Assembly: GCA_947426865.1 (NCBI GenBank) | Contig: CANEFS010000011.1 | Location: 1 to 38,550, forward strand | Length of the DNA: 38,550 nt | Direction: 5' to 3' | From: an uncultured Coriobacteriaceae bacterium | GTDB taxonomy: Bacteria > Actinomycetota > Coriobacteriia > Coriobacteriales > Atopobiaceae | Shown here: piece by piece, positions 1-38,550 of the stretch | Layout of the letters: every line of letters starts with the position of its first letter | Position numbering within the stretch: the stretch's first letter is position 1 | Program-made: the position numbers and the translations under genes | The notes under the pieces: model-generated | What the model was told of the DNA's origin: nothing | Database searches by the model: none | Seen by the model: only the letters and a program-made list of their open reading frames with translations

Positions 1-59
1 CTAATGTTATTCTGAGGCATGTTAAAAAGGCTCAGAAATTACCTTAAAGCGACTTCATG

Positions 60-99
60 AAGCCGGGCTTGAGAAAAGACTCTCGAGCCCGGCTTATTT
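60..99 (+). terminator. Intrinsic terminator of an upstream gene
   Basis: A 15-bp GC-rich stem (AAGCCGGGCT at 60-69 pairs with AGCCCGGCTT at 86-95, extended inwards by TGAGA/TCTCG with one G-T wobble) closes a 6-nt loop and is followed by ATTTTGTTT. The T-rich tail lies only on the + strand side, so it ends transcription of a + strand gene left of the window. A + strand frame ending in TAA at 43-45 could be the last codons of that gene, but too little is visible to name it. Confidence 0.8.
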
Positions 100-340
100 T
101 GTTTATTTCTCTTAATCGAGATTAATGGTCGTGTGCCACATTTGGCGAATCAATCCCTGACCCATAGGAGCCACGTCTCCTGGTGGCCTTTCTTACCTGA
201 GGGCTTTTGTTTGACCCCCCCATGTCACCAGAAGAGGAATTTCGCAGAAAAGCTTGATTCTCACAACTAATTCAACAAAAAAATTTTTCCCCTTCGTCGA
301 GGCTGATGCAATAAATTTTGCAGAAAAAACATGGTCAAGA
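100..340. other. Non-coding stretch upstream of uvrA
   Basis: No open reading frame of useful length is present on either strand. Short complementary segments exist: GCCAC at 169-173 with GTGGC at 183-187, and CTGGTG at 180-185 with CACCAG at 226-231. They are short and mutually overlapping, so they could be alternative folds of a small or leader RNA, or chance. I do not recognise a known riboswitch, SRP RNA, tmRNA or RNase P core. The right-hand part (240-340) is AT-rich, as expected ahead of a promoter. Confidence 0.4.
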
Positions 341-350
341 GTGTCAAATC

Positions 351-378
351 TTGACAATAAGCTGCAAAATAGTACAAT
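351..378 (+). promoter_or_regulatory. uvrA promoter, housekeeping-sigma type
   Basis: TTGACA (351-356) and TACAAT (373-378) are separated by 16 nt, a near-consensus -35/-10 pair. Transcription would start near 385, giving a leader of about 58 nt before the GTG start at 443. The -35 is the right arm of an inverted repeat TGTCAA-atc-TTGACA (342-356), and the -10 lies within a LexA-like box, so repressor control is plausible. Confidence 0.7.
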
Positions 379-383
379 TGTTC
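372..383 (+). promoter_or_regulatory. LexA-like SOS box overlapping the uvrA -10
   Basis: GTAC-AATT-GTTC matches the Gram-positive/actinobacterial LexA operator core GAAC-N4-GTTC with one mismatch, and the following G also fits the longer consensus. It covers the -10 hexamer of the uvrA promoter, the expected position for a repressor. uvrA is SOS-regulated in many bacteria. The match is short, so this is a candidate only. Confidence 0.45.
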
Positions 384-442
384 GGTTACATTAATTTAGC
401 TATTTTTGTAGAAGTATTTTGAGCAATTTTGAAGGAGAAGAA

Positions 443-3334
443 GTGGTCAACAACACAATTGTTATTCACGGCGCGCGCGAGCACAATTTGCAGGACATCA
501 ACGTTCAGATTCCTCGCGATAAACTCGTGGTTATTACAGGAGTTTCTGGCTCGGGGAAAAGCTCGCTTGCGTTTGATACGATTTACGCTGAGGGGCAGCG
601 ACGCTACGTCGAGAGCCTCTCTAGTTACGCTCGGCAATTTTTAGGTCAGATGGATAAACCAGACGTCGACTCCATCGACGGGCTATCGCCGGCGGTCTCA
701 ATTGACCAAAAGACAACCTCTAAAAACCCGCGCTCGACCGTGGGTACCGTGACGGAAATCTATGATTACCTGCGTCTTTTATTTGCACGCATCGGTGTTC
801 CGCATTGTCCTGAATGTGGGCGCGTGATTGAGCACCAGACAACCGACCAAGTAGTCGACAAGATTTTAGAGACGGCGGAAGGACGGCGCGCTTACGTTTT
901 GGCGCCGGTGGTAACCGACAGAAAAGGCGAGTACACGAAGCTTTTGGTAGACCTTAAGCGGGAAGGCTTTTTTCGTGTGCGCATCGACGGGGAGGTTCAA
1001 GAGCTTGAAGACAACATCCGCCTGGACAAAAACTTCCGCCACACAATTGAGGTGTTGGTAGATCGCATCGTCATTAAAAAGGACTCGCAAGGCCGCCTTA
1101 CAGAGGCAATTGAGCAAGCAACGAAGCTGGCAGATGGCAAGGTGGGCGTCTTTTTGTTGGCCGACAAGGACCGCCCCAAGGAGCTTCCCGACGAGCTTTT
1201 GACCTACTCGCTGGCGCTTGCCTGTCCCGTGCATGGCCATTCCATCGACGAGCTCCAGCCGCGTGATTTCTCGTTCAACGCGCCTTACGGAGCCTGTCCT
1301 GACTGCGATGGCCTGGGAGTTCGCCGCGTCGTGGACGTCGAAGCCCTCATCGAAGATCCCAACAAGTCAATCGCAGGCGGCGTCTTCGGTTCGTTTTTTG
1401 CCCGCTCCAACTACTACCCGCAGATTTTCTCGGCCGTCGCCAAGCACCTTGGCGTTTCCGAGAAAAAACCGTGGAAGAAGCTTTCCGCCGATGTTCAAAA
1501 AGCTTTTCTCGACGGGTTGGGGAGGGAGAATATTCGCGTCGATTATGTGACGGTTGACGGGCGCCATACCCACTGGTATATCAAGTTTTCCGGCGTTCGC
1601 AATATTCTTTTCGAGAAGTACCAAGAGACTTCGAACGAGCGCTTGCGGGCTCGGCTGGAAAAGTTCATCCGAGAAGAACCGTGCCCTTCTTGCCACAGCG
1701 CGCGATTAAAGCCTGAGATGCTGGCGGTGACCGTAGGCGACAAGAACATTTACGAGGTGACGGAACTCTCGATTAAAGAATCGTTTGAGTTTTTTGAGAA
1801 CTTGAAGCTGAGCGAGAGACAAACCTTCATTGGTGAGCGCGTCGTGAAAGAAATTCTGGAGCGCCTTCGCTTCCTCGTGAACGTGGGTCTTAGCTACCTG
1901 ACGCTTTCGCGCGCAAGTGCCACGCTGTCCGGGGGAGAAGCGCAGCGCATTCGTCTTGCAACCCAAATTGGCGCTGGCCTCATGGGCGTGCTCTACATCT
2001 TGGACGAGCCCTCCATCGGGCTTCATCAGCGCGACAACGACCGCTTGATTGAGACGCTTGAGCGCCTGCGCGATCTTGGCAACACCGTTATCGTTGTCGA
2101 GCACGATGAGGACACGATACGTTCTGCCGACTACGTCGTGGATATGGGCCCGGGAGCTGGTATAACAGGCGGAGAGGTTGTGGCGACTGGTTCTCCTGAA
2201 AAGATTGCCTCCAGCAAAAAATCGCTCACCGGTGACTACCTCAGTGGACGCAAAGTGATTTCTTTGCCTAACGTTCGCCGCGAGCCCCAAAGGGGGGCTC
2301 TCAAACTGAAAGGCGCCTCCCTCAACAACCTTAAAGGCGTCGACGTCGAGGTGGAATTTGGAACGCTCACCGTGGTCACGGGTGTCTCGGGCTCGGGAAA
2401 GTCTTCGCTTGTTACGGATACAATCGCTCCCGCCTTGACGAACGCGGTTCAGCGCTCACAGCGCCCCGTTGGCCCTTACGAGAGGCTTGAGGGGATTGAC
2501 GAGATTGACAAAGTCATCGATATCAACCAGGCACCCATTGGCCGCACCCCGCGCTCAAATCCCGCCACCTACATCGGGCTTTGGGACGATTTGCGCGCCC
2601 TGTTTGCCTCCACGCCAGAGTCGCGCCTGCGCGGCTATTCTCCCGGGCGCTTCTCTTTCAACGTACCGGGAGGACGCTGTGAGGCGTGCAAGGGCGACGG
2701 CCAAATCAAGATTGAGATGAACTTCTTGCCGGATGTCTACGTACCTTGCGAAGTTTGTGCCGGTAAACGCTACAACCGAGAAACCCTTGAGATAACGTAT
2801 CGCAACAAAACGATTGCTGATGTTCTCGATATGTCGGTGGCAGAAGCCCTTGCTTTCTTTGGGCCTATCCCTTCTATTAAAAACAAGCTCCAAACGCTTT
2901 ACGATGTGGGCTTGGGGTACATCAAGCTAGGACAGCCTGCCACCACGCTTTCCGGCGGAGAAGCCCAGCGCGTGAAGCTTGCAAAAGAGCTCCATCGCCG
3001 CCAAACCGGCAAGACGTTTTATATTCTCGACGAGCCCACAACAGGTCTTTCTTTCGATGACGTGCGCCAGCTTCTGGGAGTTTTACAACGCTTGGTCGAT
3101 GCAGGTAACACCGTTTTGATTATTGAGCACAACCTCGATGTCATTAAGGTGGCCGACCGCATTATCGATCTCGGCCCCAATGGGGGAGACGAGGGCGGCT
3201 ACATTGTGGCGACAGGCACGCCTGAAGAGGTGGCGAAGAACAAGAAATCTGTGACCGGGCAGTTCTTGGCGAAAGCGCTGAAGCAAACAAAAACGTATCA
3301 AAAGAAGCTTTCTCAAGGGAAAAAAGGAAAATAA
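443..3334 (+). CDS. uvrA: UvrABC excinuclease subunit A
   Basis: UvrA is the cytoplasmic ABC-type ATPase that finds bulky DNA lesions and loads UvrB in nucleotide excision repair. The 963-residue product has the full family architecture: first Walker A GVSGSGKSS near residues 33-41, a CPEC zinc motif, a second Cys pair CPSC, two LSGGEAQR signatures, Walker B ILDEPS and ILDEPTTGL, a second Walker A in the middle, and the CEAC...CEVC zinc finger of the C-terminal half. I chose GTG at 443 because AAGGAG (432-437) precedes it by 5 nt and the product then starts like other UvrAs; an in-frame TTG at 419 has no ribosome site. The usual TTGLHF after the second Walker B reads TTGLSF. murJ follows after 15 nt, suggesting co-transcription. 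Confidence 0.96.
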   Translation: MVNNTIVIHGAREHNLQDINVQIPRDKLVVITGVSGSGKSSLAFDTIYAEGQRRYVESLSSYARQFLGQMDKPDVDSIDGLSPAVSIDQKTTSKNPRSTVGTVTEIYDYLRLLFARIGVPHCPECGRVIEHQTTDQVVDKILETAEGRRAYVLAPVVTDRKGEYTKLLVDLKREGFFRVRIDGEVQELEDNIRLDKNFRHTIEVLVDRIVIKKDSQGRLTEAIEQATKLADGKVGVFLLADKDRPKELPDELLTYSLALACPVHGHSIDELQPRDFSFNAPYGACPDCDGLGVRRVVDVEALIEDPNKSIAGGVFGSFFARSNYYPQIFSAVAKHLGVSEKKPWKKLSADVQKAFLDGLGRENIRVDYVTVDGRHTHWYIKFSGVRNILFEKYQETSNERLRARLEKFIREEPCPSCHSARLKPEMLAVTVGDKNIYEVTELSIKESFEFFENLKLSERQTFIGERVVKEILERLRFLVNVGLSYLTLSRASATLSGGEAQRIRLATQIGAGLMGVLYILDEPSIGLHQRDNDRLIETLERLRDLGNTVIVVEHDEDTIRSADYVVDMGPGAGITGGEVVATGSPEKIASSKKSLTGDYLSGRKVISLPNVRREPQRGALKLKGASLNNLKGVDVEVEFGTLTVVTGVSGSGKSSLVTDTIAPALTNAVQRSQRPVGPYERLEGIDEIDKVIDINQAPIGRTPRSNPATYIGLWDDLRALFASTPESRLRGYSPGRFSFNVPGGRCEACKGDGQIKIEMNFLPDVYVPCEVCAGKRYNRETLEITYRNKTIADVLDMSVAEALAFFGPIPSIKNKLQTLYDVGLGYIKLGQPATTLSGGEAQRVKLAKELHRRQTGKTFYILDEPTTGLSFDDVRQLLGVLQRLVDAGNTVLIIEHNLDVIKVADRIIDLGPNGGDEGGYIVATGTPEEVAKNKKSVTGQFLAKALKQTKTYQKKLSQGKKGK
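1425..1466 (+). repeat. Nested inverted repeat inside uvrA
   Basis: Outer arms TTTTCTCGG (1425-1433) and CCGAGAAAA (1458-1466) are perfect complements; inside them CGCCAAG (1438-1444) and CTTGGCG (1448-1454) form a second perfect 7-bp stem with a 3-nt loop. The outer arms are two oppositely oriented copies of the over-represented octamer found throughout the window. The segment codes for a normal part of UvrA and is not an obvious insertion. Confidence 0.7.
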
Positions 3335-3349
3335 TGCGAAAATAGACGC

Positions 3350-4975
3350 ATGGACGATTTTCTCGAACAAGATGAGGAACTAGATAACGAAACTCAGGCA
3401 GCGGTGGGAAAATCCGCTGCCATGATGAGTGTTCTTATCATCATCAGCCGCATTACGGGTTTTTTCCGCACATGGGCCCAAGCGTTTGCCCTTGGCGTCA
3501 CATCGATTGCTAGCTGTTATACCGTTGCAAATAACCTTCCTAATTTGCTCTACGAGCTTGTCGTGGGGGGCATGCTGGTAACTGCATTTCTGCCCGTTTA
3601 TATGAGCGTAAAGAAGAAAGCGGGTATTAAAGGGGCATGTGCCTATTCATCGAATTTGGTTTCTATCGTCCTTCTCTTGTTGGGGATAGCAACGCTCCTT
3701 TCTTTTGTTTTTGCGGGCCCCATAGTTCTTACTCAATCGTATGGAGCGGCCAAAGGCTTTGATCACAACCTTGCCACCCTTTTCTTTCGTTTCTTTGCTA
3801 TTGAGATTGTCCTCTATGCCTTATCTTCCTTGCTATCTGGCATTTTAAATGCCGAGAGAAACTATTTTTGGTCTACAGCTGCACCCATATTTAACAATTT
3901 TATTTGCATTGCCTCCTTCTTACTGTACGCCCTGTTTATGAAATCTCACCCCCAACTTGCCTTAATTCTTTTGGCGCTTGGAAACCCGTTGGGTGTTCTC
4001 GTTCAAGTTGTTATGCAAATTCCAAGTATGAAAAAGATTGGTATCAAGCTTCGACTCAAGATTGATTGGCATGATCCAGCCCTTAAAGAAACGGTCTCTA
4101 TTGGTGTTCCTGCCCTCGTTGTAACAGTTGCCTCTTTTGCTACGGTTTCTGTTCAATCGAGTTCAGCGCTGCAAGTGACATCGGCGGGGGCTGCCATCTC
4201 TTACTATGCGCGTCTTTGGTACACCTTGCCCTACGCAATCGTTGCCGTTCCCATTTCCACAGCTCTTTTTACCGAACTCTCCGATGCAGTTTCCTCGAAT
4301 AAAATGAGCGCATTCAAAAAAGGTGTTTCTTCAGGAACGAAACAGATTCTATTCTTTCTCATTCCTTTGACCGCTCTGTTGATAGTGTTAAGTCCCGAGC
4401 TCATGGGCGTTCTTAATTCAGGATCAGGTAGCTCTTCTTTCGGTTCAGAGAACTTCACGCTTGCCGCCTCATATTTGGCGGCTTTATCCACTGCCCTTCC
4501 TTTTTACGGAATTTGTATGTATCTACAAAAAGTTTGTTCAAGCTTTCGTCACCTTGGTCTCTTTGCCGTAGCAAGTGTTGTAGGTAGTATCGTCCAAGTC
4601 CTCGTTTGTGTCGTCTTTACGCCTCTTTTTGGGCTCAATGTTGTGGCGTATTCCTCCACTGCTTTCTATCTTGTTCTCGATATCATCACATACGCCTTCT
4701 TACGAAGGCGCATAGGCCAGCTTGGTTTAAAGAAGGTTCTTTTTTCGGTAGTGCGCACGGGGCTTCTAGGAATCATCGGAGCAATCGTTGCCGTCGGAAT
4801 CGTCTATATTTGCACGCACATCGTTCATATTTCACCCGAGAGAAGCTTAAGCGCCATTCTCATCTGTCTTATCGCAGGTCTTCCCGCTCTTCTCGCTGCT
4901 TTTGGCGGTGCTTTTCTCCTCCGTTTTCCTGAAGTACGTTATATAAAAAATCTCTTTGCACGAAAGCATGATTAG
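3350..4975 (+). CDS. murJ: Lipid II flippase MurJ (MviN family)
   Basis: A 541-residue polytopic membrane protein with about 14 hydrophobic segments. The N-terminal stretch (SRITGFFRTWAQAFALG, then NLPNLLYELVVGG and AFLPVYMS) is the MurJ signature within the MOP exporter superfamily. MurJ flips lipid-linked peptidoglycan precursor across the cytoplasmic membrane. The ATG at 3350 gives the expected short charged N-terminus, though its ribosome site is weak, consistent with coupling to uvrA 15 nt upstream. Codons here look more AT-rich than in uvrA. An amino-sugar epimerase and an ATP-grasp ligase follow, so the three may form a cell-envelope group. Confidence 0.93.
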   Translation: MDDFLEQDEELDNETQAAVGKSAAMMSVLIIISRITGFFRTWAQAFALGVTSIASCYTVANNLPNLLYELVVGGMLVTAFLPVYMSVKKKAGIKGACAYSSNLVSIVLLLLGIATLLSFVFAGPIVLTQSYGAAKGFDHNLATLFFRFFAIEIVLYALSSLLSGILNAERNYFWSTAAPIFNNFICIASFLLYALFMKSHPQLALILLALGNPLGVLVQVVMQIPSMKKIGIKLRLKIDWHDPALKETVSIGVPALVVTVASFATVSVQSSSALQVTSAGAAISYYARLWYTLPYAIVAVPISTALFTELSDAVSSNKMSAFKKGVSSGTKQILFFLIPLTALLIVLSPELMGVLNSGSGSSSFGSENFTLAASYLAALSTALPFYGICMYLQKVCSSFRHLGLFAVASVVGSIVQVLVCVVFTPLFGLNVVAYSSTAFYLVLDIITYAFLRRRIGQLGLKKVLFSVVRTGLLGIIGAIVAVGIVYICTHIVHISPERSLSAILICLIAGLPALLAAFGGAFLLRFPEVRYIKNLFARKHD

Positions 4976-5009
4976 AAAAAATCACATTGTTAAGAAGGGA
5001 AAAGAAGAA

Positions 5010-5711
5010 ATGGAAAACTCCAACGAGCTCATTGAGTCTCTTAAAAACACCTTGATTGTCTCGGTTCAGGCTTATGAAGGTGAGCCTATGAGAGACCCCT
5101 ATGTCATGGGAAAAATAGCCGAGGCAGCTGAGATTGGAGGAGCCTCTGCTATACGCTGTCAAGGTTTAGAAGACATTTCTACCATTAAGAAATCTGTGTC
5201 TATTCCGGTTATCGGTCTATTGAAAGTTGGCCACGACCTCTCCAAAGTTTTTATCACACCCACTCTCTCTGACGTCGAGAAGTGCTTCGAAGCTGGAGCC
5301 GATGTTGTTGCACTTGATGCAACCGACAGACCGCGCCCTGATGGATACAGCTTCGAAGAGACGGTTTCTGCCATCCAAAAAGAATTTGGCGAAAACGCAT
5401 TACTTATGGGCGATTGCGCCACCTTTAAGGATATCAAGAGAAGTTTTGAGGCGGGCTGTGTCCTTGCCGGAACTACGCTTGCCCATAGCGGGACCGCCGT
5501 TTCACAACCTGCAACTCAAGGTCCAAATTTAGAGATTATTAAAAAGGCGAAAGAAGCGTTTCCTGACAAACCCATAATCTGTGAGGGAAGCGTCCATTCT
5601 CCAAAAGACGTGCGAGATGCTTTAGATGCAGGTGCCTACGCGGTTGTCGTTGGAACCGCCATTACTCACCCCACGACCTTAACCTCTTGGTTTGTCGAAG
5701 CTACAAAATAA
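5010..5711 (+). CDS. nanE: N-acetylmannosamine-6-phosphate 2-epimerase
   Basis: The 233-residue TIM-barrel protein matches NanE, which converts ManNAc-6-P to GlcNAc-6-P in sialic acid and amino-sugar catabolism. Visible motifs are LIVSVQAYEGEPMRDP at the N-terminus, GLLKVGHDLSKVFITPT (K72, likely catalytic), ADVVALDATDRPRP, CEGSVHSPKDV (E192, the usual AEG site) and the phosphate-binding GAYAVVVGTAIT. ATG at 5010 is preferred because it follows a purine-rich ribosome site (AGAAGG, 4993-4998) and gives the normal family N-terminus; a TTG at 4956 would overlap murJ and add 18 untypical residues. No nanA, nanK or sialic acid transporter is visible. Its position after murJ hints that it feeds GlcNAc-6-P towards envelope synthesis, which is inference. 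Confidence 0.9.
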   Translation: MENSNELIESLKNTLIVSVQAYEGEPMRDPYVMGKIAEAAEIGGASAIRCQGLEDISTIKKSVSIPVIGLLKVGHDLSKVFITPTLSDVEKCFEAGADVVALDATDRPRPDGYSFEETVSAIQKEFGENALLMGDCATFKDIKRSFEAGCVLAGTTLAHSGTAVSQPATQGPNLEIIKKAKEAFPDKPIICEGSVHSPKDVRDALDAGAYAVVVGTAITHPTTLTSWFVEATK

Positions 5712-5764
5712 GGATTGTGGTGGTTTGTAAAACGTAGAGATGAGAAGAATAAAGGAATAAAGAG

Positions 5765-7036
5765 ATGACAAGCCAACTTTCAAATCCTGAATTAATCCAA
5801 AACTTACAGCCCGTCATTTGCGGCGGAGATATTCTTGCCTATTCCTATATTCGGGATTTTTGGAAGAACTACAAAATTAAACCTATTGTGCTTTCAGGAG
5901 CGAATATTCAAGCTACCTCTTCTTCAAAATTCTGCGATTATCGCACTCTAACAAGGATTGATGAAGACGATTATCTTATTAACTACCTTTTGGACCTTGG
6001 CAAAGAGCTTAACGGAAAAGGGAAAAAGGGGATTTTGCTTGGCTCGGGGGACTGGTATGCCAGGATTTTCTCGAAGAACAAAGCAAAGCTGAAGAAATTC
6101 TTTTACGTTCCCTATATTGATTTTCAGCTTCTCGATAAACTTACACAAAAAGATTATTTTTACGCGGTCTGTGAAGAGCTCTCAATTCCTATTCCTAAAA
6201 CATTTTTATTCAGTTGCAAAAAGGGGGAGGGGAACTCTGAGGCCGCGTTGAATTTCGCCAAAGATGTTGGTTTTCCCTGCATAGCAAAGCCTTCGAATTC
6301 GGCGCACTGGCATTACGCCGAACTTCCAAATAAAAAGAAGATTTATGAGGTCGAAACCGCCCAGGAGCTTGAACTTATTCTTTCTCGTGTTGTCGATTCT
6401 TCCTATGATGATTATTTTGTTTTGCAAGAATTTATTCCGGGCGATGATGATTCTCTTCGTTCTGTGACGCTCTTTTCTGACTCAAATGGTGAATGTAAAG
6501 TCAGTGCGATGGGACAGGTTGCCCTTCAAGACCATGCCCCTTCTGCACTTGGAAACCCCGTTGTTATCCTTGATGATTACAACGAAAACATCATAAGAGA
6601 GGCCGCAAAGTTCTTGAAGCATTTCAGCTACGAAGGCTTTTCAAACTTTGACGTGAAATTCGATTCGCGAGATGGCCAGTTTAAGTTTTTTGAAATAAAT
6701 ACACGCCCGGGTCGCAATTCTTTTTATCTCAATTTGGCGGGTGCAAACTTAATAAAAATTCTTGTAGACTATTACGTTTTAGGAAAAGAACCTCCCGTTT
6801 TAAAAGCCAAGAATCCCTTTCTCTTTTGTTGCGTGCCTCATCTTGTTATCAAAAAAACAATCCAAGATGAGACCGTAAAAGAAATAATTTCTCATCGGAT
6901 CAAAGAAGGGCTTTCCACTTTTCCCTATTTTTACAAAGCGGATTGCTGGAGTCAGAAATTTTGGGCAGTGCTGGTTTACCTTAATCAAATTCCAAAATTC
7001 AAAAAGTACGTTTGGGATGTTCCCTCCCATAAATAA
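5765..7036 (+). CDS. ATP-grasp superfamily ligase, possibly D-aspartate-ligase-like
   Basis: A 423-residue protein with ATP-grasp layout: an N-terminal region resembling a dinucleotide-type fold (VICGGDILAYSYIRDF), a central ATP-binding region (PCIAKPSNSAHWHY, then FVLQEFIPGDDDS) and a metal-binding FFEINTRPGRNS. This family (COG3919-like) includes the D-aspartate ligase of Enterococcus faecium, which builds peptidoglycan cross-bridges, and other carboxylate-amine ligases. The substrate cannot be read from sequence. Its place near murJ supports a cell-wall role (inference). A good ribosome site AAAGGA (5751-5756) lies 8 nt before the ATG. The gene is visibly more AT-rich than uvrA or uvrC, which may reflect transfer or relaxed codon choice. 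Confidence 0.72.
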   Translation: MTSQLSNPELIQNLQPVICGGDILAYSYIRDFWKNYKIKPIVLSGANIQATSSSKFCDYRTLTRIDEDDYLINYLLDLGKELNGKGKKGILLGSGDWYARIFSKNKAKLKKFFYVPYIDFQLLDKLTQKDYFYAVCEELSIPIPKTFLFSCKKGEGNSEAALNFAKDVGFPCIAKPSNSAHWHYAELPNKKKIYEVETAQELELILSRVVDSSYDDYFVLQEFIPGDDDSLRSVTLFSDSNGECKVSAMGQVALQDHAPSALGNPVVILDDYNENIIREAAKFLKHFSYEGFSNFDVKFDSRDGQFKFFEINTRPGRNSFYLNLAGANLIKILVDYYVLGKEPPVLKAKNPFLFCCVPHLVIKKTIQDETVKEIISHRIKEGLSTFPYFYKADCWSQKFWAVLVYLNQIPKFKKYVWDVPSHK

Positions 7037-7072
7037 GCTTTTCCGCTTTAAGAGCTGCGAGTAGAAAAGGGC

Positions 7073-9019
7073 ATGCAGAAAAACGCTCCAAATAAGACAT
7101 TAAAAGAGCTTGTCAATAAAGTTCCCCAAGAGCCAGGCGTCTACCTTTGGAAAGACGTCCATGGCGAGGTTCTCTACGTTGGCAAAGCAAAAAACTTGAG
7201 AGCTCGCATGCGCCAGTACGTTAACGGCGACGACGAGCGTGAGAAAATCCCCCTCATGATGGCCGAAGTCAAAAGCTTCGACTTCATTGTCGTGGCCTCA
7301 GAGCACGAAGCCCTCGTGTTGGAGCTCAATCTCATCCAGCAGTATCGCCCTCCCTACAACGTCGATTTCGTCGACGACAAAAGCTATCCCTTCATCGCCA
7401 TCACAGAATCCGACACCTTTCCCGCTATTAAATACACCCGGGAAAAGCATGTGAAAGGAACGCGCTACTTTGGTCCCTACACCGATGCGCGAAGCGCGAA
7501 AGCAGCCATTGATGTGGTGCGCAAAGTGTGTCCTGTCTGCATAGCGACGTGTGCGGAGTGGAAAAAGGTTAAGCGCTTCGCCGAGAAACACCCCGATTTT
7601 CTCGGCAATGATGCGGAAGGTCTCATCAATTATCTGCAGGAAACGGGTCGTCCCTGTTTCGACGCGCATGTTGGACGCGGGCCGGGGGTTTGCATCGGCG
7701 CGATTGATCCTAGTGAATACGCTCATGTGATCGAGACGGTCGAGGACCTTATTTCGGGGCATCGCAACAAGCTCATTGAGGAGCTGAAGAAGCGCATTGA
7801 TGAGGCTGCGGGCAACCTCGACTTTGAGAAGGCTGAACGCTATCGGCGGCGCCTCGTGGCCATTTCGAATTTGGAAGACGAGCAAAAAGTGTACTTCTCG
7901 CACGCGGTTGACGCGGATTTTATCGGCATTTTCAGGGAGGAGACAATAGCCGCTGCCTGCATTTTTGTCGTCCGAGAAGGGCGCCTTATCAGAAACGTCG
8001 ACTTCATGCTGAACAAGGGGACGGATATCTCGGAGCAAGAACTTACGAGCGCGTTCATTAAAGCGTATTACTCGCGCACGCAAGACATTCCCAAGCAGGT
8101 TGAAATCGTTTGCTTGCCCGAAGATCAAGAGGCGCTGGAGGAGTGGCTCTATCGCCAAGCAACCGAAGCGGGCCGGCAGCACAAAGTAAGTCTCGTCGTG
8201 CCTAAAAGGGGAGAGCGAAAAGAGTTGATGGAGATGGCGACGCGCAATGCTCGCCACGCCCTTGTGCGCTACGAGCTTCGCACCGGCTACGATGATGAGC
8301 GCAAAAACCTGGCGCTCAAAGAGCTTGAGTCTGCGCTTTCTCTCGAGAAGCCCCCTCTCAGAATTGAGTGCTTCGACATTTCTACCATTCACGGGGCCCA
8401 TACGGTTGCCTCCATGGTGGTTTTTTGTGATGGCGCTCCCGATAAAAGCCAGTACCGGCGCTTTAAGATTCGCACGCCTTTAGATGAGGCAAACGATTTT
8501 CTTTCTATGAGCGAGGTTTTAGGGAGACGATACGCCCCTGAGCGTATGAAGGACAAGCGCTTTGGACGCCGCCCGAATCTTCTCATCGTTGATGGCGGAA
8601 AACCGCAGCTTACCGCCGCTATCACACAGCTGAAAGAGTTGGGTTTAGGTATTCCTGTGGCAGGTCTTGCAAAAGCCGATGAGGAGCTTTTCGTTCCCTG
8701 GCAAGACGAGCCTATCGTTTTGCCTTCGGGGTCGGCTTCTCTCTATCTCATCAAGCGAGTTCGTGATGAAGCGCACCGCTTCGCCATTACGTTTCATAGA
8801 GAACTGCGCGGAAAAGCAATGACTGCCTCGATTCTTGATGAGATTGAAGGCGTAGGCCCCAAGCGCAAAAAAGCTCTTCTCAAACATTTTGGCTCGTTCA
8901 AAAAACTTAAAGAGGCGACGCTCGACGATATTGCGAAGACACCGGGCATTTCTCAGGAAGTAGCAAAAGCGGTCTATAATACGCTTCAAGCATGGCAAAG
9001 GGAGAGGCAAACGTCATGA
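7073..9019 (+). CDS. uvrC: UvrABC excinuclease subunit C
   Basis: UvrC makes the two incisions of nucleotide excision repair. The 648-residue protein shows a GIY-YIG domain (GVYLWKDVHGEVLYVGKAKNL, residues 22-42), a UVR motif (ELKKRIDEAAGNLDFEKAERY), an RNase H-like second nuclease (IECFDIST, LLIVDGGKPQL, RDEAHRFAI) and a C-terminal helix-hairpin-helix pair (EIEGVGPKRKKALLKHFGS). In the cysteine region linked to the Fe-S cluster of E. coli UvrC, C153, C195 and C207 are present but the ligand expected at 203 is Gly (GRGPGVC for GRCxxPC). An insertion of about 30 residues with two more cysteines (C156, C160) lies between the first two ligands. Stop overlaps the rapZ start by 4 nt. Confidence 0.95.
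   Translation: MQKNAPNKTLKELVNKVPQEPGVYLWKDVHGEVLYVGKAKNLRARMRQYVNGDDEREKIPLMMAEVKSFDFIVVASEHEALVLELNLIQQYRPPYNVDFVDDKSYPFIAITESDTFPAIKYTREKHVKGTRYFGPYTDARSAKAAIDVVRKVCPVCIATCAEWKKVKRFAEKHPDFLGNDAEGLINYLQETGRPCFDAHVGRGPGVCIGAIDPSEYAHVIETVEDLISGHRNKLIEELKKRIDEAAGNLDFEKAERYRRRLVAISNLEDEQKVYFSHAVDADFIGIFREETIAAACIFVVREGRLIRNVDFMLNKGTDISEQELTSAFIKAYYSRTQDIPKQVEIVCLPEDQEALEEWLYRQATEAGRQHKVSLVVPKRGERKELMEMATRNARHALVRYELRTGYDDERKNLALKELESALSLEKPPLRIECFDISTIHGAHTVASMVVFCDGAPDKSQYRRFKIRTPLDEANDFLSMSEVLGRRYAPERMKDKRFGRRPNLLIVDGGKPQLTAAITQLKELGLGIPVAGLAKADEELFVPWQDEPIVLPSGSASLYLIKRVRDEAHRFAITFHRELRGKAMTASILDEIEGVGPKRKKALLKHFGSFKKLKEATLDDIAKTPGISQEVAKAVYNTLQAWQRERQTS
7581..7605 (+). repeat. Inverted pair of the CCGAGAAA octamer in uvrC
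   Basis: CCGAGAAA (7581-7588) and TTTCTCGG (7598-7605) form a perfect 8-bp stem with a 9-nt loop. The hairpin lies in the part of uvrC that encodes the lineage-specific insertion between the first two Fe-S cysteines (around residues 170-178), so the inverted pair may have arrived with that insertion. Confidence 0.65.
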
Positions 9020-10047
9020 CGAAAAAGAAAACAAGCAGCAAGGCGAAGACGAAAGATATGAACGCCGACGTGGTGATTATCACCGGCATGAGCGGCGCGG
9101 GCCGCACACTTGCCATGCACACGTTCGAAGATCTTGGCTACTACGTTATCGACAATCTGCCGCCTTCCCTCATTTTGCAACTGGTTGATATTGTGGGCAT
9201 CAACTCGGGCATTTCTCGGCATTTGGCCGTGGTGTCAGATCTGCGCACGCAGGGGCTTCTTGACGAGCTGACCGACATTATCAAGAAGCTCAATCAAAAA
9301 GAAATTAGCACGAACGTCATTTTCCTCGACGCCTCGGATGAGGAATTGTGCAAGCGCTATCTGCTGTCGCGCCGCAAAAATCCCATTGCGCACGAGGGCG
9401 AGGCCACCGCTGAGGCGATTAAGCGTGAACGCAAACATATGGCTGGCCTCAAAAAAATAGCGGACGAGGTAGTTGATACGACCAACATGAAGCCGATGGA
9501 ATTCCGTCGCCGGCTTGAGTCTCTTTTCTCGGGACTTTCTGCCAAAGAGCTCATGGAGGTCGACGTCTTTTCGTTTGGCTACAAGTGGGGGATGCCGCAG
9601 GAGGCGGATCTCATGATTGACGTGCGTTTTTTGCCGAATCCTTATTGGGATGAGGAGATGCGCTACCTCACGGGCCTCGACAAAAAGGTGAGTGCCTACG
9701 TTTTGGACAAGCGTCAGACGAAGACGTTTACGAAGGCGTGGTTCAACCTTTTGGACAAAACGCTTCCCGGCTACGTTGCCGAGGGCAAAGCGAAGCTCTC
9801 TATTGCTGTCGGTTGCACGGGAGGCCAGCATCGCTCGGTTGTGCTCGCTAAAGAAACTGCCGTGCATTTGGTCGAGAAGGGTTACTCGGTAACGTGTATG
9901 CATCGCGACATCGACAAAGCAAAGCTCGTGGTCGACGGCCAGATTGTGAAGGCGCCGAGAAAACAGAAACAGAGCGGAGCGGCGGGCAAACGAGGCAAGG
10001 CAGCGGCAGGCAAGCAAAGCAAACGCCGCGCGAATAGGAAAAAATGA
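9016..10047 (+). CDS. rapZ: RapZ/YvcJ-family nucleotide-binding protein
   Basis: A 343-residue P-loop protein with Walker A GMSGAGRT (residues 24-31), the family signature DNLPPSL shortly after, and the C-terminal GCTGGQHRSV motif. In E. coli RapZ controls decay of the GlmZ sRNA and thus amino-sugar synthesis; YvcJ in Bacillus hydrolyses ATP and GTP. ATG at 9016 forms an ATGA overlap with the uvrC stop and has GAGG 8 nt upstream; an ATG at 8992 lies inside uvrC. Both ends are lysine/arginine-rich: KKKTSSKAKTK at the start and a roughly 30-residue basic tail rich in K, G, A and Q, suggestive of RNA binding. The next gene, whiA, overlaps by 4 nt, and the yvcK/cofD-like gene often found between them is absent. 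Confidence 0.92.
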   Translation: MTKKKTSSKAKTKDMNADVVIITGMSGAGRTLAMHTFEDLGYYVIDNLPPSLILQLVDIVGINSGISRHLAVVSDLRTQGLLDELTDIIKKLNQKEISTNVIFLDASDEELCKRYLLSRRKNPIAHEGEATAEAIKRERKHMAGLKKIADEVVDTTNMKPMEFRRRLESLFSGLSAKELMEVDVFSFGYKWGMPQEADLMIDVRFLPNPYWDEEMRYLTGLDKKVSAYVLDKRQTKTFTKAWFNLLDKTLPGYVAEGKAKLSIAVGCTGGQHRSVVLAKETAVHLVEKGYSVTCMHRDIDKAKLVVDGQIVKAPRKQKQSGAAGKRGKAAAGKQSKRRANRKK

Positions 10048-11012
10048 GCTTTACGGCCGAGGTAAAAGACGAGCTATCGCGCCTGGATTCTCCTTACAAG
10101 GAAGATGATATCGCCGAGCTGTCGGCACTCATTAAAGTCTGTGGCACGCTATCTCTTATGGGAAGCGGCACCTATGCGGTACGCATTGCCACAGAAACAG
10201 GATCGGTTGCGCGCTCCATCATCCGCTACGCGCACACTGTATTTAATCTTGAGACGACCTTTACGCCACGCCGCTCCATACTTCATAAATCCAGAAACTA
10301 TCTGATTGAGATGCCGGCGCAGCCAGGTCTTAAAAGCGCACTATCTGCGATGGGAATACTTGTGCCCGGTAAAGGCCTTATGCAGGGGATTCCCACCTCA
10401 ATTTTGCGCACGCGCCACCAGCAGGCCGCATTTTTGCGCGGCGTTTTTATGGCGGGCGGTTTCATCGCAGATCCTCGCGTTGATTTTCACCTCGAGCTTT
10501 GTGTGGGCTCGGAGGAGCTGGCGCAAGATCTTTTGAAGCTTTTCACGTTCCACAAGATTGGTGCGCGCATGAATAAGCGTCGCGGTGCCTTTGCGCTCTA
10601 CATCAAAAACTTTGAAGACATCGAATCCCTCTTACTTTTGATGGATGCCAAAAAAACAGCGAAGGCCACGAACAATGCCCGGCGCCTGAAGTTGGTTAAA
10701 AATAGCGTTAATCGTATGGTAAACGCCGAGATCGCCAACCAAAAGCGGGCAACAGGCGCCGCCGCAAAGCAAATCGAGCTGATTCAAAACGTCGAGAAGA
10801 CCGTAGGAATTGAAAACCTGAGCTCGGCTTTGCAACAGTTTTGCAAGCTCCGGCTCGCACACCCCGAAGCCTCGCTTGCAGAAATAGGGGAGCTTTCCCG
10901 ACCGCCTTCCTCAAAATCTGCCATGTACCACCGTCTTTTGCGCCTTGAAGAACTTCTCGAAAACGAAAAGAACCACTCGCTGGAAAAAGAGCGCTCTTCA
11001 ACCGAAAAATAA
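10044..11012 (+). CDS. whiA: DNA-binding regulator WhiA
   Basis: The 322-residue protein starts MSFTAEVKDELSRL, typical of WhiA, with a LAGLIDADG-homing-endonuclease-like N-terminal region (AAFLRGVFMAGGFIADP) and a C-terminal helix-turn-helix (EIGELSRPPSSKSAMYHRLLRLEEL). WhiA is a sporulation regulator in Streptomyces and affects cell division and chromosome segregation in Bacillus. It has no catalytic endonuclease role. The ATG overlaps the rapZ stop (ATGA), so translation is probably coupled. It ends the uvrA-whiA gene run; the 87-nt gap to gap holds a small GCGCT/AGCGC hairpin and TACTAT at 11055-11060, too weak to call a promoter firmly. Confidence 0.94.
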   Translation: MSFTAEVKDELSRLDSPYKEDDIAELSALIKVCGTLSLMGSGTYAVRIATETGSVARSIIRYAHTVFNLETTFTPRRSILHKSRNYLIEMPAQPGLKSALSAMGILVPGKGLMQGIPTSILRTRHQQAAFLRGVFMAGGFIADPRVDFHLELCVGSEELAQDLLKLFTFHKIGARMNKRRGAFALYIKNFEDIESLLLLMDAKKTAKATNNARRLKLVKNSVNRMVNAEIANQKRATGAAAKQIELIQNVEKTVGIENLSSALQQFCKLRLAHPEASLAEIGELSRPPSSKSAMYHRLLRLEELLENEKNHSLEKERSSTEK

Positions 11013-11099
11013 GGAAAAACAGAGATTCTCTCGCCCAAACGGCGCTCGAAGCGCTACTATTTAGCTATTGGAAAACTAGCCCAGAAAAAGGAGTTATGT

Positions 11100-12125
11100 A
11101 TGGCAGTTAAAGTTGCTCTTAACGGATTTGGACGCATCGGTCGTCTCGTCTTCCGTCAGATGTTCGGTCACGAAGGAACCGAAATCGTTGCTATCAACGA
11201 TCTTACCAGCCCTGATATGCTGGCATACCTTTTGAAATACGATTCTACGCAGGGCAATTACGCCCGCGACCACGAGGTGACGTCTTCTGACGATTCTATC
11301 ACCGTCGATGGCAAAACCATCAAAATCTACAAAGAAGCTGATGCTAAGAACCTCCCCTGGGGAGAGCTTGGTGTTGACGTTGTTCTTGAGTGTACTGGCT
11401 TTTACACCTCTAAGGACAAGGCGCAAGCTCACATCGACGCTGGTGCTAAGAAAGTTGTTATCTCTGCTCCTGCAGGAAACGACCTTCCCACCATCGTCTA
11501 CAACGTTAACCAGGAGACCTTAACCGCAGACGACAACATCATCTCTGCTGCCTCCTGCACCACCAACTGCTTGGCTCCTATGGCAAAAGCACTGAACGAC
11601 TATGCCCCTGTTAAATCAGGCATTATGTGCACCGTTCACGCTTACACCGGCGACCAGATGATTCTTGACGGTCCTCAGCGCAAGGGCGACAAGCGTCGTA
11701 GTCGCGCTGCTGCCATCAACATCGTTCCCAACTCCACGGGTGCTGCAAAGGCCATCGGCCTCGTCATCCCCGAGCTGAACGGCAAACTCATTGGTTCTGC
11801 TCAGCGCGTGCCTGTGCCTACCGGTTCAACCACCCTTCTCTATGCGGTTGTTGAGTCTGACAAGGAAATCACTGCTGAGTCCATCAACGACGCGATGAAG
11901 GCCGCCTCTGACCCTGAGACGTTCGGTTACAACGAGGATCAAATCGTCTCCTCTGACGTTGTCGGCATGACCTTTGGTTCGCTCTTCGACGCCACTCAGA
12001 CGATGGTACAAAAACTTGACGACGGTCAATATCTCGTACAAGTTGTTTCTTGGTACGACAACGAGAACTCTTACGCTTCTCAAATGGTCCGCACCATTAA
12101 ATACTTCGAGAAATTCGTTGCTTAA
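11100..12125 (+). CDS. gap: Glyceraldehyde-3-phosphate dehydrogenase, type I
   Basis: A 341-residue cytoplasmic enzyme that oxidises glyceraldehyde-3-phosphate to 1,3-bisphosphoglycerate with reduction of NAD. The Rossmann motif NGFGRIGR is at 8-15, the catalytic cysteine is C153 in ASCTTNC, the partner histidine is in [10 protein letters not shown], and the C-terminus has [13 protein letters not shown]. The D in AINDL after the second beta strand favours NAD over NADP. AAAGGAG (11087-11093) sits 6 nt before the ATG. A strong terminator follows, so gap can be made as a single-gene message. Codon use looks optimised (ACC, GCT, GTT), as expected of a highly expressed gene. Confidence 0.97.
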
Positions 12126-12140
12126 TAATCTGTAAGCATG

Positions 12141-12185
12141 AAGCTCTGGTAGGGGAGTCACTCTTCCCACCAGGGCTTTTTCTTT
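12141..12185 (+). terminator. Intrinsic terminator after gap
   Basis: AAGCTCTGGT (12141-12150) pairs with ACCAGGGCTT (12169-12178) with one G-T wobble, and the stem continues inwards (GGGGAG with CTTCCC) after a bulged A. It is followed by a T-rich tract TTTTTCTTT. This separates gap from pgk transcriptionally. Confidence 0.88.
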
Positions 12186-12263
12186 ATAAAGGACTAAAAT
12201 CCTTACCTTACTTAAACCCAAACCAACCCAAACCCCAAAGCCAACTTTAATCAAGGAGCGAAA
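12186..12263 (+). other. pgk leader region
   Basis: The 78 nt between the gap terminator and pgk hold a small AAGGA/TCCTT hairpin and a C/A-rich stretch with repeated CAACCC and AAACC runs (about 12214-12240) that should stay unstructured in mRNA, then AAGGAG (12253-12258), 5 nt before the ATG. I see no convincing -35/-10 pair. An unstructured leader would favour strong translation of pgk. Confidence 0.4.
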
Positions 12264-13457
12264 ATGGCATTCGAGAAAAAAACTGTTCGTGACATCGATG
12301 TCGACGGAAAACGCGTTTTGATGCGCGTCGATTTCAACGTGCCTTTAGAGGACGGAAAAATTACTGACGACACTCGCATCAAAGCGGCTATCCCCACCAT
12401 TACGTATTTGGTCGACCATAACGCAAAAGTTATCTTGCTTTCACACCTTGGTCGTCCCAAAGGAGACGGCCCCGAGCCCGAGCTCTCCCTCAAACCCGCA
12501 GCTGAGAAGCTCGCTGAGCTCACCGGCTTCGATGTGACTTTCGTTCCGGACACTTACGGTGACGAGGCCAAGGCTGCCGTTGACAAAATGGAGCCTGGCC
12601 AGATCGTTGTTCTCGAAAACGTTCGCTTCGATAAGCGCGAGAAGAAAAACGACCCCGAGATTGCAAAGACGCTCGCCGCCCTTGGCGACGTCTTCGTGCT
12701 TGACGCCTTCGGAACGGCCCATCGCGCCCAGGGCTCGGTCGTCGGCCCTGCCGCCTACCTGCCGGCAGTTTCTGGATTCCTTCTCGAAAAAGAGGTTGAT
12801 ACCCTGACCTCCATCTTCAAAAATCCTGCGCGCCCCTTCGTCGCCATCGTCGGCGGCTCGAAGGTTTCCTCGAAAATTGGCGTGCTTGACCACCTTCTTG
12901 ACTCAGTCGACACCCTTATCATCGGAGGAGGGATGGCCTATACGTTCTACCTGGCCAAAGGCTACAGTGTGGGCGAATCTCTGCAAGAGCCCGATTGGGT
13001 TAACCCCGCTAAAGAGATGATGGAAAAAGCCGAGAAAAACGGGGTCAAGCTGCTGCTTCCTGTCGACAACGTCGTTGCCGACCACTATGGACCGGACGCA
13101 GAAGGTGTTGTTGTTAAATCCACTGAGATTCCTGACGACATGATGGGCATGGACATTGGGCCGGAGACCGCCAAGCTCTATAGTGATGCAATAGCTGGCG
13201 CCGAAACCGTTTTCTGGAACGGCCCGATGGGCGTGTTTGAATTCGACCAGTTCTCCGATGGAACGAAGGCGGTCGCTGAAGCCGTTGCTGACAACGAGGA
13301 CTGCACCTCTATTATCGGTGGTGGCGATTCAGTGGCTGCCCTTAACAAGTTTGGTCTTGCTGCTAAGATGAGCTGGATTTCCACCGGCGGGGGTGCTTCG
13401 ATGGAGCTTGTTGAAGGAAAAGAACTTCCCGGCGTTGAGGCTTTGCTTGACGCGTAA
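12264..13457 (+). CDS. pgk: Phosphoglycerate kinase
   Basis: A 397-residue enzyme, the usual size for bacterial PGK, transferring the phosphate of 1,3-bisphosphoglycerate to ADP. Recognisable parts are RVLMRVDFNVPLEDGKI near the start, the SHLGRPKG substrate loop, NVRFDKREKKNDPE, FVLDAFGTAHRAQ, the VGGSKVSSKI hinge, and the C-terminal nucleotide site FWNGPMGVFE plus SIIGGGDSVAA and STGGGASMELVEG. It lies between gap and tpiA, giving a compact lower-glycolysis block; the gap to tpiA is 74 nt without an obvious terminator, so the two are probably co-transcribed. Confidence 0.97.
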   Translation: MAFEKKTVRDIDVDGKRVLMRVDFNVPLEDGKITDDTRIKAAIPTITYLVDHNAKVILLSHLGRPKGDGPEPELSLKPAAEKLAELTGFDVTFVPDTYGDEAKAAVDKMEPGQIVVLENVRFDKREKKNDPEIAKTLAALGDVFVLDAFGTAHRAQGSVVGPAAYLPAVSGFLLEKEVDTLTSIFKNPARPFVAIVGGSKVSSKIGVLDHLLDSVDTLIIGGGMAYTFYLAKGYSVGESLQEPDWVNPAKEMMEKAEKNGVKLLLPVDNVVADHYGPDAEGVVVKSTEIPDDMMGMDIGPETAKLYSDAIAGAETVFWNGPMGVFEFDQFSDGTKAVAEAVADNEDCTSIIGGGDSVAALNKFGLAAKMSWISTGGGASMELVEGKELPGVEALLDA

Positions 13458-13531
13458 AATGCGCTGCTCATATGCGTAAAGCCACAGAACAGAGAACGGT
13501 TAAATAAAGATTAAAGGAAAGGTTTAAGGTT

Positions 13532-14299
13532 ATGTCTTCTCGGAAACATTTAATTGCGGGAAACTGGAAAATGAACGAGACGTATTCGGAAGGCGTCGTT
13601 TTAGCTCAAGAACTCGCAAACGCGCTGAGCTCTCAAAAACCCGAGGCAGACGTCGTGGTGTGCCCGCCGTTTGTTGACCTAAAAGGTGTGCAAGGCGTCG
13701 TTGAGTTCGATAACGCGCCGTTTGCCCTTGGTGCCCAAAACGTCTATTGGGAGCCCTCAGGTGCTTTCACGGGCGAGATTAGCTGCGACATGCTGAAATC
13801 TGTGGGAACCACGTATTGCATCATTGGCCACTCGGAGCGTCGTGACTACTTCCACGAAACCGATGCCGACATCAACAAAAAATGCAAAGCGCTTCTGGCG
13901 GCCGGCATTATTCCTATTCTTTGCTGTGGCGAGGCGGAAGACGTCCGCGACGCCAAACAGCACGTTGAGTTCGTCGTCGCGCAAATTAAAGCTGCCCTGG
14001 AAGGCGTTTCAATCAAAGATGCCAACGAGCTCGTCATTGCCTACGAGCCCATTTGGGCCATAGGCACCGGCAAAACCGCTACGCCTGAAGATGCAGAGGA
14101 AGTTTGCGCTGCCATTCGCGAAACGCTCGCGACCTGCTTGGGCGCAGATATTGCAGAAGGCGTGCGCGTTCTCTACGGCGGCTCGGCAAAACCTGGCAAC
14201 ATCGCAGGGTTTCTCGAGAAGGAAAACGTTGACGGCGCCCTTGTTGGAGGAGCCAGTCTTGTAGCCTCTGATTTTGCGGAAATGGTGAACCGCGCCTAA
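13532..14299 (+). CDS. tpiA: Triosephosphate isomerase
   Basis: A 255-residue TIM barrel interconverting DHAP and glyceraldehyde-3-phosphate. Active-site residues are visible: N11 and K13 in AGNWKMN, the electrophilic histidine in IIGHSERR, the catalytic glutamate in AYEPIWAIGTGKTAT, and the phosphate-binding LYGGSAKPGN and GALVGGASL loops. GAQNVYWEPSGAFTGEIS is the usual bacterial form. Besides glycolysis, it would connect the glycerol operon at 30103-35143, which yields DHAP, with gap and pgk. Confidence 0.97.
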   Translation: MSSRKHLIAGNWKMNETYSEGVVLAQELANALSSQKPEADVVVCPPFVDLKGVQGVVEFDNAPFALGAQNVYWEPSGAFTGEISCDMLKSVGTTYCIIGHSERRDYFHETDADINKKCKALLAAGIIPILCCGEAEDVRDAKQHVEFVVAQIKAALEGVSIKDANELVIAYEPIWAIGTGKTATPEDAEEVCAAIRETLATCLGADIAEGVRVLYGGSAKPGNIAGFLEKENVDGALVGGASLVASDFAEMVNRA

Positions 14300-14354
14300 A
14301 GTTCGAGAAAAATCGAGAAAACAAAGATAACACGGGCAAAAACTGCTAAACTTA

Positions 14355-14393
14355 AACGCTGTTAGCTGAGTCGCGTACTCGGCTGGCAGCGTT
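14355..14393 (+). other. Long stem-loop between tpiA and secG
   Basis: Segments 14355-14371 and 14377-14393 can pair over 17 uninterrupted positions (including three G-T wobbles) around the 5-nt loop CGCGT. On the + strand it is followed by ACTGTATAAAG rather than a T-run, so it is not a normal forward terminator; the opposite strand shows only TTTAAGTTTAG. TATAAA at 14397-14402 could be a -10 for secG. A role in mRNA processing, stability or regulated expression of secG is possible. It is not a tRNA. Confidence 0.6.
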
Positions 14394-14437
14394 ACTGTAT
14401 AAAGAGGGTTTTAAACCGCACCAAAAGAAAGGCAAAA

Positions 14438-14977
14438 ATGTCACCTTTGAACATTTTTCTTCTCGTATGCTGGGCAATTAGTGGCGTACTATCAATCATT
14501 TTCATTCTTATGCACTCCGGCAAAGGCACCGGTCTTTCCGATATGCTTGCAAGCTCAATGTATAACTCGAACGCTGGCACCGGTATTGTCGAGAAAAACT
14601 TGGACCGCTTGACGGTTGCATGCTGCTTGATTTTTGTCTCAACTCTCGTGGCATTCATGCTTACGTTCCCGCTTCCCGCAGCGAACACAGACGACTCCTC
14701 ATCTTACGATTCTGAAGATACGGCGCAGGTTGCCGACAATCAAGCGGGAGATTCTGCAGCTCAAGATACCGGTGATCAAGCGGATGATTCTGCAGTTCAA
14801 GATACCGGTGATCAAGCGGATGATTCTGCAGCGCAGAATACAGACGACCAAACGGACGATGCCACCGCGCAGAATTCAGATAATCAAATGGATGATTCTG
14901 CAGCGCAAAATTCAGATAGTCAAACGGATGATTCTGCAGCGCAAAACGTCGTCAATCAAACGGACAAGTCGCTTTAA
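14438..14977 (+). CDS. secG: SecG translocase subunit with acidic repeat tail
   Basis: Residues 1-80 are a complete SecG: first membrane helix at about 5-25, the HSGKGTGLSDMLASS loop, and the second helix at about 58-78. SecG assists SecYE in moving proteins across the membrane and is normally only about 75-80 residues. This protein continues for another ~100 residues made of Asp/Gln/Ala/Ser/Asn, including six 12-residue repeats (102-173) of the type QxDDSAAQxxxx. With two membrane helices and the basic loop inside, the tail should be extracytoplasmic. The tail keeps the frame of the core gene and ends at a normal stop, so it is a genuine extension. Position after tpiA matches many Gram-positive genomes. 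Confidence 0.9.
   Translation: MSPLNIFLLVCWAISGVLSIIFILMHSGKGTGLSDMLASSMYNSNAGTGIVEKNLDRLTVACCLIFVSTLVAFMLTFPLPAANTDDSSSYDSEDTAQVADNQAGDSAAQDTGDQADDSAVQDTGDQADDSAAQNTDDQTDDATAQNSDNQMDDSAAQNSDSQTDDSAAQNVVNQTDKSL
14741..14956 (+). repeat. Six tandem 36-bp repeats in the secG tail
   Basis: Exactly 216 bp (6 x 36) encode the repeats beginning QAGDSAAQDTGD, QADDSAVQDTGD, QADDSAAQNTDD, QTDDATAQNSDN, QMDDSAAQNSDS and QTDDSAAQNVVN. A partial seventh copy (QTDKSL) ends the gene. GATGATTCTGCAG recurs almost unchanged in several units. Unit length is a multiple of three, so copy-number change would lengthen or shorten the tail without a frameshift. Confidence 0.9.
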
Positions 14978-15035
14978 TTTCGACTGTAAATAATGAGGTG
15001 AGGGTGAGGGGCAAAGTTTAAACTCCTCCAATATC

Positions 15036-16799
15036 GTGCAACATTCTTCATCAAACAGCCAAAACTCTACAAGTAATTCTTCGAACTTCAGAAGCGAAAA
15101 AGGCTCCCGTGTCAATTTTTGCGACCCAGCTTCTCCTCGTAAAAAAGGCGTTTCTCGCCGCCGTTTCCTTGAAGGGGGAGCGGCCGTTGCAAGTGCCGCT
15201 GCCCTTACAGGCGCCCTTTCGGGCTGCATGAAGAGAACGGCACAAAGCATCAATTCTGGCGAAAATACCGAGCTCGATTATTTCATTGCAAATCCCTCCT
15301 GCATAGATCCGTATAACTCCGGCGACATCTACGGGAACATGGTTGCTCGCCAGGTTTTCGACCCTCTTTTAGAGTTCGATTTTCAGGAAAAGAAACTAAT
15401 CCCGATTGCTGCTGAAAGTTTACCTTCGGTTGAAGAGGGGGGCCGACGCTTCGTCTTTACCTTAAAGAAAGATCGAACGTTTCAAAACGGAGAACCGGTT
15501 AATGCACAAGCCTTCATCAGGGGTTGGACGCGTCTCGTCAATCCAAAAACAGGCTCCAGTCCCTCTGCTGTTGCTTATTACTTGATGCTTGTTAAGGGCT
15601 ACGATGCGCTCGTTGCTGGAAAGACGGAAACGTTCACGGGGCTTTCGGCGCCTGACGACTACACGTTCGTGGTTGAACTGAGCGCGCCATTCGAAGATTT
15701 CCCCATGATTACAACGCTCATGTGCACCGCTCCAGCACCTGAAGCTGCCCTGCAGGATTTTGAAAGCTTCTACCGGAAACCCATTGGAAACGGCGCGTAT
15801 GAGATGGTTGAGCCATGGCAAGATGGAGAATACATTCGCCTTCAAGCCTACGAGGACTACCAGGGCACAAAACCCAACATTAAGAAGATCAACTTCACCA
15901 TCTTCACCGACACAGAAACAGCGTATCGTGAATTCCGGGCAGGGGATATCGATATTTGCGAGATTCCAACTGCCCAAGTGAGGGAAACGGAAGCGATCTA
16001 TGGAACCTCTAAGGACGGCTACACCATAACGCCCGGCCACCAGGTTGCTCTTGGTGATGAGCCCTCCGTCTACTACCTGTCTCTCAATCTGAACAACAAA
16101 GCGCTCGCAGACGTTAACGTTCGCCGCGCGCTCTCTCTTGCTATCGATCGAGATGCCATCGTTAGCACTCTTTTTGAAGGAAATCGTACGTCGGCCGGCA
16201 ATTTGTGCCCTCCCGGCATTGAAGGCTACGTTGAGAATCAGTGGGCTTATTCGCACTTCGATCGTGAAGAAGCCGAGAAACTCCTTGACCTGAAACATCC
16301 CCGCGACGCAAACGGTATGCGCGACCTTTCGTTTGACCTTCTCTACAACCAAGACGGTTACAACAAAGAGGTCATGGAAGCCATCCAAACGCAGTTTAAA
16401 GAGGTCGGTGTGAGCGTCAACCTCGTGCAAAAAGAATGGGCTGCCTTTGTTAGCAGTGTTCGCTCGGCCGATTTTGAAATCTCAAGAAACGGCTGGATTG
16501 CCGAGTACCCCTCCATTGACAACATTTTGTACAGCCTTTGCTATACAGGAAATTCTGATAACCTGCCGCACTATTCAAATGCCCAGGTAGATGTCAATAT
16601 CATGAAGGCACGCTCCATAGAAAGCGAGGAGGAGCGCTACGCTCTCTACGAAGAGACGAACCGCATGATAGGCGAGGACGTGCCCTACATCCCCATTTTC
16701 TTCTACAAGCTCTCAAAAGTCGGGTCCGCCCGCATGAAATATGCCTACATTAGCCCCGTCGAGGTTGAGTCGGTTGCCAACTGGGAGATGACCCTTTAG
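15036..16799 (+). CDS. Oligopeptide-binding lipoprotein, SBP family 5 (first copy)
   Basis: A 587-residue extracytoplasmic solute-binding protein of the OppA/DppA family. An RR export motif SRRRFLEGG (40-48) followed by a hydrophobic stretch and the lipobox LSGC (C64) indicate a Tat-exported, lipid-anchored protein. The mature part has family hallmarks: FTLKKDRTFQNGEPVNAQAFIRGWTRL, NGAYEMVEPWQDGEYIRL and VNVRRALSLAIDRDAIV. GTG at 15036 is the only plausible start after the in-frame stop at 14994, but it lacks a nearby ribosome site (the closest purine-rich run is about 26 nt upstream), so expression may be low or leaderless. A GCCCT/AGGGC hairpin (16823-16837) lies between this gene and the second copy. 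Substrate: probably oligopeptides. Confidence 0.9.
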   Translation: MQHSSSNSQNSTSNSSNFRSEKGSRVNFCDPASPRKKGVSRRRFLEGGAAVASAAALTGALSGCMKRTAQSINSGENTELDYFIANPSCIDPYNSGDIYGNMVARQVFDPLLEFDFQEKKLIPIAAESLPSVEEGGRRFVFTLKKDRTFQNGEPVNAQAFIRGWTRLVNPKTGSSPSAVAYYLMLVKGYDALVAGKTETFTGLSAPDDYTFVVELSAPFEDFPMITTLMCTAPAPEAALQDFESFYRKPIGNGAYEMVEPWQDGEYIRLQAYEDYQGTKPNIKKINFTIFTDTETAYREFRAGDIDICEIPTAQVRETEAIYGTSKDGYTITPGHQVALGDEPSVYYLSLNLNNKALADVNVRRALSLAIDRDAIVSTLFEGNRTSAGNLCPPGIEGYVENQWAYSHFDREEAEKLLDLKHPRDANGMRDLSFDLLYNQDGYNKEVMEAIQTQFKEVGVSVNLVQKEWAAFVSSVRSADFEISRNGWIAEYPSIDNILYSLCYTGNSDNLPHYSNAQVDVNIMKARSIESEEERYALYEETNRMIGEDVPYIPIFFYKLSKVGSARMKYAYISPVEVESVANWEMTL

Positions 16800-16892
16800 A
16801 AAGTTTATAAATCAGTGGAAATGCCCTGGTGAAGGGCGGTTGCGAAAAAATACGTTTCAAATAAGAAATTTAAGAATTAAAGGATAAGAAAG

Positions 16893-18647
16893 ATGGATGA
16901 AAAGCAGAAATTCCAAGCCGAGAAACCCTCTACCGAAAACGCGAAGGCATCGAAGCGCACGAAGGGAGAGTCTTTAAAAGGTTTTAAAGTTGCCCGTCGA
17001 TCCTTTTTAGCATCAAGCGCTCTTGCCGCAGGCGCGCTCTCTCTTTCGGGATGTAAAAAAGCAACGAACGATTCAGGAGAGATGGGGGGCACCATGAACA
17101 TCTCTATTAGTGAGCCTGTGTCCATTGACCCTTATAACCTGCAAGAATCCGAAGGAACGCAGGTAGGTTCTCAGATTTTTGACTCTCTCACCGTCTACGA
17201 TTTCGAAAATCAAGAACTGGATCCCGCCGCTGCTGTGTCCTGGGAGGCAAATAGCGAAGCCACGGTTTTCACCTTTCATCTCCAGCCCGATGCTCGCTTT
17301 CATAACGGTGAGCCGGTAACAGCAAAATCGTTCAAACGAGGTTGGGAGCGACTCGTTAATCCCAATACTAATCCTGACTCTCCCTCTGTTATCGGCTACC
17401 ATCTCGCGATGGTTGATGGCTACGCCGATTTGGAAAAAGGATTAGGCACCGAGCTTACCGGTGTAACCTGCCCTGATGACCTCACGCTTGTGGTGAAACT
17501 TTCCGAGCCTTACGCTGATTTTCCCATCGTTGTTTCCCATCCGGCCTTGGCTCCCGTTCCAGAAGCTGCTCTCGAAGATTTTGCAACCTTTTTCCAAGCT
17601 CCTATTGGAAACGGTCCCTTTAAGATGAAAGAGGGAACGAAGTGGGAATCAGGCCAGTATATTGAGCTGGTTAAAAATGAGGATTTCTACGGTGAGGTCC
17701 CTGCTCTCGACGGTGTTTATTTTAACATTCAAAAAGATATCGAGACAGCGTATCGCGAGTTCCAAGCGGGAAACCTCGACATAGTTCACGTTCCTACCGC
17801 TCAACTTGAAGCAGCTCGACAAGAATACGGCACCTCAGAGGACGGCTACACCATGACAACCGGTCAAGAAGTTTTAGATGGTGTTCAGTCTTCCACCTAT
17901 TATTTGGTTGTGAACAACGACGACCCCGTATTGAAAGACCGAGACCTAAGAATTGCTATTTCTCTTGCCATTAACCGTCAAAATATCTGCGACACCGTTT
18001 TCAAAGGCACACGTGTAGCCGCAGACAACATCGTTCCTCCTGGAATTATTGGTTACGAGGAGGGTGCTTGGCATGATTCTCGCTACGACCCCGAAGAGGC
18101 CGAGAATATCCTGAATCGCAAATATCCCATCGATTCCACCTTCTCTGACGGAAGTCCCAAAAGAGGATCGATTGGCCAAATAAAACTTTCGTCCAATATC
18201 GACGGCGGCCACAAAGAAGTTATGGAAGTCATTATGAATGACTTAAAAGATGTTGGTATCGATGTGGTTCTCGATCAAGGCGAATGGGCATCAATTTTGA
18301 ACAAATACCAAACCTCAGACTATCAAATTGGTCGTTTAGGTTGGGTTTCAGACTATCCCATTATGGATAACTTTATGTATCCTCTCTTTTATACGGGCAC
18401 AGGAGACAACCAAAGCAATTACTCAAACAAAGAGGTTGACACGCTCATCGAACGCGCTCGCAAGATTCTCGATGAGGATCAGCGTGTTGCCGCCTTTCAA
18501 CAGGTAAACCGTATTATTTCTGAGGATATGCCGGTTATTCCTATCCTCTTCTACAAGCTTGACTACGTAGGTTCGCAACGCGTTGAAGATGTCTATATCG
18601 ACCCACAAATGCTTATTCATCTCGAGCAAGCAATGCTCACTTTCTAA
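16893..18647 (+). CDS. Oligopeptide-binding lipoprotein, SBP family 5 (second copy)
   Basis: A 584-residue paralogue of the preceding protein, sharing motifs along its length (FTFHLQPDARFHNGEPVTAKSFKRG; LRIAISLAINRQNI; DMPVIPILFYKL). The export signal is ARRSFLASSALAAGALSLSGC with the lipid-modified cysteine at C54; the RR-x-FL pattern again suggests Tat. AAAGGA lies about 8 nt before the ATG. Its codons look more AT-rich than the first copy, and the two clearly diverged, so they probably bind different peptides for one shared permease. Both lie upstream of oppBCDF, in the order A1-A2-B-C-D-F. Confidence 0.9.
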   Translation: MDEKQKFQAEKPSTENAKASKRTKGESLKGFKVARRSFLASSALAAGALSLSGCKKATNDSGEMGGTMNISISEPVSIDPYNLQESEGTQVGSQIFDSLTVYDFENQELDPAAAVSWEANSEATVFTFHLQPDARFHNGEPVTAKSFKRGWERLVNPNTNPDSPSVIGYHLAMVDGYADLEKGLGTELTGVTCPDDLTLVVKLSEPYADFPIVVSHPALAPVPEAALEDFATFFQAPIGNGPFKMKEGTKWESGQYIELVKNEDFYGEVPALDGVYFNIQKDIETAYREFQAGNLDIVHVPTAQLEAARQEYGTSEDGYTMTTGQEVLDGVQSSTYYLVVNNDDPVLKDRDLRIAISLAINRQNICDTVFKGTRVAADNIVPPGIIGYEEGAWHDSRYDPEEAENILNRKYPIDSTFSDGSPKRGSIGQIKLSSNIDGGHKEVMEVIMNDLKDVGIDVVLDQGEWASILNKYQTSDYQIGRLGWVSDYPIMDNFMYPLFYTGTGDNQSNYSNKEVDTLIERARKILDEDQRVAAFQQVNRIISEDMPVIPILFYKLDYVGSQRVEDVYIDPQMLIHLEQAMLTF

Positions 18648-18856
18648 GTAAGGAAGCGAGAAGGCTTAAAAATCAGGAAATGAGCAAGCTTAAAGAAAGA
18701 GCTGAGAGGCCATTGAAGGGGAGTCTGGCAGTGCTCAGTATTTTCAAGGTTTTTCTCGGCTGGAAGAGATAAACAAGTATAATTTGAAAAACTTTTACGG
18801 ACCTGGAACAAAAGCTTTATCGATAAGGAAAACCACGGATTAGAGAAAAGGAAAGA
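18648..18856 (+). promoter_or_regulatory. Gap between binding protein and permease genes with a possible promoter
   Basis: The 209-nt gap contains CTGAG...CTCAG with an inner GGCCA/TGGC pairing (about 18700-18738), a possible stem that could limit read-through from the binding-protein genes, followed by a perfect TATAAT at 18778-18783. No good -35 is seen 16-18 nt upstream of it. A clear ribosome site AAAGGA precedes oppB. Lower permease expression relative to binding protein is common in such operons. Confidence 0.4.
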
Positions 18857-19894
18857 ATGGCTCGCTACATATTAAGAAGACTTCTCCAGTTTATTCCAGT
18901 CTTTTTTGGCGTCACAATCATCATGTTCGCCATGAAAAACATCGTTCCTGGAGACCCCATCAAACTGATTGCGGGAGACAAAGCCCTCACTCCGGAGGTT
19001 GAGCTTTCCTTGCGCGTCGCAAACCACCTCGTAGAGACCGACGACCAAGGAAACCCTATCCTCGATGATGAAGGCAATCCCGTCCCGACTCCTCTCTGGA
19101 AACAATACGGCTATTATCTGGACGGCCTTCTTCACGGAGATTTGGGCGACTCCTATTCCCGCAAGCTTTCCGTAACAGAAATTTTTGCGAATAAGTTTCC
19201 CTACACCGCAAAACTTGCGCTTGTCGCCATCGTCATAGAGGCGGTGGTGGGCATTGGAGCGGGGCTTATCTCGGCTATTAAGCGATATTCGTTTTGGGAT
19301 GTGCTTGTAACGCTTGTGACTTCTATTCTCGTGGCGATTCCGGCATTTTGGCTTGGTATGCTTTTGCAACTTTTCTTCGGTATTATTCTCAAGAACTGGA
19401 CGGACGGGGCCGTCTATTTGCCCATTTCTGGTGCTGGAGGGCCGGCATCTCCGTTCAATGATTGGGTTCACTACATCCTTCCTGGCATCACCCTCGCAGC
19501 GGTTTCCACAGCCTACGCCGCTCGTATCATGCGCTCGCAGCTCCTTGAGGTTATGAACCAAGACTACATTAGAACGGCGAAAGCGAAAGGCCTTTCTCGA
19601 AGACAGATAATCTATCATCACGCGCTTAAAAATGCCCTTATACCTGTTGTTACCTATATTGGTTTGGATTTTGGCGCGATGCTTTCAGGAGCTATTCTGA
19701 CCGAGACGGTCTTTAACTGGCCAGGTATCGGATACGAAATTTACCGCGCTATTACCCAGCGTGACTGGCCGATTGTTATGGGAGGCGTCACGCTCATTAT
19801 CGTCATCGTTTTAATCATAAACCTGCTGGTAGATATAAGCTACGCCTTTTTGGATCCCCGCATTCGCTATGGGGCGCCAAAGGATGAAGGGTAG
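18857..19894 (+). CDS. oppB: Oligopeptide ABC transporter permease OppB
   Basis: A 345-residue inner-membrane permease with the family start ARYILRRLLQFIPVFFGVTIIMF and about six membrane helices. The EAA cytoplasmic coupling loop is visible as DYIRTAKAKGLSRRQIIYHHALKNALIP. It pairs with OppC to form the channel used by the two binding lipoproteins and powered by OppD and OppF. It ends 9 nt before the preferred oppC start. Confidence 0.93.
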   Translation: MARYILRRLLQFIPVFFGVTIIMFAMKNIVPGDPIKLIAGDKALTPEVELSLRVANHLVETDDQGNPILDDEGNPVPTPLWKQYGYYLDGLLHGDLGDSYSRKLSVTEIFANKFPYTAKLALVAIVIEAVVGIGAGLISAIKRYSFWDVLVTLVTSILVAIPAFWLGMLLQLFFGIILKNWTDGAVYLPISGAGGPASPFNDWVHYILPGITLAAVSTAYAARIMRSQLLEVMNQDYIRTAKAKGLSRRQIIYHHALKNALIPVVTYIGLDFGAMLSGAILTETVFNWPGIGYEIYRAITQRDWPIVMGGVTLIIVIVLIINLLVDISYAFLDPRIRYGAPKDEG

Positions 19895-19903
19895 GTGATA
19901 CGA

Positions 19904-20983
19904 ATGCTGAAAAAGAGAAAAGAAAAAGAATTAGAAGCTCAGGCTTCAAAAGAGGTGGCCGAGCGCTCCGATGCCGCCCTTCTCGCGCAGGATGAGACGC
20001 GTGAGGCTCAATCTCAAGTTGAATTTCCCACGCATGCAATCGATGAGAAAGAGCGCCACGATGATTACCGCACCGAATACGCCGCGGTCGTAGGAGAGAC
20101 CGCAGGTGAGAACCCCACGCGTACGCTGTGGTCGGATGCTTGGGGACGCTTAAAACACAACAAACTCGCCATTATTGGCGCTGTCTGGATTATCATCATG
20201 GTCGTGGTGGCCTTGAGCGCTGACCTTTGGGCACCGCAGCTCCTCGGCTCTCCCACTGAAATCGAATCAGAAGAAATGGCGCAACTTTCCCGCCTTCCAC
20301 CCTCTTTCGAGCATCCATTCGGAACGGACATGCTTGGCCGAGACGTTCTTTGTCGTGTTGTGTATGGTGCCCGCGTCTCTTTGGCCGTTGGTCTTTTGGC
20401 GACTGCCATCTCCACGGTTATCGGCCTTATTATGGGCGCTTTGGCGGCCTACTACGGAGGCATATGGGATACGATAATCATGCGATTAGCCGATATCTTT
20501 TTGGCCTTTCCCTATACGCTTTTTGTTATCGTCATGCTTGCGGTTTTGGGGTCTGGCATCCAAAACGTCTTTATCGCGATTGGTGTTTTGGGCTGGCCTT
20601 CCATTGCCCGCGTTTTCCGTTCTGCGATTTTATCGGTTAAAGAAAACGACTACGTGGACGCCGCGCGTTCTATGGGAGCTTCTGACAAACGAATCGTGGC
20701 CAGGCACATCTTCCCGAACTCTGTTGCCTCCATCGTGGTCTATGCCACGATGAACATTGGTGGCGCTATTCTGACAGAGTCTGCCCTTTCATACTTAGGT
20801 ATGGGTGTAACGCCCCCTAATCCCAGTTGGGGTTCGATGATTCAAGACGGACAAACCTATCTTGCAACCGAGCCCTGGCTCATGCTTATGCCCGGTCTTG
20901 CCATTCTGACGACCGTTTTGGCCTTCACGCTTTTAGGTGACGGCCTCAGGGATGCCTTAGACGTCAAGATGAAAGACGCTTAA
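19904..20983 (+). CDS. oppC: Oligopeptide ABC transporter permease OppC
   Basis: A 359-residue permease. The first ~75 residues are charged and hydrophilic (KKRKEKELEAQ..., many E, D and K), longer than the usual OppC N-terminus, followed by the first helix LAIIGAVWIIIMVVVALSAD, FGTDMLGRDVLCRVVYGARVSL, and the EAA loop DYVDAARSMGASDKRIVARHIFPNS. ATG at 19904 is preferred because AGGTGAT (19893-19899) matches the 16S tail at the right distance; a GTG at 19895 abuts the oppB stop and is the alternative. Confidence 0.92.
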   Translation: MLKKRKEKELEAQASKEVAERSDAALLAQDETREAQSQVEFPTHAIDEKERHDDYRTEYAAVVGETAGENPTRTLWSDAWGRLKHNKLAIIGAVWIIIMVVVALSADLWAPQLLGSPTEIESEEMAQLSRLPPSFEHPFGTDMLGRDVLCRVVYGARVSLAVGLLATAISTVIGLIMGALAAYYGGIWDTIIMRLADIFLAFPYTLFVIVMLAVLGSGIQNVFIAIGVLGWPSIARVFRSAILSVKENDYVDAARSMGASDKRIVARHIFPNSVASIVVYATMNIGGAILTESALSYLGMGVTPPNPSWGSMIQDGQTYLATEPWLMLMPGLAILTTVLAFTLLGDGLRDALDVKMKDA

Positions 20984-21043
20984 AAACCAAGAGCTGCACT
21001 AACGTAGGATTCAACTCAATAATAAGGATATTGACGGACAACT

Positions 21044-22144
21044 ATGGATTTAGAAAAAAATCAAAAATACCGCGATTTAAAAGAAAAGCCCATACCCAAA
21101 GGCAAGCATCTTTTAGAGGTCAAAGACTTGAAGATGTTCTTCCACACACAAGACGGCATAGTAAAATCGGTTAACGGCGTCTCCTACACGTTGGACAAAG
21201 GGGAAACGCTTGGTGTCGTAGGGGAGTCGGGCTCTGGAAAATCCGTGACAGCCATGACTATCATGGGCCTCATCGAAATGCCTCCGGGTCAAATTGAGGG
21301 TGGCGACATTTTGTATCGAGGCGAGTCACTTCTCAATAAGACCGAGAAAGAAATGCAGGCTATCCGCGGAAACGATATAGCCATGATTTTCCAAGATCCT
21401 ATGACGTCGCTGAACCCGGTTTACACTGTAGGGCGTCAATTAGGAGAGGGGCTTCGCATTCATCGCGGTTATTCCAAAAGAAAGGCGCAAAAGCGCGCCG
21501 TTGAGCTTCTCCAAATGGTGGGCATCCCCAATGCCGAGCAGCGCGTGAAGGAGTATCCGCACCAGTTTTCTGGCGGTATGCGCCAGCGCGCTATGATTGC
21601 TATGGCACTCGCCTGTGACCCTGATATCTTGATTGCAGACGAGCCCACAACCGCTCTTGACGTCACGATTCAAGCTCAAATCATCGAGCTTATGCAGGAG
21701 ATGCAGGCCAAAAATAACAACGCTATCGTTATGATTACGCACGATTTGGGCGTTGTTGCCAACATGGCCGATAAGATTCTTGTCATGTATGCTGGCCGCC
21801 CTGTAGAGTTCGGTACCGCCGACGAGATTTTCTATAACCCGTTTCATCCTTACACCTGGGGCCTCATGCGCTCTATCCCTGAGCCCGACATGTATGAGAA
21901 AAAACCTCTTACCCCCATCGATGGCAATCCGCCTTCTTTGGTTAACCTGCCTTCAGGCTGCTCTTTCCACCCGCGCTGTCCTTACGCCACAGAGCGCTGC
22001 CGGAAGGAATTGCCTCCTGTTTATAAAGAAAAATCTGGCCATTATGCGCGCTGTCACTATTCCCACGATAAGAAATTTGTCGAGAAGAACGCTCCGGTAA
22101 ACACGCGTGACACCACCGCATCAAGAAAGAAGAAGGAGGCCTAA
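21044..22144 (+). CDS. oppD: Oligopeptide ABC transporter ATPase OppD
   Basis: A 366-residue ATP-binding subunit with Walker [10 protein letters not shown]-loop [12 protein letters not shown], signature FSGGMRQR, Walker [13 protein letters not shown] and switch His in MITHDLGVV. The C-terminal oligopeptide-transporter domain has the conserved cysteines [15 protein letters not shown] and a later ARCHY, a pattern reported to bind an Fe-S cluster in related transporters. The ribosome site for ATG 21044 is weak (AAGGAT about 14 nt away). The stop lies 1 nt before the oppF start, so the ATPases are probably translated together. Confidence 0.93.
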
Positions 22145-22145
22145 T

Positions 22146-22502
22146 ATGCCGTCAGAGAAAACGACAAAAACTTCCACGAAAAGAACGGCTACGAAAACGA
22201 CGGCAAGCAAAACAGCCGCGAAGAAAACTGCTACAAAGAAAACAGCTGCAAAGAGTACGGCTAAAAGCACGAGCGCAAAAGCTGCGACCACGAAGAAAAT
22301 CGCAACAAAAAAGCCTGCTGCCAAGACGAGCGCGAAGACGACGAAGGTTGCCGCGACGAAGACTGCTGCGCCAAAGGCTGCTGCGACGAAGACTGCTGCA
22401 ACGACGAACGCCTCAAAAACGCCCGCTACGAAAAAGCCTGCTCCTAAGAAAAGCGCTTCTCGGAAAACTACAAAAGTTACGTCAGCTCCCGCCCAGCCAG
22501 CA
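22146..22502 (+). repeat. Low-complexity coding region of the OppF tail
   Basis: The segment encodes Lys/Ala/Thr-rich residues 1-119. At DNA level short units recur, for example GCGACGAAGACTGCTGC twice about 30 bp apart (near 22352-22400), matching a 10-residue protein period TKTAA.KAAA. The region may expand or contract by recombination or slippage. Confidence 0.75.
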
Positions 22503-23513
22503 GCAGATCCCGTCTTAAAAGTCGAGCACCTCTCGAAAGAATTCCCTGTTGAATCGGGTGTTTTTGCAAGCCGCATCGCAAAGAAAGTTTCTGCGGTCGA
22601 CGACGTCTCGTTCGAGATTGCTCCCGGGGAGACACTTGGCCTCGTAGGGGAATCCGGTTGCGGAAAATCGACGACCGGGCGAGCCATTATGCGCCTCACG
22701 AAACCCTCGGGTGGTCGCGTTCTCTTCCAAGGTGAAGACATTGCGAGCATGTTGGGCAAACGACTGAAGAAGATGCGCCACGACATGCAGTTCATTTTCC
22801 AGGACCCTTACGCCTCCTTGAATCCTCGTATGACGATTGGAGAGATTGTCTCTGAACCGCTTGTTATTCACAACGAGATGACCAACCGGCAAGAGCGCAT
22901 CGAATACGTTCGCCACCTGCTTGATGTCGTCGGCCTGAACCCTGAGCACATAAACCGCTACCCTCACGAGTTTTCCGGAGGCCAGCGTCAGCGCGTGGGA
23001 ATCGCACGTGCTTTCGCTCTGCATCCGCGTCTTATCATCTGCGATGAGCCTGTCTCTGCACTTGACGTCTCCATTCAAGCGCAGGTACTCAACCTCCTTG
23101 CGCGCCTGCAAAAGGAGTTTGGGACGGCTTATCTCTTTATCGCTCACGATTTATCAGTCGTCCAGCATATCTCGGCCAAAGTTGCCGTCATGTATCTGGG
23201 TACGCTCGTTGAGCAATCCGACTACCTGGGCCTTTACGCCGAACCGTACCACCCCTACACACAAGCGCTTCTCTCGGCCATTCCTTTGCCGAACCCCGAC
23301 CTTCAAAAGAAGCGCAACCGCATTATCTTGCAGGGAGATCCGCCATCGCCCGCAGATCCGCCAAAAGGCTGCCGCTTCCACACGCGTTGCCCCATCGCGA
23401 CAGAGCAATGCAAGAAAGAGCGCCCGCCTATGGAAGAGGTCGCAAAGGATCACTATTGCGCCTGCTGGCACGCCGAACCGTACCCCATTAAAGGCTCGAA
23501 TATCGCTCTGTAA
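22146..23513 (+). CDS. oppF: Oligopeptide ABC transporter ATPase OppF with histone-H1-like tail
   Basis: Residues ~122-455 form a normal OppF: Walker A GESGCGKST, Q-loop FIFQDPYASLNPR, signature FSGGQRQR, Walker B LIICDEPVSALD, switch His FIAHDLSVV, and the C-terminal GCRFHTRCPIATEQC motif. The first ~120 residues consist almost only of Lys, Ala, Thr, Ser and Pro in repeats such as KTAAKKTATKKTAAK, closely resembling eukaryotic and bacterial H1-like DNA-binding tails. The ATG at 22146 has an ideal AAGGAGG 6 nt upstream, so the tail is part of the protein rather than a wrong start. Its role is unknown: it could bind nucleic acid or acidic membrane lipids. feoA begins 25 nt downstream. Confidence 0.92.
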   Translation: MPSEKTTKTSTKRTATKTTASKTAAKKTATKKTAAKSTAKSTSAKAATTKKIATKKPAAKTSAKTTKVAATKTAAPKAAATKTAATTNASKTPATKKPAPKKSASRKTTKVTSAPAQPAADPVLKVEHLSKEFPVESGVFASRIAKKVSAVDDVSFEIAPGETLGLVGESGCGKSTTGRAIMRLTKPSGGRVLFQGEDIASMLGKRLKKMRHDMQFIFQDPYASLNPRMTIGEIVSEPLVIHNEMTNRQERIEYVRHLLDVVGLNPEHINRYPHEFSGGQRQRVGIARAFALHPRLIICDEPVSALDVSIQAQVLNLLARLQKEFGTAYLFIAHDLSVVQHISAKVAVMYLGTLVEQSDYLGLYAEPYHPYTQALLSAIPLPNPDLQKKRNRIILQGDPPSPADPPKGCRFHTRCPIATEQCKKERPPMEEVAKDHYCACWHAEPYPIKGSNIAL

Positions 23514-23538
23514 GATTCTCGTAAGAAACAGGTTAGAG

Positions 23539-23868
23539 ATGAAGCTAAGCGAGGGAAGAATTGGCAAGAGCTATAAAATTCTCAATTTCGAGAAACTCGC
23601 CGGCTCAACAGAAAGACGTCTTGAATCGCTGGGGATGACACCGGGCACTACGGTCGACATACTCAACAACAAAAGCTATGGAACGATTATTTTGCGTCTG
23701 CGCGAATCGCGCTATGCGATTGGGCGAACGATAACGCGCCACGTCTCTGTTGAAGAGACCGAAGGTCCCTCTCTTCTTCCTCTCAAAACAAGCGCACACC
23801 TTTCTCAAAAGCTGGCGTCTCGTGCGCGAGAGAGCGCCGACAAAAGAGAGGGAAAAGCCCATGGGTAG
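23539..23868 (+). CDS. feoA: Ferrous iron transport accessory protein FeoA
   Basis: A 109-residue protein whose first ~75 residues are a FeoA SH3-like domain (MKLSEGRIGKSYKILNF, RRLESLGMTPGTTVDILNN, IILRLRESRYAIGRTITRHVSV). FeoA acts with the FeoB transporter on the cytoplasmic side. The same frame is open for over 500 nt upstream inside oppF, but only the part from ATG 23539 resembles a protein family. About 35 extra residues (Lys/Arg/Ser-rich) extend the C-terminus up to the feoB start, which it overlaps by 8 nt. With only 25 nt between oppF and feoA, no separate promoter or Fur box is evident. Confidence 0.9.
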   Translation: MKLSEGRIGKSYKILNFEKLAGSTERRLESLGMTPGTTVDILNNKSYGTIILRLRESRYAIGRTITRHVSVEETEGPSLLPLKTSAHLSQKLASRARESADKREGKAHG

Positions 23869-26026
23869 GTTTTTCGATCGCTTCACCTACCAGGGAGAAC
23901 CCGGCGAAAAAGAGCCCGAGCAGACTCATCCCGACATGACGGTTGCCTTCGTCGGCAATCCCAATTGCGGCAAGACGACCCTTTTCAATGCGCTCACCGG
24001 ATCTACCCTCAAGACGGCAAATTGGCCCGGCGTTACCGTAAAAGGCAAGGAGGGCTCCTACGATTTTGAAGGAAATCGCATGGCGCTCATCGACCTTCCG
24101 GGAACGTATTCTCTTACAAGCTACACAATGGAGGAGGAGCTGACCCGCTCGCTCGTCTATTCGGGGACTGCCGACATCATCATCAATGTCGTCGATGCAA
24201 GTTGCCTTGAGCGCTCGCTCTATCTGACGCTCGAACTTCTCGCCCTGAAAAAGCCGGTCGTCGTCGCGCTCAACATGATGGACGTTGTCGAGAAACGCGG
24301 CTTAGAAATTGACATCCATCGCCTGGCAGAGACGCTGGGAGCGCCCGTTATCCCCATCTCTGCCCGCAAGCGCCAAGGCCTGCAGCCGCTCATGCACGCT
24401 GCCTATCACCATAAAGAGTGCGGACTTGACCCCATCTTGCATGAGCATGATTTCGACGACGGCATGGCTCAAAAGCATGCCGAAAACGTGATGGTCTACA
24501 CGCGTGAGCTGGAAGACAGAATCGATAACGTTCAAGCAGCTCTCGAGAAGAACTTTCCGAATGCGCCGAATCCGCGCTGGATTGCGATAAAACTTCTTGA
24601 AGGTGACAAGACGCTTTGCAAAGAGTATCCGCTTGAAATAGCCCTTTTAAAAGGGGGAGTGCAAAGCGGAATAGAGGCGCAAGGTGCTCCGGAGAGCGCG
24701 CAGCAGAAGTCGCTTGAGCAACGCTTCATTCGTGAGCGCTACGACTTCATCCAAGACATTATTCACGAGTGCGTCTTTAACAACCACGCCGTCGCGCTGC
24801 GCTCCGACAAAGCCGACCGCATCCTCACAAATAAATACTTTGCTATCCCCATCTTTTTAGCCATCATGGGGCTCGTCTTCTTCTTGACGTTCTTTATAGG
24901 AGACGCCATTAAGGGAGTTTTTGAGCAAGGTCTTGACGCCTTCGATGGCTGGATAGAGGCGTTCCTTTTGAGTCTCGGCGCCTCCGACTGGGTCGTGTCT
25001 CTTCTCTGCGACGGGGCGATAAGTGGTGTGGGAACTGTTCTTACGTTTTTGCCCAACATATTCATTCTATTTTTGGCTCTCGCCTTTTTGGAAGACTCAG
25101 GTTATATGAGTCGCGTGGCCTACATTATGGATTCAATCATGGGGCGCTTAGGCCTTTCTGGGCGCGCTTTCATTCCGATGATTTTGGGCTTTGGCTGCAC
25201 CGTGCCGGCCGTGTTGTCAACCGCAACGCTTGAGTCCAGGCGAGACAAGCGCCGCGTCATGCTCGTTTCTTCTTTCATGAGTTGTAGCGCGCGCCTTCCC
25301 ATCTACATTCTCTTTTCCGGCCTTTTTTTCGCTCACTTTGCCGCTTTCGTTGCTTTTAGCATGTATTTTTTCGGCATTGTTATGGCACTCTTTACGCTGT
25401 CACTGCTTCATGCAAAAGATAAGCTCGGCAAGGCAAAAGGGGAGGACGAGGGGCGCCTTCTTATCGAGCTTCCCGACTTCAAGATGCCGGATGCCTACAG
25501 CATCTGGGTCTATGTTTGGGAAAAGGTCAAAGACTACATCTTCCGCGCCGGCACCGTCATTTTCGTCTCTTCGCTCGTCATTTGGATTCTTCTCAATTTT
25601 GGCCCCACCGGTTATTTAGAGGAAGACTACGCCACCTCATTCGCTGGCTACCTGGGCCATTTCTTCGCTCCCGCCCTTGCTCCTTTTGGCTCGGGCGATT
25701 GGCGCATAGCTGTCGCACTTCTTGCGGGTATTTCTGCCAAAGAGGTTGTCGTCTCATCACTTTCCGTGCTCTTTGGGGTTTCAGGCGCTGCGGTAGGGAC
25801 CACGACCCTTTCTGCAAGCTTGGCCTCCATTGGCTTCGGCCCGGCTAACGCCCTTGGTTTCATGACGTTTGTCCTGCTTTACGTGCCCTGCATTGCAGCG
25901 ATTGCCGCCATCAGGTCGGAGTCGAAAAGTCTCAAGTTCACGGTGCAGACGATGGTCTATCAGATGGTGACCGCCTGGGTTATCGCCGTTCTCGTTTTCA
26001 ACATCGCGCAGGCACTCGGTCTTTAG
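23861..26026 (+). CDS. feoB: Ferrous iron transporter FeoB
   Basis: A 721-residue membrane protein. The N-terminal G domain has G1 GNPNCGKT (32-39), NWPGVTV switch, G3 DLPG (78-81) and G4 NMMD; a helical spacer follows, then the membrane core with the first gate motif GFGCTVPAVLSTATLESRRDK and the second GISAKEVVVSSLSVLFG. FeoB imports Fe(II), the main iron form in anoxic habitats. ATG 23861 follows AGAGAGGG by about 9 nt and gives a normal start; the frame is open further upstream through feoA but that part is not FeoB-like. No FeoC follows; instead a palindrome and tRNA-Leu do. Confidence 0.95.
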   Translation: MGRFFDRFTYQGEPGEKEPEQTHPDMTVAFVGNPNCGKTTLFNALTGSTLKTANWPGVTVKGKEGSYDFEGNRMALIDLPGTYSLTSYTMEEELTRSLVYSGTADIIINVVDASCLERSLYLTLELLALKKPVVVALNMMDVVEKRGLEIDIHRLAETLGAPVIPISARKRQGLQPLMHAAYHHKECGLDPILHEHDFDDGMAQKHAENVMVYTRELEDRIDNVQAALEKNFPNAPNPRWIAIKLLEGDKTLCKEYPLEIALLKGGVQSGIEAQGAPESAQQKSLEQRFIRERYDFIQDIIHECVFNNHAVALRSDKADRILTNKYFAIPIFLAIMGLVFFLTFFIGDAIKGVFEQGLDAFDGWIEAFLLSLGASDWVVSLLCDGAISGVGTVLTFLPNIFILFLALAFLEDSGYMSRVAYIMDSIMGRLGLSGRAFIPMILGFGCTVPAVLSTATLESRRDKRRVMLVSSFMSCSARLPIYILFSGLFFAHFAAFVAFSMYFFGIVMALFTLSLLHAKDKLGKAKGEDEGRLLIELPDFKMPDAYSIWVYVWEKVKDYIFRAGTVIFVSSLVIWILLNFGPTGYLEEDYATSFAGYLGHFFAPALAPFGSGDWRIAVALLAGISAKEVVVSSLSVLFGVSGAAVGTTTLSASLASIGFGPANALGFMTFVLLYVPCIAAIAAIRSESKSLKFTVQTMVYQMVTAWVIAVLVFNIAQALGL

Positions 26027-26035
26027 CTAAGAGAG

Positions 26036-26047
26036 TTTCTCGAGAAA
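26036..26047. repeat. Perfect palindrome TTTCTCGAGAAA after feoB
   Basis: Two back-to-back, oppositely oriented copies of the over-represented heptamer CGAGAAA form a 12-bp palindrome 9 nt after the feoB stop, followed by a run of A. It could form only a 4-bp stem in RNA, so it is a poor terminator, and looks more like a protein-binding or motif-pair site. Confidence 0.6.
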
Positions 26048-26086
26048 AAATCGCGGCGGGTGTGGTAGTATCTATCTCGCACTTAA

Positions 26087-26177
26087 GTCGGAGTGGCGGA
26101 ATAGGCAGACGCGCTAGCTTGAGGTGCTAGTGCCCAATTAAACGGGCGTGCGGGTTCAAGTCCCGCTTCCGACACCA
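26087..26177 (+). tRNA. tRNA-Leu (GAG)
   Basis: The 91-nt gene has acceptor arms GTCGGAG and TTCCGAC, a long variable arm (TGCCC/GGGCG) typical of leucine tRNAs, the T-loop GGTTCAAGTCC, and an encoded CCA end. The anticodon stem CTAGC/GCTAG holds the 7-nt loop TTGAGGT, so the anticodon is GAG, reading CUC and CUU. Confidence 0.96.
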
Positions 26178-26277
26178 GTCTTTTCAACTCCAAAGCCGCG
26201 CGCTTGAGGTTTGCTCTTTTCGATGATAAGAAGCTCTGCCGGCGGCGCTTTGGGGTTTGTCAAATGAGAGGTTAAAA

Positions 26278-28746
26278 ATGACAGCATGGCGACCTCTTTT
26301 CGAGCATCAGGCAGGCCTGAACGAAATCTTCTCTCCCGATTCGCTTGTGACCGCGCTTTCCCTCTCTAACGAAGCGCTTTGCGGTTGCAATACACAAGGA
26401 GACATCCTCGTCGCTAATAAAAACTTCTCGAAGCTCACCGGTCTTTCCATGCAGAAGGCGCTCAATTCGAACCTTCGCCACCTTCTTTTTTCCGAGAAGG
26501 GAAAGAGCCTCTCAAAAAAGAAACTTCCCTTTGAAACTGATGGGACTTCGCAAGCGTTTATGTTGCGCCTCCCACACGAGGCCAAAACGCTCCCCGTTTT
26601 TCTAAAGGCGCTTCCGTTAGGCGAGGGGGAGAACAACTTTCTTGTACTTTTGTCGCCAAAAGATTCGCGCATCGCTGGCGATGCAACCGGATCCTCGCAA
26701 GCCTTCGAAGGCGACGTTCAGGATTTGGTGGTGCTCTCTCAAACCACTGAAACGAAAGCGGATGACGAGTCGACACTTGGGTCTTTCTCGGGAGATTCAC
26801 GCGTTTTAAACGAGCTCATCAAGGCGGTTGGTACAGGCGACCCGTCCGGCATCTACTCGGTTCTCTCAACCGAGCTTATGGAATCAACCGAGGCAGATGG
26901 TGCGGCAGTCTACGTCGCAGACCGCGAGGGTTATCGCCTTAAGGCGGCGAAAGGCACGTTTCAGGAGGCTCATCTGCACAAGTATCGCCCGATGGAAGAC
27001 CCTCTTGCAACGCTTCCGGAAAAAGAGGGGGCAACGGTCCGCTTTAACCTCTGCGAGGGCGAGTCTACAGGAGAGATGAAGACATTTGAGGCGCTCTTTA
27101 GTTCCGAGAAACCCTCGGAAAAAGTGTCGGTGGAAGTGGCCCCTCCTTTTAAAAGTTTCTATATCGTGCCCGTGATTTTTGACGGCACAATTGTGGCCTT
27201 TACGCTCGTGGGATGGACAGGAAAGACAACTCTTGCTGCTCAAAGCGCACGCATCCTTGACCTCCTTTCTGCCCACTACGCAGACGAACTGGTGACAGCT
27301 TCAATCTCTATGCAATCCAGTATTTCCGAGACGATTCACGAGTCAGGTAAGGCCATCTGGACCTCGATGGAGACGAAAAACGAGCGCCTGATTGAGCCTG
27401 ACATCCAGCGCCTTTTTCTCACGTATGCAAAGGCCCTCAGCGCCCAATACATGGCGTTTTATTTAAACGAAGAGACGCGTACGCGGACAGCTGTGGTGAA
27501 CGGAAAAACGTTTTTACCCATCACCTTCAAGCTCTCCGACATCTACGAAGAAGCGCTTAAAAATGAAAGCGAGCAATTTTGGGGTGCGGGCAAGCGCAAT
27601 AAGAATGCATCAGGAAACGGGGAGAGCAAGAGCCCTAATGCAGACGAGTCCGCTTCCGGTCCGTCCAGCGCAACAGGCGACGCACCAAGCGCCGATGAGC
27701 CCCCGAAAGAGCTCGACCAACAATCGCAAGAGGCCATCAAAGCCATGCTCATCGCTTTCGAGGGGCCGCTCGAAGATGTCCAGGTGTTTCCCTTCTCCGC
27801 TGATTCGTTTATCAGCAAATGGACAGGCACAATTTTTGAAAAACCCCTGGCAGGTGCCATTTTCGTTATTCCAAAAATCCTCGAGAAGCGCCACGTGGTC
27901 GCTATCGGTAGACCAGTTGACGAGGAACCCCTAAGCCACATTGAACTCACGCTATATAAGCGCTTTTTGCAAGATGCGACCCTTTTTGTTCGCGAGAAAA
28001 ATCAAGCCGCCCAAGACATCTATATCAGCAAGATGCTGCAGGCGGGCCTTCAAAACCAAACGCAAAAGGTTGAGGGTCTTACGGCTGTTCCTCTTTACAA
28101 TTCAGCTACGAAAGCTGCAGGTATCGGGGGAGATTTTTACGACGTTATCGCTCTTCCTGACCACAGAGCCTGCATCATCATCGGAGATGTGGCCGGAAAA
28201 GGGGTAGGCTCTGCCGCTATCTCTTCGGCGGTTCGCACCGCCCTTGGCGCCTATGCCTGGGAGGGGTTGCTTCCCGCCCATATGGTCCGCTCGTTGAACG
28301 ACTTTTTCCTAGGATTTTCTCGGCTAGAAACGTTTGCCACGCTTTTTGTGGGGATTCTGGACATGAAGACTGGCAAGTTTGTGTATTGTTCGGCCGGGCA
28401 CCCGCCGTCAATCGTGCTTCATCCCAAGACGGAGCGCATCGAGCTTCTCGAGAAGCAATCGGGCGTGGTGGGAGCGTTTCGCGAGATAATTTATGAGGAG
28501 GGCAAGACGCGTCTGCAGCCAGGAGATGAAATATTCCTCTATACCGATGGTGTTACTGAGGCAAAAAAGCCTTCTACCGGCGAGTTTTTTGGCGAGCTTT
28601 CTCTGCACGACGTGTTGCTGAAAAACATTCACACACCCGTTGAGGAACTTCCCGAGACGCTTTTGCAACACCTCTTTCTCTTTTCCGAGAATAGCCTCGA
28701 CGACGATGTGGCCATGATGGCGCTCCGTTTCGACCATTACGTCTAA
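26278..28746 (+). CDS. PAS-GAF-PP2C serine phosphatase (RsbU/SpoIIE family)
   Basis: An 822-residue cytoplasmic signalling phosphatase. A PAS-like domain spans about 22-126 (ALCGCNTQGDILVANKNFSKLTG), a GAF-like region about 190-345, a second, less clear GAF-like region about 375-590 interrupted by a Ser/Gly/Pro-rich linker, and a SpoIIE-type PP2C domain about 595-820. Metal-binding residues are intact: GGDFYD (617-622), GDVAGKG (636-642), D757 in YTDGV, DDD 808-810. Such enzymes dephosphorylate anti-anti-sigma proteins in response to sensed signals. The likely substrate is the STAS domain encoded next. ATG 26278 is chosen because GAGAGG lies 6 nt upstream; an in-frame TTG at 26257 is less likely. 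Confidence 0.9.
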   Translation: MTAWRPLFEHQAGLNEIFSPDSLVTALSLSNEALCGCNTQGDILVANKNFSKLTGLSMQKALNSNLRHLLFSEKGKSLSKKKLPFETDGTSQAFMLRLPHEAKTLPVFLKALPLGEGENNFLVLLSPKDSRIAGDATGSSQAFEGDVQDLVVLSQTTETKADDESTLGSFSGDSRVLNELIKAVGTGDPSGIYSVLSTELMESTEADGAAVYVADREGYRLKAAKGTFQEAHLHKYRPMEDPLATLPEKEGATVRFNLCEGESTGEMKTFEALFSSEKPSEKVSVEVAPPFKSFYIVPVIFDGTIVAFTLVGWTGKTTLAAQSARILDLLSAHYADELVTASISMQSSISETIHESGKAIWTSMETKNERLIEPDIQRLFLTYAKALSAQYMAFYLNEETRTRTAVVNGKTFLPITFKLSDIYEEALKNESEQFWGAGKRNKNASGNGESKSPNADESASGPSSATGDAPSADEPPKELDQQSQEAIKAMLIAFEGPLEDVQVFPFSADSFISKWTGTIFEKPLAGAIFVIPKILEKRHVVAIGRPVDEEPLSHIELTLYKRFLQDATLFVREKNQAAQDIYISKMLQAGLQNQTQKVEGLTAVPLYNSATKAAGIGGDFYDVIALPDHRACIIIGDVAGKGVGSAAISSAVRTALGAYAWEGLLPAHMVRSLNDFFLGFSRLETFATLFVGILDMKTGKFVYCSAGHPPSIVLHPKTERIELLEKQSGVVGAFREIIYEEGKTRLQPGDEIFLYTDGVTEAKKPSTGEFFGELSLHDVLLKNIHTPVEELPETLLQHLFLFSENSLDDDVAMMALRFDHYV

Positions 28747-28858
28747 GCTCCTCAAACTTTAGTTTAGCCTGCGCTTATCTGGGTAGTAGTGAGTTGGCAC
28801 TAACTCTCGGACGAGTGTTTTTCGGAAAAATCAAGACTAAAGAAAGCGCGTCAAGAAG

Positions 28859-29590
28859 ATGTTAATAATTTCTGAATGCATGCTTGTTCCTTTGTCGGGA
28901 AGCATTGACTTTCGGACGGTGCCGCTTCTTAAAGAGCATCTTGACCGCCTCGATAAAGCCAAGGTAAAACGCATCGTTCTTGATTTTAAAGACGTCACCT
29001 ATCTTGATTCTTCAGGCCTCGCTTTGATTTTGAATAAGTTCAAAGAGATTCAGAGGCGGGGCGGAAATCTGACCCTTTACAATGTCGGGCCGGAGATTCT
29101 CCACAAGCTTCGCATTGGGCGCCTCGTCGACATCATTTCAACAACTCCTATCAAGGCTTCCACAGAGATAAAGCCTTTATCGAAAGGCGCCCTTCCTCTT
29201 AACCGTCTCGCTCTTTGCGTTGGCGAGAAGAACTTGGAGGACGCGCGCGCTGAGTTACGCCAGCTTTTTGAAACGCTTCCCATAGAGGGCGAGGGCGTTT
29301 ACGATTTAACGCTTGCTGCAGGGGAGGCCATGGGAAACTTCATCCTTCACACACCTGCTAAAGGGGGCTTTATAACGGTGGAGATTTTTGATGATCGCAT
29401 CATTATTGAGGCGGTTGACGACGGTCCTGGTTACGAGCTAGCAGACGATGAATCTCCCACAACCACGCTCGAGCATGGACGCGGTATCAAGATTATGCGC
29501 ATGCTTTGCGACCAAGTAAAAATCAAGCGCAAGACACACGGCGAAGGAACCATCGTGAAGATGGTGAAACTCTTTCCTGAGCTTGGGTAG
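28859..29590 (+). CDS. STAS-HATPase fusion (anti-anti-sigma joined to anti-sigma kinase)
   Basis: A 243-residue soluble protein with two regulatory domains. Residues 5-98 form a STAS domain with the phospho-acceptor site DSSG (50-53; S52 corresponds to SpoIIAA Ser58). Residues ~112-243 form an RsbW/SpoIIAB-like ATPase with N-box EAMGNFILH (E156, N160, H164), G1 DDGPG (187-191) and G2 HGRGIKIM (206-213). In classical partner switching these are separate proteins: the kinase inactivates the STAS protein and binds a sigma factor, and a PP2C phosphatase reverses it. The phosphatase is encoded just upstream. No sigma factor gene is in the window. The ribosome site at ATG 28859 is weak; ATG 28880 is an alternative start. 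Confidence 0.85.
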   Translation: MLIISECMLVPLSGSIDFRTVPLLKEHLDRLDKAKVKRIVLDFKDVTYLDSSGLALILNKFKEIQRRGGNLTLYNVGPEILHKLRIGRLVDIISTTPIKASTEIKPLSKGALPLNRLALCVGEKNLEDARAELRQLFETLPIEGEGVYDLTLAAGEAMGNFILHTPAKGGFITVEIFDDRIIIEAVDDGPGYELADDESPTTTLEHGRGIKIMRMLCDQVKIKRKTHGEGTIVKMVKLFPELG

Positions 29591-29641
29591 CGCGCGAACC
29601 TTCTTTGCAACCAAAATTCAAACGAAAATTAAAGAAGAATT

Positions 29642-29715
29642 TGGAGGCGACGCCCAGATTCGAACTGGGGATAAAAGCTTTGCAGGCTTCTGCCTTACCA
29701 CTTGGCCACGTCGCC
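29642..29715 (-). tRNA. tRNA-Cys (GCA)
   Basis: On the - strand the 74-nt gene starts GGCGACG and ends CGTCGCC-T-CCA, with anticodon stem GAAGC/GCTTT around loop CTGCAAA, so the anticodon is GCA. The T-arm loop TTCGAAT is intact and CCA is encoded. It lies 48 nt downstream of tRNA-Gly on the same strand and is probably co-transcribed with it. Confidence 0.96.
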
Positions 29716-29763
29716 TTTTAAAGAAGGCCGAAACTAGATGCGCTAGCTCGGCCTTAAGATTCC

Positions 29764-29839
29764 TGGAGCGGACAACGGGGCTCGAACCCGCGACCCTCAC
29801 CTTGGCAAGGTGATGCTCTACCAACTGAGCCATGTCCGC
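29764..29839 (-). tRNA. tRNA-Gly (GCC)
   Basis: On the - strand the 76-nt gene starts GCGGACA and ends TGTCCGC-T-CCA. The anticodon stem TCACC/GGTGA closes the loop TTGCCAA, giving anticodon GCC. D-arm (GCTCAGTTGGTAGAGC) and T-arm (GGGTTCGAGCCC) are canonical and CCA is encoded. Confidence 0.96.
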
Positions 29840-29852
29840 TTAGCAGTTTACT

Positions 29853-29881
29853 ATTAAAGCACAGCTCGGCCTTATTTACAA
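29853..29881 (-). promoter_or_regulatory. Promoter of the tRNA-Gly/tRNA-Cys pair
   Basis: Reading the - strand, TTGTAA (29881-29876) and TTTAAT (29858-29853) are separated by exactly 17 nt and lie just upstream of tRNA-Gly. Both hexamers are fair matches to the housekeeping consensus. Confidence 0.6.
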
Positions 29882-29902
29882 GTAATTCTCCGCTAATTTG
29901 CC

Positions 29903-29931
29903 TTGCACGAATCCGTGGACTCGCTTATACT
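29903..29931 (+). promoter_or_regulatory. tRNA-Val promoter
   Basis: TTGCAC (29903-29908) and TATACT (29926-29931) are separated by 17 nt, with transcription expected near 29938, about 24 nt before the mature tRNA-Val. It is divergent from, and about 22 nt away from, the tRNA-Gly/Cys promoter. Confidence 0.7.
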
Positions 29932-29961
29932 TTCTCTCGCAGTTTCCCTCCCTGCCTACGT

Positions 29962-30036
29962 GGGCGTTTAGCTCAGGGGGAGAGCGCTTCCCTGACACGG
30001 AAGAGGTCAGAAGTTCAAATCTTCTAACGCCCACCA
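29962..30036 (+). tRNA. tRNA-Val (GAC)
   Basis: The 75-nt gene has acceptor arms GGGCGTT and AACGCCC, discriminator A and an encoded CCA. The anticodon stem CTTCC/GGAAG closes loop CTGACAC, giving anticodon GAC (reads GUC and GUU). D- and T-arms are canonical. Confidence 0.96.
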
Positions 30037-30102
30037 TTTTTTAGACAGAGATTTAAACGTGCACTTTTAGCTGCAAATTTCTTGTATAGAAATGGGTTTT
30101 CT

Positions 30103-31713
30103 ATGTCTGAGAAATCGAATTTTTCTACTCCCTCAACAACCGAATACGACGTTTGCATTATTGGCGCTGGAGTCGTTGGTTCTGCCATCGCCCGAGAGCT
30201 ATCGCGCTTCAAAGTGCGGGCAGTCGTCCTAGAGCGTGCCGAGGACGTTTGCACAGGAACAAGCAAGGCAAACTCCGGTATCGTTCATGCCGGCTTCGAC
30301 GCCCAACCAGGAACGCTCATGGCCAAATACAACGTCGCGGGCGCCGCGCGCATGCCGGCTGTCTGCAAGGAGCTCGACGTGCCTTACGTCAATAACGGCT
30401 CTTTGGTTCTCTGTTTTTCCGAGAAAGATATCCCCGGCCTTGAGCGCTTAAAGGACCAAGGCGAGAAAAACGGCGTCAAAGAGCTTGAGATAATCGATGC
30501 TAAAAAGTTGCGTGAGCTTGAGCCTCACATTTCTCCTGAGGCAGTTGCAGCCCTTTGGGCAAAGACAGCAGGCATCGTCGACCCCTTCCTTCTGACCGTG
30601 GGATTTGCAGAAAATGCCGCTGACAATGGCGTCGAATTCCGTCTTAACGCACAGGTTACAGACGTTTTTCTGCCTTCCGAGAAAGGCCTTTTCCAAGTAA
30701 GCTACGTCAATCCGGCCGCTCCTGAAGAATCGGAGCAACGGGTTTTGGCAAAGGCGGTCGTGAATGCCGCCGGGGTTTTCTCGGGAACCTTCCATAACAC
30801 CATTTTGCAAAAGGTAGCAGCACACAACAAAAACGCTGCTCCCACCAGCGAAAATAGCACTGGCGGCGAGGGAAATGCCGCGCCTTACGAAGGCGCCATC
30901 ACGGTCGCGCCCGCTTTCGCTCGCGACATTGAAATCGTGTGCCGGCGCGGCTCTTACCTTTTGCTCGACATGAACGCCGAGCCCAAGCCCACCCACACGC
31001 TCTTCCAGCTGCCGACGAAGCTGGGAAAGGGAATTCTCGTGACGCCGACCGCACACGGAAACACCCTCATTGGCCCCACGGCGGTAGACATCGACAATCC
31101 TGAGGGCATCGAAACAAGTGCGGCAGAGATTGAAGATGTAAAGCAAAAGGCGGGGAAGAGCTTCCCTGACATCCCTCTTGCCTCGGTTATCACCTCGTTT
31201 GCCGGTCTTCGCGCCCATGAACTTCAACACGAATTTCTTATCGGCATGATGTTTAACGGCTTCTTCGAGGCGGCTGGCATCGAGTCTCCTGGGCTTACCT
31301 CAGCTCCTGCCATAGGCGCTTCGCTTGCCGAAGAAATCGCAGACTACCTGGAGCTTCAGCCCAATCCAAACTTCGACGGACATCGCGATGGCATCGTTCG
31401 TTTTGCCGATAAGACCCCAGAAGAGCAACGCGCCCTTATCGAGAAAGACCCCGACTACGCACAGATAATTTGCCGCTGCGAGACGATTACAGAGGCCGAA
31501 ATCAAACAGGCCACCCATCGTTCGATTCCTGTGACGACTCTTGATGGGGTTAAGCGTCGTGTGAGAGCTGGTATGGGGCGCTGCCAGGCTGGCTTTTGTA
31601 TGCCGCGCGTGATGGAAATTTTGTCTCAAGAAAACAACCTTGATTTGGAACAGGTTAAAAAATCTGGACCGAAATCAGCTGTCTTGCTTTACAAGACGAA
31701 GGAGGAGCGATGA
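30103..31713 (+). CDS. GlpA-like FAD-dependent glycerol-3-phosphate dehydrogenase with BFD-type Fe-S domain
   Basis: A 536-residue flavoprotein. The FAD-binding fold starts with YDVCIIGAGVVGSAIARELS (GAGVVG 21-26), followed by the DAO-family region (TSKANSGIVHAGFDAQPGTLMAKYNV). The C-terminal part has C457, C459, C494 and C499 in a CxC...CxxxxC arrangement, the [2Fe-2S] BFD-like domain of anaerobic GlpA and related oxidases. The likely reaction is oxidation of glycerol-3-phosphate to DHAP, passing electrons to the next two proteins. Start: ATG 30103 gives a family-like N-terminus, but no good ribosome site is present and TATAGA at 30084-30089 is close enough to suggest a very short leader; TTG 30082 is an alternative. 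It overlaps the next gene by 4 nt. Confidence 0.88.
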   Translation: MSEKSNFSTPSTTEYDVCIIGAGVVGSAIARELSRFKVRAVVLERAEDVCTGTSKANSGIVHAGFDAQPGTLMAKYNVAGAARMPAVCKELDVPYVNNGSLVLCFSEKDIPGLERLKDQGEKNGVKELEIIDAKKLRELEPHISPEAVAALWAKTAGIVDPFLLTVGFAENAADNGVEFRLNAQVTDVFLPSEKGLFQVSYVNPAAPEESEQRVLAKAVVNAAGVFSGTFHNTILQKVAAHNKNAAPTSENSTGGEGNAAPYEGAITVAPAFARDIEIVCRRGSYLLLDMNAEPKPTHTLFQLPTKLGKGILVTPTAHGNTLIGPTAVDIDNPEGIETSAAEIEDVKQKAGKSFPDIPLASVITSFAGLRAHELQHEFLIGMMFNGFFEAAGIESPGLTSAPAIGASLAEEIADYLELQPNPNFDGHRDGIVRFADKTPEEQRALIEKDPDYAQIICRCETITEAEIKQATHRSIPVTTLDGVKRRVRAGMGRCQAGFCMPRVMEILSQENNLDLEQVKKSGPKSAVLLYKTKEER

Positions 31714-33152
31714 GCGAAACCTCCCAAAAAGAAATGACAGGGGAAAAGATGAGCGTAACCAGCGTTTCAAGTGCGAATCCTACGAGCGCCAAAGCAATTT
31801 CCGAATCCGATATCAAAGCGCTTCCTTCCCACGACCTTATCGTTGTTGGGGGAGGGCCGGCAGGTCTTGCCGCAGCTGTGGCCGCTTTCGATGCCGGTAT
31901 CACCGATGTGCTTATTCTTGAGCGCGACAATGAACTGGGCGGCATTTTGAACCAATGCATCCATAACGGTTTTGGTCTTCACACGTTTAAAGAAGAGCTT
32001 ACCGGCCCCGAATACGCTGAGCGTTTTGAAAAGCTTGCAGAAGAGCGCGACATTCCTTATCAACTGAATACGATGACGCTTGACATTGTGCCAGTTGATA
32101 TCGCCGGGACTCATGCCGGCTGTATCGTTTCTGCGGTCAGCAAAACCCATGGCTACCAGCAGTTTTTCGCTAAAGCTGTCATCCTTGCCATGGGCTGCCG
32201 TGAGCGTCCAAGAGGTGCCCTTAACATTGCAGGTACGCGACCCGCTGGGGTATTCTCAGCCGGCACCGCACAACGCTTTGTGAATCTTGAAGGCGAGATG
32301 CCAGGCAAGAAAGTGTTCGTGCTGGGCTCGGGCGACATCGGCCTCATCATGGCGCGCCGCATGGTTTTGGAGGGTGCCGAAGTCCTGGGTGTCGCTGAGA
32401 TTATGCCTTTCTCGGGTGGCCTTAAAAGAAACATCGTCCAGTGCTTAAATGACTACGACATTCCGCTCTTTTTGAGTCACACGGTTGTCGACATTCGCGG
32501 TAAAGAGCGCGTTGAAGGCATCACCATTGCAGAAGTTGACGACCACATGAAGCCCATTCCCGGTACCGAGAAAAGCTTCGACGTTGACACGCTTCTCCTC
32601 TCATGCGGGCTTCTTCCTGAAAACGAACTTTCCTCCAAAGCAGGCGTTCAGCTTTCGCCTGCGACTAAGGGTGCTGTCGTTGACAATACGCTGCAAACCT
32701 CGATTCCTGGCGTTTTTGCCTGCGGAAACGTGCTCCATGTTCACGATCTTGTTGACTACGTGAGCCAAGAGGCAAAACTTGCGGGAGAGTGCGCCGCAGA
32801 GTATCTCGAGAAGGGCGCAGGCGCTGCTGGCGCGTCCGATACCGAGGGCGAGGCAAGAATCGTTACCGTTAAACCTGGCAATGGGGTCAGCTACACCGTC
32901 CCTTCCATCCTACATCTTAACGCCCTGGCCCCCACCACTATCATTCGCTTTCGCGTGCGCGCCGTCTTTAAGAGGGCTGCCATTAAAGTGACGCTTAACG
33001 GCGAGGAGCTTATGAGCAAGAAACGCCCCGTTATGGCCCCGGGGGAGATGGAACAAGTAATTCTTGCTAAAGAAAAGATTTTCTCGGCTCTTGAAAATAC
33101 GAACCCACAAGGCTCTGAGAGCGTCTTAGAGATTTCCATCGAGCAAAGCTAG
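31710..33152 (+). CDS. FAD/NAD-dependent oxidoreductase, GlpB-position partner
   Basis: A 480-residue pyridine nucleotide-disulfide oxidoreductase-like protein (COG0446 type). The FAD motif VVGGGPAGLAAA is at about 45-56 after a 40-residue Ser/Thr-rich leader, and an NAD-binding motif VLGSGDIGLIMARR is at about 204-217; ACGNVLHVHDLVDYVSQEA is the usual second FAD contact. No CxxxxC redox-active disulfide is seen after the FAD motif (NQCIHNGFGL has one Cys). It probably moves electrons between the upstream dehydrogenase and NAD or another carrier. The ATGA overlap with the preceding gene and AAGGAGG 4 nt before the ATG support tight coupling. An ATG at 31749 is a possible later start. Confidence 0.87.
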   Translation: MSETSQKEMTGEKMSVTSVSSANPTSAKAISESDIKALPSHDLIVVGGGPAGLAAAVAAFDAGITDVLILERDNELGGILNQCIHNGFGLHTFKEELTGPEYAERFEKLAEERDIPYQLNTMTLDIVPVDIAGTHAGCIVSAVSKTHGYQQFFAKAVILAMGCRERPRGALNIAGTRPAGVFSAGTAQRFVNLEGEMPGKKVFVLGSGDIGLIMARRMVLEGAEVLGVAEIMPFSGGLKRNIVQCLNDYDIPLFLSHTVVDIRGKERVEGITIAEVDDHMKPIPGTEKSFDVDTLLLSCGLLPENELSSKAGVQLSPATKGAVVDNTLQTSIPGVFACGNVLHVHDLVDYVSQEAKLAGECAAEYLEKGAGAAGASDTEGEARIVTVKPGNGVSYTVPSILHLNALAPTTIIRFRVRAVFKRAAIKVTLNGEELMSKKRPVMAPGEMEQVILAKEKIFSALENTNPQGSESVLEISIEQS

Positions 33153-33166
33153 AGGGAGACGTTTTT

Positions 33167-33538
33167 ATGGCGAAAGAAATTAAAGAACTTACCTGCATCA
33201 ACTGTCCTCTCGGGTGTGCTTTGGAAGTGACGCTTGAGGACGGCGAAGTGACTGCTGTGAGCGGAAATACGTGCCCCCGCGGCGAGGCGTACGGCAAAAA
33301 AGAGGTGACGAATCCCACGCGCATCGTGACATCTACTGTCCGCGTGACGGGAGGGACGCGTCCTGTTGTCTCGGGAAAGACGAAGGAAGACATTCCTAAA
33401 AGTGCCATCTTTGACATCACCGACGCGCTTGCCGACGCCCAGGTTAAAGCTCCGGTAAACATAGGGGACGTGCTCGTCGAAAACATTGCAGGAACGGGCG
33501 TCGATTTCGTCGCCACCGCGCATGTGAGTGCCGCTTAA
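33167..33538 (+). CDS. DUF1667 protein, probable Fe-S carrier
   Basis: A 123-residue protein with C10, C13, C17 and C36 in a CxxCxxxC-x18-C pattern (TCINCPLGC...NTCPRG), the same layout as the [4Fe-4S] domain at the N-terminus of molybdopterin oxidoreductases, but without the catalytic domain. It matches the DUF1667 (COG3862) family, regularly encoded after two glycerol-3-phosphate-dehydrogenase-like flavoproteins in anaerobes. A role as the third subunit (GlpC-like electron carrier) is inference from the operon. GAGGGAGA precedes the ATG. The 111 nt to glpK contain no clear terminator. Confidence 0.85.
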   Translation: MAKEIKELTCINCPLGCALEVTLEDGEVTAVSGNTCPRGEAYGKKEVTNPTRIVTSTVRVTGGTRPVVSGKTKEDIPKSAIFDITDALADAQVKAPVNIGDVLVENIAGTGVDFVATAHVSAA

Positions 33539-33649
33539 TGTGAAGGTGGCTTCCATGATGCACATGTACCGCATGATGGGTGTTGCTGCCGTTCAATATA
33601 GATAAATGTTTTTTAATAGAGGTCGCAAAATCCAAACGAAGGGGTGAGG

Positions 33650-35143
33650 ATGGAAAAGTATATTCTCGCGATTGACCACGGAACAACTTCCAGTCGAGCC
33701 ATCATTTTTGACAAGGATCAAAAGATGGTCGGCGTCTCGCAAAAAGAAGGAAACGTCGAGTATCCCAAACCCGGCTGGGTCGTCCAAGACGCAAACCTCA
33801 TCTGGAACGATACGATGACCGTTATTGCCGACGTCTTCGACAAAACTGGCATCAGCCCCGAGCAAATCGCAGGAATCGGCATCTCCAACCAGCGTGAAAC
33901 AACCGTTTTATGGAACAGAAAGACTGGCCTTCCCGTTGATAAAGCCATCGTTTGGCAGTCGAGACAAACCGCCGACATCTGTGACGAGTGGAAGGACCGC
34001 GGACTGGAGCCTTACGTCCGCACTATGACGGGGCTTCGAATCGACCCGTACTTTTCGGCCTCGAAGATTGCCTTCATTTTACGCAACAATCCCGAGGTCA
34101 GAAAGCAAGCTGAAGAGGGAGAGATTCTCTTTGGAACAATGGATACGTGGCTCGTTTGGAAACTGACGGGCGGCTACCATCACGTGACAGATGCCTCTAA
34201 TGCCTCGCGTACGCTTCTCTGCGACATCGAGAATCTCGTTTGGGACCAGAAGCTTCTGAATTACTTCAACATTCCCGAAAGCATCCTTCCTAACATTATT
34301 GGTACCTCGGAAGTGATTGGAAAGACTTCTCCTTACGTTTTCTTCCAGCAAGAAATTCCCATCTCAAGTATCGTGGGCGACCAGCAAGCTGCCCTTTTTG
34401 GCCAACTTTGCCTTGAGGCAGGACAAGCCAAAAACACTTACGGTACGGGGGGTTTTCTTCTCATGAATACGGGCGAGAAAATCGTGCGGAGCAACTCCGG
34501 ACTTCTCTCGACGGTGGCTTGGAAGATTGGCGATAGGGTGACGTATGCCCTGGAGGGTTCGATTTTTGTTTCCGGATCGATTATGAAATGGATGCGCGAC
34601 AAGCTGCGTCTTTTTGACAACGTTAAAGACACGTGTGCTATGGCTGAAGAGGCAAAGACAACCGGAGGCGTCTATATCGTTCCTGCCTTCGTTGGCCTTG
34701 GAGCGCCCTTTTGGGATGAGCGCGCAAAAGCCTCAATTTCTGGTCTCACGCTTGGTACGAACAGAAATCAGCTCGTACGCGCAGCTATTGAATCGATGGC
34801 TTACCAGGCAAAAGATGTAATGGATGCCATGGTTAAGGATTCCGGTTTTCCTATCTCTCACTTAAAAGTGGACGGGGGAGCGGCCATCAACGACTTTTTG
34901 CTCCAGTTCCAATCCGACCTTCTGCAAGTACCTGTCGAGCGCTTCAAAGTGAATGAGCTTACCGCTCTGGGCGCTGCATTTCTCGCCGGACTTGCTGTTG
35001 ATTATTGGAAAGAAGACGAGCTCCACATCGAATCGGAGCGCGTTTTTCAGCCGCAGCGCGACGGGCAGGAGATGGCAAAGCGCTACGAAGACTGGATTCA
35101 TGCCGTCGAGGCCTGCCAAACGTTCAAGCCCGAGATGCTTTAG
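33650..35143 (+). CDS. glpK: Glycerol kinase
   Basis: A 497-residue FGGY-family kinase phosphorylating glycerol to glycerol-3-phosphate. Key segments: IDHGTTSSRAIIFD at the N-terminus, GISNQRETTVLW, WQSRQTADICDEW, GTMDTWLVWKLTGG, SSIVGDQQAALFGQ, KNTYGTGGFLLMNTG, and the C-terminal KVDGGAAINDFLLQFQSDLLQVPVER. ATG 33650 is preferred, with AAGGGG about 6 nt upstream, over GTG 33644. It supplies the substrate of the three oxidoreductase genes upstream; no glycerol facilitator gene is in the window. Confidence 0.97.
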   Translation: MEKYILAIDHGTTSSRAIIFDKDQKMVGVSQKEGNVEYPKPGWVVQDANLIWNDTMTVIADVFDKTGISPEQIAGIGISNQRETTVLWNRKTGLPVDKAIVWQSRQTADICDEWKDRGLEPYVRTMTGLRIDPYFSASKIAFILRNNPEVRKQAEEGEILFGTMDTWLVWKLTGGYHHVTDASNASRTLLCDIENLVWDQKLLNYFNIPESILPNIIGTSEVIGKTSPYVFFQQEIPISSIVGDQQAALFGQLCLEAGQAKNTYGTGGFLLMNTGEKIVRSNSGLLSTVAWKIGDRVTYALEGSIFVSGSIMKWMRDKLRLFDNVKDTCAMAEEAKTTGGVYIVPAFVGLGAPFWDERAKASISGLTLGTNRNQLVRAAIESMAYQAKDVMDAMVKDSGFPISHLKVDGGAAINDFLLQFQSDLLQVPVERFKVNELTALGAAFLAGLAVDYWKEDELHIESERVFQPQRDGQEMAKRYEDWIHAVEACQTFKPEML

Positions 35144-35170
35144 GCTGCAATTTGAGCCTAAGTACAAGAA

Positions 35171-35896
35171 ATGGATGTAATGACGCCTGATTCACCTTCC
35201 ATTCCTTCTTCTGAGTCCTCACCTTCCGCAGAACTTGCCGCGCTGTTTGAAAGCGTTCAAGGTGTCGAGAAGTTCCTTGATAAACTGGGATCTGATGAGC
35301 CTACCCCTGGCGGAGGCGCGACCGCCGCGGTGATGGGGTCTATCGCGTGCGCACAAGCTTCGATGGTCGCAGAGCTCAGTCTTGCTAATAAAGAGTGTCA
35401 GAAGGATCCGACGCGTATAGAAACCTTGAAGGGTCTCTTGGCTTCTTTTAAGCAGCTACAAAGCGCCTTTAGCGCCCAAATTGTAAACGATGCAAAGGCT
35501 TACGGAGAACTAAGTGCTGTCTTCAAAATGCAGCGTGATACGGAAGCCCAGCGGCAAGAGCGCCACACTCTTTTGCAACAAAAGCTTGAAGAGGCCACTG
35601 CCCCCCCCTTTACAATCCTCAGATTTGTTAATGAAGCTCTTGAGGTGGTAAAGAAGCTTGCTGACGTTGCGTCCTCTATGTCTCGCACTGACTTAATTGT
35701 CGCAGCCCTTGCTTTGAAGGCGTCCGCTCGCGGAGCTGAAGCGATGGTTCTTGCAAATACCTGCTACCTTTCAGATTCTGAAAAGGCTGAAGAGCTTGAG
35801 GGTAAAGCAGCGAACGAAGCAGAAATTGCAGATTCTGTATCCGATGAGGTTTATACGCTGATTTCTGGAAAGGCTCCAGTTGGCGTCCAAAGATAA
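35171..35896 (+). CDS. fchA: Methenyltetrahydrofolate cyclohydrolase / cyclodeaminase family (FchA)
   Basis: A 241-residue helical protein of the formiminotransferase-cyclodeaminase C-terminal family. The signature FLDKLGSDEPTPGGGATAAVMGSIACAQASMV is at about 34-66, and a second conserved stretch NDAKAYGELS follows. Stand-alone members act as methenyl-THF cyclohydrolase or formimino-THF cyclodeaminase, making or using 5,10-methenyl-THF. A Ser/Pro-rich stretch (~5-22) precedes the domain. The adjacent FolD has lost cyclohydrolase residues, which favours the cyclohydrolase role for this protein. The ribosome site at ATG 35171 is weak; ATG 35180 is also possible. Confidence 0.85.
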   Translation: MDVMTPDSPSIPSSESSPSAELAALFESVQGVEKFLDKLGSDEPTPGGGATAAVMGSIACAQASMVAELSLANKECQKDPTRIETLKGLLASFKQLQSAFSAQIVNDAKAYGELSAVFKMQRDTEAQRQERHTLLQQKLEEATAPPFTILRFVNEALEVVKKLADVASSMSRTDLIVAALALKASARGAEAMVLANTCYLSDSEKAEELEGKAANEAEIADSVSDEVYTLISGKAPVGVQR

Positions 35897-35934
35897 TTTT
35901 TTAAAAAATTACTTGATAGGATTTTGAAAGACCG

Positions 35935-36795
35935 ATGGCAGAACTTTTAAAGGGAAAACCTGTTGCTGACAGGCTCGCAAATGCGTGTGCTGTGCGCATC
36001 TCGGCACTTCTTGACAAGGGGGTTCAACCGCGTCTTGCTATTGTTCGCATCGGTGACAACCCAGGAGACGAGTGGTATGCAAATGCTGCCACAAAAGAGC
36101 TTGCGGCAGCAGGCGTTGACTCTTTCGTTATTGAACTGGAAGGAAGAACCCCTCAAGACATCGTCGTTCACACACTCAAAAACCTTTCTGCTGACGATGC
36201 GGTAGCCGGCATTCTTTTGATGCGTCCACTTCCTGCACATTTCAATAAAGAAAAAGTTGAAAATGCCATCGCTCCTGAAAAAGATGTCGATGGTATGTGT
36301 GACGTGTCACTTGCAAAAGTTTTTCGCGGAGATTCAAAAGCATCTTTACCTTGCACCGTAAAAGCTGTTTTACATCTTCTTGATTTCTATCACGTTGAAC
36401 TTGAGGGCGCGCGCGTCGTCGTCGTTGGCCGCTCTCTAACGATTGGGAAACCCCTTGTTCAAGCTTTGATTAGCCGTGACGCAACCGTTACTCTCGCGCA
36501 TTCCAAGACCTTGAATCTCTCACAGCTGACGAGAGAAGCGGATATCGTTGTCTCTTGCATGGGACGCGCCCATGCGCTTACGGGAGAGTTTTTCTCGGAA
36601 AAAACGGTAGTTATCGACGTGGGAACGAACGAAGATAAGGACGGAAAGATGGTAGGAGACGTCGATTTCGGCGCGGTTGAGCCTCTTGTCCAAGCAATTA
36701 CGCCTGTTCCTGGCGGCGTTGGAGCTGTAACGACGGCATCTTTGCTGGAGGCGGTTGTCAGCGCGGCCGAATATCTTACAATAGAAAATTCATGA
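35935..36795 (+). CDS. folD: FolD-family methylene-THF dehydrogenase, divergent active site
   Basis: A 286-residue member of the FolD family, which normally has both dehydrogenase and cyclohydrolase activity in the same site. Recognisable parts: RLAIVRIGDNPGDEWYA, EKDVDG, the dinucleotide site VVVVGRSLTIGKPL, ADIVVSCMG, VIDVGTN and TPVPGGVGAVTTASLLEA. The conserved tyrosine is present (EWYANAATKEL), but the catalytic lysine four residues later (human K56) is alanine, and the glutamine of the VQLPLP motif (human Q100) is methionine (LLMRPLP). The DVDG aspartate remains. Substitution of that lysine in known enzymes removes cyclohydrolase activity, so this protein is probably dehydrogenase-only, working with FchA encoded 38 nt upstream. 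Confidence 0.86.
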   Translation: MAELLKGKPVADRLANACAVRISALLDKGVQPRLAIVRIGDNPGDEWYANAATKELAAAGVDSFVIELEGRTPQDIVVHTLKNLSADDAVAGILLMRPLPAHFNKEKVENAIAPEKDVDGMCDVSLAKVFRGDSKASLPCTVKAVLHLLDFYHVELEGARVVVVGRSLTIGKPLVQALISRDATVTLAHSKTLNLSQLTREADIVVSCMGRAHALTGEFFSEKTVVIDVGTNEDKDGKMVGDVDFGAVEPLVQAITPVPGGVGAVTTASLLEAVVSAAEYLTIENS

Positions 36796-36840
36796 CAAGT
36801 TGCGCAAGAAGTCACATAACAAGAGATATAAGATTAGAAT

Positions 36841-36860
36841 TTACGTTACGCAAAACGTAA
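36841..36860. promoter_or_regulatory. Inverted repeat upstream of rmlA, possible operator
   Basis: TTACGTT (36841-36847) and AACGTAA (36854-36860) are perfect 7-bp inverted arms with a 6-nt spacer, 31 nt before the rmlA start. A TATAAG sequence lies about 10 nt upstream of the repeat, so a dimeric regulator bound here could block initiation. It could equally be a small RNA hairpin in the leader. Confidence 0.4.
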
Positions 36861-36891
36861 GCCAAAAAGACCGAGATATTTGGAGTAAAGC

Positions 36892-37773
36892 ATGAAAGGC
36901 ATTGTTTTAACAGCTGGGGGAGGAAAGCGTTTGCAGCCCATGACATGGGCAACCTCAAAGCAGCTTTTGCCGATTTACGATAAACCTATGATTTATTATC
37001 CGCTGTCCGTTCTTCTTCAAGCAGGCATCCGAGACATTCTTCTCGTCACCACCAAGCACGACCTTGAAAACTACAAGGAACTTCTCGGCGACGGCAGCCA
37101 GTTTGGCGTCAATATTTCCTACGTTGTTCAGCCCTCCATGGATGGCGTGCCACAGGGTATTGTTTTAGGAAAAGATTTTATCGGCGATGATTCAGTGGCG
37201 CTCGTTTTGGGTGATAATGTTTTTTACGGCTCGGGTTTTAAAGAGAACCTTGCCCATGCCGTTAATAACGCCTCGAAGGGAATTGCGACCATTTTTGGTT
37301 GCCGGGTTGACGACCCTACGCGCTTTGGCGTTGTTGATTTCGATGCTAAGGGGACGGCCATCTCCATCGAGGAAAAGCCGCTTGTTCCTAAAAGTAATTA
37401 TGCGGTCACAGGTCTATATTTCTTTGACAATTCGGTCGTTGAGAGGGCTTGCAACCTGCAACCTTCCGCTCTAGGACATTTCGAGATAACCGACATTTGC
37501 CAGCAATACCTAGATCAGAAAAAGTTAAAAGTTGAGCAGCTTGATCTTTCATTTGCTTGGTTTGACACAGGCACGGTGGATTCTCTCTTTAATGCAGGCG
37601 AATTTATCCGCGTTATGCAATCGTCAACCGGCGTTAAAGTTGCCGCGTTGGAAGAGATTTCCTACGATGCCGGCTGGATTAAGCGCGCGCAACTCCTGAA
37701 GTGTGCCGAGCGCTTGAAAAAGACAGAATACGGTAAGTATCTCGAGAATATCGCGCTTTCCACGCGTCGCTAA
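36892..37773 (+). CDS. rmlA: Glucose-1-phosphate thymidylyltransferase
   Basis: A 293-residue nucleotidyltransferase making dTDP-glucose from dTTP and glucose-1-phosphate, the first step to dTDP-rhamnose and related sugars of surface polysaccharides. Visible motifs are GIVLTAGGGKRLQPMTWATSKQLLPIYDKPMIYYPLS, LLGDGSQFGVNISYVVQPSMDG, VLGDNVFYGSGF and SIEEKPLVPKSNYAVTGLYFFD. In the nucleotide loop, the usual GxGTRL reads GGGKRL. GGAG lies 6 nt before the ATG. rmlB, rmlC and rmlD are not in the window. No strong terminator follows; an AAAAGCT/AGCTTTT pair around 37816-37848 may act weakly in both directions. Confidence 0.93.
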   Translation: MKGIVLTAGGGKRLQPMTWATSKQLLPIYDKPMIYYPLSVLLQAGIRDILLVTTKHDLENYKELLGDGSQFGVNISYVVQPSMDGVPQGIVLGKDFIGDDSVALVLGDNVFYGSGFKENLAHAVNNASKGIATIFGCRVDDPTRFGVVDFDAKGTAISIEEKPLVPKSNYAVTGLYFFDNSVVERACNLQPSALGHFEITDICQQYLDQKKLKVEQLDLSFAWFDTGTVDSLFNAGEFIRVMQSSTGVKVAALEEISYDAGWIKRAQLLKCAERLKKTEYGKYLENIALSTRR

Positions 37774-37854
37774 ACAAAAAACGCGCCACTGGGCAACACC
37801 GCTACGTACTTGAGAAAAAGCTTCTAGCCTTCTAGCCCTTATGAGCTTTTGATT

Positions 37855-38550
37855 CTATTCCGCTTCTTCGCTAAAGGGTGAAACGCTATCAACTATCAGC
37901 CTGTTTGCCCCCGGAAGAATACGCGCCGAATAGCCTTTTACGTCGTAAGGTATAGGCTCGCCGTTGATTTGCAAGGGAAGCGCAACCGAGCTTCTTACGC
38001 TCACTTCCATCCCTTGAAAATGCTCAATTTCAGGTCGCCCCAAGTTGTCGCCCTTATGGTCGAGAAGCCCGCGCAAATAGGGACGAAGGAGACCTTTTCC
38101 GTCGGCGCTTTGCAGCACGACAACATCGAGAATTGAATCGTTTATATTTGAACCTGAAACGATATGGATATCTCCGCCAATGTTAGAAGAATTGGCAATA
38201 AGGCATGAAATTCCTTGGGTGGTAAAGGTTGAGTTATCAAGCGTAATCTCGAAGGTCGCAACCGTTGGCTTGGGTGCGTTAAAAGCCGCAAGAAAATAGG
38301 CGAAGGTTCCAATCGTCTCTTTATTGGGAATAGCTGCCTTCAGAAGAGTAGCATCGAAGCCAAATCCTGCCATGCATGAGAAGGGGAGTGTGCGCACCGT
38401 TTCGTTCGGGTCTTTCCAGCTGACTTGACCCAGGTCGGCATTAATCGAGCGCCCTTCTCGGCAAGCTTTGGCAAGAGCGGCCGGTTCTGCGGCGTTTCCC
38501 AAAGAATCAAAATAGAGGCTCACCATGCCTTCCGGAAAGATGAGAAGGGG
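37855..38550 (-). CDS. Diacylglycerol kinase/YegS-family lipid kinase, 5' end outside window
   Basis: The frame is open from the right edge to TAG at 37855, giving 231 visible residues; the N-terminal catalytic part lies beyond 38550. The visible part fits the C-terminal beta-rich domain of the family: SCMAGFGFDATLLKAA, GGDIHIVSGSNINDSILDVVVLQ and LQINGEPIPYD correspond to the usual GfGfD, P.a.ldDG.ldvv and q.DGEp segments. The region where the family has PxGTxNDxA reads PEGMVSLYF, so the nucleotide or substrate loop may be altered. The ATG at 38526 is internal and should not be taken as the start. Such enzymes phosphorylate diacylglycerol or related lipids at the membrane. Confidence 0.72.
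   Translation of the reverse strand, partial: PLLIFPEGMVSLYFDSLGNAAEPAALAKACREGRSINADLGQVSWKDPNETVRTLPFSCMAGFGFDATLLKAAIPNKETIGTFAYFLAAFNAPKPTVATFEITLDNSTFTTQGISCLIANSSNIGGDIHIVSGSNINDSILDVVVLQSADGKGLLRPYLRGLLDHKGDNLGRPEIEHFQGMEVSVRSSVALPLQINGEPIPYDVKGYSARILPGANRLIVDSVSPFSEEAE

Follow-up and report, generated by a model that had tools for sequence, protein, structure and literature searches.

The stretch of DNA analysed here (38,550 nucleotides, called the window throughout) very probably encodes, to judge from its sequence, a two-protein version of the folate step that is usually carried out by bifunctional FolD, its FolD being a member of an old, monofunctional subfamily that is associated with FchA. 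In the proposed scheme, FolD would oxidise 5,10-methylene-THF to 5,10-methenyl-THF, probably with NADP+ as cofactor because it shares the GRS and HSKT motifs with the human NADP enzyme. Hydrolysis of methenyl-THF by FolD is not expected, since the lysine that acts as general acid/base and the glutamine that positions it are both absent, and FchA would instead convert methenyl-THF to the 10-formyl-THF used in fMet-tRNA and purine synthesis. A second source of 10-formyl-THF would be Fhs, whose gene lies elsewhere in the genome. The original prediction was that a bifunctional enzyme had been split by subfunctionalisation. The predicted division of labour is strongly supported by the association of residues and gene, a gene fusion, and the failure to find either a second FolD or a formiminotransferase, but its proposed local origin is not.

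Membership of the FolD family is clear from the two Pfam domains, both of which score above their curated cut-offs (THF_DHG_CYH_C, E 2.7e-52, 176.7 bits against 27; THF_DHG_CYH, E 1.7e-27, 96.4 bits against 32.8). When the window FolD is compared without gaps with FolDs of known structure, among them 3p2o, its GDNPGDEWYANAATK falls opposite GDNPASQTYVKSKAK and its GILLMRPLPAH falls opposite GILVQLPLPDH. The alanine and methionine that had been predicted at the sites of the catalytic lysine and of the glutamine of VQLPLP are therefore seen as A52 and M96, and the YxxxK lysine and VQxPLP glutamine of bifunctional FolDs are missing. In Pseudomonas FolD, this lysine is described as serving in cyclohydrolase catalysis as general acid/base, with the glutamine positioning the lysine and an aspartate holding the pterin (PMC3338484); human Ser49 has also been proposed as part of the cyclohydrolase site (PMC6443876). 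Beyond the original prediction, this third residue is changed as well, to D45. Serine occupies column 45 in 100% of the FolDs that carry both lysine and glutamine (K+Q), and aspartate is found there in 82% of those that lack both (K/Q-less). Among the NCBIfam matches listed, the window FolD reaches no equivalog cut-off for bifunctional FolD. The dehydrogenase site and DVDG are intact, as had been anticipated: Tyr48, Asp117, Lys54, T141, GRS 165-167, D228, GDV and PVPGGVG are all present. The protein thus combines the loss of cyclohydrolase residues with retention of the folate-site tyrosine and aspartate and of the nucleotide-binding motifs, the pattern of a monofunctional FolD partnered by FchA, and fchA is present in the same genome.

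The gene directly upstream had been named fchA, and its product does match FTCD_C in Pfam (E 4.9e-43), with this domain alone and no formiminotransferase domain in its 241 residues. Its only NCBIfam match is the FchA model NF045657 (E 3.4e-28), for which the score of 98.6 bits lies under the equivalog cut-off of 275, and the closest solved chain is 7vg4, a methenyltetrahydrofolate cyclohydrolase (E 3.5e-18). The protein is divergent, so that the name rests on its context and on conserved residues: all ten of the invariant or nearly invariant columns of 72 relatives are kept (P46, G47-G49, M65, D107, A142, P146, D174 and N196). Both reading frames are open and lie on the same strand with a gap of 38 nt (Table 1). 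The two genes are probably carried on one message, as is suggested, though weakly, by this spacing and by the fact that no terminator-like site was found between them on the + strand.

Table 1. The fchA-folD pair of the window and the FolD residues discussed in the text.
Feature	Position (nt)	Strand	Description	Basis
fchA	35171-35896	+	241 aa; FTCD_C family; putative methenyl-THF cyclohydrolase	Pfam, NCBIfam, closest solved chain, conserved columns
folD	35935-36795	+	286 aa; predicted methylene-THF dehydrogenase, K/Q-less (monofunctional) subfamily	Pfam, alignment, census, tree
A52	codon 36088-36090	+	site of catalytic YxxxK Lys (human K56, E. coli K54)	alignment, census
M96	codon 36220-36222	+	site of Lys-positioning Gln (human Q100)	alignment, census
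D45	codon 36067-36069	+	site of cyclohydrolase-site Ser (human Ser49)	signature comparison
Y48	codon 36076-36078	+	folate-site Tyr, retained	signature comparison
D117	codon 36283-36285	+	pterin-binding Asp (human D125), retained	census, signature comparison

A glycerol-use cluster at window positions 30082-35143 leads straight into the pair, with 27 nt between the end of glpK and the start of fchA. Its members, named by eye, are an FAD-dependent dehydrogenase-like protein, an NAD(FAD) oxidoreductase-like protein, a small DUF1667-like protein and glpK. In most relatives, the place of this cluster is taken by fhs, and glpK adjoining fchA-folD was not found in the relatives' loci that were read.

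The genome to which the window belongs (1.04 Mb, 94% complete) encodes a single FolD, a single FTCD_C protein and, on a contig other than that of fchA-folD, one Fhs, together with two formyltransferase-domain proteins whose lengths approximate those of Fmt and PurN. A search for a second, canonical folD, which had been suggested with the original prediction, found none, 94% completeness leaving some room for another copy. As part of trying to understand how FolD type relates to the presence of fchA, we read every FolD in a draw of 149 genomes from the class Coriobacteriia. FTCD_C is present in 58 of these genomes, all from the order to which the window belongs. Lysine and glutamine are both absent from each of the 59 FolDs in fchA-positive genomes, and both are present in all 90 FolDs of fchA-negative genomes, so that A52 and M96 are not chance substitutions. 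Because of relatedness, only a few independent events underlie these genome counts, and Fisher p-values based on such counts overstate how many there were. Both states being deeply clustered, an independent-pairs sign test on a 185-row tree finds just 4 usable pairs and is uninformative. The split falls even within a single genus code (g17), where nine species have fchA and nine do not, the FolD type matching each time. Every fchA-positive genome of the class also has fhs, and folD adjoins fchA in all of them except G096, where the two are on separate contigs. In g17, bifunctional folD is directly beside fhs (for example in G048), and the fchA-folD pair is about 10 kb from fhs (for example in G142). 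Moreover, one genome of the same order, G102, carries a gene (L098:1501-3054) for a protein of 517 aa in which FolD is followed by FchA in one chain, which argues that FchA serves FolD. The FolD part of this fusion has alanine and methionine at the two cyclohydrolase sites, and the same genome has an ordinary fchA-folD pair (L097).

A similar rule is seen in a second class, for which we drew 118 Clostridia genomes and left some high-scoring FolDs of fchA-negative genomes unread. The K+Q pair is absent from 40 of the 43 FolDs read in fchA-positive genomes and present in 46 of the 47 read in fchA-negative ones (one lacks it). The exceptions are G171, which has one FolD of each kind, G234, G200 and G222. 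In G234, the FTCD_C gene lies beside a formiminotransferase and probably encodes a true cyclodeaminase; the 1.2 Mb assembly of G200 may be incomplete.

Several other combinations of these genes were observed. Phocicoccus has a K/Q-less FolD (L011) together with a second, canonical one (L178), and no fchA or FTCD_C gene was found in it. Salinicoccus likewise has K/Q-less and canonical FolDs (L197 and L179) and no fchA, its K/Q-less copy appearing broken into two overlapping frames. In a Dethiobacter assembly (L037:2992-4758), tandem FolD genes encode one protein with Lys changed to Ile and Gln kept, and another with Tyr changed to Val and Gln to His; a third FolD of this genome (Ala/Phe) adjoins fchA elsewhere. 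FolDs from candidate bacteria with genomes of about 1 Mb (L047, L048) have Tyr replaced by Phe and Gln by Glu, with Lys kept and no fchA. In WOR-3/Stahlbacteria FolDs (L023, L026), Lys is replaced by Gln and Gln by Thr, and a fused formiminotransferase-cyclodeaminase (G161:C25, G162:C73) stands in place of a separate FchA. Eubacterium brachy (G150, L003) has a K/Q-less FolD, and its sole FTCD_C gene is beside a formiminotransferase (G150:C17:109655-111184), so that membership of the FTCD_C family does not by itself prove a cyclohydrolase role; one protein may act in this organism as both cyclodeaminase and cyclohydrolase.

FTCD_C is indeed also the cyclodeaminase domain of FTCD, and in G234, G155, G161 and G162 the gene is beside or fused to a formiminotransferase. 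The window FchA might accordingly be a formimino-THF cyclodeaminase that takes part in the breakdown of histidine or purines and is unrelated to the changes in FolD, in which case FolD would remain partly hydrolytic through other residues, or methenyl-THF would hydrolyse spontaneously or be made and used through Fhs alone. We regard this as very improbable. No formiminotransferase domain was found in the genome of the window or in any of the 149 class genomes, leaving FchA with no visible source of formimino-THF, whereas 10-formyl-THF does have users. In addition, FchA occurs in exactly those class genomes that have K/Q-less FolD, and in G102 it is fused to such a FolD.

How the division of labour arose was addressed with FolD trees from which columns 52 and 96 had been removed, comprising a careful 64-row tree and a quick 185-row tree that includes other phyla. 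On these trees, the class's K/Q-less FolDs are placed with those of Clostridia, and its K+Q proteins with the K+Q ones of Clostridia; the state of the lysine changes once on the 64-row tree and five times on the 185-row tree. The coexistence of both kinds in one class, and even within one genus code, would be compatible with a bifunctional FolD of this lineage having shed its cyclohydrolase site once FchA had arrived, as the term subfunctionalisation in the original prediction implied. Forcing all FolDs of the class together, however, costs 157 log-likelihood units (AU test p = 7e-15), and the two kinds differ at many further sites, the K/Q-less signature comprising 45 (D), 49 (E), 127 (A), 144 (A), 264 (S or A), 265 (V) and 273 (H). 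Five of these residues, at 45, 127, 144, 264 and 265, are shared by the window FolD. A local loss of this type is therefore very unlikely. Since the two kinds do not form one clade, either the loss predates the lineage or the gene pair has been exchanged. On the basis of these trees and signature sites, the window FolD is a member of an old subfamily that also occurs in Clostridia, inherited or acquired together with its partner. There is hardly any prospect that the window FolD is merely decaying by drift with Fhs supplying 10-formyl-THF since, despite the small genome (1.04 Mb), the long FolD branch (1.2-1.4) and the presence of fhs, its frame is intact with all invariant motifs retained and the same substitutions typify a large, intact subfamily in free-standing genomes of 1.5-4 Mb.

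Returning to the two-protein reading, we suggest more tentatively that fchA and K/Q-less folD might constitute an exchangeable module that has been swapped as a unit with bifunctional FolD, most recently within one genus, and for which residues 52 and 96 alone would predict the need for FchA. The two proteins could perhaps form a complex that channels methenyl-THF; such a physical association would account for the adjacency of the genes and for the natural fusion.

The arrangement of K/Q-less FolD with FchA is widespread in the order of the window, and nearly all annotation, including the NCBIfam models that best match the window FolD, treats FolD as bifunctional. That the two kinds of FolD can be distinguished by two residues, nearly without exception in two bacterial classes, is useful for annotation and corrects metabolic models. 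Inhibitors or knockouts of FolD are expected to have different consequences in bacteria with the K/Q-less enzyme. Moreover, the genus with both kinds offers a clean comparison for asking why an organism would employ two enzymes where a single one can perform both of the coupled steps.

Precedent exists for this division of labour. In Clostridium perfringens, FolD is reportedly a monofunctional dehydrogenase and FchA the cyclohydrolase, both being needed to replace E. coli FolD (work attributed to Aluri et al., 2016). The genome of the window resembles this system in having a FolD that lacks the cyclohydrolase site, a separate FchA, and Fhs; it differs in belonging to another phylum and in that its fhs is not beside the pair, and activities that were reportedly measured in C. 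perfringens are predicted here. Yeast Mtd1 (1edz), an NAD-dependent monofunctional methylene-THF dehydrogenase, is also a FolD homologue without cyclohydrolase, but it is eukaryotic and distant from the window FolD (E 4.9e-07). The yeast enzyme is not known to have an FchA partner. Bifunctional FolDs (E. coli 1b0a, Campylobacter 3p2o and the DC domain of human MTHFD1, 1a4i) share with the window FolD the fold family, the folate-site tyrosine and aspartate, and the nucleotide-binding motifs, whereas the lysine, glutamine and serine that they keep are absent from it. A separate FchA exists in some microorganisms (PMC7219735, a source that also cites the study by Aluri et al., Microbiology 162:145-155, doi 10.1099/mic.0.000209), and a monofunctional enzyme has been mentioned for Peptostreptococcus productus (PMC6443876). 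As in the fhs-fchA-folD clusters of acetogens such as Acetobacterium woodii (PMC10472528) and C. autoethanogenum (PMC9618320), fchA adjoins folD in the window and the predicted reactions are those of the methyl branch of the Wood-Ljungdahl pathway; unlike in those clusters, the window pair has glycerol-use genes in front of it, and its genome carries fhs on a different contig. A literature search with strict wording, a weak negative for that reason, found no papers on a FolD/FchA pair in Coriobacteriia. The FolD/FchA arrangement is already known from C. perfringens, and the window pair is a further case in another phylum; new here are a residue rule that holds almost throughout two classes, the change of FolD type inside a single genus, the fused gene, and tree-based evidence against local subfunctionalisation.
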